The position numbers were made by a program, and so were the translations under genes. Below the pieces are notes generated by a model. It searched no databases and was not told the DNA's origin. It saw nothing but the letters and a program-made list of their open reading frames with translations. Positions 1-64,000 of a stretch of DNA of 64,000 nt are shown here, piece after piece (position 1 is the stretch's first letter; each line of letters starts with the position of its first letter). Origin of the DNA: Plasmopara viticola (lineage: Eukaryota; Oomycota; Peronosporomycetes; Peronosporales; Peronosporaceae); contig MBPM02000095.1 in the NCBI GenBank assembly GCA_001695595.3, forward strand, positions 62,001 through 126,000, written 5' to 3'.

Positions 1-1408
1 CCATAATACCGAGAAGACGGTACCGCAATTCGGTCAAGCACCAATCTTCCACCACGACCAATGCGCCCACGACACCGGTACTTGGGCGGTTGCTGAAAGA
101 TAGCTGCCATCAATCGAGGTGGAGACAGAGGATATGATGGGTACACTGGACCACGCAGATCACGCGGTGACCCGTCCGTGTCCGTTATGTCTTCCATCAC
201 AAAGTTTGCCGACGTGTCGTACTCCATAAATGAAGGTGCAATTTGAGGTCCTTCGACCGCTCCAGCTCTACCAGACTTTATATTTGCACGGCCAGTCTTG
301 TAATCTTCAGAACCAAAATCAGTAGTCGCGCTCTGACCTGCCATTCTGCCGTTCTCTTCATCACGATGTTTATTCTTCTTTTTCTTCATTTTCTTATGAC
401 GTTCACGCTCTTCATTTTTCGGAATCACTGGCTTTCTTACCGCAGCATTTGGTCCAGGATTCGTGAGTTCATGCTCGGCTTGACGGCGAATCTCATCCAA
501 AAAATCTAATTGCAGACGCTTTGCTCGTTCTCGACGTCGTACAAGATCCAACAACCTACGAACGCGCTCAAAGTCGACTCGAAGTTGCTGCAACTTACGA
601 AAGCCTTCAAGGTCATTCTTGCGATGTTTTCGTAGCTTGTACCGTTCCTTTTCACGTGGCCGAAACACTGCATGGGGATTCGTGTCATTTAACGGAGTCT
701 GAGGCCAAAATCGACGGAGTAGCGGACGCTGTAGCTTCTGACGCTTTGCTGCCCAGTACGCGTACACGTCACAAGTTGCGCGATTAAGTGGCATCTTGCG
801 CATATTTAGTCTCTTAGCAAAAACATCCTCAGCTTCGGCCAGAGTCATAACATTCGGATTCAGTAGTGCTGATGCTTTTTCCAGTGCATCCAGCATTTGA
901 GCAAATCGATCCTGTGTCAATTGATATCGAGGATCACCATCCAGACCGTACTTAGGGTGCCGTCGAAGCCATCGCATGTCTTCTAGATCTAAATCCACCT
1001 CAACGTTTTGAGGCTCGGGACCAAGAGCTTCGAGTCCTCCGGCATCTTCGTCTCGAGGCAAAGACTGAAATCGTACGTATGACGTGGGTACATCAAAATC
1101 TGCGGGCACTAAGAAGTCATATGCTGGAACAGGCAGAATCACGGGGATGGGAATGTCTTTCTTCTTTCGCTTAGATTGGCTCACGGCTCGTTGTCGCGCT
1201 TCCAGATTCTAATTTTATACATTTAGATCTCAAATATAAGGATAGTAGCCATCACTTTACGTACCGCAACGAGCTGATAGAACGATGTCTGCGGTTGAGA
1301 GGTACCCGCGGCAACGTCATCATCAGCTTCCAAATCCTCTTCCTCACGAATGATGCGCATGCGCGCATGAATGTCGATCTGCCGCGGCCGCAAGCTCGAC
1401 CGTCGCAT
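1..1408 (-). CDS. EPL1: Enhancer of polycomb-like protein (EPL1/EPC), 5' part, truncated by window edge
   Basis: Scaffold subunit of the NuA4-type (piccolo) histone acetyltransferase complex, acting in the nucleus. Exon 1 is 1408-1265 and exon 2 runs from 1208 off the left edge; the 56-bp intron (1264-1209) has GTACGT/TTAG ends and phase 0. About 450 residues are visible. The N-terminus (SSLRPRQIDIHARMRIIREE) matches the EPcA start of EPC proteins. Exon 2 carries the acidic WLRRHPKYGLDGD stretch, a conserved PHAVFRPREKERYKLRKHRK block, a basic RRREKSK-like helix (RRRERAKRLQLDFLDEIRR), and the family hallmark GRIGRGGRLVLDR near positions 28-100. I chose the ATG at 1408 because family members begin just before the S-x-R-x-R-x-D motif; an in-frame ATG lies eight codons upstream at 1432. 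The C-terminus is outside the window. Family assignment is confident; function is inferred from the family. Confidence 0.88.
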
Positions 1409-1528
1409 TTTTGAATACAGGGGAAGCCGCACAAATTTCTTTGGCCACCGAAGTGTAAAAATGGGCGTTCAAGGATACCCTTGCAGATTGTATTGAACGT
1501 AAATTTGTAATTTAATATTTAATTAATG

Positions 1529-1878
1529 CAATAAGGATTGCTTTTCGGAAAAGGTTGGGGTGACGCCCTCCTTCCAAGCGCGGGGGCTAAAGGCTCGCGC
1601 GCTTCGGGCAGGTGCTCTCGGGCACCTGCAGGTCTCTAACGAGTCTCACCCTCGACGCGACGGTCTCCAGCACCAGAGCGCCACGTGGGCTCTTACCAAG
1701 TCAGAACTACACAAAATAATGGAAGACCCTCACGGCCTCGGTGCTGGCTGCACTGCCCGCCGAACGAGACCCGACGTATGCGGACACCACTCTATGCCGT
1801 GGACTAGCCATAGAGCCTAGGACGTGCATAACTTGGCAACGCGATAACGTAATACAATACAATACAATAAGGATTGCT
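1529..1878 (+). mobile_element. SINE-like retroposon, copy 1, with 14-bp target duplication
   Basis: The body is 1543-1864 (322 bp). It starts near GGAAAAGGTTGGGGTGACG and ends in a short-unit tail (TAATACAATACAATA). It is flanked by perfect direct repeats CAATAAGGATTGCT at 1529-1542 and 1865-1878, the footprint of target-primed insertion. Copies with the same body occur in reverse orientation at 29609-29936 and 36623-36956, each with its own target duplication. I see no convincing pol III A/B box and no protein-coding capacity. Reading frames inside it are not genes. The size, tail and target duplication fit a SINE or other non-autonomous retroposon. Confidence 0.85.
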
Positions 1879-2331
1879 AATCAGAGAAAACAACATTAAC
1901 CTCAACCAGTTGATGGCAAGACGTTGCAAACAGCGCCACTTCACCTAAAATTTTAAAAACGAAGCCATACAATTGTTTAGAGAAGACTCAACTTAATGAC
2001 CTGACTTTCCCGCGTCGCGACGTGCCCGCCTCCAGAATGTACCAATGTCTGGACTTGGAGCAAATCATCACGGACTAGTCGACAAATGAAGTATGGCCTT
2101 GCTTTGCGAAGTTTTAGCTTGAAAGTGAGACTAGTAGCACGCATAACTTGGAGACGGCAAAGGTAAAGTAGAGCTGCTACCGGCAGGCCTGATTGAAAAG
2201 ATAGTGGAGGCATATCTGGCTTTGCATCGACTTTAAAGACGTTTAGTGCTACGGTACAGTCGTGACGCTGCCAAAAGACTCAACTGTAACCCTACGCGCC
2301 ATAATGGGAACGATTGAAGATCAGAGCTTTC
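1879..2331. other. Intergenic, nothing recognised
   Basis: No reading frame with a recognisable product, RNA gene or repeat was seen here. Short open frames on the minus strand (around 1977-2213) have low-complexity composition and no family motif. Confidence 0.5.
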
Positions 2332-2385
2332 GTTGTTTTCGATGCTTTCGATGCTTTCGATGCTTTTGATGCTTTCGATACTTTC
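2332..2385. repeat. 9-bp tandem repeat (GATGCTTTC)n, six units
   Basis: Six consecutive 9-mers: one diverged unit (GTTGTTTTC), then GATGCTTTC twice, GATGCTTTT, GATGCTTTC and GATACTTTC. It is a minisatellite in non-coding DNA, with no associated gene. Confidence 0.9.
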
Positions 2386-2481
2386 GACTGATATGGTTCG
2401 GTATAAAACTTTTTGTTAAGCAACTCTTGACCAAGAGTTGCCAGCTTTCTTCTGATTAATCACTGTGACGAAACCGTCGTC

Positions 2482-2504
2482 GCCGCCACATTTACTGTGG
2501 CGGC
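2482..2504. other. GC-rich perfect hairpin
   Basis: GCCGCCACA and TGTGGCGGC form a perfect 9-bp stem with a 5-nt loop and are followed by CTTTTAC. It stands out in AT-rich surroundings. It lies next to no recognised gene end, so a terminator role cannot be supported. Confidence 0.5.
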
Positions 2505-2599
2505 TTTTACGCAATATGCTTAAATAGCCCCAAAATACATATGCTTTGTACTGTCCATAGTAATAGGCGATTATACAGTTTCCAACTAGGAGGAATTCC

Positions 2600-2870
2600 A
2601 AAAGTTTGTAGTCATTGGAAATCAAGAGATCTTTTTGGCTGGAAATTATCGAGGATGTGCAAACAGCCAGATGGGGCAAAGAAGAATGATAGCCTTCGAA
2701 AAGTTGGCTGAGAGCCACTTGTTAAGCTGTAGCAAGAGAATAAGTCGTAAGAGTTCTTTATTTAACATCAACTTTAATTTGCTCTATGCAGCAATCACTC
2801 CTCCCTCCACGGCTTCGCCTTGTTCGCGCTTCAGTCTCGTCCGACGACCGACTTTAATAATTTTTTCTCC
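2600..2870 (+). repeat. LTR-like dispersed repeat, diverged copy A
   Basis: This shares ordered blocks with 28600-28835: GAATGATAGCCTT, then CTGAGAGCCACT, then GAAGCAAGA/GTAGCAAGA followed by a GTTGTAAG/GTCGTAAG block, then CAGCAA, CGCCT and a TCCGACGACC/TCCTACGACC end. The layout resembles a copia-type LTR (a solo LTR), but no element body, primer site or target duplication was found. The identity is inferred. Confidence 0.4.
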
Positions 2871-4100
2871 ACGACTGTGATGCCATCACCAGCATAAGCG
2901 AGATTGATTAAGATCTTTGACGGTCCAAATGCGCGCGCATTGCCTAGGATTACCCGACGCAGTTTTTTTTAATCCATACTGCGTCTTCAATTTTCGTACG
3001 TAGGCGAGATACAACATGATTTCTTTTCTGCTTGAAACCCACTTTGCTCAGTCGCAATAGGGATTCAGTTTATTCGGTGCAAAAAATGCCGTGATTTCGG
3101 TGACGCATTGTCTAAATAATTCTGATATGAGAATCATTTCACGACTAAGCAATTTTCCCATTTTCTTTCCAATTTTAAAATCGGAAGAGCCTTCCAGAGT
3201 TCTCAGTGTCGCTCGTATCGTATTCTGCAAAAAGTGGTGTGAAGTTGAGACTCAACAAGGTCTGAAACACCTCGATAAGATCTGCTTCCGACCAACAAAA
3301 CTTTATTGCTGGATTGGACTTTACGAATGGAAAAATGTAACTGTATCATACCTGTCCATCGTGTCAATGTCGGCCTTTCTTCTACCAATAGTCTACGAAT
3401 ATTAGTTCTTAGCTTTTCGCGTAATGGTGTGACAATATATAGCCATTCAAGTCTATGGTTTGTACACATTTTTCTTGTTAAAGAGGAATACTATAAATGG
3501 TATCGCGAGTTGTGTCGGAATCATTTTTCACGATAGTATAGATTTTTCGAATAAGATATCGTCCTTGTAACCAATAAGAGATGACGTCTAAAGTTACAAC
3601 CAGCGAAAGTTGCGTACTTCTGATTCACATTCGCCTATCGATTTATAATAAAAATGACCAGCTCCATTTTTTTAGCCCACAGCAGCCCCAACTAGAGTAC
3701 CCAAAAGTTAGTAAGCTGCTTACTTTTTGACTCGACATTTTCTTGTTCTTCCGAATAGTTAAGCAGACTGTCCTTAGCCTTCTTTTATCGCCAAAGCAAA
3801 TGTTAACATGCAATCACATATATCGACCATTTCAAGCTATGCCAATTACAAAGCATAACAATGTGCGCGTCCGCTCTTGCTTAAAGCGGCTTTTCCAATC
3901 GTCAGTGTTGCCGCGCTGCACAATTTGCAAGTCCTAGCAGGCCATATCTCGGGTGCCTCTTCAACACTTTGGCATATATCTGCCTTGACTGTGACGAGGA
4001 TTAACAAGCGATATTTTCTTTGAGACTTTGAGTACAGAACAAGATTAAGACATTTATTGTGTGCCACACCATTAACGGTCTGTTCACTATTTAACTACCG
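2871..4100. other. Intergenic, decayed DNA
   Basis: Several open frames of 60-104 codons lie on both strands (for example 3091-3405 plus), but none shows a family motif, signal peptide or usable splice structure. I see no gene here. Confidence 0.4.
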
Positions 4101-4205
4101 ACGAAGTACCCAGATTATAGGATGTAGCCAGAGATAGGTATCTAAAGTGGACGAGTTCCACCCCGAAGTGCGACTGCACATGATGACTTTCGTGAACAGC
4201 ATTTC
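4101..4205 (+). repeat. Decayed fragment of the tRNA-derived SINE family seen at 15.7-15.9 kb
   Basis: The order GTACC..., GGA(T/G)G(T/C)AGCC(A/G)GAGATAGG, AAGTGGACGAG, CCCGAA(G)GTG(C/T)GACTGCA matches the minus-strand element at 15685-15910 over about 100 bp. The tRNA-like head is degraded. It is a diverged relic. Confidence 0.5.
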
Positions 4206-6650
4206 TTCTGGCGTTCTTCAAGCTCCGCCCACACTCGCACTTGATCTCTGTAAGCAAAAACAATTCATTAGCATGAAAATTGAGAAAGTCGATTGACTTC
4301 ATCGTTGAAGTTCCACTCCCAAAACAACTCAGCTGACTGTGGCCATCGAAATCCTAACGGTGAGCCCTCCTTGTAGTCATTTTCATCTATGTAAGGACCC
4401 AACGATGGTATAAACAATCATAGAAGTATAGTCCTAGACAAAAGAATGCCTTAAATAGGCAATTTCTAATCTTACAGAACCCGGACGAGTGATCCGTTGA
4501 ATTAGCATCAGTACAAAAAAGTTGAGTGCTGCTAAGCAAAGTAACACCTGCTGCATAGGCTGTAGAAATTTAGACTTATGATCTGTGTCTGTACCGGAGA
4601 GGTCGACAAGTAAGCCTTTCGGAGGTTGCTGGCAGAAGCTGCCCCCTCAGAGCCAAAGAGACGCTAGATGCGGTGGTGAAAACGCAAGCTCTCTCGAGGC
4701 GAGCTTCATGGATACACAGCAAGGAAATTAAGCTCATGGAGCTCGGCAGCTTTTGAAGCAGGAGCTAGTGCGGGTTGTACAGGCATGAGTACAAGGGCAT
4801 GATAACACATTTTGAGTCACGGTAAACTCTAGTGCGTCGCAGGACTTTACACTCCGAAAAACAAATGCCGTCGACAACGACAAATTGACTGCTAAAGCTC
4901 TTTAATAGAGCAGCAAAGTTAAGTCAATTTTAGTCGAACAGGTTACTGAAACGTTACTATACGCTCCTAAGGCTGTAGTATGATTGACTATTCAATTTGA
5001 GAATTTTGGCATTACAGAGTCGTTTCTTGTCCTTGACATAATTAGTATGACTTGACCGTGGGCATGCTGTGACTAAAGAAGTACGAGCTTTGGATTAATT
5101 GACGGGTGAAGGATAGAGGTACCAGCGGTCCACTTTGTCGCAACGAGGCTTTGAAAAGTCATGTTTCTCCCCTGTCATCTTTTGAAAGAGGCCTGTGTTA
5201 GTATAGGCCCGCTACATATATATAGGAGGCGTCGAAGGTTCTGATATTTTCACAGAGATAGACGTGAGGGAATCTCCAAATCTCAATGATACTTAAATAG
5301 CTCCACAAGTGAACCAGCAGCAGTGGATTTCAAAGTTCGCAAGCGGCTAGCATATACTCGCAAGGCACAGTACTTCCAAACGTAAGCGAGTTAGATCGAT
5401 CCAGAAGTCACATCAAAAAAAGTTTCACAAGTAAAATTTGATAGGTGGGCAACATAGACTCGTCAGTAAGGGTAACATTACACAGTGGGTATCATAGAAT
5501 AACAGGTGGGTAACGAAGTATGACCAAAAGCGTGTAACGCAGCAATAAAACCTATGCAATATTGCTTCCTGGATATTTATTACAACCCAGCAGCGGAATG
5601 ATTGATACTTTATCTGGTCGCTTTGTTATAAAAAATTGAAGAAGCTACTCGAGGTGATAGCGTAGCTAAACCTTGACTATCTCGAATCTCTTGAAGTCTT
5701 TGCTGATCAAAAATCTAATGTATATCTCTGAGATGATATCTCTGAAAATGAGAATTCCTCTTCTGAATACAAGGTCTATCTTCTGTGGACAACTCATGTC
5801 TTGTATAAGCTTAAGGGGTAGCGTACGTTGTGCCCTGACTAAGAGGTCCTAAAGAATTCCAAAAATCGAGTATAAAGTTTTTAAAGTGGAAAACATCATG
5901 ACGTACAAATTCACCATTTAAGTTTACACGGAATGAAGGTATTAGGCACACGATTGGCCTCGTACAAGGCACAAAGTTTTGTGCCACAAGACTATAATCA
6001 CTGCTACGAGACAATGGTCATCGCCACATAAGCACTGTTCGCTTATCGACACCATTACCATGTCCAAGTTTCAGCTGTACAGTGCACTAATCTTAGGAGA
6101 TTGATGCCATCAAATGCAAATGAGAAACTCAAACCGTCAATTTTGCGCCTTATAGAGGAAATTTGTGAAATTATGTCAAGCGCCCTGCCAACACTTAGCT
6201 GTTTGGTGACACATTTGTTTTGACTATAACGGACTTTTGTCCGAAAGTGTTCTGACGAGAAATTACTAAAGATATTGGTTGGCACTAGAGGTTTATCCGG
6301 GCTACCTGAGGCAAGGTATTGAGAGCATAAGGACCAATAACTTCTATGCTAGCATTGTCAAATGTGACCGGAGCGAAGAGGACTAAATGCCTTGCATGCT
6401 ATATGAGCAGTCGAACAGATCCCGTGGAAAAAAGTTTCAATTCAGCGCTTATTACGTTCTTAAATGAGTCCTTAGAAGTAGTTAGACTTCGCTGATTTCT
6501 TGCACAGGTCAAGTGCGGGCTTTGTGCAATTCCTCTGTGAGTGCCGCCGTTTATTTATCAATGGTCAGTGTGCGTTCGAGTAAGTCATGACAGATTTGAA
6601 TGATCACCTAATCTTATACCGGTACCCTTCCGATATTTATGGCAAAAAAA
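4206..6650. other. Intergenic, decayed DNA
   Basis: About 2.4 kb without a recognisable gene. All frames are short and interrupted; no retrotransposon motif could be assigned with confidence and no RNA gene was seen. Confidence 0.4.
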
Positions 6651-7542
6651 GGCCACAAGTATAGCCACACCCCTCTTTCGGTATAGCCACCTCCCCCCAT
6701 ACTTTGACCAACTAAATCAAAGCTTTTAGCCTTCAGCCATAAATTAACCCTCCGCCACAAACTTATTTCTACAAAGAGCGTATACGCGCGTGCGTACGTT
6801 CAACACTACGCCAACATGTTTTTACTATTATACCATATACCGCATAGAACAAGCTATTCCCCCCATCGTTCAAGCACTTTAAGTCTCTCATAATGCCGCT
6901 ACCTTGACCTCCGATGCAGACATTTGATACACTTGAAGATGCAACAAAAACAGTGCACGAGTTTGCTCTGAACGAAGGCCAATCATATTCAACCAAGGAG
7001 GCGCGCTCAATATGATCCCAAGGTACGCTTGAATAATTAATGAATGGCACGAAATTTCAAACGTCTATTTATCTTTCTGTAGCGACATTTGCTCAGTATC
7101 ATTAACGCTTCGTTGTCTGCCAATTAAACTGAAGGATACAACAAACGACCTAGTTGCATCCAATAAAGCGCCATGAATGCATAATTTACACGACAATTAC
7201 AAGAGGGTTTGCCTCTTAGGAGGTTGGTCAAACGAGAGTGCCTCTCTGTTGGCGTGACTTAATGCGGGGAATGCCAACTAAACTCTCCTAAAGTACTAAT
7301 TTTAAACAATAAAAATTCATTCAAGATTGACTCATGGAGCATGTTAAATAATGTCTGGTTTTCGCCCCATTGAAGATCGAGAACATAGAATTATTTGGAC
7401 TCTTTGAGGCATTTCATGGGAGGAATGTAGCACCAACGTAGTTTACTTTCGAAAATTTGAAGGCTGAAAGCTTTAATTTAATTGGTCAAAGTATGGAGGG
7501 GTGTGGCTATACCGAAAGGGGTGTGTGGCTATACTGGTGGCC
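6651..7542. mobile_element. Non-autonomous TIR element (MITE-like), 892 bp
   Basis: Terminal inverted repeats lie at 6651-6738 and 7458-7542 (about 85-88 bp). They begin GGCCAC(A/C)AGTATAGCCACAC, continue through TTTCGGTATAGCCAC and CATACTTTGACCAA, and end in AAGCTTT...GCCTTCA. The internal 720 bp encodes nothing recognisable. Both outer flanks are A runs (6644-6650 and 7543-7550), consistent with a short A-rich target duplication. The right end lies 48 bp before the DAHP synthase ATG, so the element forms most of that gene's immediate upstream region. The superfamily is not determined. Confidence 0.75.
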
Positions 7543-7571
7543 AAAAAAAATTCAATTTTGAAGTTTACATT

Positions 7572-7586
7572 CTCATCATTGCAAAT
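7572..7586 (+). promoter_or_regulatory. Possible oomycete initiator element of the DAHP synthase gene
   Basis: CTCATCATTGCAAAT resembles the oomycete Inr consensus (GCTCATTYYNCAWTTT) and sits 4 nt before the ATG at 7591, just outside the TIR element. If it is used, the 5' leader would be very short, or translation would start at the in-frame ATG at 7612. The match is imperfect. Confidence 0.3.
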
Positions 7587-7590
7587 AGCA

Positions 7591-9108
<1,518 letters not shown>

Positions 9109-9853
9109 CCTTGTGACGAAAAATTCCTACTACAGCATGGTTAACAGCTATAATTAGTTACAATTGCTTACTTTATCGGTAGTGTCGTTTGATTGGCGCA
9201 TATAGATGCATAATAGACTTAAATCCTGCCTGCAATTCCTGATAAAGTTTTCGGCATGAAAAATGACAAAAGACAAGACTCGATATAGCAATCTGTACCT
9301 CATTGTTCATTAATTGCAGGGTCTTAAAAATGTATGGTTATATTTCCAATGACCGAAAATCCGCCAAAGCACTGATTCAGCTGAAAAGCGTAAACAGGAC
9401 GCCCTCAAGCTTCCTATTTTGTTGAATGGTTCTGATGAAGCTAACGGTTGAGCAAAGAACGCAGTACTTTACAATGCTACTTTGCATCTAGACCGAGGTC
9501 TATGCGCGTAAGGTATCTTCCATTTAGTGTTAATGTTTAGTATACGCTCTTGTTATGTAAATACATTTATAAAGCGTCGCCCGGCTTCCATTTAAGTATG
9601 GTCAACCACGAGACATTAGTATATTTGGATGTCTACAATTAATTTATTTTGGGGGGCGAATGGATAAAATATGCCTTTTTTCAAATTAATTGGAAAAATA
9701 TATTTAAATGGAATTCATCTACCTTGGAATCACAATTCTTCCACTTAAATCAAAAAATATTTTTACGAAGTATAAGTACTGAAAATAAATATCAAAAAAA
9801 TATACCTAACTCACTGAAGAAAATATACTATTATGCTGCGCATTACTGGTGCA
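9109..9853. other. Intergenic, AT-rich
   Basis: 3' flank of the DAHP synthase gene. 9640-9850 is strongly AT-rich with poor coding character. Nothing else was recognised. Confidence 0.5.
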
Positions 9854-10440
9854 TCAACGCTTGTTGTGTCCCACTTGACCACAGCTGCCGCATCGATAAA
9901 CACTTTTTGGCGCGTCAACTTCTAATGTAGCATGCTGTAATTCGATTCGATTCTTTTTGGGTCGACCTTTTCTTTTGGACGGGTTTGGTTTAAGATGCTC
10001 ACTCGTTACCAGTTCGCTTTTTGTCACAAATGGCTTCACTTCGAGTGCTTCATCGTAGGCAAGTAAATTCGTTTTTGGTTGACCACATATCCCCAGATAA
10101 TAATGCTGCACGTGCTGCTATGAGGTGTCGACATGGAGCACTCATGTACTTCACATAACCGCATGTGCAGGTACCACTGGTACTGTTTACCTCAACAGCA
10201 TACTCTATTGGCTTGTTTGTTCCAATTTGAACCAAAACTACAAACGATGTAGTTGAACTTGGACATACTTGAACTGTTCCCACATTCTTAACATTGAAGT
10301 GATGCAACTGGCATCATAAGGCGTAACACACCCCATTGTTTGGTCTCCATAGCAAATTCGATCCACTTTGTAATTAGTGAATGTAAAGCGCGCCATCTCT
10401 CTGTTTGCATTGCATCTTAACCATCTCTTCAAAGATTGTA
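9854..10440 (-). pseudogene. MULE-type transposase remnant (SWIM and zinc-knuckle C-terminus)
   Basis: Minus-strand frames carry a SWIM zinc finger (CTCGYVKYMSAPCRHLIAA, a CxCx(n)CxH pattern near 10120-10190). Further downstream come a basic KRKGRPKKNR linker and a zinc knuckle (CGSCGQVGHNKR, near 9870-9900). This order is typical of Mutator-like transposase C-termini in oomycetes. The frame shifts at least twice between 10310 and 10050, the DDE core is absent and no terminal inverted repeats were found. It is a dead fragment. Confidence 0.7.
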
Positions 10441-12500
10441 TGTGGTAAAATTACTATTTAAAGGTATGAATTCTCTTTTATTTTTCGTATGTACATTTTT
10501 GTCATTGTTGCAAAAATACTTATTGCTAATAGTTTTTCTTGCTTTTTCATCATTTTTTGTTTTGGAGGATTAGTTTTTCCATTTAATTTGAAAAAAGTTT
10601 ATTCTTTTCATTGTCTCTTATTTTATTTGAAAAAGGTTTATTCTTTCCACTGTATATTTTTTAATTCCTGCCATGCGTATCTCATCATTGCTTCAATTGA
10701 CGTAATAAATTCACGGGCAGTGGAATTTACCAACTTTTGAAGTATTAAGCTGTTGGCAGAATGCGACGCAGTTGTACTATTTGAAACAATTAAAAGATTT
10801 CGTATCACTTTGTGCAGTCGAAGGTGAAGAACCAGTTGTGGCACTTGCGATACGGTGTTGCCAAGATTTCGTGTCACTACTAGGATTACGCGAGATGTCA
10901 TTTCGCTCACCACTGTCTGAAGCGGATCATTTTTCCAGATTCGCGTGTACATGTTGTGTAGCAAGAAGGTTCAATGTGAGAAGCATTGCAACTCGCAATT
11001 GTTTTTCACTGAGTCGCTGCATTCAGTATCTAAAAATTACGTGCCGGCGTACTCGATCTGGAAATGAACGGCGCAATCTTGACGAAAAGGGTATTTTTGA
11101 TATTTACGTACTTGTATATGCAGCGCTGCTCGAGACAGATGCTTTGCATAAATCGTTTCTGCTCGCCGGCGTATTACTACTTATTTTTATTTACATATCG
11201 AATCCATTTTTGAAATTATCGTCAAGCACCGAATAGCAGGATGAATGAATAAAAAATGTTTCAAGAGTAGGTGTGGTCGATACAGACGCTTGGAACGTAG
11301 CTTTTGAAATATCAAAAGCTCCCGACTGATGAACCAAAAATGGATGTATACGTAAATTTCCCCATGAGCAAGTTTCAAATTTTATCCGTACAGCTTCCTC
11401 GAATGAGCGGTTATACTTCCAATATACACGATAAGTGATGAAGCCACTGCTCTTTTCCCGCTAACCATAAAAATTTGTGCGCATATTGGAGTTTAGGATA
11501 CTCATGAGCTTTGTGACAATTATGTGAAAAAGTATAAAGCGTCAATCGCATGGTCGAGTTAAAAGCCAACACAAAAATGCCGGTCTGCGAGAAGGGCACC
11601 TCAGCGCACACATTATTGAGTGTATTCTTCATTACACAAATTACAGCGGGATTGTCGTAGCTCTTTGCTTGTAGGATACGTAAGTACAAGTTTCTGACCT
11701 TCGTTCTATACTTCGCTCAGAGTCTAACACCGACGGTAATAACTAGTTTAAATTTCACAACCTAAAATAATGCTTGGATTCTCAAATGTGGCCTGTAGAG
11801 TTATCAATTAAAAGGCATGTAAGGTGCAAGTCCTACAGTTACTTTCTACATTATAAACTTTTCAAAAATAAGATGTGGTCCATCGGCCATAAATATCGTT
11901 TGAATAGCTTCCTCATACTAGGTACTAGGTTCTTATAATTATTGAAACATTACTTTACATGTTGTAAAGTATGATTACGCCAATTGACGTAGCACACACA
12001 GCTTCGTGTAAACATGTTGTGCTCTCTTTGTCACGACTTTTGACGCTTTGGATTCAAATTTACATCGGGAATGTATGTCATCGTCGGCTGTAACTTGTGC
12101 CCTTTCCCAAAAGCCTGCACAACAATAAAGCCGGCCGCAAAGAGCCATTGGCAACATACTTATCCTAGGTCTACCGTCTATCTTGACGTCCGCATCTAGC
12201 AGTTACAGACAGTATAGTTAAGTACGCAGTGTCCGAGAACCAGGGCACTTGCATGTGTTTCTACCAAGGGAAAAGTGTGTAACAAGGTCACATAGTCTGT
12301 CATTCAGAGAAGGCGTGCAGGAAGCTCTCGATCTTTTGGCGAGTGACTGCACACTATTACCAGAGATGGGGATTGGCGTGTGCAATAGTCTGCGATTTAA
12401 AGACTGGTGTATTTAGTATAATAATTATATTAAGTTTATCTTACTAACACATTCACAGTATGCACTTGTCACAACTCAATGATGTTAATAGGAAATGCAG
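10441..12500. other. Intergenic, decayed DNA
   Basis: Longer frames (10772-11236 plus; 10638-10964 and 11411-11689 minus) have no recognisable domain, and at least the first and last of these lack a proper ATG. Part may be the upstream portion of the MULE relic, but no transposase motif supports that. Confidence 0.35.
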
Positions 12501-13470
12501 TACTCTTCGATATTGCAAACTGAACAAAAACTTTCGGTAGGTTTTTGTCGTGCACCAGAAGCCACGCCATTTTACAAGAAGTCAAAACCAACTTTACGTC
12601 CACCCTTTAAAAGTGGATTACATCCAATTAAAGAATGTCAGTGTTATTCATTTTACCTTTCTAATAAAGCAATTATGCGGACCGTGTGCAGATCCATAGC
12701 GATGCAAATGCGATCGCTGTTCACAAATTAATAACTCAAGTTTGGCATTCTTGTATGCTAAGAAGAATCGTATCAGTAGCTCTAGATTGTATATTGCATG
12801 ATGTCTCCGTAGAAACAGTAAGCCATTTGATTTTGCCTATGTTGGCCGACTAATATTGTAAGCTTAGCAAAAGCGAGTCTGCAAGAACATTAAGATTATA
12901 TCAACACTGGGGCAAAAGCTGTCAACCATCTTGCCCTTTTTCAGGGAAAATGGGGTGTATCTACTGCCGTCCTCAGATATATGAGGTTTGACTAAGCCAC
13001 AAAGAGCTTTGAACCCAGAAAACACATTTGAAAGTTATACAGTGCAAGGGTCATTACGAATAATCCTTGTCGTGTGATTTCATTCAGTAGCCTGGACAAA
13101 GACGAAATCGCTCCTCCACGCCTGTCCTCATTAAGCTGCAAAACCCACAGTCGATGGCATATTTAAAGGCATCGCAAACACTTATAAACGGCATTGATAT
13201 GTTCGGCAAGAATAAGACCACTTTTTTCTTGAGGCTTCCCATGGTGCTAGCAAAATGATCCCGATGTGGGCTCTTTCACCACTTTATGTCCATTCTTAAT
13301 AGATCTGTGATTACCTTCGTAAGACCCACCCCCAGCGCTTCGTACGCCTGTTGCTAGACGCTGATAACGGTTGTTTTTTAGACTATTGTGTAAATCACTA
13401 CGGCCCGATGGTGCATCTAAGGCTGATGGTGCTCTTCCTACTGAGTTTTTTAGGGTTGTACCCATCTACA
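12501..13470 (-). pseudogene. Ty3/gypsy polyprotein remnant (RNase H region)
   Basis: Minus-strand frames between about 12850 and 13150 show, through several frameshifts and stops, the gypsy RNase H tail: a YALxxFxVxxLGSK-like stretch, RTAVDTPHF, an ARWL-like block and then LNVLADSL (compare the LRTAVNSPHL...MARWLSFF...NVLADALSRRP order of the family). The limits of the relic are uncertain; the 72-codon ATG frame at 13465-13247 may be part of it. Confidence 0.6.
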
Positions 13471-15684
13471 CGAACTTCTTAAAAAACAGTCGCGGAGGAA
13501 GCTTTTTAGGAAGTAGGTTGTCGACTAAGACTCGAGCGACGAGCGGGACGAAATCAGTACTAGCTGCTTGAAGCAAATCAGATTGTAATAATAAATGGAA
13601 AGTTCTTAAAGGTTCTTGTCTTACTACGGGCTAAGTGGTGGCTATTAGCCAGTTACGGTTACCACCTTCAGGCTGATTATTCTTCTATCCTCCCATCTTG
13701 ATATCTACGAATCCGATATGGAATAAGGCCTCTTGACTCTTAATGATTGTGCGACTTCAAGGCCTTGATTTTTTGATTTGAGACTCTATTTCTGTCGATA
13801 ATGATAGTGTAAATGCTATTTGGAGCAAAACAATTGTATGGCGTGGCGTGGTCAGACACCCGCCGGTGAAGTTTATTACGTCACACTTCTGCCGCGACTT
13901 CCTTCAACTCCATCGGATTCGAATGGATAGCATAATACACTTCGGCTACTTTTCTTAAGGATATATTGATCTTTTGCAGTGGATTAGGGAAGATAGGATG
14001 ATCACGGTGCTCGTCATTTGAAACCAAAAGCAATAGAGAGCTCTTTAGCCGCATAAAAGAGGTCTTACGAGTCGTTCAGACTGCATTATACGAAGCAATA
14101 AGCTGACGTACTCGAACATGAACCTTCAGTGAAGAAGGTTTTGGCATAAAGTATCCGTTTAAATATACCATTGACACCTTGCTGTATATTGCCAACTGCA
14201 CGTGTCCAGATATCGCTTTTATAATAAGCGCGCTTGTACATTATTCAACAGAGACCACCAAACGGATTCGTATCGGCATCAAACAAGTAACGATGTGTCG
14301 GACAACGTTTTGATGTATCGCAATAAATACTTTGCTATTAATAAATAGTTCTGGATATCTGATACACCTTAAAGATATGCAGGTATGGGTTATTTGCATG
14401 AGCAGTCTGTCTGCGTATTCTATTGTCAGCGGCAGTGGTAACATATGGATCACCAAACAAAGTATTGCGGCAGCTCAACAACCTAATATGATATCATCAC
14501 ACTTTACGAAGCTTGCCGAAAGTGCGTTTATCCACATCAATCGTACTTCTATAAAAATGTTGCGTGAAAGCGAGCCCCCTCCAATACTCTGAATTGAACG
14601 CAACAACGATTGTGTCTTCAGACTGTACAAACACAACATACGAACTTTATTTTTCAATGTACACCAAACAGCTAGAAATCAAACGGGTACATAAGAAGTC
14701 GCATTTTTTTACAAAGACTCAAAGCATTAGAACCACGCTCACGGCATCCGTAAACGTCGTGACGGTAAGCCGTGATAAACCCTCACTGCATGCTTGTACG
14801 ATTTGAAGAGCGTTTGAAAAGATGTATATGTGAATGTAGTCAGGGACATCGAAAATGTGTCCCCCTTAAGCAATTGTCCATATATCTACGACCGGTAGCA
14901 CATAGTGCACCGCAAATACCATACATCGTAAGGAACTATTAGCCCCCTGGTAATCGTGTAATCTGGTGAACCCTTCTTCGCGGGTTGAATGGCGAGAAAA
15001 CAGTATTGTAGGGTAGGTCATTAGTATCAATGCGAATTGCCGATCACCACCCTCGTGGAAGACACGAAAGATACGCTGTCGTCGAGTCTGATCACGCAGC
15101 GCTCAGATGTTAATCATGGAAAATGCATTTTAATAGCCAAGTAGAAGGTAAAGCATTATCAACACCTGCGTTTTCCTAGCAGCTTATCTCGCTGATGTTG
15201 CTCCAGTAAATTTTGTTCCACATCAACAATTTTTTAATGGAATGTATGGCAGATAAAGGTGGTCCATAATATTGATCAGATTGATATGCTGCTTTGTTTC
15301 CATCTTCTCATTCGCATTTGCATGGAAATCTCCAAGGAAATAGCGTAGGAGGCCATCTATCCGTCGCAATAGTTGAACGAAGAGAACGATAAGAGCAAAA
15401 CTGTAGCGTACGAAGTAATGTGGAAGCAGGCTTGCATTCAGAAACAAATGTATGGTTGCGGTTATTGCACTTCTAGATGCCGGCAGTAGATGAATGATTG
15501 GATTGGAACGAGTCTACATTGTGTATTTATACATACGACGAATCAGTTACTACATCTTGAGAGAGGAGGCTTAGATAAATTACGAAGTGTTACTTATGGC
15601 CTGCTCTAGGGATTTACCTCACCGAAATTCACGCACTGGAACTAAGTTGTCTCTAGCGCGGGATGCTGGTACCATTCTGGGATT
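13471..15684. other. Intergenic, decayed DNA
   Basis: Only short interrupted frames were seen, up to about 86 codons, with no motif, RNA gene or paired repeat. Confidence 0.4.
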
Positions 15685-15910
15685 GAGCTCCTAACACCTT
15701 ATCACATAGTGGGAATTATTCGGTCAGTGAGGCGCCCAGCCCATGCAAATCTTTCTCACCCATTTGGGTGCGAGTTGTTGATGCAGTCACACTTTCGGGT
15801 GTAGTTGCTCGTCCACTTAAGTGACCTATCTCCGGCTGCCTCCTATCGTATTCGAACCAGGTACCTCCTGCTTTGGGTCGATCGACTTATCACTCGAGCC
15901 ACAGGGTCAG
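15685..15910 (-). mobile_element. tRNA-derived SINE
   Basis: Read on the minus strand, a tRNA-like head carries an A box (TGGCTCGAGTGA, 15901-15890) and a near-perfect B box (GGTTCGAATAC, 15858-15848), with start points 43 bp apart. It is followed by a tRNA-unrelated body including AAGTGGACGAG, CCCGAAAGTGTGACTGCA and GGTGAGAAAGATTTGCA. No cloverleaf could be completed, so it is not a functional tRNA gene. A decayed relative lies at 4101-4205. Target duplications were not found and the ends are approximate. Confidence 0.7.
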
Positions 15911-16880
15911 TATATATGCTTCAGAGGGTTACAGCTGTGAGAAATCGCAAGTTCCGGCAACCAATGAACATGAATTAGTATGATCGAGAAACTTATTGGA
16001 TACCGCAGTAGCAGTAAGAAATTATGTACTCTAAACCTATAAAGTACCGATGACCTTACCGACATTTACAATTTGACCGATCTAAGTAGTACTGAATCTT
16101 CATGTAAAGGATTAGTCTAGTTGCGTTCTTCACCAATGTCAATGTCCAGATAGATCAATATGCAACAAGCTGTCAGCTGCAAGAAGGGGTGCCAAATACC
16201 ATTTTGCAGATAAATGAGCTGACAAGCCACTCGGCCACCTACTTCTTGTTGGTAAGGCCCAATACAATCTTTTTTCACATGGCGCAGAAAAATATTCTGG
16301 TGACACAAATTGGTACTGCCATCTCTATAGCGACCCCTACCAAAACCAAGAAGCCATTACCACCACGCCCTCACGCTCTCGCAGCGCATGCGCTTGTCGC
16401 GTGCGCTCAGCGTTTTGAGCTCACTTCGTCGATCAACATTGACCGACACATCGTCGTCCAGCGGCTTCGCAAAGGTGACTCCGATGCGACAGGACAAAAG
16501 TTCTGATTTAATCAGAAAACTGGCCATATTAGTAAGAAATTGTAAATTAGGCTTGCTACCACTTTAACATTGACTTCAGCTTGTGTGTGCAACATAATAG
16601 ACGTAATTAAGGAGTGATCTAACTTTAACTTGAAAAGTCCAGCACCATACCACCTTGCACATAGTAGTTACAATAGTGGATAGACGCCTCCTTTACAGGA
16701 TTGACAGCAGCGCTGTCGCCCAGCGTTCCCTTAGACTTGCTTGATATTCGCTGTACCAAAAGCTTTTTTTTTTGGTTTTATCCATTAGTAATTTCTTCAT
16801 TGAAAATGCGAAACTGCTTCAGTTTTACTTCACGCGGATGTGGAGTTTTTTACGAAAATCGCTATGATTCACGATTCACG
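15911..16880. other. Intergenic, nothing recognised
   Basis: A 105-codon plus frame (16189-16506) and its antisense counterpart have no family features. Nothing else was seen. Confidence 0.4.
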
Positions 16881-17330
16881 CTTTAAAGCTTTTTTTGGCT
16901 TTGAAAGCCTTTGCAAGCTTTACGCTTTACAAGTTTTATAAGCTGTATTGCGCTTTTAAACCGTTTCATGCTTTATCAACTCTATCGCGTTTTTACGCTT
17001 TATGAGTTTTACAAGCTTTGTTACGCTTTATTAGCCTTCACACGCTTCTAACTTTTATTCCTTAATCGGAATGCGGAACTAATTCAGCTCTTTTCTCACG
17101 CGGTCGCAAGATTACTTATATTTTGGGGTGACCGCTTTCGCGATACATGCTAGTCATCTTTCGAGACCAGCGGGCTTTTCACGCTTTATCGCGCTTCAAG
17201 CCTTTCGCTCATTATTTGAACGCAAAACTGATTTTAGTTCATTCCTTGCGCGACTGCAAGTTTATTTTGTTTTGGGGTGACCGCTTTCGCGATACATGCC
17301 TGTCATCTTTCGAGACCGGCGGTTACACTT
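16881..17330. repeat. GCTTTA-rich low-complexity block with a roughly 149-bp tandem duplication
   Basis: 16881-17060 is built from drifting copies of GCTTTA / AAGCTTT. A longer segment is then duplicated: TTTTGGGGTGACCGCTTTCG starts at 17121 and again at 17270. Both copies are followed by CGATACATGC and TCATCTTTCGAGACC, and preceded by related GGAAC/GAACGC...TCA(G)TTC text. A third, weaker copy may begin near 16805. Confidence 0.75.
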
Positions 17331-18620
17331 AGCTATCGACTTCCGTGCTTTCAAGTTATTTCAATTTCATACCAACTTCTTCTGCCAAAACGAAATTCCA
17401 AGATCTCAAGAAGATTCGTCATCGTCATAACCATTCGAGCCCGAGTGTTGCCAGGAGATAACTCCATTTGGCTAAAGGAAGCAGACTTTTTCACGCAAAT
17501 AGTGGAGCCACGTAAACTGGTCAGGTAAACGGCTTCCCACCACGCAAAATCGTCGCATGCTTTGTTTTTATACCACAAAGTGATATTAAAACGTGCGCTC
17601 ACGCCCCGAAAGGCGTGATGTTAGTTCGAGTAAGACCAGCTCTGTGACTGGCGCAGCACCCTCCCCGCACATCAACACGTCGGTGTGAAATAAATTTCAC
17701 TTTTACCTCAAGTTACGACTAGAACGCTCTCCCCAAAGACCAGGAATCCGCTTTCACTGAAGATTTCGATACTTCATTGCACGACTCAATTACACTTCAG
17801 AAGGTAACTTAGTTATCTTTTAGCTCATCTAGTTAAGATTTAAAGTATAATGTCACGTATCTTAACCAAAAGCTTTTTGTACGGGTTCGTTTCCCGCAGT
17901 GATAATATACCGGTATCTTCAATTGAATGCTCTATCGAATTTGCAGAACATGCTCATCCCTAATTCAAGTCAGGTTTGGCGTCGGATTGTGCCCGCGCAT
18001 ACAGGGGATGAGAATCAGGTTTGGGTACGCGGCTTTCGCTTACACAGCACTCTTAATGTGCCACTGTACCCCAGCAGGAAGCGGACGAGTCGCCCATGTA
18101 CATCCGGCAAGTGTTTGCTGAATAGTATACATCTTAGTACAATCCTGCAATCAAGGCGTAATTTACGCAGTACGACCTAAAGTTTCTCATCAGATTCGTG
18201 GCTACAACAGCAAATTATCGGCAGGGCAGAACAGGCATGCAAATTCTTAGGAATTTTACCATGGTGGACGTACCTAGGTAAAATTTGTATACTGGAGGAG
18301 CGGACACTTGGAAGCCTTAAAATAGGCGGTGCTATAATGTGTACAGTAGTTGGTGAGAAACTCAGACAATAAATTGCCAAAACTTTCAGCCTAATGTCGA
18401 GACGATGAGGTATGCTAAGCTACAGCGCGCCAAGCACTCAAAACAAGCATGTTAGTAGTAAACTCAAAAACATCTCTACTTGATCAAACTCATTCTCTTT
18501 TGCTGCACTTTCATGACAAAATAATTTAGAGACAGCATAGACAAGCGCGCCTGGCTCGTGTACTGCACATGGCGCATAATGTTCAACTTTTGATGATGGC
18601 GGCCGTCATTGTCAGTATTA
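17331..18620. other. Intergenic, nothing recognised
   Basis: Upstream flank of the START-FYVE gene. Frames of 60-93 codons lack motifs. Confidence 0.4.
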
Positions 18621-18656
18621 TATTTCTTGCTGCCATCTTGATGCCAGCAAGAAATA
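18621..18656. other. Inverted repeat upstream of the START-FYVE gene
   Basis: TATTTCTTGCT (18621-18631) and AGCAAGAAATA (18646-18656) form a perfect 11-bp stem with a 14-nt loop. It lies 167 bp before the start codon. Its role is unknown. Confidence 0.5.
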
Positions 18657-18822
18657 GTACATTTACATCTTGATGTACATGTACTATCCCCTCTTAAGAG
18701 CGATGCCAGTTCCCCTGCCTGTAATTTTCATGACAACTGTGCAGGATTAAATCTATGTACCGTAATCTTTTTGCTGCTGGTGTGTTGTTGCATTGACTAC
18801 TCGCCATTCTGCGGCTGATGCC

Positions 18823-20814
18823 ATGGTCCCCAGCGGTAGTAAGCACGTCCACAGCAGCTCGACAACCGCCACTAGCAGCCAAAGCAGCTGTATGACCGCC
18901 AGCCCCGTGCTCGGATCCGCTGATGCTGCCGGTGCTGGGCTTTGGGAAGCAGAGGGTGCTCAGCATTCCATCCTGTTGCCGTACGTACGTCACCACGCAG
19001 ACCAGATGACGGCAAGAATTCGGCAGGAGAATCCGCGTGATCATTACATGGCACTCAAGAAGGTGCATGACGTGTGCCTTTACAAGCGTCTTAAGTCTCC
19101 AAACGAGCTCAACAACGCCACCAAAGGCACCACCACGTCTCCATCGGGAGCGTCACCTTCGTCGTTGGTTTCGTCCGTCATGCGGGTACCGATGGACCGT
19201 GCGCACATGCCAGGCGATTATGACTTTCGTGGTATTACGCGCGTTCCTGGCAGCGTCGATTCGGTGCTAAGCGCAATAGCCAGCGAGTCGGCGCGCGGGA
19301 ACTACTGGGTCGCTCTGAACACCATGAAACACTTCAAGGCCGCAGCGCTCCTCTCTAGTGCGCGGTTGGAGCCTTCCATGAACTTATCGTTCGTCACATC
19401 AGAAACAGAGACGGAACTTTCAACCTTTCCACGCTGGAGCCGCAAGTACTTTGCCGCCAAATTTTCCAAGCATAATTCGCAGGTGTTAGATTGCTGCTTT
19501 GCCGAGTATGCTACAAAGTTTACCGAGACCAACCTTGAAGGACATAGCCGACAACATGGAATTGTCTATCGACGATCCATCTCGGAGCGAGCGCTGAGTA
19601 GCGGATCGAACGTATCGGCCGAGTGGCTGGCCCAGGCAAAAGTTCCAGGAGCCGAACGATTTTTTATCCGGAATTGGCTACTCGACGTCGTTGAGATGCA
19701 AGAGCCAATGATGTGCAAGTTAATACTCACGTGCACAGTGTTCGTTCCGCCCAACTTGAGACGTGAAGCGACAGTGTCGAAATCCGACTTTCGTGACTTT
19801 TGCACCGAAGTATTGGTGGGTACCCGTCGCGCATTGACCAACCAGTGGATGGATCATGCTGCTCTTGTTGGTGTTCGATCGTCGTTGTCGTGGCGACGGG
19901 ATGTACGCTGCTGCACGGTGTGTTCAACTCAGTTTTCGCTTCTGCGAAAACGCTACGCGTGTCGTTCGTGTGGGCATGGCGTCTGCTTTAAGTGTTGCTC
20001 AAACCAAGCTTCTGCGCTTAACGTTAGTGCCTTGATGATGTCAGGAGCAAGATCGCAGCAATGTGGAAATCTTCAGCGCGAGTGTCTGCTCTGTGCTCGA
20101 TTTGGTTCAAACAGCGGGTTTGATCCGGCCAGCGCTGAAAACGTGAGCTCAAGAGGTCGTTACATCTCAACATCACCGGTTGCAATGTCTAAAACATTGC
20201 GAGTTTTGGCCGAGATTGAACAAGAAGGAGCAGATCGAGCTCAACCAGATCTCGAGCTGCGCTCCACCACGTCAATTGACTGCTCACGCCGTAAATGCAG
20301 CCAACGAAGTGCAGGTAGCAGCAGCCTGCGCAGCATGAGTGGCCAAGATGACGAAGACGAGTCGGACAAAGACACTCCACCCTACACGCCGCGAAAGAAT
20401 GTGCGGGCTAGTGCATCCAAACTGTGGACGGCATCTACTGAATTGGGTCGAAACACGGAAAGCAGTCCTGGTATCGTTCTGTTATCAGAAGTGGATCAGT
20501 GGACGCTCTCGAGCAACTCGCACCACATGAGTGCAAGATCATCTGAAAATGTGTCTACATTGCAGCCCCGGCTAAATTCCACATCACGGCTGACAGCGAA
20601 GTCTACAGCTTCGACTGATTTCGATTTGCATACACCAACGTTGCAGCGTCGCAACAATCGTGCAGCGTCTGAAAACAATGTGCCTCCGTCTTCGTACGTC
20701 TGGCCGCTTAATGGCACAAGAGAAGTGTCTGAAAAATGCAGCTTTAGTACTGAAGAAGATGAAGATGAGTATTCGGAAGACGACCTGGCCTCCTTTACTC
20801 TCAAGCTGTTGTAG
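18823..20814 (+). CDS. START-like / FYVE zinc-finger protein, atypical FYVE
   Basis: Intronless gene of 663 residues. The ATG at 18823 is the first usable start; the open frame continues upstream only from a TTG. A START-like lipid-binding region covers about residues 45-340. A FYVE-type zinc finger (about 355-425) keeps its CxxC pairs (CTVC, CRSC, CFKC and CLLC), but the basic ligand loop reads KRYACRSCG instead of R(R/K)HHCRxCG. The His pair that contacts phosphatidylinositol 3-phosphate is therefore missing and binding is doubtful. The C-terminal 240 residues are Ser/Thr-rich and acidic, probably disordered, ending EEDEDEYSEDD near the terminus. START-FYVE proteins are a large family in oomycetes; a paralogue lies at 33264. 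Predicted to act in endosomal or lipid signalling, by inference. Confidence 0.9.
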   Translation: MVPSGSKHVHSSSTTATSSQSSCMTASPVLGSADAAGAGLWEAEGAQHSILLPYVRHHADQMTARIRQENPRDHYMALKKVHDVCLYKRLKSPNELNNATKGTTTSPSGASPSSLVSSVMRVPMDRAHMPGDYDFRGITRVPGSVDSVLSAIASESARGNYWVALNTMKHFKAAALLSSARLEPSMNLSFVTSETETELSTFPRWSRKYFAAKFSKHNSQVLDCCFAEYATKFTETNLEGHSRQHGIVYRRSISERALSSGSNVSAEWLAQAKVPGAERFFIRNWLLDVVEMQEPMMCKLILTCTVFVPPNLRREATVSKSDFRDFCTEVLVGTRRALTNQWMDHAALVGVRSSLSWRRDVRCCTVCSTQFSLLRKRYACRSCGHGVCFKCCSNQASALNVSALMMSGARSQQCGNLQRECLLCARFGSNSGFDPASAENVSSRGRYISTSPVAMSKTLRVLAEIEQEGADRAQPDLELRSTTSIDCSRRKCSQRSAGSSSLRSMSGQDDEDESDKDTPPYTPRKNVRASASKLWTASTELGRNTESSPGIVLLSEVDQWTLSSNSHHMSARSSENVSTLQPRLNSTSRLTAKSTASTDFDLHTPTLQRRNNRAASENNVPPSSYVWPLNGTREVSEKCSFSTEEDEDEYSEDDLASFTLKLL

Positions 20815-23040
20815 GGGTACATACCACTTGTTTCTTTGTTTAGTGATTGAAAATTATCGTACGGATGACAGTAACGGACAATTTTCCATGCTTGAAGAGT
20901 GTTTTGAATCATTTGAATATCGATAAAAAGCAAGTGAAAAGGAGAGCACCAAATATTTCAATAAAGATCAGTTTATGGCCTTTACAACGCTTTGCAGCGT
21001 TAGCAAGAAGTTCGTAAGAACGAAGCCTCCGCCGATACCTTTTTGCATACTTTTTACATGTTACTTCGTGTAAAACAGTAACTCCCCACGAAAATAGAGA
21101 AATACGCCGATTTTTAATTCATGGAGAAGCACTTTATTCAACTAACATTCTTGTGAAGGTGCAAATTTTAGTTGCGCAAGGCACCGACACGATTAGCGCT
21201 CTAGAGTTGCTCTCTTGCTATGCCGAGTAAATGCCCCGCCTAAACCGGAGTCTCTTATAGTGAATGTGAAAACTTTCGGAGGAAAAGATAAATAATTTTT
21301 CCTCTGAGTCATAGAGGCGTAAATTGGCATTTGTGTCCACCTTGTTAAAATCTCGGCAACAAAGAGTGGATTTACCGTCTAGAAGCTCATTGAGAGAGCA
21401 CGCATGGGCACATTATTTATGACCACTTGAGAAAATTATTTTTTATACGATTCTCGTGCTATGACTCGACAAGCTCTCCGGTCTCGAACGCTTCCATTTG
21501 CAGTCGCCGCGCTCACCACTTGGTCGGAATTGTTGCTGCTCTATCACAACGCTTACCGCGTAAAATTTACGCTTGCTAGTGTCCCACCAAACAAGTATTT
21601 ATAGAATGTCCACAATTTGAAATCTTTACTGATCTCCAGCAGACGATTGCACTTACCGTACATGGTCGCAGCACGAACAATGAAGTAATCTACATTCAAT
21701 AGAAGGCTTTGAAAGAGGCTGTGTAAGCGACATTGAATGATAATTTTAACTTTTATGCAGTATGAGTAAGTGGTGGCTCACTACTATCAGAGTCATCGGG
21801 CGGCTAAGCTATGACAAATCTCAGCCATGCTGACGAAAAAGAAGAAGGCCTGTATAGCGAGTAGGCATCTGTTAAAACTATATCTGAGGTTATGCTCGCC
21901 ATTTGTCAATAGTACACCACCTGAGCTAAACGCGCCAAGATTTAGAGTCGAAAGCTCACGGTCACCCAGAATTACAGTATACTGAAGCAACAACGCCGAG
22001 AAGGTGTGAGTTAGCCTGTCCGGGAAATAGTATGAGAGCCGGGTGACGGTGTTGGAGGCCAACATAGCTTATCCCCACAGAACTCCGTGTTTAGTAACAG
22101 AAAAGCCTGACTTGCTGGTTGATGCGGTAGCCGTGACGAATGTGAGTTAACCTAAGACAATTTTTTGGACGGCAGAATCAGCGAAGAGTGGCTCTGGCCA
22201 ACGAAAAGATTATTTGAAGAGCACAAGAGTGAACGCTTACATGCCATACTCAGTAAAAGCTGCTGTCTTATTGTGGGGCAAGCTTAAGCGCTAATTAATG
22301 CAAGGTATTTTTACTAAACCGTGCGTACTGTGTGCGGTCGCACTTTATGTAACTCACTAGATGAAGATAAAGCTTGTAGACTTTCTTCAAGTGTTACAAA
22401 CTCTGCTGAGTGAACTGGCAATAAATCTCTCTCAGCAAAAGCTGCAGTCACCACTGATTGTGCACGGGCGCGGCTCGGGCGATGGTATTTTATGTACGCC
22501 GAATCTTTCTGGAGAGTCCATCTAACTAGCATAGAATGGTTAGTTTAATATTTGGTCAGCAGACATAATTTTTTGCCGTTGGCCAGGCTCGTATGGATTT
22601 CTGCTAGCTGATGACAGAGAAGCATTCCTTCAAGCCATGAACGGCATATGGGTACCGCTGATGATTTATCGGTAATGATACCACCATTTTTATCAAAAAT
22701 AGATTCTCAAATTGCATATTATGCAAGAAATAACACACAAGAGCACGAAGAAGGCTGGTATATGACCACATCATTCAAATCAACCTAGCCAACACTGCCT
22801 CGGCTTCTAAAGATGTCTCTGCATTGAAATTCGACTTTATGTTCAAGGCTGTAAAATCCACGAGCCTAGGCTAGATTGGATATTAAGGACCTTTGATGCC
22901 AACCGCTTTATTCCATATTGCGCTTTTGTGGGTCACCGAACCACCTCTGCTAGAAAGCAGAACGATGTTGGTGTGGCAACTGTCAGCATGCTGAACATTG
23001 GAATGTCGGAAACGAATACTGAGGCGTCGAAGACAAGAGG
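20815..23040. other. Intergenic, decayed DNA
   Basis: No recognisable gene. Minus-strand frames at 21793-22065 and 22314-22532 lack motifs; a decayed retroelement is possible but not demonstrable. Confidence 0.4.
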
Positions 23041-23490
23041 CCGCACATGGAGCGTAACATAAAGGATGTGCGATGGTCATTACAATAAACGTCCAGTAAT
23101 GGTATGGCTGGCGTTAAGCCAATGTAGACATACGGCTACGCGTGAAGTAGCTCTTAAGCGACTGAGTGGTGCTCGTAACACAGAGCACTCGCTGCATGTA
23201 AGGAATGGCATGGCTGCCTCTAAGCCAAGTTAGTATGAGATTTAACGAGAGGAGTGGCGCGTACTTCACTGACCAGTGGACGTAACGATCAGCACTCGCC
23301 GCATGCTATGAACAATTAGGTTGACATGAAACAAGAAATCGAAGACACAATCCTAACGACGCTTGAGAATTGATAAGCGACGTGCTAAGCACCTCTTTGT
23401 GGACAGTGCTTGCCGTACGTTTTAACTTGCATATTTACACACGTGCAACGACATATTCTCGCTGAGTGAGGACTCTTATACGCAGAGCAC
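23041..23490 (-). repeat. Satellite-like repeat, same family as the array at 49.85-54.9 kb, opposite orientation
   Basis: The text CGACTGAGTGGTGCTCGTAA, then CAGAGCACTCGCTGCATGTA, GGAATGGCATGGCTG and TAAGCCAAG is the reverse complement of the recurring block (GCTTGG..., CCATGTCATTTCTGACATG..., ACGA(G/T)CACCACTCA) of the large array. At least two units are visible. Confidence 0.6.
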
Positions 23491-24289
23491 CTCGGTGGTG
23501 CCAGTGTAGATGTCACTGAAGAGAAACGACATGAATACGAAACGCAGCGACACTTCGAGACTTCTGGTCTCTTGAATGCAAAAAACTTTCACTTTTAATA
23601 CGGATCGAAAAGTGTAAAGCATCTTGTCTTTGACGAGTTGGGTGCAATGAAGATATGTAAGTGAATGATGATAGCGCTCGGCTACATTCTTTTACGAAGA
23701 GGACATGTGTGGCCGAAGGAAATAAAAGCCGGGATTTGATTTTTGACCTGATTGATTGGCTCATAGCTGACCTCAAAAAGGCTTGTTAGCTCTGCATTTA
23801 GCCGAAAGTGAGGTTATAGAGCCTGGAGAAAGGGTAAATTTTGTGACTACCATTCAAGAAAGTCTTGAAAAACACCAAACAGAAGAATGTATCTTTGATC
23901 TTGAAGCATCCATCCAATCCGCGTTATGCTAAGATAACAATTATCAATTTTTGGTCATACACACCCGCCTCTGTAGTTACCACCTTTAAAAAGTGCATGT
24001 AGCGAAATCGAATTACCTCGGGAGCCAAATACTGCGTAAAACGGCAGTAGCACTTTATTTCGTGCAAAGCAAGAGGCAAAAATGCTTTGAAAAGGAATTC
24101 GCCAACCGCACATTGACATTCAATTTTAAAAAGCCAAATGGCTAGTGGCACGCCTCAGACGCTTGAAATAAAGTCAGTGCAGCCATAATTTCAACAGAGG
24201 TGGCGATTTCTGAAAGTTTGTGCCACAAAAAAGCATGCAATACACTCAACTTATTTGATGAGTCCTATCAACTATATATGCGGAAAAGA
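23491..24289. other. Intergenic, nothing recognised
   Basis: Short frames only. It may contain the 5' part of the gypsy relic that follows, but no motif is readable. Confidence 0.35.
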
Positions 24290-26090
24290 GTATTACCGTT
24301 GTCCGTGGCCAGCACACCAAGCGGTATGCTCTTGAAGCAATTGATCATGGTTGACGTGTAGTTGCCTGATGATGCAATTATCCAGACCTATGCACGAATG
24401 TACTTTCATGACGGTTATAGTTGTGCACGACATGGAAAGGTAGATAAGGAAAACCACATGGTAAACGTACGATCTGTGTCTAAGTGGTGCATGTGCAAGT
24501 AAAAGCTATGCAATAAGTTTAATGAAAATCCCTTTCAGAAAGCTGTTTTGGAAAGTACGGCCTTCAGGTAGATATCGCTAAGCTCAAGGCTATTGCAAAT
24601 TGGCCAGTCACAATGAACGGCTAGACCTCCTTTGAGCAGGGCATAATAGAGTCTGGAATACAAAACGCCAGTGGCGTTAACAAAGACAATGATACCTTTT
24701 ACTAGTGCCTTATCTGAACTTAGCGGATCTAAAGATAGCTTAGTACCATTTGTGACGCATCAGATACTGCCATCGGCACTACGCTTCTTATAAGCAGACG
24801 ACGAAAGGGTGGGCTTGAGAGATCTGCGCAAAATCTCGGCAGCCTAGAAGCAACTGAGAAGAACTAATTTGTCCACGTCAAAGAGAAACCTGCAATAAAG
24901 TATGCTCCTTTCCAATTTCAGGTTTATCTGCTTGGACCTAAGCCATGTATTTAGTAAAAATATCATACGTTACTATTAACTGCGGTACAGTCACGGCACT
25001 TTGAAAAAAATGGCCTGATGGCTCGCTTTTTGGTGAAGTATACTCTTGAGATGAAGCAATATACAGAGTGCAGTGGCTACTTCATCATTGCATTGAGCAA
25101 GTCCATGCCTATTCAGCGCTTTTATTACTCCGCCTGCTACAGCTTAAATCTCTTCTGTATCCAATATAGTTTGCTGTGGTATGCGCGAGATGGCGCGTGC
25201 ATAGCTCTGCTAAGCCTTCAAAGAAATGACGACATTGAAGAACAAGACAAGATATTATTGGCGTGAGTAGGCACGATATAACATTGTTTTTAATTCGAAG
25301 TCAGAACTGATGTCTTATATCACAGCCTAATGCGATTAACGATGAGTAGTGCTTTTTCTAGATATGATTGTAAATTAGTGTATCCTCTATGTGTCCGTAT
25401 TACACCGCTTGGCAGTCATATCGGGCGGATAGCTTCGTGAGCACTAACTATTGGTGGCCGATGTTGTATCAATGTGTCTGCTTATATTTACCCATGTCCA
25501 ACGTGCATTAGCGGGGTTGATCTGTGCCATTGTAAAGCTGGCGGTCGATTTTTGTTCGGTTTGCCGTTGGGCATGACAGGCAAAAGTGGTAATGTGACCT
25601 TTGCAGACCGATTAGCCTAAATAAATAATTTTTCAGCTATGCCGGACACTATCGGCAGTGTCAAAACAGCAGTAATGTTCTTAGACCGCGTCTTTACACA
25701 ACATGGCTATCAGAGTTAATAAGTTGGACAGACATCGAGTTCCTGCTTTGCGAGCCTTAAAGAAAATCAAATAGGCCGAAAATGTTTATAGTGGGCTATT
25801 CAATAAGCTTTGGTCAGACAGAGCAAGTGATCCGCACCGTCGAAGGTGTGGTATGCAGTAAGTGCATGAAAATGATTGCATAGTCCTTCCTGTTGCAGCT
25901 TGCCATTCATGCCTCAACAGACTACACGGCGTTTTATGTATATAAGTTGCCAGCTTTTTCTTTCTGTAAATACCACTGCAAGTCAACGACTTTGTGTCTA
26001 AGATTTACTAAAATTTCAAGTTTCGTACGAGATAAAAGGCTAGAACTACAGAAAAAAAGAGCGAAGAAAGGACATGATTAAATTAAAAGA
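24290..26090 (+). pseudogene. Ty3/gypsy polyprotein relic: reverse transcriptase, RNase H, integrase
   Basis: Plus-strand frames, broken by many stops and shifts, keep family landmarks in order. First comes an RT thumb-like DIAKLKAIANWPVTMNG stretch (24570-24620), then CDASDTAIGTTLL of the RNase H domain (24757-24795). Next is the HVKEKPAIKYAPFQFQVYLL block (24860-24940) and a TDHxSLRT/MAxWLAF region (24980-25030). Integrase fragments follow: LFGLPLGMTGKSG (25550-25590), VFTQHGY (25690), GQTEQVIRTVEG (25812-25850) and AIHASTDYTAFYV (25900-25940). LTRs and target duplications were not found. It is an old, inactive copy. Confidence 0.8.
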
Positions 26091-28599
26091 AGATTTACTT
26101 GAAAAACACTCTGCTGGTGTCTAAACTGCGCTTGCATTCAATTGAATACTTTTAAGTCATGGCCAAAATAGGCTTAACTTATGCGACTGGCATGTCTAAA
26201 GAGGATGGAAGCACACTTAGTGCTCTTTATGGGCTTACGTAGGCATTGATATGACCCAGGCTAGGAGAAGGAGAGAGCGTCTATACGGGTCTGCCCAGGC
26301 ACAGCTACGGATGATCGATCTTATACTGGCCCAGATAATATAATTCTGCCACAACTTCTATCTCGAGGGGCATGAGTCGAGCGATTTTTTGGTGGAACGA
26401 TACGACTACGCACGTAAGGAACAAAATTTGATTGGATTAGATCTGGCTTTTTAAAGCTGCGGCATTCAGTTTGCGTTTTGGCGAAAGCAGCTGAGCTCGT
26501 GAGCGCTATGGCTTGCCAGCCTCTGCTTCCGCAGACGTAAATCGCAAGCAATATCATAATAAAAAGCGCTCAGTGCACCAATTGATGTTTGAATATCGCC
26601 CTGATTCTTCCGGACTAACGTAGCCTTGTCGGCACACCAAAAAGTGCTCTGCCTCATCGACTAGAGTTCTAGACGATTGCGGATAAATCAGATACATATG
26701 ATAATTTCCCGAGTACCGCGCTTGTCCGGATTGCCGTTTTCGAGATGAGTCTTATCACTTTCCAGCACTCATCCACCACCAAAGTGCACACGTCGAGTAA
26801 CACATGGTCTATTTTCGGCCCCTATGCGAGGAATAAGAGTTGAAGGGCATTTAAGAACTGACAGCGTCTTAATTTGGGAAGAAACTGTAGAACTAAACAG
26901 GATCAGACAACATCATTTCTAAGAAAAAGGGAACAGGTGTCACTACAACATAAAGTGCTTTTTGCTGACACTGCTTTCATGATCTGCTTCAGTTTTTGTC
27001 AGGTAGAGAAGACATCCTCACTTTGAACTATTATAAAAGTTTGAGATTTCACATTGGCAAGGTTGCCTTGACTTGTAAGCACTTCAAATTATTAGATTAG
27101 CATATTTTACACGACTCCACTACCTTCCACTAAAACCGAATGAGCTGAAGCCATAAATTGGCATCGAGCGTCCGCTATGTTTGGCCACAACCGAAAACGT
27201 CACGTCGCATCAAAAATATGCTTTATTTAGCAGTCTAATTTTTGAAGCTGCATGTGCCTTACACTGCGATTCATCGAGCCCAAAGTCTTAATTTCTGAGG
27301 CATTTGTACTTTGTCGTAGCTTCTTGGGCTACTACAGTCAGCTTTTTGTGCACAATCTTGTTGTTTGCTCGCGAATCTGAAATCAAGCATTTGTTTTCTC
27401 TATGCTACTCTGTCCTACAAAGGTTTTGGTAATAAGGTCTAGCTCACTAGGAACAAGTTTTCGAAATAAGCACGGCATGGAGTGCGTGGGGTACGCAGTG
27501 AGTATACGGATCGAACACAAGTACGCGATATGCGACAAGCGGACTTGCGAGTGTATGGCTCGAGATGGCATCGCTTTTGCACCGTACCATCCAAGAATCC
27601 CTCCGGGCTTTTATATGCGCCATTTCCTAAGGAGCAGGACTTGGATTCTCTCGAGAAGAGAACTCACCAGTCGTAGTCCACCATTAAGGCTGGGGCTTGT
27701 TGGCTTTAATTAGGCCGACGCGCGCGGCACTTGTGTATTTTACGGGCGGCTTAATCATCATTCGACAATATAGCGTTTTAACGCTTGTGATTCTCTGTGC
27801 ATTTGGAAATTGGGAGCTTGGCTTTTTACTAGCGAATGCTATTATAACATACCTTGGTGATGGACAAGATGTGGACACAAGGTTGTCTTTTGACCTAGAA
27901 TTTTGAGTTTTTCAAAATTAGGAGTGTTTTATGATTCTTGCCTAAACCTGGCAGATCTGTCAAAATTCGACCCGGTGGCTTTGTGCCTACAGGTAATTTC
28001 GAAGAAAAGCAGGTAAAGGAACAAAACGGACCTATTTGCTGTCATTGCTGCCAAGGTCGTGAGACTTTACTCTCTTTTGCCTTCTTAGAAATGCGTCGAA
28101 AAACAGCCGTTTTGTTGGGTGGTCTCTCGAGATGAGGCTCGACGAAGAAGACGGAAGGCATTAAGAGAGCTTATGTTAACACCAAGGCGGCGAAGGATTA
28201 TAATCGACATATGCTATCGATGAAACGGCCTTAGCAACGAAAACAAAATTTGAAAGACTCGCAAACTCGCCGGTGATGAGTGAGCTTGAAGTGCCCCGCC
28301 TATTTGATGAAGAAAGTTACTGCTAAGCTCATAAGTATAGACTCGTTACGATATCATAAATATATTTGGGACGTTCTGACATTGGTGAGGAAAAGAAATT
28401 TGCCAGAAAGTATTCATTGCATTTATGTCATTAAAAATCACACCCTTTATGTGACGCGACCGTCATCACGAGCAGGTTTGCAGGTAACCGCCAATACACC
28501 ATAGAAACACATTATTTCCAATATACATCTATCCGTAGGAATAGCCGATTACACAGTCTCAGACCAGAGGTAAGATTAGGATGTTCCAAATCCTAATTT
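26091..28599. other. Intergenic, decayed DNA
   Basis: Includes an ATG frame of 103 codons (27402-27713, plus) and overlapping frames at 27697-27906 and 27938-28135, none with a recognisable domain. Part may be the 3' end of the gypsy relic. Confidence 0.35.
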
Positions 28600-28835
28600 T
28601 TGAAAACGATTCACGATGTGTAAAAAGCTAGATTCAGTGAGATGAATGATAGCCTTTAGGATGGTAGCAGTAAATGACTGAGAGCCACTAATCAGGCTGA
28701 AGCAAGACAAGAAGTTGTAAGTGCTGTCTATATAATATCACTCATCAATTGTCTTCAGCAACAAAAACTTTTTTTTCGCCTACTTCGCTCTGCTTGCTGC
28801 CCAAGCCTTGTCCTACGACCTACCTTCACATAATC
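28600..28835 (+). repeat. LTR-like dispersed repeat, diverged copy B
   Basis: Partner of 2600-2870, with the same order of short conserved blocks (GAATGATAGCCTT, CTGAGAGCCACT, GAAGCAAGA...GTTGTAAG, CAGCAACA, TTCGCCTACTTCGC, TCCTACGACCTACC). Interpreted as a diverged solo LTR, by inference. Confidence 0.4.
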
Positions 28836-29596
28836 TTCCTTCGCGAATGTCTTACACTTTAGATATGGAGTGTGCATGTTTCGATAGCAGGCAGATGGTA
28901 TTTCATTTTCATTAATATTACACTGCAAGCAGAATGCAAGTAGATAAGAATGGGTTTGGAGACGCAAACTTAAAAGTCAAACCAACAACTCAAGTCTAAG
29001 GTGACTGCGCTGTGTATTCAACTGTCATTGTAAATGCACCACTTTCAAAGATTTTCCACTAAAGTATGCTTCTCGTAAAATATGCGGTAATTACAGTTTA
29101 TTTTCTATGCAATAACGAAAAGATTAGTGTCTCGATATGCCTTGTTATCAAATCCTCGTCATCTCGCGCATCTCCGCTTAGAAATCAATCCAGGTCGAGA
29201 TGTATTACTTACCGCACATTATGTCCCTTTCACATTAGCGACTGTGAAGCGACAGCTTCCCGCAAACTTCCTTTTAGCAAGCCAGGATCATTAAAGCAAT
29301 TACTGGCGTCAAGGTACGCCGTCACATTTTAGTAGCACGTGTTACCCTCAGCGCATACCTCACTGGGTATGACTAGCTTTCTTTCCGGACACTTAAGCAG
29401 CAAAACAAGCACTTCATCAGCTTTCGCAAGCCTAGCGCGCTGAGAATGCATTTTTTATTTTTCCCGACGGTGAAATTGTCAAACTCTTGACAAGGTTGCT
29501 AGCATCCATATCGCAAAGTACTTGTATTTTAAATAGATATATTACAAGTTTCAGTAAAAGGCAAGGTGAACCACCCTTTTTTTGCTACGTATGTTC
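28836..29596. other. Intergenic, nothing recognised
   Basis: An 88-codon plus frame at 29066-29332 has no motif. Nothing else was seen. Confidence 0.4.
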
Positions 29597-29948
29597 AGCA
29601 TAATAGTAAGGTAATGTAATGTATTACGTTTTCGCGGTGCCAAGTTATGCACGTGCTAGGCTCAGTCTGGCTAGTCCACGGCATAGAGTGGTGTCCGCAT
29701 ACGTCGGGTCTCGTTCGGCGGGCAGTGCAACCAGCACCGAGGTCGTGAGGGTCTTCCAATTTTTTTGTTTAGCTCTGAATTGGTAAGAGCCCAGGTGGCG
29801 CCCGGTGCTGGAGACCGTCGCGTCGAGGGTGAGACTCGTTAGAGACCTACAGATGCCCGAGAGCACCTGCTCCAAGCGCGCGAGCATTTAGCCCCCGCGC
29901 TTGGAAGGAGGGCGTCACCCCAACCTTTTCCAAGATAGCATAATAGTA
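29597..29948 (-). mobile_element. SINE-like retroposon, copy 2, with 12-bp target duplication
   Basis: The body is 29609-29936 (328 bp, minus orientation), homologous to 1543-1864. Direct repeats AGCATAATAGTA lie at 29597-29608 and 29937-29948. On the plus strand it begins with the reverse-complemented tail (GGTAATGTAATGTATTACG) and ends with CGTCACCCCAACCTTTTCC. The body differs from copies 1 and 3 by scattered substitutions and small indels. Confidence 0.88.
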
Positions 29949-32900
29949 TCGTAAGATTATTAATTAATGAGGAGAAAAAAATGACATAAATCTTAACGTG
30001 CAATATAACGAGTGACACAAACGAATCCTAAGACTCGGTTATACTTCAAAGTACATTTTTGCCTTTCGAGTAATGTCTAGGGAACGAGACTGCTGTAGCC
30101 ATAGTGTAGTAGAAACACACGTAGCCATCACATATTGTTTTACTTTGGCGTGTCGCACCGCCCGCTGAGTGACCGATACGTTGTAAGCAAAATTACAAAC
30201 TGCCTCGCTAATTTTTCCAATCTGAATAAAAAATGTGATATGACCACGCAATGAATGTTGCTGGAGAGTGACTTAAGCAGACGTCACCTGCACGAGCGTG
30301 TATACTTCGTGCGTAAATTTGCGCTCGAAATGCACGTCTTCCAAGCAACACAAATCATTTGTGAGCAATTAGCTCATATTGCGATATGGAGAGTAATAAC
30401 AGCATAAATGCGGAAAATGATCAGGATACCATGGATACAAACATGCCAGACGTCGACGCCATCACGACACACCAATTTGCTAGCGAAGTGCAGTAGAATG
30501 ATGCGTCATAATTGCAACTCTATTGCTCGATAAAAACGAGACCAACACCAATAATCGTCAACAAAATGGGCCGCCGCAGTAATGTAAAATTCTTATCGAC
30601 TGAAATGGTCATGATTTTACGCAAAGGCAGCAGCAACTGAGACACGCCAACACACTCTGCTTTAGGGCTTTGAAATTGCAAACAGCTCGTGTCTTAGCCC
30701 ACTATACGCGTCTGGCCACATTAGCATTTTCAGCCAGCAAGAGTAACTTATGATCGAAAATGGTAACACGACCTGTCATAGTGTATGAAGGTGTGCAGAA
30801 ATATTGCGTTGCCTATCCACCTGCAAGGTTCCATTTTTGTCTGCACTTGCTTATGTGCTAAATACCTTGACGCGCGTACTTCTGGCTGGCGTCTTCAGCT
30901 TTGTCTCGGGGCCCTAAAGTAATAGAGTAATCTCGTCGCCTTATTTGTTTTGTATGGCTTCAGCTTCATCGAAACCTTTCTTTCAAACGATTTAAGCGTA
31001 AGCTGAAGGTAGCAGTTCCAGTCCTTGCTCGTCATTGCCAGCCTCTGTAGCAGATGCAGCACACATTTCGGTAGTAGACTAGATTCTCTTCGCTCAGAGC
31101 CGCAGTCTAGTATCGTTACGCGCAAGCTTTGGTGTCGTCATGGACCATTATATTGTAGTCTTTAGAATCAAAATGCCTTCATATGTAAAGCCGTCGAACA
31201 AGATTAAGAGTCGTTACACTCAAATATGTCATAAGTCCATCCGACGAATAAACTCTACCCATTCATCAAGCGATGAGGTCGGTTGGATAACAAATTTTGG
31301 CCTGACGCATCACCGACTGACCGTCACGAAGCAGTCGCCCAACATAACACTCGAGTTGACTTCTTTGGGTCGACTTCGCCTGCATGTCAACCGTGAAATA
31401 GCGAATCAAGAAATTTGCAGCTCAAATGAAGATGTAGGAGATAGCAACTGGTGTGCCAAAATGGACTACTAATGAATACTCAGCTTTATTGCAATTTTGC
31501 TGTGAAAAAGCTTCCAATAATTAAATTGGCTTGATAAAGCTTCGCATTGTCCGACCCGTCACAGACTCCATTGTCGTCGATATAGCTACATGGATGATTT
31601 TGCTGCAATCGCTGTCATTCGTACCGCGACGTATCGCAATCAAGGTAGTTGAAGGCTTGCAAGGTTGCAGCTGCGTAAGTGAAGTCAATGTGAAAGCTCA
31701 TGTCCTTTTCTTTCTCAGAGTCAGCCGGCTCAAACGATCTCAAACGTTCCCAGCTTGTAAATCACTTTCGCAAGCTCGTAGCTTCATTCAAACATTTGAT
31801 CTCTATTGCTTCAGATGCTTGATACCCTCCACATCAGCACCAACTATTTAGCGCATACGCCACTAATGTAGCCAAACCACCTTTCGCGCAAAGATTCGAC
31901 GTGTCCGCTCACAGTCATTTTTTTGGAAATGTTTTATGGTTCAGAGGTATTTGTCGGTATCGTGAGGGTGGTGGGTTTGTATAATAAAAGAGGCGTAGAT
32001 GCCTTTCACTTAAATGTCCCAAAAAATGCTTTGTGCATATGTAACTGCTTTGTAGTGTGACGTAGGGCTTTAATGGTGGTTCGGGTTGAATTCGTTAACG
32101 ATGCCTTTGTTTCTGCACTATCCTTGCTCAAGTACAAACTCAAACTGCGCATCCTGGACGATGGCACTCGTATTTCACAGAAGTTGCATATACACAGTGT
32201 ACGCTTAACAATTTACAAGGTATAGGCTAAGCGTTAAAATACTAATATTAATCCATATAGATGCACGTTTAAGAAATTGCATAGAGCAACAAATTGTGAT
32301 CTTGATCAAGTTTACTTACTTTAAAGCCGTCACTTCTACGGTAACCGACGAACGCCATCTTTTTTACGCTTTGTTAGCACAAGGCCTCCTGGACAGATAA
32401 GAGCCGTGGATGACGAAAATAGGGGAATGGACCGAAAGCTGATCTTCTTCACATTTTCCGAAACAAGTCAATGAAACACGATACAAAATCGTCGAAACGT
32501 AGCTTGTACGTGAGTCCAACCCAGCATGAAACCAACAAATCATCCTAGATTTCGCATCCCCAAGCCCACAATCAAGCTTGTAAGGATTCTAATGCGATGA
32601 CCAAGCTCGACTAGTAGGTTGGCCTCTGTCGTTTAGTAGTGCCACCACTAGGAGGGAGTATGGAGTTGATTTTTGATCAAAAAGGCTGCGGTGTAAAAAT
32701 CTACTCATAGTGTGATCCTCGAAGGCATGTATATAGAGCTTTTAATAACATCAGTCGTGTATATCGACCGACGAACCTGTCGAGGATCGTAACCAAGATT
32801 TTTCATTTGTAGCGCGACTTCACGCTGCAACGAATCGGCTCAAGTATAATGCGTTTACAGTGATGCTGTTGATCGTACTTGTGTAGAAGTCATTATTGGC

Positions 32901-33110
32901 TTCCGAACCTCTACCTGTACGTAATGCATACTTTAAAACCATTCAGCAAACCCATAGTACTAACTCTGAGCCGCAACACTGTTCTTTGCATAGTAGGAAA
33001 CAGCAATGCAATGCAAACGTCATTTTCAATTGGACGACCAACTAGGGGTCGGACCGTGCCTGCATTTATATACATTATTTCAGTCAAGAATGGCTGCCTG
33101 TGATAAGGTC
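29949..33110. other. Intergenic, decayed DNA
   Basis: About 3.1 kb. Frames at 30895-31125 (minus), 31140-31472 and 31531-31851 (plus) have no recognisable domain, signal peptide or RxLR-type motif. A short ATG frame at 30387 has Asp/Asn-rich gag-like composition but stops soon. No gene is supported. Confidence 0.35.
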
Positions 33111-33128
33111 ACTTACTTCTAATCAAGC

Positions 33129-33163
33129 GGCGTGGAGAAAACCTCTGCAACTGTCTCCACGCC
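33129..33163 (+). promoter_or_regulatory. Hairpin in the 5' leader region of the START-FYVE-FIST gene
   Basis: GGCGTGGAGA (33129-33138) and TCTCCACGCC (33154-33163) form a perfect 10-bp stem with a 15-nt loop, about 100 nt before the ATG. If transcribed it would be a stable leader structure. Function is inferred. Confidence 0.4.
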
Positions 33164-33263
33164 TGTGTGTCTGGAGACTTCCGTCATCTCGTCCCCACCG
33201 CATCTTCGTGTATAACTCACGCTTGTATTAAAGAACTGCAACGTTCGTGGATATTGAGGCCTA

Positions 33264-36218
33264 ATGGACCGCTTCCGCCTCGACGGCGTGGACCAGGATG
33301 GCGTGGACATTGTTGAGCCCATGCGGCCCAGCTCGTTCGACATGACCTTCTCTCTTGGTAGCTACCCTAGTACGCAAGGAATCAATCGGAACAGCGACCA
33401 TCAGCACAACAGCACTCAGGACAATAACGGTGCGAATGACAGCAAAAAGGCACTCGGTCGAGGTGAGAAGGGCAGACTACACGTAGACGAGCTCATGGAC
33501 AGCATGCGATCGCAAAAGGTCGAGACCAAGAGCTCTAGCATGGTTTCGAAAGACACTGAACGCACTGCAGCTACTTCCCCAGTGTCTTCGTCTGAGCAAA
33601 AGGACGTTGCGGGTATTGCATCGAGGCTGGAAGGGAAGGCGCATGAAGCCATTGGTGTGGCTAATTTGTGCGGCAAAGTGGCGTGGAAACTGTCCAAGCG
33701 CACACAAGATGTTCACGTTTACAGACCAGCAACGCTTCCATCGGACGAAGAGGCTTCGACAAAACTGTACTTTCGCATCTCGTGCGAGGTTAAAGCTCAT
33801 CTAGGAACCATCATGGAATATTTGACTCCAAGCAACTCGAGGAGTTACTTTGACATTGAGTCGCAAGTGTTTCCAGGTTTATTGCATGCTGCAGTTATTA
33901 AGCGGATCGAGTTGCCAGATCGTGCGCCGCCAAGCATGGCAAATGCTGGACAGCGAGTACTCATCCCGTCGAGCTCATCAGCCCCATCTTCTGCAAGTGA
34001 AAATCATGATGACACTGCAAGTATTGACGAAGACTATAGTGATTCGTTCCCGCATTTGCATGTTAAGTGGCACGCGAGTCGTTTTGCTGGACGTTTTGTC
34101 AAGCCACTGGATTTTTTCTTTGTAGAGTACGCAAATATCGAAGCTATGGCCGATGGAAAGAAACGTGGATACGGATATATTCGGTCGGTTGAATCATTTA
34201 AAGGAGACGAACTTGCCTGTCGTTTTGCGGGTGATGACGTGATTATTCCTCCTAGTGTCGCTAAATGCAAACGTGCGGTGATAAATAAAGGCGTGTATTT
34301 AGTGTCGCCGTCCGGTGATACTTCTGGTACTTACGAAGTTACGTGCATGATGGTAATTGACTTTCAAAAGCAGTTTACAAGCTCGGTTGGAGCTAAAATA
34401 ATTCACAACTTTACTGAACGACTGATTGGTATTCGCGAATTGCTCTTCAACACGCTTTTCCGCTCGATTGCGGTGCTACCAAAAGACCAGTGGAAACCAG
34501 CACGCAGCAATAAGTGTGCGATCTGTACGTGCTCTTTTTCGATTGTTAAGTCGAAGCACCACTGTCGAGCTTGTGGTGAAGCGGTCTGCGGACAGTGCAG
34601 TAGAAAATGGACGTTGCAACCTGGTGCCCAACTTGAGACACAAGCTAGACTCTGCACTAGCTGTTCGTTGCAGGCAAGGAGCTATCTTATGCCAAATGGC
34701 GAAGCTAGTCGCTCGCCTGCTGGTGCGTCCTCACGCATGTCGTCACTAGTCAGTGATTTTAGTGCGAGTTCCAGTCAACATGCGGGAAGCCGTTCGAACA
34801 TCTCTCGCTCAAAAAATATCTACAAATGTAACGTTCAAGTTGCAAGTGCAGTTTCTTACGACTCCGATACATTTGCAGCTGTCACGTCTGCGTTTTCGAT
34901 GCTCATTAGCTCTTTGGGCGATCAAATTCCTCATTTTATGTTGGTTTCGTATTCACACCACCACTGCGGTGCCGTAGTGTATGAGGCGCTTGCTCGAGCG
35001 GCTCCTGACACTCTTTTTATGGGCGGCACTTCGAGCGGCGGTGTTTACGTCGGAGCTACACCATCAGTTTTGGACTCAGGAAGCAAGCAACACAACAAAA
35101 ATGGATCTTATGGCCCCACTGTTGGATTGTGGGGAATCTTCGACCCAGAGGGATCATATGCATTATTGAATGCTGATTTAGATCTAGAGAATCCACGCGA
35201 TGCTGCTCGAAGGTGTCTGTTCGACGGTATGAAAATGCTTGCAATAGAGCCTGAAGACAGCCCGGACTTTGTGTGGACTGTAGTAGGAGGCGAAGAGGAC
35301 AAGCACGAAGATGGAGAGGAAGAGCAAATAACGCGAGCATTGAACGAAATTGTAGACTGCTCGTACTCGGTTGTAGGTGGTAGCTCGTCTCGCCCCGCAG
35401 CTAGTAATTACGGGCCTGCGACGCAGTTATGCTCCGAAGGAGGCATCGTTGGGTGTGTGACCAAGCACGGCGCATGCTTTGCGATTTGCTGCCCGAGTGT
35501 TGAGGTCGCGCATGCGTTGTTTACGTGTTACGATGCGACCAGTAAGACGTTTGTCGTTACAAAGGCAAGTGGCCGTGACTTGGTCGCATTGGATGACAAG
35601 CCTGCACTGGAGGCTATAAACGAGGCAACTCATGGCATGCTGGCCGAAATGACGCAACGGCCAGAAAAGTTCAACCTTGAATCGAGTTTGTTGCCAGCTT
35701 ACTACCCAGTGGCCCGTGAGAGACGTGGTGCAAGGCCTCGTGGCCTTAAGCGAACTAGCGCACGCTACCAGATGCTGCAACCGGAGACATCGGCCCGTGA
35801 TCTTTCGCTGCATTTGGGCGCTGAGGTTTGTCTTGGCGAACGCTTACGCATGATGACTCTTTCCCCACAAGGCGTAGCTTCCAGAGCACGTCGTGGACTT
35901 TGTGATGCCGTTCGAGTGTCCATTCCCACCATAAATTATTCAGACGTCATCGGCTGTTACCTCAGTGTCGGCATGAGCTACGACCGCGTATTAAATGGTG
36001 ACTTGAATGAGTTGGCTGATGCAACGGGAAGAGCTTTTCCTCATGGTGCTTCGTTGTTGTCGGTTTCGGACGGACAGCAAGGTGTTTTGACCGGCGGTAA
36101 CGAGGCAATTCATGCTAATAGCATGCTGACGGCTTTAATCATCACGAGTCGAAGAAAGGCACAGAAGCTCAACCCTCTTCGACCGCTTAACATTCGGGTG
36201 GCGACAACATCCGCGTAA
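33264..36218 (+). CDS. START-FYVE-FIST multidomain protein
   Basis: Intronless gene of 984 residues starting at a clear ATG. The N-terminal 100 residues are polar and low-complexity. A START-like region (about 110-400) is related to that of the gene at 18823. A canonical FYVE finger follows (about 408-475) with CAICTCSF, KHHCRACGEAVCGQC and CTSC, predicted to bind phosphatidylinositol 3-phosphate on endosomes. After a Ser-rich linker, residues about 519-830 form a FIST_N-type sensory domain: FMLVSYSHHHCGAVVYEAL, MGGTSSGGV, a GLWGIFDPEGSYALL strand, an SVVGGSSS turn, and the diagnostic FVVTKASGRDLVALDDKPAL. A FIST_C-like region (about 850-975) has FPHGASLLSVSDGQ. FIST domains are proposed to sense small ligands, so the fusion suggests ligand sensing coupled to an endosomal membrane (inference). 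Confidence 0.92.
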   Translation: MDRFRLDGVDQDGVDIVEPMRPSSFDMTFSLGSYPSTQGINRNSDHQHNSTQDNNGANDSKKALGRGEKGRLHVDELMDSMRSQKVETKSSSMVSKDTERTAATSPVSSSEQKDVAGIASRLEGKAHEAIGVANLCGKVAWKLSKRTQDVHVYRPATLPSDEEASTKLYFRISCEVKAHLGTIMEYLTPSNSRSYFDIESQVFPGLLHAAVIKRIELPDRAPPSMANAGQRVLIPSSSSAPSSASENHDDTASIDEDYSDSFPHLHVKWHASRFAGRFVKPLDFFFVEYANIEAMADGKKRGYGYIRSVESFKGDELACRFAGDDVIIPPSVAKCKRAVINKGVYLVSPSGDTSGTYEVTCMMVIDFQKQFTSSVGAKIIHNFTERLIGIRELLFNTLFRSIAVLPKDQWKPARSNKCAICTCSFSIVKSKHHCRACGEAVCGQCSRKWTLQPGAQLETQARLCTSCSLQARSYLMPNGEASRSPAGASSRMSSLVSDFSASSSQHAGSRSNISRSKNIYKCNVQVASAVSYDSDTFAAVTSAFSMLISSLGDQIPHFMLVSYSHHHCGAVVYEALARAAPDTLFMGGTSSGGVYVGATPSVLDSGSKQHNKNGSYGPTVGLWGIFDPEGSYALLNADLDLENPRDAARRCLFDGMKMLAIEPEDSPDFVWTVVGGEEDKHEDGEEEQITRALNEIVDCSYSVVGGSSSRPAASNYGPATQLCSEGGIVGCVTKHGACFAICCPSVEVAHALFTCYDATSKTFVVTKASGRDLVALDDKPALEAINEATHGMLAEMTQRPEKFNLESSLLPAYYPVARERRGARPRGLKRTSARYQMLQPETSARDLSLHLGAEVCLGERLRMMTLSPQGVASRARRGLCDAVRVSIPTINYSDVIGCYLSVGMSYDRVLNGDLNELADATGRAFPHGASLLSVSDGQQGVLTGGNEAIHANSMLTALIITSRRKAQKLNPLRPLNIRVATTSA

Positions 36219-36612
36219 AATATTCAACTGTCCTACTCCTGGTACTATACTGCTTAGTCTATAAACCTAGAACATTTTTGTGCCTCTTTTCTGAAGTGCT
36301 AATTAGGTGCGACTTTAGATTCATCTTTCTTCTACTATCAACGTATTTCATCACTCCAATATCTATACTCGAGTTTATCGATTTTGATAAAATGTATAAA
36401 GTTAAGCTTTAATTTGTTTCTTTCGACTTAAAAACACCTACAAAATCCTTACGAATGTTCGCTCCTCCCGTATTACCGCGACTGCTGGCACGGGAAATAG
36501 CCAGCCGTAAGCTCTTGTTAGAGTACTGACATTTTCCTCTTCAAAAAAGGAGCTTTACAATCTAAACATCTCATCTTGCACACCTTTTCTGCTTGACATA
36601 TACAATACATCC
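36219..36612. other. 3' flank of the START-FYVE-FIST gene
   Basis: AT-rich non-coding sequence between the stop codon and the SINE-like insertion. No other feature was seen. Confidence 0.5.
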
Positions 36613-36966
36613 TGCCGTTGTAATGTAATGTAATGTAATGTATTACGTTATCGCGTTGCCAAGTTATGCACGTGCTAGGCTCAGTCTGGCTAGTCCACGG
36701 CATAGAGTGGTGTCCGCATACGTCGGGTCTCGTTCGGCGGGCAGTGCAGCCAGCACCGAGGTCGTGAGGGTCTTCCATTATTTTGTTTAGCCCTGACTTG
36801 GTAAGAGCCCAAGTGGCGCCCGGTGCTGGAGACCGTCGCGTCGAGGGTGAGACTTGTAAGAGACCTGCAGATGCCCGAGAGCACCTGCCCGAAGCGCGCG
36901 AGCATTTAGCCCCCGCGCTTGGAAGGAGGGCGTCACCCCAACCTTTTCCAGGCTCTTGCCGTTGTA
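36613..36966 (-). mobile_element. SINE-like retroposon, copy 3, with 10-bp target duplication
   Basis: The body is 36623-36956 (334 bp, minus orientation), homologous to the copies at 1543 and 29609. Direct repeats TGCCGTTGTA lie at 36613-36622 and 36957-36966. The tail here has four (AATGT)-type units, more than in copy 2, as expected for a slippage-prone 3' tail. It is inserted about 400 bp downstream of the START-FYVE-FIST gene. Confidence 0.88.
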
Positions 36967-37315
36967 TGTTTATAAAATGAGTATATAAAGTAAACTTTCT
37001 CCTTCTTCTTCTTGATCGATTTCATTCCATAGTGATCCCAAACGAACGGCGAATAAGCAATAAAAAAATAATGTCTCTTTATTTCTTAAATTCAATTGTA
37101 AGCGCTTATGGTCAGCATCGCTGATGTTAGCTCCGCGAAAATTGCTATCGAAAGCTGACTTCGGAGGAATCGTAATCAGGCTACGAACATCGAAAAAGGT
37201 AATGGACTCGTACGGAAAAGGCCCTTACCCAAGCCACAGACACAACGATTCTTATTGTCGCATTTGCAATCGCCTAATACGTTTTGCATAGCTCGTACCA
37301 GCTGGCACATAGTTG
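36967..37315. other. Junction between SINE copy 3 and the viral element
   Basis: No recognisable coding sequence. The palm and thumb part of the viral polymerase that should follow on the minus strand is not readable here, so the element is either truncated or decayed beyond recognition at this end. Confidence 0.4.
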
Positions 37316-38730
37316 CTAATGTCGAGCATTTTTAATCTGACGTCGCAATGCACGTGTCGCATGGATCTTTGAAAACCGAATGATGCTGTCTGTATCGATA
37401 GCTGCTAAGAGGCCGATGTTATTACGGTTGATATCGCAGCGACCGCTGTTGAAGCCAGACACTGGTACTTGACCAAGTTGCTGCTTAATCCTGCCATAGC
37501 CAGATCTCTGCTTACCGAAGCAAAGACTGCTGTGAAAAGAAAAGAAGCTGACATAATTCCCTTCTTCAATCCAGCTCTCCACATCTGACATCTTGTAGGT
37601 CTCACCAAGGATAGCACCTGAAAATTTCTATTCCAAGCATTGATGATCTACTGTAGAAGCAGCTTGTACTTCTTGACATTGTACTCTTGAATTTTCAAGG
37701 ATACACCACCAATGTATCCCTAAGCAGAACCTTTGGATTAGGCAGCGTATCTTCACAAATTAGCTATCGGCATACAGACACAGGAATGTGCTCGTTCGTG
37801 AAAATAGTACTCTCACCGTGTCGAGTCTCGTTAGGCTTAAAATAGCCTCGAAGTCATAAACGATAAAGTGGTCGTTGTACTTGTCAACATACATGGCTAG
37901 CATCGATTGAATAGTGTTCGGGACTAGTCGTTAGATAGTTGGTTCAGCTGGAAAACTTTTGATGTTTACAAGCTCACACCGATTTTTGGTATGGTCGCAA
38001 AAATCAATCCACACTTCGAACATTGGTACTTGGACCGAAGCATATCGGAGACCTCGACGTATAAAGCATGATAAACATGGAAAAGAATATCTATAGCAGC
38101 TACTTGTCTCTCTGAACGACGGATGCACTTAACTTCCACGTACTTACATCCATGAAGTAGACGCTGATACCGAAATGAAAGCATTCCTCAAGTTCATCGA
38201 GCTGCAGTGGTCAATTGGGCTTGAACCTTTCGTCTCAATATTTTCTGTAAGAGCAGGAGCGCTTGGACACTACATAGAGTCTGAATTCGGCGAGCATCTT
38301 TCTTAGCATGCTGATGCAAGTACATGCGATACAGTGAAGTACACAATAATTGTTGGTCTTGGAGAAGTTGTTTATGTGCTTGTTATCGCGGATAATTTGT
38401 GGGATAACAGCTTCACTATCGCTAAGTGCATGCTAACGCAAGTAAATGTAAATTTCAAACCCGGTGATCGCCTACAGATTATAGCCAGATTTGGGATAGT
38501 TTAGCAAATTAACCAGCTCCATGAACCTTATCTCTGAAAGAATTCTCTTACGGATACCAGATCGACTCTTTATAGCAACAGTGGTCTCATATACTAATGT
38601 GTTAGCCAGATTTGGGTGCCCGTACTGGGTAAATTCACCATCCGTAAGTAGTATAAGATCTTACCCCAGAGCAATGTCTATTTTGAAGGCGTTAGTACGA
38701 GTAGCAAGCACGTTCTCGAGCTAATGGAAC
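37316..38730 (-). pseudogene. Protein-primed DNA polymerase B, N-terminal and exonuclease part, decayed
   Basis: Minus-strand frames show the Polinton PolB order. A KHINNF...CVLHCIACTC block (38310-38390) corresponds to the conserved DN..I..L..CfFRClA region. It is followed by a DELEECFHFGISVYFMD stretch (38150-38200), a YQCSKCGLIF zinc-binding motif (38000-38040), the ExoI motif FIVYDFEAIL (37850-37880) and the PVSGFNSGRCDIN motif (37430-37460), equivalent to GFNSGKYDLN of the family. Many stops and shifts are present. Palm motifs are not visible, so only the front half survives. In an intact element this enzyme would replicate the viral genome. Confidence 0.75.
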
Positions 38731-39235
38731 ATCTCAGCAAGCTGGATACTGAGGGTTCGGTCTGGCACCCAATCGTACGTCATTGTCTATCATCGCTTGA
38801 CTTTTTATGTCAGAAAAAAGTGGATTAATATAGTTCGATCTCGGTGTTAAGTTCTCTTTCAGTGTTGTTAGTTCTTTTACCGTTTTCCGATCATTTCATA
38901 CATCTTAGAACTTTTATTCGGTAGTAGATTCTAATTATGTTTTTAGATAGAAAGTCATGCCGTGTTCCAAATGCTTAAACAATCAACGAGAGCTCACAAA
39001 GTTGCCATGTAAACTATGGACCATCTAGGAGGTAAGTCAAATCAAGAATCAGTTAATCTTTTTGGATTTAGTAGCAAGTTTTTTTACAGAACGGTTATGC
39101 GCAAACCATTTCGTAGTGAGCTTGAGCAAATATTCGCGATTCCGTTCCATTCCATCAATAGCCGCTATTTCATACTCTTAAATGAAAGAAATGATATTTG
39201 TCATACATATCAACCATGTTGTCATGACTCAGTGG
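38731..39235. pseudogene. Unassigned stretch within the viral element
   Basis: A 78-codon plus-strand frame (39016-39252) and a preceding Cys-containing short frame have coding-like composition but no recognised family. They could be decayed viral genes. Confidence 0.25.
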
Positions 39236-39293
39236 TAGCAAGTTTGTGGTAAATATCATGCATGATAGCATGATATTTACCACAAACTTGCTA
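39236..39293. repeat. Perfect 26-bp inverted repeat with 6-nt spacer
   Basis: The arms 39236-39261 and 39268-39293 are perfect reverse complements (beginning TAGCAAGTTTGTGG), with spacer ATGATA. The arms retain perfect identity while surrounding viral frames are riddled with mutations, which suggests either recent formation or a structure maintained by gene conversion. Confidence 0.9.
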
Positions 39294-39348
39294 TCTATGC
39301 GTTTTTCTATCGCATCATATACGGCTTAAGATGTTTTTTTAATTTCAG

Positions 39349-39369
39349 ATCACTCGCTGAGCGAGTGAT
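39349..39369. repeat. 21-bp palindrome
   Basis: ATCACTCGCT-G-AGCGAGTGAT is a perfect palindrome with one central base, 55 bp to the right of the 26-bp inverted repeat. It could be a site for a dimeric protein or a remnant of a terminal structure; nothing decides this. Confidence 0.7.
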
Positions 39370-39539
39370 TAAAACGGCAAGAGCTTCTTTTTCGAGCACA
39401 GCGACGTGTTTGACGAAACAAAATTAAGCGCAACATGTATGAAGGTGCATCGTGGGCAAGCGATGCTGATAAAACTATACCTTAACCGGTCGCAAAACTT
39501 TCAACGTCAACATAGACAGATTTGCCTGAGCCCTCTAGA

Positions 39540-41930
39540 AGACATTGACACTGAGGTCTCAGTACCGTTTCCTTAAATTAATACGCTCAATAGTGGGATG
39601 TAAGCAACTCCCGACACAACTGATGAAGGATTACAAATTCGCCTTGATACAACTGACAGAAATTTACAGGCTCGCCCTGATACAATTAATGAAAGACTTT
39701 TTTTACAAGCTCGCCTCGATATATTGGATCACAAATTTCAGGTTTGTCCTAACACCAAGGCTGTCAGTTCGAACATGGATCTTACAATACCGCCACAGAA
39801 GCTAACAATGGACTCTGAAGAACAAATCATATGAAGAGATTGGATTGAAGATATATTTCGAAGAGTATCCGAATTGGGTTGCTCTCCGAATTTGTCCCAT
39901 CCAAAGAAAAAAATGGTAAAAATGATTTGAGATACCGCCTCGAAGTTGAAGGGTCTTTCATTTTTATCATAGAAAATAAAAAGCGACATAGTTATGAAAC
40001 AATTGAATGGGTTGCCACAAAGCTAAGGAGCTAAAGTTCGGGAGACGGTGAGAACAACTAAATTGGTGAAGTTGGATCCATGCGTGATGAAGAAAATCGA
40101 ATGCGAACTTATGCGGAGCTGACGATGACAAGCTTCAGGATAAAAGACTGAATAAAATTCATTTCGCCAGTAAGTTGACTTCGACAAGCTCTGACAATGA
40201 CAAAAGTCGAATAAAGAGTTATGGATTTTACTTAGCAACATAGACATGTTTATATCAAATGAGCTAATGAAGAGTATCGTTTTCATTCTAAAAAAATAAA
40301 TCTGATGAATCCAATCTACGTCAATATGTTTGGACTATCGATATTTCTGTTGAAAAGTCCAATTCAAAGCATAAATCGGCTTTTTGATAAAATTTATTAG
40401 CAATCGACGCTTAGTACATTTTTAAGCATGGTTAGAAGCAGGGAATTAAAACTATCAGTGGTCGGGCCACCTGACTTCGAAAAGTCTATCAAACAATTAC
40501 GGAGAACCGACGATTATTATCGAGAGGTGCGACGTGGTATCAAAAGTCGACTGATTGATGACAGAAATGAAAATCGATCAATTCCCGACATTGATGCTGA
40601 ATAAATCCTACTGGATTCTTACACTAAGTTGGCTAACGAGCAAATTGCTATCCCATTTCGGATGCATTCAGTTGTAAGTTCAAATAACGGCATGAGACCG
40701 CACAAAGATTGCTATTTCGGTCAGCCAACAGCCTCTCGGTCTCTAAATATCAGCACGATCGCTAACTACAACATGAAACATTAACCAGTGTCTGGTGTTG
40801 CTTTGAAGGGGTTATTGAGAAATATTCAATGGATGGCTACATTCACATAGCTGCTTAATCATTTGGATGACTTAGATCTAAAATTGACTAGGTTTCTATT
40901 AAATGGTAAAGAAGCGGCTGATTCCATTGAAGAGAAAAATTTGAATGAAGGCTGTCGAAAAAACCTTGATCCGAATTAAGTGGCTTTAAATAAGGCTATT
41001 GTAAGGACTGCACAAGATATCACACGACAAGGTATAGGAGAACGCCATGACGAAGATCTATAAAAACTTCACGATGATGGTACGTATGGTGAGGCTCAGA
41101 AACGATATGAAGCGGCTTAGCTGAATGTGGAAGGATCTGTTATAAAGCAGCGAGATCCGCAGTCTATTCAGCTATTATTGCTAATAAGTCTCTTCATCAG
41201 TCTAAAAACTTGATGATATCCAGATGCTCAACTTAAATGACAAGATCGTGTTATGAAAGTGCTGGTGTCGATCCATTGGAAAGAGTGGTCGGACGTCGTA
41301 GAGCCTATAATCTGAATGGGATTTGGGGCTAAGCTACTCCATCGGCCTACGTATATCGACAACTGGGTAGCAAGTACATTCGTTTGCCAGAACTTGATGC
41401 TAAGACACTTGTATTGGCCTAAACGAGGTATATGCGATCATAGAGTTGATGATTAGTGTTGGTCTTTAAGCTATGATTAAGACCCTCGTCTATAAGTAGA
41501 ACACAGTCCAAAACGATTTCGATAAGCTCGCTTTGATGGCAAAAAATGTTTAAAGAGAATGTTGCCATCCCACATCTCCAGTGTCATTTCTATGATAGAC
41601 TCAAGGATCAGAACTCAATGGAGCGCTTAAAGTGTGCAACAATGCTCCACGTACAATTAAGCAGTTGAAGTCTTTCACAATGAATTTGTATAGTAACCAT
41701 CTCACCTCAAACAGCGATTTTTGAAATATTATCACTCGTATACGATAGTCAGACACAAAATGTTTTTCTCAGACAGGCGCATCATTGCAAAATCCGGGGG
41801 AAGCTATGGTGACAACGCCGATCTCAATGTCGCTGAGCGTAAGGCGATCATAAAAAAAATATCATTAGTGAGCGGCGTCAGAATACATAAGCAGCCGTTG
41901 GGTGGCAAAGCTGTTTAGAAAGCGAATGCT
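39540..41930 (+). pseudogene. Unassigned decayed viral coding region(s)
   Basis: Plus-strand frames have clear coding composition: charged and repetitive around 39615-39800 (DTTDEGLQIRLDTTDR), then 40430-40600 (a Lys/Arg-rich frame starting at the ATG near 40428) and 40860-41160 (KEAADSIEEKNLNEG; AIVRTAQDITRQGIGERH). The run ends with a 65-codon open stretch stopping at 41918. Stops interrupt every frame. No family was recognised; minor structural proteins are a guess from position. Confidence 0.35.
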
Positions 41931-42028
41931 TCAAATCAAATGGATGAGTTTCACAGTTTAGCCGGGGGCAAAACACAGAGTTGGGATTAACGGCCCAAGA
42001 AAAAAAAGACAGTAAAGGCATTTGCAAT

Positions 42029-42528
42029 TCAAGATATACCATTTCTTTTAGCTTTGTCGTCTAATCCTCGGTAAACACCGCTTTCTTTACCGCTGATACT
42101 TATCTTAAGTATTGTAGACCTTCTGTCAGGAGTTTTGGTAGGTAGAAAAACACTGACACCTAAGACAACAATCGGATCAGCTTTCAATACCGTCGATCCG
42201 ATAATTTGATTTGGTTCATCTGATGTCATATTCAATTCAGTTTCCTTACTTGGTATGCATTCTTTTCATAGCTCATGTATATATCACCAAAGAATTTCTT
42301 TGAGAACCAGTGAGCTGAAAATGAGCGCTCGTTATCGATTGAGTCGTGCCTATTATTGTACCCGTCGCGATGATTTAGATCGCGGTGATCAAATGCCCTG
42401 TACGCTTTTAGTGGGGTTGTGTCTCTGTATTGATCGTAAAGCTCACAATTGCTTCGAATACCAACAAACGATACAACACGGCCATCACAAAGTAAAACGT
42501 CATACTTTTTCAGTTGTTTGTCTGACAC
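42029..42528 (-). pseudogene. Unassigned decayed viral frame(s)
   Basis: Two adjoining minus-strand frames (42528-42232 and 42235-42029), of 98 and 68 codons, immediately downstream of the fibre relic. The second has a regular alternating hydrophobic pattern (DPIVVLGVSVFLPTK). No family was recognised. Confidence 0.3.
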
Positions 42529-42559
42529 AGTAAATTTGTAGCTTTACTCCTTCATGCTT

Positions 42560-43690
42560 GTTCTATACTACATAGTCAAGTTTTCAAATTTGCTATCCCT
42601 TTCAATCGATGTTGTATCAGCTTCATATTGTATGTCAATATCCTTGAATATTCTACATTGAGCTGTTGTTCCAAAAGTTCAAGCGATGGATTTTCTCCTT
42701 CCTTAGTATTATCTCTATAAAAACCTGATATCAAATCTGTGAGATCAGCCAATACTAGGTCTTGAGCGATGAGTCCTACTTCCTGACCTTGTCGATTCTC
42801 TGAAACAATCCATTCGTAAAGCTTGAAATCTACACAATCGTAAGTCGTTTGATACGATTGAGATGAGCATCGACAACGTTCTTTTTCAGTATTCTATCAG
42901 AAGTCATAGCCATGGCAACACAAGCAAAGTATCCGTTAACTTTGGCAGCGACGCTATACACAATCGGACCGAGGGTTAATTTTTTTTTTCAAAAAAATCA
43001 ATTATTTTAAAATCTGTTCGTAGTTCTTAAACAGTATGCGAGCCAGCTACGAATATCAAATTGATCGCATTGGTAATGGTTAGTGGTGTGCTAAGCCTTG
43101 TTGTTCCCAAGCCGAGGCGCTCTGAAGCCGTGAGAAGCAAAGTCTCGTCCCAAAGCAAAGGTCAGTATTTGAGATCTTACTAAGCTAAGTAGCGTTCGTC
43201 GAAGTGGCGTTAGTGCCGTTGTTCACTTCATCTATGGATTGACAAGGATACCAGTATATTGAAAATCACGGTATACGATCCATCGAGATACGATAGCCTT
43301 GATTCTTTAATCTCGCAATATGCTACCGAATTGGTAACGCTGATTTTAAGCTCTGTGATCCATCCTACAACAGTTGTAGTCGTTTGAGGCTATCAGCAAC
43401 TAAAATATCTCATGTGCTTCCGGATATAGTTGTACGAGCAACGTTTTACGTTTGTAGAACACGATCATGAGTCAAGGTTGTGCCAATATACGCTGCACCG
43501 TTCTGAAGTGCTACAACGCAAAGGACGAAGTGCCTTTTCCATTACCAAGCGACTGACCACTCGCAGCAGGATTAGACCAGTGGCTAATAATGTACCAATG
43601 TAAAAAATATTCCTTGCTGATGATATCACCCGAATATCTCCTATCGAAAGCGAGCTAAAATCCCCTGCCGTCCCTGAGACCAATGTCGCT
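42560..43690 (-). pseudogene. Fibre-like protein with C-terminal Peptidase_S74 (intramolecular chaperone) domain, decayed
   Basis: The upstream part (43683-43465) reads VSGTAGDFSSLSIGDIRVIS, the short-beta repeat style (GTxxxxSLSIGxTQVIxxxRNxxNIGT) of viral tail fibres. The downstream part (42930-42590) carries the S74/ICA signature: SDRILKKNVVDAHLNRI, then YEWIVSENRQGQEVGLIAQD, then LNVEYSRILTYNMKLIQHRL. S74 domains trimerise and self-cleave from fibres and spikes of viruses and phages. At least two frameshifts separate the blocks. Adjacent frames at 42528-42029 may belong to a neighbouring gene. Confidence 0.7.
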
Positions 43691-43699
43691 CCATTGATC

Positions 43700-44197
43700 G
43701 TAAAGAGATTGCCATTTCATCCGATATCCTAGTAGCGAAGCTCGGGAGAGCAACTAAGACCGGCACACTCTTCTTGACTAAGGATGAGCTGCAGGGGTCT
43801 GATGCGACACTTCATCTTCATCCTGAATCTTTTGCTAGAGCTCTTCGAGCACATAAATATTTTAAAGACACTCAATTAGCTAATGGAGGTCGTTTATCTA
43901 TGACTGATATAAAATTCGGAGCGAAACGTACCGTCGCTTACACAAAGCATACGGGCATCCTCACAGATGAATTAGATGCTGGCGAAATACTTTTTTAAGG
44001 GTAGGGCTACCAAACTAGAATACAATGATTTCATCAAGACGATTCGTGGTGAGGTTCGGCGACGGTACGAGATTGAAGTTTTCAAGCCAGCGACAAATGT
44101 AAAGCCCAAGAGATTAAAAAAGGGTTCACAAGAGGCGAAGGACCACATATCTAAGCTACGAGCTATGGAGAAAACTGGACGAGGTTTTAGAATCTGA
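43700..44197 (+). pseudogene. Unassigned viral frame, nearly intact
   Basis: Plus-strand frame 43774-43998 (start of open stretch near 43700) continues after one frameshift near 43985 into 44197, giving about 155 residues of basic sequence. It includes GAKRTVAYTKHTGIL and ends KTGRGFRI. It lies head-to-head with the fibre relic. The Lys/Arg-rich, amphipathic style recalls small structural proteins of Polinton and adenovirus-like viruses, but no family is demonstrable. Confidence 0.4.
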
Positions 44198-44209
44198 TTT
44201 CATTATAGA

Positions 44210-45000
44210 TAGTCCCTATAAATCGTCTATTTTTGTTCGAAGTAAGAGCATGATCGAAACGGATGTATCACGGAACTCACTTTTTGGTCGTTCTGGTTAT
44301 AGATACTGATCGCGATCGTTGAGCGCGACCCAGTATAACAATGCATATTGAGACGGTTTAAAGTTGATGAGCTAGCATCACCTCTGTCGAAGGCACTCAA
44401 AATATAATCAGATGCGACGTACTCATTTTTTTCAAATCTGTAAGAACTGGTGGGGTGAATGTGAGGAATGATATTTGTTAGTTGAGCACTCTTACCTGTT
44501 GCTGATGCAGCAGGGAAGGTAGCTTTAGTCAGGACCCAAATCCAGCATTATCAATTATCAGGCGAGGGATGCGAGTTGTTGTAGGTAATTCAGTGGTATA
44601 GGCCAGTTGTCGATCTCGTGTACCCGACCGGAAGGCTTGAAGGGGTCGGTAAGAAATCAATCTAAGCTGCAAAATAAACACTGTTCTCTGTTAATTCGAT
44701 ACCGAAAACATTGTTCCCAAATGCATCGATACGATGAGCTCCTTATTGATTAGAGCTGTCAAATTATTTCATCATAGCTGTAGTATCCGTCTTGAAGACT
44801 TTTGTTGAGCGTAAAAGTCGTTGACGCCGTTAGCATTTTAAATTGAAACGAGGTGTTCCGAAATTGGATAGCATTGATTTTGTACTTGGAGTTGAAGAGA
44901 GAGATTGACTGAATCGCACAAACAACATCTCGAAAACCGGCTGCCGAAAAAGGGAACTGATATTTCCACGAAAAAATGTTATACGTCTGCAACGAGGCTT
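44210..45000 (-). pseudogene. Penton-type minor capsid protein, decayed
   Basis: The minus strand shows FTLNKSLQDGYYSYDEI, a DAFGNNVFGIELTENSVYF block, FLPTPSSLPVGYT, then TGKSAQLTNIIPHIHPTSSY and DRGDASSSTLNRL, ending with a SRSTIAISIYNQNDQ strand. This is the order found in penton proteins of Polintons, Polinton-like viruses and virophages (pdGxYs.. / Pt.LP.gyt / NiiphI...s / ia...yDQ). It is broken by a few stops and shifts. These proteins form the pentameric vertices of the capsid. Confidence 0.6.
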
Positions 45001-46590
45001 GTACTATCAGTCTTCGAGAAGCTTGCCATGATAATTATACGAGTATCTATAATTTTTTAACATAATTTTGTTTTTTTATCGGGTTATCAAAGTCATATCA
45101 GGTTTTTTACTTGACTGAGTTGATAAGCAACATTCGGCCTTTTCCTTTTCGTGACTTTGTTGTAGTAATATACAATCGAAAGATCATCCACTCCTTTGAT
45201 ATTGAAGTCTGTATCGACCATGTGTACATCTCACTTCGAAGCAGCCCTAAAACCCGCTGCATTTTTAGGATTCAATCTGATGATCTTTTCCGCTGCAAAG
45301 TAGCTGTGAGATAAGAAAATGGTGCTGTGTCATATAGTGCGAGAACCTATTTTTCTAGAGTAGCTTGTTGTTACTGTTGTCTATTATGAGCTCAGTTTCT
45401 TTTGGGTGTATGTCGCACCTGGTCAACTTTGGGAGGTGAATCCGGGTCTACAAATGTGATTAAATTCTTGAGCATATCTCATTGAGCTCTTGGTGGGTGT
45501 TACGAGCAATACTCGTGAGAAGAGCAAATGCATGAGAAGCATCCTTAAAAATGAACTTGCAGAGATTGTTTTTCCTACGTGGTTTAGAATAGCACTCATC
45601 GTCGTGTGCTTTAATCACTTGATCGATACAGATTAGAGCAAAAAACTGAGTCCTGGTTTCGCGTATCACCAACCAATATTCAGATCACCGATCTACAATC
45701 CAACCTTCTCTCTACCACTAGACATCAAGAGGTATCTCAAATACCAGTATGCGCAAACACTATATCGTAGCAAGAACGACTATCGTCCGACATACATCAA
45801 GGAAATCGTTCCCGGAGTAGCTACGCAAGGGATTTTCCTCGTGCCGAGAACTTAAAATGGTATCAGTGGAATCGGGGACTATTTCGTGCCAATCTAATAC
45901 TGAATTGATCCGCTGTTGCTCCGACTTTCTTGATTGGTATTACCCCTGGAACAGCTACTGCAAGTAAAGCTCGTGTACACGACTCTACACGTTCTTGTAC
46001 TAATATGTACGGCATGACATTTGACTCTGGAGGATATGCCTTCTTTGGGATTTGAAGGCATTACATTCAACTAGAGTTTATTTCTCTCAATAAAACAAGG
46101 GTCAGCGACTGCTTTAAAGGTGAAAGTTCTCGATGCTTTTAAAGACATAGCTGGGTCTAGGGTCTGTTTCTGGAAGTATGATTATATTTCATGATCGGAA
46201 CACTAAATTTGAATTCAAGAATTGTCAGATTCAGGTCCTTATATTGATTGTTTGCAATCGAGCCTAGCAAAAACCATGCCCCACAGTGATCTCCATAGGT
46301 ACCTCGATACTGTTTAGGATTATACTCCCCTTTATAAGAGCAGACTTGTCCATAAAATCGAAGTATTCCCCACTATCGACACATGTCCAGTGTTCAATGT
46401 CTCGGTTAGGACTTCTCGTCAGTTTCAGATAGCTCTCTTTCTTAGGAATCGGTTTTGCAATGTCACTTGGCTCGAAATATACCGTCCATATGTACTCCAA
46501 CTCCTTCCGCAGGCTCGAAATGATTTTGGTCGCTGGTGACCGGTTCGATAAGATCGACCATAATATTTAATTTCACAAAAGAATATTGCG
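45001..46590. pseudogene. Unassigned region between the capsid genes
   Basis: Coding-like composition is seen on both strands: plus NPTFSLPLDIKRYLKYQYAQ near 45690-45750 and KVKVLDAFKDIAGSRVCF near 46120-46165; minus frames at 45672-45460 and 46500-46264. Because both strands look plausible I cannot assign a direction or a family. Confidence 0.25.
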
Positions 46591-46599
46591 TTCCATTAA

Positions 46600-48230
46600 A
46601 ATTAAAATATGAGCAAAACTCAGCTATCCGATCAGTTCTTATACAAATTTCGCTTCAAAGCGACCCGGAAATCATGTGTCTTTAGGCAATTGCACTCCTT
46701 TCGTCATCGAACTTAACCAAGAATCATACCAGAATGGTAATGTCATTATCGATGCTACAGCTCATCTAATGGAAGTGAAGGATTTGCTTGCCTGCGCAAT
46801 GCATACATCATGCTTCCATACAAGCTTTCGATGAAGAATGGTGGAACTGTATGACAGCTGCTGTTAACCGTTTCTGCGCTACACCCAAATGGGACAACTG
46901 GTTTGTTATTGATAGCATGTGGCTTGAATTCAATGGCTGGTTACAAGCTCTTTTGGAACAATGTACGAGCACATATATGTTATAGTTCTGAGTATGCTGA
47001 AGGCATGGAGCTGACTGATTAGTGAACTCTGATGCTGCTCAATCTGTTTAATACAGCGCTGCCTTATCATCAACCTATGGCGGTGGCTTCTCCGAGAACT
47101 CTGCTTTCTCTTTTTCATTTGCTACTCCTGCCTCCTCTGGCGGTGCTACGGTTGCGCTAGTGATGGTCTCGTCAGACGCCGATTGTTAAATCCTCCTAAT
47201 GCTGGAACTGACTTTACTTCAACTTGGCCTTCGCTCGGTGCGGCTGCGGCTTCAACGAACATTGCTAACCAAACAGCGCGTGGTGCCTTCATTGCTGGAG
47301 TCTTAACGGCTAATGGATTAATGGGAACGTGAAACTACATGCTTAAAAAACTTACTGACCTAAGGAACCAGTTTTGATGGCTATCCTTCAAATTCGTCTC
47401 CATTTCGCGTCAATCACGGAACTTCTGTTGCTGCTGTTGACTCAGTTCCGAGCATGTCTCTAACGAGCACTACTCTTGCATCTGGTAATACTTGTCCGGC
47501 GATGGTATCTGCCTCGAGTACGGGAAAACCTATAGCTGGGTCCCATCTGCGTTTGCTAGATTTAGCATTGCATGGGGGGCTGTTGTCAATTCTCTGGAGC
47601 ATACCATAGTTGGTACCTACATGCCTTTTACAAAATCGCGTCTATACGTACCATTTGTACATCCATTTTTAATCCTGTAAGAAAAGTTCGATTGAAGACT
47701 GCTACGCTCAGTGATTCAATCAGCGAGCTAAATTTGGCAAGAAATCGTCTTGGTAAACACTGCTTTCGATCTTCAACTATCGGCATCCACTAAGAATGCT
47801 AAATGAATCATTCTCCTTACCTTTGTGGAACAAACGAGTAGCTTTGCAACTGCTGCTGTCCAGGAGTTCCTGAATCCTTTTGACTCGGTCCCTTGGACGG
47901 AACATGTATCAGTAATTTTAGCGTACGTATCGGGTCTCAGCAAGTATTTGATATAAGCCATGACTACGACTTCCACCATTTCACCAACAAAGTCGATAAG
48001 ATCTCAGCGATCAACGGTGATCTGACTCCTGAGCTGGTTAATGGACTTCTTGACTACCAGATATCTTGTTGCTGACGTTGGCCGACTAATTGATCGCGAT
48101 GTCCCCGCATCCATTCAAATCCAGGGAACAAACGCCGGATGTCAAGGCTGAAGTACACTGGTCATGGTTGCATTTGAACAGGAACCAACCTATGATGGTC
48201 TGATAGTGAAAATTTTAAAGTTTACTACCC
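46600..48230 (+). pseudogene. Double-jelly-roll major capsid protein, decayed
   Basis: The plus strand carries LRNAYIMLPYKLSMKNGG (46795-46850), then WFVIDSMWLEFNGW (46898-46940), WNNVRAHICYSSEYAEGMEL (46957-47016), an NxAxxxRG-type segment (47270-47290), and near the end LVADVGRLIDRDVPASIQIQ (48060-48120) followed by TLVMVAFEQEPTYDG. This matches the layout of Polinton/virophage major capsid proteins, including the C-terminal 'sIQvqatN...lv..afe' ending. Many stops and shifts show it is dead. Confidence 0.6.
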
Positions 48231-48260
48231 CTTAAGAAGAAACCAGCACCTTTGTTCAGT

Positions 48261-49850
48261 TAGACTAATCGCTTTGGACATTTAACCATAATAAATTGAC
48301 TCTTACGAAGGCAATCGATATAATTGAAATCGATAAGGTATGTTTGTTTTGGAAGACTTACTTCGAAATTTCTTTCACGCCATCATTTATGAGTTATCAT
48401 ATGAGGAACTTCGAGTAAAAAAAATATTTGTATTTTCTTTCCAACATACAAATGGGCTGATTTAATACTCATCGACAATATCCTGGATTAGAAGCATATA
48501 TCTCCTTGATTGGCTTGGTCTTGCATCTTTCAAAAGTTTGTTCGCTTTTCATGGTTTAGGTTGAGTGTATCTATATACATACCCTTTTCTAAAAAAAATA
48601 TCAATTAATAGGAAGGTACGCAGAGGTTTAACCCCTTAATTATGAAATTGATGGTCTTATCTCTCTGGGTCTATTGTTTGGCTGTCTGGTTAGCAATACT
48701 TCCTGGATATTAGAATTATCAGAACCTGCTTTCGACTTATAATTGATGTGATAATTAGTGAAAAGAAAAAAATTGCCGGAGTAATGTGCCAATTTATACA
48801 ACCAGCACAACAATTACGTGGTTTGGTCACAATGTCAAGCAGAGACCTTACCATATTTCTTTTTACGGCTTTTCGCAGCATTTAAGTATACAAATTCGTA
48901 TATATGCCGATCGAGCGTTTGGTGTGAGCAAAAGGCCACTACAGTGGTACTTGTCTACGGCACACTTCGTGCTACGATATGTCAGCTTGTACCATGTTAC
49001 ATATAGCGTGCTGTACAACATAAAGTTGGCTTTTGTATTGTTTTAAGCTTTTCACATATCACACGCCCAGCAGCCCCTCTCGACTCTCATTTTCTAAAAT
49101 CTATGTCAGCCGTAGCTCAGTTTAAACCTTGTGGTCTTTAACGTCCTTCCGAGATACACCACACTACCTCTACTGGGGTCCTAAGTGTCCGGAAGTCTGC
49201 TGGGGTCGCGCACTAAATGCCGACTTAATTTCCTGTCCTGACTTTCCAATACTTAGCATCAGTCATCGTGGGCGCGTAATCCACCCGACGTTTTTGTTCC
49301 GATTCATTTCCGTGTCGGAAATGCCTCGACTTGTTGCGTTAGTACCACAAGGGCACGTGTTTCGTTTTTAGATAGCATTCATAGCGTCACTTTTTGGCTA
49401 CTTGTCCCATTCCTAATATCCTTAGAAGTGAGATAGCGCTCCGTGTATCTCTTTTTGCCACACTGCAGTGCAGCCAAAATCTCTATACTCTGTGTCGGTA
49501 AGATCTTGGTCTCAAATGTGTGCAGCATACGCTGTGTTGCGGGCCGATACCTTTTTCGATCTATCACTCTTTAGTCAATTGAGTTCAACTATCCTCACAA
49601 TCCTGATCTTTTCGTGTTCTTGTCTATTGCTGTTTGCTAGCACACTCTGCAAAAAAGAGCTGTCTTGGTTATGCTGAGAAAAAGCATAAGTTCAGGTCTC
49701 AGACCTCTATTTTGGAGTTAGAGCTTTTTGATGAACAAGCTGCTTGCTACCCAAGCACATTGCTAGGGCTCTTCTCACTTGGCTCGAAAATGATTATGTT
49801 ATTATTACACGCAGCAAACTTTGTATTTGAAGAGATTAACTTACTTGCCA
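48261..49850. other. Right flank of the viral element; possible copia fragment
   Basis: Around 48800-49030 one plus frame reads WCEQKATTVVLVYGT, which may be a distorted copia RNase H (K-x-x-TVALS) segment; this is weak. 49129-49371 holds an 80-codon frame without motif. Nothing else was recognised. Confidence 0.3.
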
Positions 49851-52375
49851 CTCCATAAGTTGCAAGGGATCTACTGAGTGGTGATCGTAAAACAAAGAAC
49901 CTACTGCATGTCAGGATTGACATTGTTGTCTCCAAGCTAAGCCAGTTTGGGCGAGGCACTACGACTGCGCGTGAAGTGGACATAAACCATTGAGGGATGA
50001 TCATGACACGTAGAGCTTGTATATGTCACCAGAGACGTAGCTGTTCCAAAAGGTAAGAAGAAGGGCAAGTAGAAATTATCATATAGCATAGAATTTGTTG
50101 TGTACAGGATTCTATTTTTTTGGTCAAGTTGACATGGGTGACGAGAGCCGTACCATTTCGCGTGAGTGGCCTGTAATATAATTCGCAAAATGACACGAAT
50201 GTTATTTTCTCCGAGTCGACTAAAAGTTTGCCCATTGATCGCGTGTGAAGTGCACATTCCATTAAACGGTGAGCTACGGTCATTATTCAATATTAATTTT
50301 TACACTCCACGCGAAGTCGTAGGACCTCGCCAAAGTTTGCATTGGCTTGATAATACCTATATCATGTTTTTGACATGCTATAAACTCTATGTCATACAAG
50401 CACCACTAAGTGGCTGATTTGCCACTTACACGCATTGGTTGGGCCACCTTACCCACCCCTACCTTGCTACCACTTGACAAGATCCGCAAACACAACCATG
50501 TCATGTATTCTGCGCAGCACATTTTTGTTTACAATTACCTTTACTCGCCCCTCCTTGCCACCTTGACTTAAAGACAATGATGTCATAACGACAGGCAACA
50601 AGCTGTAAGTGTTACGATCACCAACCACACTCAACAGATTATACTACATTTCACGCGCACTCGTGGGGCCTCACCCAAATTGACCTCGTTTGATGTTAAA
50701 GTGACTCTTCTTACATGGAACACGTGCTGTGTCGTACAAAGACTGCTAAGCCGTTTCCTTGCCACTCAAGTTAATTAGGTAGGTGCTTCCCACTCATACC
50801 ACCTTGACTTGAGAACAACCATGTACGCAGCACATCACATGTGACATGCTGCTCTTCGTCGTACAAGCCTTAATTAACTTGAGCTAAGAATAAATTATGT
50901 ACGCACCAAATTATGTGCTGCAAGCTGTGGCCCTTTCATACTCTGTGATTCTTAGCGCACAGTTTATGGGCCTCGCCTGAGTTACCTCTGCTCAAAGGCA
51001 ACCGTGTCACTTTTGTCATGTAGTTGCAATGTGTCCAACGAGCACCACTTAGTGTTTAACTTGCCACTCACGCGAAATATTATAATTCTCGTCACCCATA
51101 TCACCCTGGCTTGACTGCTACCATATCATTTATGTCTCGCAGCGAATTATGTGATTTGTTTTTTGGTACTTGCGGTTCCTGATTACCTTAAATCATGCAA
51201 TTCATGACTTGCTGCAAACTTTTAGTCGTACGATCACCGCTCGATGGCTTATAAGATGAGCCCTACCAATGCACGTAAGTCGCAAGAAACCCCTTCAGCG
51301 GTGCTCATAAGACATGCTACCGGCTGTGTTCACGGTAGTCTGCAAGCCAAGAAAAATTGGATACGACCTTGTGACTGTGTGATGGAGCTCACACATATCA
51401 TTCTAAGATAATTGATAGACTCAAAGCAAGCAGCATGTAAGAAGTGACATGCTTGTCTTCGAGGCCAGGTGATAAATTATAGCGAGTAGAAATAATTGGA
51501 AACACAGAAATTGCTGCGTAACCTGAATTACATTATCATTCAAATCAATGCTATACGAATAAAGAGGTTTTATCATGTGCCCATCGAAGAGTCTCGCTCA
51601 CAGTGCTTTGGCTCGAGATAAGCCGTGTAGTTTCTGACATGTAGCACGTGCCATATCTTAGGAGTACGGCTTATTGGCTTATCTACGATTAACAATCAAG
51701 TACGCTGCAAATACTGTGCCCAAGGATTTCATTGCTCGCCACTTATTACAATCTTGGCCTGAACACAATCATGTCTTTCATGACTTGCTGCAAGCTCTAA
51801 GTGTTACAATTATCACCCAATGCTGAATTCGAGATCTCAAGTGAAGTCGAAGGGCCTCGCCCAAAGTGCCTAGGCTCGACACTAACCATTTAATTTCTGA
51901 CAAGCAGCGAGCGCTTTGTCGTAATATCACCGCTTTACGGTTTATGTGCGCATCGAAAGGCCTCGCCCACAGATTTTTGGGTTCAGACCAGCCGCGTAAT
52001 TTATAACTAGCTCTAATTGGGAGAGCTTATCTCACCCGCACCATCTTAACCTAGTAGCATTCGTGCTCGAAGCAAAATTTGAGCTTGACAAAAAGAATAC
52101 TTGCCATTCCTTATCAGCTAGTTTTGAAGACAACAATATCTCTCATAACAAGCTGCAAGCTCTAAGTGCTACGGCATCTACTCAATGCTGTAATATATAC
52201 ATCACGTACAATCAAAGGGCCTAGCCCAAACGTGTCATCTCTGACACGTAGCGAATACTGTGTCTTACGAGCATGGCCAAACGGATCACTTGCCACCCAC
52301 GCGAATTAGCTCAGCCTTCCCACTCAAGTCACAATAGTAAATAAGGGAGCCGCTAACTTCCACCTAATTTTCGCC
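49851..52375. repeat. Degenerate satellite-like array, units of roughly 300 bp
   Basis: A block GG(G/A)CCTCGCCCAAA, then GGCTTGA(A)GACAACCATGTCA, TGACATG(C/T)AGCAAGCTCT, TACGATCACCACTCA and CTTGCCACTCACGCGAA recurs. The first element appears at about 50323, 50666, 50967, 51870, 51959 and 52214, with weaker copies near 51587. Spacing is mostly 280-340 bp, and each unit seems to contain two related halves. Parts are inverted (for example 49851-49990 and 51420-51470). It continues right of the MULE at about 54720-54840. Units are much diverged, so the array is old. No protein is encoded. Confidence 0.7.
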
Positions 52376-54683
52376 AACTTCCACCCAGTCTGCGATTATA
52401 TAGAACCCCTAACCCCAATACACAACGGTGATCGGCTACAGTTGCTCAAAAATAAATCTAAGGACTGTAACCTCCAACGCAAATGTGAAAGATTGCGCAT
52501 CGCATCGTCATCTCTTACTCAACGCCCACCAAAACGTACATTTTTTACGTTAAGACACTTCAGCTTTTACGATCTTCACAATGAACTGCCTCCAAAATAT
52601 TTCTGAGCGTACCTACGGCAGTCTGAAAGAGGCACGCGATACGTTCGACAACCTATTGCTGATTGAAGGATTTGTTTTGAGGGTCAGAAATACCAGAAAA
52701 GTTGGTCACAGAGCCGATGGTGAAGTGAAGACTGTTTGCCTGGAATGCTCTTGTTCTGGGAAAGCAGCCACACCAACACCGTTTGAACGGCGCAAAAAAA
52801 TTCGCGCGAACCGGCGTACCAACTGTCAATTTCCTTAACTGTCCGTCGGATGAAAGTAGCAGAAGAACAGTGCGACTGAGCCGTGGAGCTTGATAATGCC
52901 GAGCACAAACACGAACCTTTTCCAGACCCAGCGCGAGGAAATTACTTGTCCCTGTCGATCTCTTCTAGCACCTACGCGTATTGTCGCCGCAATGCGCGAC
53001 CAGGAAATCACCGCCACACCTCGTGATGTGTACAACATTCGCGAACTAGAGTGCAGACGCGTCCTGGCTGGAAGGTCCCCAATTGCTGTGTTGCTTGATT
53101 GCCTTGAGGCCACTGCTTTTGATGCCCCTTACTACACGAAATTTGACAACCTTCGACGCCTTACCCACCTTTTCATTGTCTCTCCTTCGCACCTTTTCCG
53201 CCTGCAAGGTCTGGTGGATCGATTCAACATACAAAACGAACTGTTTTGGTCTGTCTTTGATGCACGTTGTGGGGGTGACAGCTACATCGCAATCTTTCAC
53301 CTCTGCGTACTGATTTATGACATCAGAAAAAGAAAAGAACTATCTCTGGGCGGTGCGCTTCATGGCGTGCGTCTTTGGTCAGTATTCGGTTGTCCCGAGA
53401 ACTTTTGTCACAGACCGAGAACTCGGGCTGATGAACGCCCTTGATAGCGTTTTTCCTACTGCCAACCATCTACTTTGTCGCTGGCATATCTCCAAGAATA
53501 TCATGGCAAAGCTGCGGAGAACGTTTGAGAGTATTGATACCTTTACAGAACTGGTTCGGCAATGGAATGCTCTTGTGTTCGCGTCGAGAGTCAGCTCATT
53601 CGACCAGCAGCATGCAGCCATGTGGCAAAACTTCCCTACTCATATTATACGTACCTGGATAACACGTGGCTCATCTACAAAGACCGATTTGTTGCTGCCT
53701 TCATGCGCAATAAATTACACTTCGGTCTTACCACCACATCAAAGACGAGAGTGTGCATTCGACATTGAAAAAGTGGATCTCTGTCCCCACTGGCGATCTT
53801 TTCGCGGCGGACGGCGCCTGCAGACTTGCTTGCCATGGGCAACTCGCTGCAGTCAAGCTCAAAACTGCGCACGCAAGAAAACATTTCGAGCAAGAATAGC
53901 GGCAGCGACAGCACCTACAGCAGCAGGAGTGGTGCCGTTATGTCTCAGCGAATTTGGTACCCATTGGTGGTTGGTGCAGCCATCTCGCGCAACCGTAGTC
54001 ACTGGAGCCCCGCCGTCGATTAAGTAATTCTCGACCATCTTGGCGAATTGCCCGCTGCTGAAGTCCAGAATCCTCCAATGATTCGCAGTCGTGGTCGTCC
54101 GGTCGGCTCCTTGGGTACATCACAATCGACACAGCGCAATCCTTTGGAGTTTGAGCTTGTTGAAGCAACTTTGAGGCCGCGAAGGAAATGCCGACAATGC
54201 AAGCAACCTGGTTATGATATCAGAACATGCCGACAACCACCTCTTGATGCATCAATGCCTCCATCGATGTATGTATCGACCCCTCCCGCGGTCAATCTTG
54301 ATGCCCTGGGTTCTGGTTCTGACTGGGAGCACTTTACGTGGCCACCTGAGGCTACTGCGCAGCAGCTAGAGGAGCTGAAAGCATTGACGGAAGTGAACCA
54401 CGGGTAATGTCGGTGGTGTCAAGGCACACGCTAACACTGTCTGAAGGCATTTTGGCATTGACGCATGCCTGCGTTAGAATGCATGCTCTTAATTGTCCTT
54501 AGATAAATGAGTTTTCCCCTTTTAGAGTGACTACAGCAGATTGTGCATTCATATTGACATGGGGAAAAAGTAGATTGAGCAAAGCTGCCTTTTGTATATT
54601 TTGTCACGATAGAGGTATTTATAGCCAATCACCGTTGTGTATCGGGTTAGGGGTTCTATATAATTGCAGACTGGGTGGAAGTT
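52376..54683 (+). mobile_element. MULE (Mutator-like) transposon with 62-bp terminal inverted repeats
   Basis: The terminal inverted repeats at 52376-52438 and 54622-54683 are about 95 percent identical. Their outer ends read AACTTCCACCCAGTCTGC, followed by ATTATATAGAACCCCTAACC and CACAACGGTGAT. The element is 2.3 kb and carries one degenerate transposase gene. A 9-bp target duplication could not be identified. It has inserted into the satellite-like array, whose units occur on both sides. Confidence 0.85.
52581..54407 (+). pseudogene. MULE transposase, interrupted
   Basis: The ATG is at 52581. The N-terminal part has a FAR1/FLYWCH-like Cys-rich DNA-binding region (VCLECSCSG...RRTNCQF). The DDE core shows WIDSTYKTNCFGLSLMHVVG (first Asp, 53210-53270), then FVTDRELGLMNAL (second Asp) and a CxxH helix LLCRWHISKN (53480-53500). 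Further on are YLDNTWLIYKDRF and STLKKWISVPTGDL, then a C-terminal knuckle CRQCKQPGYDIRTC (about 54188-54230) in which the usual His is not in place. Inactivating changes include frameshifts near 52835, between 52990 and 53190, near 53645 and near 53755, and an in-frame TGA at 53311-53313 where the family has a residue just before FMTSEKEKNY. It is non-functional as written. Confidence 0.85.
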
Positions 54684-55049
54684 AGATTAAAAAAATATCA
54701 CAACTGGCAACGAGCAAACTGTGTGGTCTACTTCAGTTTGATGACCGACAACCATGTAGTTATGGTATGCTCATCACGCACGGCTGCAGGGCCTCGCGCT
54801 TAAGCTTGAAGACAACTATAGAAAGGTCAAACTATCATTCAGACGTGGACATGCCACCAATATTACATTCTGTAAACACGTGAATGCGTTTTAATCATTA
54901 ACTTTTACAAAGGTCTATTTTTTTGAGGCACAACTTAAACTATCTGGCAAAACTTGGGGGCATCGCACGACTAATTTACACAAAGCCTCCTCCATTCGTT
55001 ACTTTCTGCATCGGCTAGCGTCCAGCGGCTTAACGCAAAATCTACTGCT
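54684..55049. repeat. Right remainder of the satellite-like array, then TIM44 3' flank
   Basis: About 54720-54840 contains ACCATGTAGTTATGG, ATGCTCATCACGCACGGCTG and AGGGCCTCGCGCTTAAGCTT, the same order of blocks as the array left of the MULE. 54900-55049 is plain 3' flank. Confidence 0.5.
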
Positions 55050-56639
55050 CTAATAATAACGTTCGCCACGCTGCATATGGAGGTCAACAATTTTCCACTG
55101 TAACGTCTCCTGTTCCTCGTCGTAGTTGCGCTGGAAGGCGAAAACGTAAAAGTAGGCCAAAACCTCGTCCTCGGATCCGTCCACCACTTCTCCCTCACGA
55201 TTGCGAATGCAGTTGATCTGCTGAGCCTGGAACCGCATGAGAATGATAGGAGCCTGCTTATCCTCAGCCTTTCGTTAAGCAACATCGTATGAGCAAATAC
55301 AGCAACTTCAAAAGTACTAAAAAGACACTCGTCGTACCGTAGCCTCCATCACTTCCGCGTTGTCAATGCTGAGCACGTGCGGATCCATCACTAAGCCCGC
55401 CGACTTGCGCTCACGAATTGCGAGGTTGACACGCGAGTAAGCCGCCTCACCGAACCACTTTTTCAAGTCACGACTGTTGCCTAGCAAAAAAGCCTTAAGC
55501 ACTCCAGGCAGAACAGTCTCTTCAATGTTCCTCTTCCACTCTTCCAATATGAAATTAGGCTCAGCACGACGAATTTCCTTAATTGCAACACCCATCGAAG
55601 TTTCGCCAAAAAGTCCATCATAAATGGAAGAAAGGCGGTACATCCAAGGGTTTTGACTGGTTTCCCAAATTTCCAAAACTTCTTCTTGAACATCGCTAAT
55701 TTTATTTTTGACCTGCTTTGTTCTCTGCTGCACCTTCTTCCCCGTCTCCGTCTTGGCCGCGTGTTTGGCAGCTTCTAAAATACCTTTAATAATGGGCGCT
55801 TCTCGAAGGCGAGCACTCACACGTAGCCAGGTGCTTTCGTCCTCTTTTACTGCCACCAATGCGCTAGTACCGCTATACTTCGTCGGTTTTTCGTCGTCGC
55901 TCTTTGATTTTCTTGCTTTTTGCATTGATGGCGCTTTTACTGAAGCCAAAGCTTCATCCACCGTCTGCTTTTCCCGCCTGCCAAAAAGCTCCTGTGCTGC
56001 CACTTTCCACTCGTCGCTCAAAACCGACCATTTGCTCGAATTAACAACTTTGTTGCTCTGGGTAAAAATGTCGACAAAAATCTTATTGATAAACGTACGC
56101 GCGCCGCCCAAAATATCGCTAGTCTGCTCGGTTTTTTTAAAGTTAAAAAGGAAGTTATTGTAAGCAATCTCAAGCCACATAATACGTTGGAACCATGAGC
56201 TTACCTCAGAGCCTTCTCTTTTAATCTTGCTTTGATCATCGTCTTGAGTAGCTTGCGAATTTGCAGCATCTTCGTCAGAATTCGCTTCGACGTTCTTTTT
56301 TGCAATGGTAGGAGCCTTGCCATCCTTCTCGTACAGCATTTTCAACTTTCCTGAAGCTTGCGACACTTTCTTTTGAGATTGATTTGATACCTCTTCAGCC
56401 ATCGACATGGAGTCGTCCTTCAGTTGCCTCTCAATGCTCTGCAGTTGCTCCTCGGTCTTTTCGGTCTTCTCAAAGGATCGTTTGTTCTTAACCGTCTCAT
56501 TTTTTAGATTGATTTTTATATCTGCGTTGGAGCCGAAATCGCGCCACTGCGATTGCAAGTATACCGGTGCCCGCGATAAAGTTATTTGGCTTCTGCTAAG
56601 GCCGGCGAGGCGAACACATCGATTTGAGAGGCCAAGCAT
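55050..56639 (-). CDS. TIM44: TIM44, mitochondrial inner-membrane import motor subunit
   Basis: Peripheral matrix-side subunit of the TIM23 complex that tethers mtHsp70 (PAM motor) to the import channel. Two exons: 56639-55338 and 55268-55050, with a 69-bp intron (GTACGA/AAAG, phase 0), giving 506 residues. The first ATG is at 56639; upstream in-frame codons have only a TTG. The N-terminus MLGLSNRCVRLAGLSRSQ is Arg/Ser-rich without acids, a typical presequence. A charged, Lys/Glu-rich segment (about 50-170) resembles the membrane and motor-binding region. The C-terminal Tim44 domain (about 330-506) includes EIRRAEPNFILEEW, LPGVLKAFLLGNSRDLKKWF and, in exon 2, PIILMRFQAQQINCIRN, then a DEVLAYFYVFAFQRN block and a terminal WKIVDLHMQ. 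It is divergent with the HAS1 gene. Confidence 0.93.
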
Positions 56640-56787
56640 CGTGAAATGTGCGGTGGTGCAATCAAATATAATCTCACTTTTTGTCCAATCCACGCATTTC
56701 AGTAGACACGCAGCGTCCCCACCAGCCAAAAGTAGCGATAAGCTTGGCTATGAGCGTTTCTATATGCGAAATTAGCTAAGTAGCCGG
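56640..56787. promoter_or_regulatory. Bidirectional intergenic region between TIM44 and HAS1
   Basis: 148 bp separates the two divergent start codons. A CCAAT box lies at 56685-56689 (TTGTCCAATCC), about 100 bp from the HAS1 ATG and 46 bp from the TIM44 ATG. No clear oomycete initiator was seen. Shared control is inferred from the layout. Confidence 0.45.
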
Positions 56788-58572
56788 ATGGCCAAAACTC
56801 GTCTTAGCAGATCGGCGTTTGCCTTGACGATGTCAAAGAGCGCGACTCCTAACACGATGCAAAAGTCGCAGAAAATAAAGTTAATGAAGATTAAGAATGA
56901 CAAGCAATTCGAGCAGGAGACAGAGCTCGATAAAGTTGCACAGAAAGAAGAAGTGGAACAAGAGCATATCGTGGAGCCAAATGACAATGACGAGCAGGAC
57001 GAAGAGACGAGGCTAGCCATAGCCGAGGCTACCAGTCTGGCCGAGAAAACAATAGATGAGCGATATTATTCGAGCGAGGAGTTTGCCTCGTTGCCGCTGT
57101 CCGAGCCTACGCAACAAGCGCTGGCCGACATGGGCTTCACCAGGATGACCAAGATTCAGAGCAAATCGATCCGTCCATTGCTGGCTGGACAGGATCTAAT
57201 AGGTGCGGCGAAGACGGGATCCGGAAAAACGCTATCTTTCTTGATTCCAGCAATCGAACTGCTTCACAAAGTGCGCTTCACGGCGCGCAAAGGTACTGGC
57301 TGCATTGTAATCTCTCCGACGCGAGAATTGGCGCTGCAAATTTACGGTGTTGTTCGCGACATTTGCAAGTACCATTCACAGACACACGGTATCGTCATGG
57401 GCGGTGCCAATCGCCGTGCCGAGGCAGAGCGTCTTGTCAAAGGTGTGAACATTTTAATTTCGACACCGGGTCGTCTCCTTGACCATCTCCAGAACACAAA
57501 AGCGTTTATTTATCACAATCTGCAGATTCTTGTGATTGATGAGGCTGATCGGATTTTATCAATTGGTTTCGAGGAAGAAATGCGCCAGATCATCAAGTGC
57601 CTCCCGACGGAGCGTCAGACAATGCTATTTAGTGCTACACAGACAAAGAAGGTGGAAGATCTTGCTCGCCTTTCTATCAAAGAAAAGCCTGTTTACGTGG
57701 GAGTCGAAGACACGGACTCGAAGGCCACAGTTGATACGCTGGAGCAGGGCTATGTCGTGACCCCCAGCGACAAGCGTTTTCTCTTGTTGTTCACGTTCTT
57801 AAAAAGGAATTTGAAAAAAAAGGTGATGGTTTTTTTCTCGTCGTGTAATGCTGTGAAGTTCTACGGCGAATTGCTTAACTACATCGACATTTCTGTATTA
57901 GACATTCACGGCAAGCAGAAACAGAGCAAGCGCACGACCACATTTTTCCAGTTTTGTAACGCAAAGACTGGTATATTACTCTGTACGGATGTTGCTGCGC
58001 GTGGTCTTGATATCCCAGCTGTAGACTGGATTATTCAATTTGATCCGCCCGACGATCCTCGCGAATACATTCACCGTGTCGGTCGGACTGCTCGTGGTGC
58101 TCAGGTCAAGGGTAAAGCCTTACTTATGCTTCTGCCCGATGAGCTTGGTTTCTTAAAATATTTGAAGGCTTCGAAAGTAGCGCTTAATGAGTACGAGTTT
58201 TCGGCGTCAAAAATTGCTAATGTTGAATCTCAACTCATGAAGCTGGTGGAAAAGACGTATTACCTTCACAAGTCTGCCAAGGACGCTTACCGCGGGTACT
58301 TGTTAGCGTACGCTTCGCATTCTTTAAAAGACATTTTTGACGTTGGCCGTCTCGATTTGCAAGGGGTGTCCAAGTCGTTTGGACTACAAGTTCCGCCTAA
58401 GGTAACGCTACCCGTAAAGACGAATGGGAAGACTGGCAAGCGAAAGGGTAGGTCATTTGACAAGGACAATACCTCGCGAGGTGGAAAGGCTCATCGCTTT
58501 GGTCACTCATTTAGTGCCGCTAATCCGTACGCCAAGCGTGTTGCGGGCGACAAGCGCCAGTTTTCTCATTGA
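56788..58572 (+). CDS. HAS1: DEAD-box ATP-dependent RNA helicase HAS1/DDX18
   Basis: Nucleolar helicase needed for 18S rRNA production and release of snoRNAs during ribosome biogenesis. Intronless, 594 residues. After a Lys/Glu-rich N-terminus (1-95) come the Q motif region ([20 protein letters not shown], about 117-136), motif [10 protein letters not shown] (about 142), Ia [10 protein letters not shown], Ib [15 protein letters not shown] (about 250), III SAT (about 282), [10 protein letters not shown] (about 400) and [11 protein letters not shown] (about 429). The C-terminal extension has the DUF4217-type [14 protein letters not shown] and KSFGLQVPP of the HAS1 family, followed by a basic tail with KRKGR and [12 protein letters not shown]. 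All catalytic residues are intact. A second in-frame ATG lies at codon 15. Confidence 0.96.
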
Positions 58573-59149
58573 CAAGGTTGGCATTGTACTGCACGACCAA
58601 TTTGCTTCGATCAGCAATTCAGTCTTTTTACGGCTATTATTGCAAATGTAATCATTAATTTAGCAACGAAATCCAGCTTCTTTAAGGCAAAAAAAGGAAA
58701 GTTAAATTGGTCCAGATCCAGATCCAAGACTTATTGTACTGTATAATGCCAAATCGCTACCCCCTTTACCTTAAGCAATTGAACTGGAGCTAGAATACAA
58801 AACATGCATAATTGTAACCTAGTGCTGCATCAAAAATTTAATGTGGGGTACTAAGCGGAGCCTTGTTTTAAGTGATCTGAGAGGAGCTTGGATGAAGTAC
58901 TTTACAAATTGCGCATTATACTTGCTAACACACCGAGATCGCGCTCAAAGTTCGGATAAGGAGGTGTATTATCTTTGAAACACTAAATGTATGTCCTGTT
59001 GACGCAAACGGCATGGCATTCCAATGCTTCACGAATTCAATATCTTCCTTCATTCAAGTAACCATATTGTAACTGCTTACAATCGTCTACATTTAAACAA
59101 TCGACGTTTTTTTACACTGAAAGCTCGTTTTCTCGTGCAAAACTGGCCG
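58573..59149. other. 3' flank of HAS1, nothing recognised
   Basis: AT-rich non-coding sequence with only short frames. Confidence 0.5.
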
Positions 59150-60110
59150 TATAGGCCATGCCTGCATTATACTTTGTCACGAAAGCTTCATCAGACAAAC
59201 ACAACCTTAGGGCTTGCAATGAAGGTAAAGGTGCTGGGGCAAGTGGGGCACCGCAAAGCTCGACTTGTTGCCAAGAGCTAAGAACAGAAATACGGTATTG
59301 TCTGACTGAGCGAATAATGACTCTTTAAAGCGTTAAGGCCACAATTGCGTACCGTCTATCTATTCTATACGTGCGAAGACGTACAAGGGCCATAAGCGCT
59401 TTCGTGCCTAGAAATGAATGCAGAAATGCGCCCATCTGTTGCCCGTCATAATGAGACGCTCAGCTAAAGCAATTAGGCGCAAACAAATTCGTAACTAAGT
59501 CACACAAATTCGTTTGCGCGCTAGATTATCTATTAAGTGAGGGTGTGTTTTTAGCAACATGTTCGCGGATCTAGTGACTTACTGGACGACAGGTCTCACG
59601 GGAAGTGAAAGGCCTTCCGAATGAGTATTACCGAGCCGAAGTGGCGAAAAGTATGATCATCTGATTTTCCTGCCGCGCGGACTTTCCGGAGGTCATTTCT
59701 CGTGTGACATCAGTAGAAGATATAGGCTTAAAAACCAATTTTTCGACGCAATCTTACGGCGGCAATTCAAAGTAACTTGGTCCCCATCGACCTGCATTAG
59801 TGACTTTGAAAATGAAATAGTTGCCAAGGATCGTCTATATAGCTTCGTCTTCTTTCTTTTGGTCGTGAACTTCGGTGGTCTAATTGGCAAGGGTAACCTG
59901 GGGGTCTATTTTTGAGCTTGCAGACTTTTCAACCCATTTAACAAAGTATTACAATTACAAGGACAGATTGTGTGTATCACACTTGCTGGTAATTTAATCG
60001 TGCTGTGTGACATAAATAATGTGATGTCTACATACTCAATAAAGAATATCACAGTATGAAGAGTCACCAAGAAGTACATACTTAGAGACCAATCCCCAAT
60101 GTAGTTTGTT
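59150..60110 (+). pseudogene. Ty1/copia reverse transcriptase relic
   Basis: Plus-strand frame 59210-59290 reads HRKARLVAKS, stop, EQKYGI, matching the copia RT entry (YKARLVAKG..Q.yGidf). A stretch near 59950-60060 resembles the YVDD/linker region only loosely. Stops and shifts are frequent; no LTRs were found. Confidence 0.5.
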
Positions 60111-63100
60111 AGAAATCGCTATACTCTACTGTAAATGTCGGATGTTTTACCCTCTGGTGCTCCAGAGCACGTGATCCTGAAAAGGTTCAATAAAATTATA
60201 CATGAAAGACTTTTGATAAGTTGCGATCTTAAGACTAGCTCAGAATTGAAAGTCAGGCAGCTAGCACTCTGATTTGATTTGTTGTTAAGAAGACCATAGA
60301 CCTGAGTTCAAGCTTTTTATCGGTTTTTAAGCTCTCAAATTTGGCGACGAGTCCGGAAATTCAGACTATCATCTTTCCATTATTTGCCCGTTTAGCGGAT
60401 AATGATCTCATATGCGGCAGTGGTGACACAGTCCTTCATGTATGGCGCAGAAACAATCGCATTTTTTATGTCTTAACCAGTGGGAGTGGTTTCAGGACGG
60501 CATGGCTGAGTTTTACGTTCGTGGCAATTTTCTTCTACCAAATATACTGAAATTTTGGAATTATTTAGGATCTTGAAGCCCAGTCAGAACGTATTTGGCG
60601 GATTTGGACATAACTGAAGATATTCCGGACCCTTATGTAAAGTTTGTGACCTTCGCAACATCACCTCTGAAAAATGTCCAGCTTACAACCAAGCTAAAAT
60701 CTTAGTAGCTTAGATCTCTATGAGTTTTGATAATTTCGACACCTCTGACAGGGCCTTTAGCTTAAACGTAGCTGCCGTCACATATTGATCAGTTAAGTGC
60801 TCTGAGAGTAAGGGCTTTTCATCAACCACGGGGTCCGAGGAATCACTTTTGGATTGTATGCATCTAGCAGAGACATGTTGCCCGATCTTTGCGGTACTCC
60901 GTTATCCAAATGCTAACCTTTTTTCTATACTATGCCTTGCGAACCTATTTAACCCGCTTGCAGAGCTCGTTACTCACGGTGGATGGACAATCTGTACCCC
61001 TGTATCTTGTGAACCTGTGGTACTCTCTTGCGTGCTATGTTGTCCGCAGCTGGTGGTATTATGTTCCTCGCATAAATCCTACGATTAGAAGGTCATCTTT
61101 AGCGTCTCCATCAGCCTGCCCCGCTAGCAGATCTTAGTTACCCCCTCACATTCTATAAAGACGCTATCACGTATTTCATTGTAAATTTATCTGTGCCTTT
61201 ATTACCTTCCATATTAATAGCGGTCGTGTACTTGACCAGGCGTCTTTTTAAAGGTGTCGTGGGCACAACAGGGGTGGAAATAATGCTCATCAAAGCCAAG
61301 CTACGGTACATGGGGCGGCAAACAACTATGATTTGATCCACCAATCGATCTAGGTCGTATGATTTTCCAGCCTCAGTATTTCTTGGATCAAGTTGTACTT
61401 GTTAGCTTAAATCATTAGAAATGATTATGTTTTCGAATATCACAGTCATTCATTTCCAAATTTAGGAAAGTCTGGATCGTCCATTTGCCAGACGGTACTA
61501 TCTTTGTTGACCACAATTGTTGCCGGCTCGTGATATTTTGTGTGTCAACAGAGACTAGCAAAGTTTAAGATGGGCTTCAAATCATGTATCTTGCGTGCCG
61601 AATAGTAGTTCGACACAGCTGAATTCTGTATCGGAAGGTGTCAAGCTTTCAGGGGCTAAATATTCTGGCACTTATCACCAACTTACCCATCGTAAGGTCT
61701 AACTCTTTCTCAGTAGGGCGACTAGTGATAGCGATTCTTCCGCTCCGAATGCGCGGCATCTACCAGCAATACTTTCGAGGACTTGGGCGATACAGGGACC
61801 CATTTCGGCGTTTCACTAATGATGGACCAGAAATTCTTGCAATTTAAACCATATCATTGAATATTTTCTTGCTCAGCAACACTAACTTTTTTAAGATTGA
61901 ACTTGATTTAGCCGGATGATAACTACCATTGTAACTTCTAGCCTGATTGGACGACATGATGCTCATCTACGGCATTCCAAAGAAGCGGTCGTATCCGTGG
62001 CTGCAACCCCCTTCAAGAGCGATTGAAGTAGTGTCTCCTATCGTTGCTACCTGCATACTAATGTGAGCGGGGTGCTCCTTTTTGAACCGTCTAAAAAAGC
62101 GTTTTGACTCAATTTGAGAGTTGAGCCGTAAAATATGGACTGTTAACTCCTTTAATTCACGGTAAAGCTTATATCTACCTTATAAAAAGGGTGCACGCTG
62201 GCGTAAGCCAACCTTCGCCGAAAGGATGCCTATCTTAACTTTTCTTTCATGTGTGTTCAGGACATAACTGTATTATTTGCGATAATTCTTTTCTCAGTAG
62301 CCGTCTTTCAGAAATGAAAAGCTTGACCTTCGCTAGCTCGGACCTTACAATAGAAGCAGTTGCCAGTACTACTTATGTTATTTGATCTCGTAAAAATAAA
62401 CTTTGCTTAGAGAGAACGAACACCATGGCGCATTCCAGAAGAGGGGGAGAAGGGTGGAGCTGTAAGTACAGTCGTCTTCTCAGGCCAGCAAGTCCTTTGA
62501 ACAGCCTAAGGTGCTTGTGCGACAGATGTGAAGCGGTGGTTGTATGCACCTGACAAATTTTTCAAGGGTTAATTAATCTACTCAAGTGGACGTAGGATAT
62601 ACGAGCTCTGACAGCTGGGACAGAGTGACACAGTACTGAGACTTGAGAAAGCAATCCAAACTTTCGATAAATAAGTCTCTCACGTAAGCCCTACAGCTTA
62701 TGCTTGAGCACCGACTTTTGTCGGTAACTATAAAGGGAGACAAGTTTAATGATATATTATCAATAAGGGTTAATAAATTTAATCTCCCATTTCCATAGAA
62801 AAACAAAGGCCGCTTTTACCCTTCCCCTTCTCAGTTTTTATATTACTTTCTCTTTTGAGAGAGACCATTTCGGGACGATCATGTGTGTTGTTGGTTTCTG
62901 CCAGACTTTTAAGGTTCGACATTGGCGTGTAAGGTTTCGATTCTCTTTCCCACGTATCGTGTGCAATATTTGCTACAGCCGAGCGATCGCTGACCACTCA
63001 CGATTGCATACATCGAGATCTGGGGCCAGAGCGATAGCCTTAATAAATTTGCTTCCTGAATCACAATAAGCGGAAAATAATAGTTTGTACACACTAATTT

Positions 63101-63211
63101 CTATCAGAATTTTAGCGCAAAAAACGCAAGTTTATATATATCGAGTTGCAGAAGACACCCCTAGTCCTCTTTACAATATCAAAAATTGCCAACTTTTTTT
63201 TCTAAACAAGC
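60111..63211. other. Intergenic, decayed DNA
   Basis: About 3.1 kb. Overlapping plus frames at 60849-61088 and 60889-61137 and others of 60-75 codons have no recognised domain. No RNA gene or repeat pair was identified. Confidence 0.35.
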
Positions 63212-64000
63212 ATGACGTCAAATGCGCAACTGTTGCTGTCCATCATGACAAGCGCTGCTTTTCTTATAGCGGTATCTAAGCTCAGCAACGCGGTGAGCAA
63301 CACGCCAGCCGCAATTTTTGCTTTTTTAATGCTAATTCCAACGCTAGTGTCCACTGGCGTCGTCTCTGAGGGCTTTGGCCGGAATATCTTCGCGCAATTA
63401 TGGGCCACCGGACGCTGGACCGAGGAGCACACGATTACGCCTGCCGATGCATTGGCCGATGCATATGCGGAACTTCTTATGAACTTAAGTGAAATATCGC
63501 CACAACATGGTCACGGTCCCCTCGGCAGGCCATTTGGATCCAGTAACGAGAGGCATGAGGTCGTGTCATCCAGTGCAAGCGGTAGCTCGTTGTATGAGCA
63601 AGTCAAGGGCAGTCTCATTAATCATTCATTCAGCATGAGTAAGGCCGACGCACCGATGTATCTGATGGACCTAACCACAGGCTACTTTCTGCGAGCAACG
63701 CAGCACCGTAAGCTCGTGCTCACAAGCAAGCCCAGTGCGTCGTGTCTATTCTTTGTGGAGAAAGGCAAAACTCATCATTGGGGCTTTCGGGCTGTAGCCA
63801 CACACAGATATATTGGTCAAAATATTGTGCAGAAGGTCGTCACTACAAGCAAAAAATTGCACATTTGGGAGGCCTTTCGCGTGCTGCAGAGACCTGGGGA
63901 CAAAGGAGTCGGAGTCTGTAGTCCGCAAGTGTATTTGATACTGTGCTCGGCACGATTCGGCAAGGGTATGTGGCTGGCAAACAAACTTGTACCGACACCT
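63212..64000 (+). CDS. Membrane-anchored protein of unknown function, possible beta-trefoil/fascin-like domain, truncated by window edge
   Basis: An ATG at 63212 opens a frame that runs to the window end (263 codons visible, no intron seen). Residues about 6-24 (AQLLLSIMTSAAFLIAVSKL) and 31-52 (TPAAIFAFLMLIPTLVSTGV) are hydrophobic, so an N-terminal signal-anchor or two membrane helices are likely. The middle (80-145) is Ser-rich. From about residue 148 the pattern TGYFLRATQHRKLVLTS, THHWGFRAVATHRYIGQN, LHIWEAFRVLQR and GKGMWLAN alternates aromatic and basic residues, as in fascin/FRG1-type beta-trefoil folds. That fold is an inference from pattern only. Coding composition matches the other host genes. 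Confidence 0.7.
   Translation, partial: MTSNAQLLLSIMTSAAFLIAVSKLSNAVSNTPAAIFAFLMLIPTLVSTGVVSEGFGRNIFAQLWATGRWTEEHTITPADALADAYAELLMNLSEISPQHGHGPLGRPFGSSNERHEVVSSSASGSSLYEQVKGSLINHSFSMSKADAPMYLMDLTTGYFLRATQHRKLVLTSKPSASCLFFVEKGKTHHWGFRAVATHRYIGQNIVQKVVTTSKKLHIWEAFRVLQRPGDKGVGVCSPQVYLILCSARFGKGMWLANKLVPTP

Follow-up and report, generated by a model that had tools for sequence, protein, structure and literature searches.

The DNA between about 37 and 48.5 kb of a 64,000-nucleotide stretch of the Plasmopara viticola genome (contig MBPM02000095.1; hereafter the window) raises the question of whether an oomycete genome holds the remains of a virion-forming DNA virus, and whether those remains derive from a single element. 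An earlier note had read 37,316–48,260 as a decayed Polinton/Maverick-like virus with four hallmark genes: the front half of a protein-primed family B DNA polymerase (PolB), an S74 fibre, a penton and a double-jelly-roll capsid protein. Our analysis backs this reading in its main lines, since the major capsid protein (MCP), the S74 fibre and the exonuclease part of PolB are each supported by relatives, chiefly from Phytophthora and Plasmopara; the name penton and the double-jelly-roll fold are unproven. The limits needed little adjustment, with homology to other copies spanning about 37,000–48,552 (Table 1). We consider the 37.0–48.55 kb region to be very probably a decayed endogenous Polinton-like virus (PLV). 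Since pieces of the window itself gave only sub-threshold matches to Pfam and PHROG profiles, identification was routed via less broken relatives. Within the genome these form a dispersed family, mostly at 64–80% DNA identity.

Table 1 Features of the element and its edges, in window positions
Positions	Strand	Feature	Remark
36629–36949		High-copy interspersed repeat, ~320 bases, non-viral	Just outside PolB end
37000–38660	-	Remains of PolB N-terminal (exonuclease) half, Polinton-type family B	Palm domain absent
38890–42030	+	Conserved viral gene(s), function unassigned, broken	Best frames mostly +
42289–42510	-	DUF5754-like short gene or tail beside fibre	7 of 37 S74-set proteins match
42582–43710	-	S74-chaperone fibre gene, C-terminal part, several frame breaks	S74 protein matches
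43702–43995	+	Small minor-capsid (pX-like) fragment, putative	Open piece; similar C53 piece
43702–46182		Block inverted in window copy, ~2.5 kb	Orientation compared with other copies
44230–45034	-	Probable penton (minor capsid) remains	Homologous to C53 frame
45125–45489	-	Candidate packaging ATPase remains	Short matches to C4, C53, C62 and C7 frames
45643–46155	+	N-terminal part of same fibre gene, split off by inversion	S74 protein matches
46321–46452	-	Candidate maturation cysteine protease remains	Matches C53 frame (64% over 44 aa)
46609–48226	+	MCP gene, full length, broken	~9 in-frame stops plus frame changes
48266–48552	-	Short conserved reading frame, outer edge	53% over 45 aa to C53 frame

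All 55 MCP relatives matched the window at 46,609–48,226 (+), with a best E of 1.9e-66, while none matched the reversed window, and a protein search of the same genome also recovered the gene (C95:108,848–109,860). The organisms named among these relatives belong to Phytophthora. Mismatches between the window MCP and its counterpart on C53 amount to 0.32, 0.28 and 0.46 at the three codon positions (330 codons), a pattern that suggests their ancestors diverged as coding genes. The capsid claim thus holds for an MCP homologue and not for the fold: AlphaFold models of two public relatives (pLDDT 34 and 39) are too poor, and a double-jelly-roll fold would rest on published work. The full-length homology might also suit a viral capsid or fibre gene captured and kept for host use. 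Given stops and frame changes throughout, a split fibre gene and stop-free pieces of at most 107 aa, we regard host capture as scarcely credible, and read the MCP as part of a dead viral copy.

The S74 fibre is likewise firmly identified, as all 37 S74 proteins matched 42,582–43,710 (-), the best at 70% over 87 aa, and none of the 37 matched the reversed window. By Pfam alone the window piece is weak (PF13884, E=0.023, below the cut-off), and a relative in the same genome passes (PF13884, E=2.7e-5). The N-terminal part of the gene, which adjoins the rest of the fibre on C4, C62 and C7, was reached by 5 of the 37 proteins, with residues 1–79 of P0026 aligning at 48%. For the DUF5754-like piece beside the fibre, the match to P0032 (49% over 74 aa) is accompanied by a sub-threshold profile match (PF19058, E=0.02); the same profile passes in P0025 and falls slightly below the cut-off in P0027. 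MCP and the C-terminal part of the fibre stand on opposite strands.

The separation of the two fibre parts reflects an inversion that cuts the gene in two, an arrangement seen in its whole form in no other examined copy. The block is oriented opposite to both flanks, relative to the window, on C4 (0.64 Mb), C53, C62 and C28, and opposite to one flank on C7, C18, C93, C9, C21, C146 and at two C6 loci. Two loci do not agree with one plain inversion confined to the window copy: at 2.20 Mb on C4 part of the block has the window-like orientation, and at 1.36 Mb on C10 the block is oriented like its one left-hand match. The inversion edges carry no inverted words of 8 or more bases.

The front half of PolB was confirmed on the minus strand, where the motifs singled out earlier lie in 37,763–37,930 (FIVYDFEAIL) and 37,319–37,627 (GFNSGRCDIN). 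Among minus-strand pieces of at least 25 aa in 37,000–38,950, 16 of 25 match between one and five of five PolB loci in the same genome (some of the 16 being overlapping shadow frames). Every one of the 55 hits linking window pieces to these loci is in a minus frame; when the loci were reversed as a control, no matches appeared. A single protein of the 120 in the PolB set hits 37,800–37,979 on the opposite strand (E=2.7e-7), a discordant result that counts against the overall reading. At two of the loci (L048 and L049) the corresponding stretch continues into the palm domain, which comparison of public PolB relatives with the window found to be missing here. Among the 120 public relatives listed for that domain, 12 carry DNA_pol_B_2 (PF03175); the palm piece itself and the relative P0093 gave no Pfam match.

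The position of this fragment raises the alternative that two insertions, a Polinton fragment with PolB (37.0–38.7 kb) and a PLV fragment with the capsid genes (38.9–48.5 kb), were juxtaposed by chance or recombination. Of 52 DNA match rows for the window, 36 fall within the PolB piece (64–86% identity), and the boundary at ~38.7–38.9 kb is crossed by none except the window itself. Moreover, PolB and MCP lie on opposite strands in the window, whereas at other loci with both genes within 20 kb they share a strand in 10 of 13 cases (C38 and C53, being the same, counted once); for loci with PolB 5' of MCP, the arrangement seen here, the figure is 8 of 8. The three exceptions (C44, C247 and C269) resemble one another, have a distant MCP (34%) and carry PolB on the other side. 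However, the existence of 13 such loci, C4 and C53 included, speaks against this alternative, and PolB also adjoins the capsid block on C7. An inversion within one element would explain the orientation too, and the window copy has another inversion. We therefore consider two separate insertions unlikely, though deserving of weight, and favour a single rearranged element.

Several further remnants look present by eye and by homology within the genome. The probable penton (-) matches an open 137-aa frame on C53 (48% over 101 aa); that frame found no Pfam, PHROG or PDB match, and the name penton is putative. The possible pX-like fragment, presumably a minor-capsid protein, likewise gave no profile match. 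The frame that may be a packaging ATPase gave, in its C62 form, no Pfam match and a best PHROG match of 0.033 to an unrelated family. The C4 copy of the possible protease has a GHW...Q...C pattern, which may be that of a maturation cysteine protease; it found no Pfam match, and its best PDB hit (E=0.23) is not significant. The long block at 38,890–42,030 shows mostly 66–80% DNA identity to C4, C53, C7, C14, C93 and C62, with no Pfam family above the cut-off in the pieces scanned. Queries of IMG/VR viral contigs with PolB, with the MCP (as piece, alignment and second lineage; see below) and with the ATPase-like and protease-like frames returned no confirmed relative, and PDB sequence searches gave nothing useful. 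Ribosomal S18 rows in one PDB search look like chance matches.

At the outer edge, homology to other copies ends after the short conserved frame, and 48,560–51,500 matched nothing but itself in the genome. On the PolB side lies a repeat with at least 42 matches at 94–98% identity, a 94% copy of which also adjoins a PolB locus on C46. Terminal repeats, which the earlier note had proposed to look for, were found neither between the window flanks (36.2–37.4 and 48.2–52.0 kb) nor between those of the C4 copy, whose two edges share no word of 9 or more bases; their absence is expected if the element's ends were lost. A common edge at C4:654,638 was considered as an element end and rejected, because C6, C46 and C25 continue past it and only C4 breaks there. 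No rve integrase match was obtained among 20 window pieces scanned with Pfam; in the relative P0155, an rve match next to PolB stayed below the threshold. The full set that defines a strict Polinton, namely PolB, integrase and terminal repeats, is not shown for the window copy.

Broken PLV genes may also arise from assembly errors in an intact element, and repeated viral genes in some protist assemblies have been reported to contain spurious stop codons (PMC10120064). The present assembly is partly redundant, C38 and C53 overlapping almost letter for letter. However, it was built from long reads and polished with short reads, as described in PMC6660063, and 21 of its 119 MCP rows have stop-free open frames of 470–596 aa. 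The window MCP has 9 stop codons in 331 aligned codons, whereas an intact lineage of the same assembly has none in 351. Because the window copy is mostly 20–36% diverged from its relatives, its reads should not have been mixed up with theirs. We consider assembly error highly improbable, and conclude that the window element is a broken, rearranged remnant of an old integrated DNA virus, real and of the expected kind.

Oomycete-integrated PLVs of the Gossevirus/GKS1 group have already been published, with oomycete MCPs forming five clusters within the group in a 2023 paper; PolB and integrase occur in some of the oomycete members, and a cysteine protease was reported for 90 members of a 2021 set (n=155) (PMC7805220, PMC10120064). 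The window copy shares the host group, P. viticola being a stramenopile, and a capsid protein of oomycete type; unlike those viruses it is broken and rearranged, with integrase and terminal repeats not found where sought. Membership of its MCP in Gossevirus/GKS1 may follow from the published placement of oomycete MCPs. A Polinton/Maverick of Phytophthora infestans combines PolB with a Gossevirus-type MCP (PMC7805220), as does the window with its PolB and MCP, though here no integrase or complete PolB was found; among the MCP relatives is the P. infestans protein PITG_05033 (P0082), at 45% to the search query. A single search wording joining Plasmopara viticola with Polinton found nothing in the open-access literature.

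These data are consistent with the following history. An old Polinton-type PLV would have inserted itself into the genome of a P. viticola ancestor. It would have carried PolB, MCP and an S74 fibre, and probably also genes for a penton, an ATPase and a protease; from this gene content, it could in principle have copied its DNA by protein-primed synthesis and packed it in capsids. The window copy would then have died, its MCP gaining the stops and frame changes now visible, its fibre gene being split by the 2.5 kb inversion, and its PolB ending up on the other strand with the palm domain lost and a repeat at the left edge. The element is presumably functionless now.

A second MCP lineage in the same genome differs sharply in age. 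Among its scored copies, which are overall 87–100% identical to one query copy, 34 of 40 are 96–100% identical to one open-frame copy; its MCP shares 25% aa identity with that of the window over 412 aa (tblastn). As in the window, the MCP can have an S74 fibre neighbour on the opposite strand (L076, for example), but unlike the window copy this lineage has open frames. Its capsid genes number in the tens and are almost identical; many have intact frames, and next to at least one of them lies a fibre gene that is itself open. Its expansion is recent, and it is more interesting than the window copy. We tentatively suggest that this kind of virus is present in P. viticola as two layers: an old, broken layer, to which the window copy and its relatives belong, and a young layer possibly moving or forming particles today. 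The window offers a long-read example of PLV death in an oomycete genome, by stops, inversions and loss of the polymerase core, and its contrast with the young lineage of the same assembly is relevant to the concern, raised in print, that broken PLV genes are only assembly errors.

Profile searches (Pfam, PHROGs) on pieces of the window returned almost nothing. Less broken relatives were located by DNA matches within the P. viticola genome (92,937,831 bases, 358 contigs). Of the longest open frames read in them, three served as protein search queries, with the resulting relatives aligned back to the window and, as a control, to the reversed window. These searches yielded 37 relatives for the S74 fibre, 55 for the major capsid protein (MCP) and 190 for PolB, 120 of which were listed. 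Phytophthora supplied the top-ranked relatives in all three, and Plasmopara halstedii appeared lower down for S74 and PolB. The listed PolB relatives extended to animals (Caenorhabditis briggsae, Exaiptasia), which is to be expected of Polinton polymerases.

Features of the decayed element other than PolB (window coordinates)
Feature	Position	Strand	Evidence
Conserved unnamed gene remains	38,890-42,030		
DUF5754-like tail, adjoining S74 gene	42,289-42,510		7/37 S74 proteins match
S74 fibre gene	42,582-43,710	-	37/37 S74 proteins match
Small minor-capsid-like fragment	43,702-43,995		conserved between copies
Penton-like fragment	44,230-45,034		conserved in copies, among matches listed
Packaging-ATPase-like fragment	45,125-45,489		conserved in copies, among matches listed
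Fibre N-terminal part	45,643-46,155	+	5/37 S74 proteins match
Cysteine-protease-like fragment	46,321-46,452		conserved in copies, among matches listed
MCP gene remains	46,609-48,226	+	55/55 MCP relatives match; 0/55 on reversed window

The earlier note had claimed a double-jelly-roll capsid protein. Its homology to MCPs held for every relative, reaching, with changes of frame, from residue 1 of one related database protein (P0041) to residue 407 of 409 of another (P0062), but the fold gained no support from AlphaFold models of two MCP relatives (pLDDT 33.8 and 39.1). No MCP match was found in Pfam, PHROGs or PDB sequences. The view that oomycete MCPs of this kind are double jelly rolls follows Bellas and Sommaruga 2021 (PMC7805220), whose accessible text reports HHpred support for the MCP of Gossevirus, a PLV group known from oomycetes. 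The window copy carries nine stops in 331 codons aligned to P0038, a protein named 'Capsid protein' in UniRef; other copies carry fewer (3/362 on C53, 1/349 on C4, 0/351 on C80).

Copies of the element mostly differ by 20-36% at the DNA level. Mismatch between the window and C53 MCP genes at codon positions 1, 2 and 3 was 0.32, 0.28 and 0.46 (330 codons), and this third-position excess suggests that part of their divergence dates from a coding phase of the gene. The window copy has drifted beyond those on C53 and C4, since the figures for that pair are lower (0.22, 0.16 and 0.36; 348 codons).

Four further fragments resemble penton, packaging ATPase, cysteine protease and small minor-capsid genes and may be their remains. 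The penton proposed earlier is a candidate fragment conserved among listed copies. Pfam and PHROGs searches supported none of the four, and PDB sequences gave no significant match for the penton- and protease-like fragments. All four would fit the Gossevirus gene set as far as it is described in the accessible part of PMC7805220.

The S74 fibre claim was borne out by all S74 relatives, none of which (0/37) matched the reversed window. The gene now lies in two parts, the N-terminal one inside a block (43,702-46,182) whose orientation differs among copies. In C4 (0.64 Mb), C53, C62 and C28 this block runs counter to the flanks on both sides, and in C7, C18, C93, C9, C21, C146 and two C6 loci it runs counter to the single flank seen. 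Because other copies carry the block reversed and have the two fibre parts contiguous (C4, C62, C7), an inversion most likely arose in the window copy and split its fibre gene. Two loci fit poorly: C4 at 2.20 Mb, where the fibre start is flipped as elsewhere and other block parts are window-like, and C10 at 1.36 Mb, where the block is oriented like its only left-hand match. No inverted words of at least 8 bases were found at the two inversion edges.

The front half of PolB was likewise recovered. Sixteen of 25 minus-strand pieces (37,000-38,950), some overlapping in different frames, matched PolB loci on C6, C46, C25, C4 and C7; all 55 matches lay in minus frames, with none on the reversed loci. 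Since the homologous stretch continues into the palm domain at the C6 and C46 loci (L049 and L048), the window PolB is the exonuclease half without the catalytic palm. Neither the L049 palm piece nor its best relative (P0093) had a Pfam match; PF03175 was present on 12 of the 120 listed PolB relatives, and in six carriers rescanned, five scored above the curated cut-off and one just under. Among the listed relatives, which came from a palm-domain query, one (1/120) matched the window: the C-terminal end of P0118 (P. lilii), on the strand opposite to PolB (37,800-37,979, +; E=2.7e-7), which may reflect a gene model drawn in the wrong orientation.

PolB and MCP matches lie less than 20 kb apart at 13 other loci in the genome (C38/C53 counted once). 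They share a strand at 10 of the 13, including all eight where PolB is 5' of MCP, as in the window; in the window itself their strands differ. This could be due to a flip of PolB or to its origin in a second insertion beside the capsid block, the latter a reading we consider rather unlikely and to which we give some room because none of 52 DNA match rows (the window itself aside) spans 38.75-38.89 kb. The three exceptions (C44:490-506 kb, C247:27-43 kb, C269:0-15 kb) show a third arrangement, with PolB 3' of a distant MCP (34%) on the opposite strand and ~13.4 kb away; these loci resemble copies of one another. C38:686,775-706,521 and C53:1-19,747, with outer limits inferred from the offset, seem to be one stretch (five of six locus pairs letter-identical, the sixth differing by 1 base in length), and copies there count once.

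PolB homology ends on the left at ~37,000. Beyond it lie a 320-base repeat (36,629-36,949) with at least 42 matches at 94-98%, found also beside the C46 PolB locus, and a plus-strand open frame of 986 aa, ending at 36,218, with a host-gene-like look. On the right, homology to the element copies compared stops at 48,552, and 48,560-51,500 matched only itself in a genome search that passes over very common words. Terminal repeats, which the earlier note had proposed looking for, did not emerge: the two flanks share no match.

The genome also holds a second, young MCP lineage. Searching with P0038 gave at least 119 matches with 112 of 263 candidates scored, and in 21 of these 119 rows a stop-free frame spanned 470 aa or more. 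A DNA search with one such open MCP gene (40 of 127 candidates scored) showed 34 of 40 copies, its own included, to be 96-100% identical to it, many on small contigs and not every one with an open frame. The single locus read, L076 (C80:18,500-26,500), holds an open 591-aa MCP with an open fibre frame as neighbour, which is 700 aa or longer and scores above the S74 cut-off (E=9.9e-9). Sequence that we take to be Crinkler-like lies beside three viral loci (L075, C4:654.7-655.7 kb; L049, 3,818-4,276; L076, 583-2,201), though Pfam gave nothing above cut-off for the L076 frames. For Phytophthora sojae, the available text of PMC3726527 names Polintons as the repeat that most often borders duplicated CRN genes (63 genes).

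Open frames of this kind speak against a general tendency of the assembly to break PLV genes, and so bear on the warning about false stops in such genes in the accessible text of Bellas et al. 2023 (PMC10120064). That text also gives up to 299 MCP copies per oomycete genome and assigns oomycete MCPs to the Gossevirus group; the available part of PMC7805220 describes 15 complete oomycete elements and reports PolB together with integrase in four oomycete elements. We found no open-access literature naming both Plasmopara viticola and Polinton. The window element is a further, dead member of this published oomycete PLV kind.
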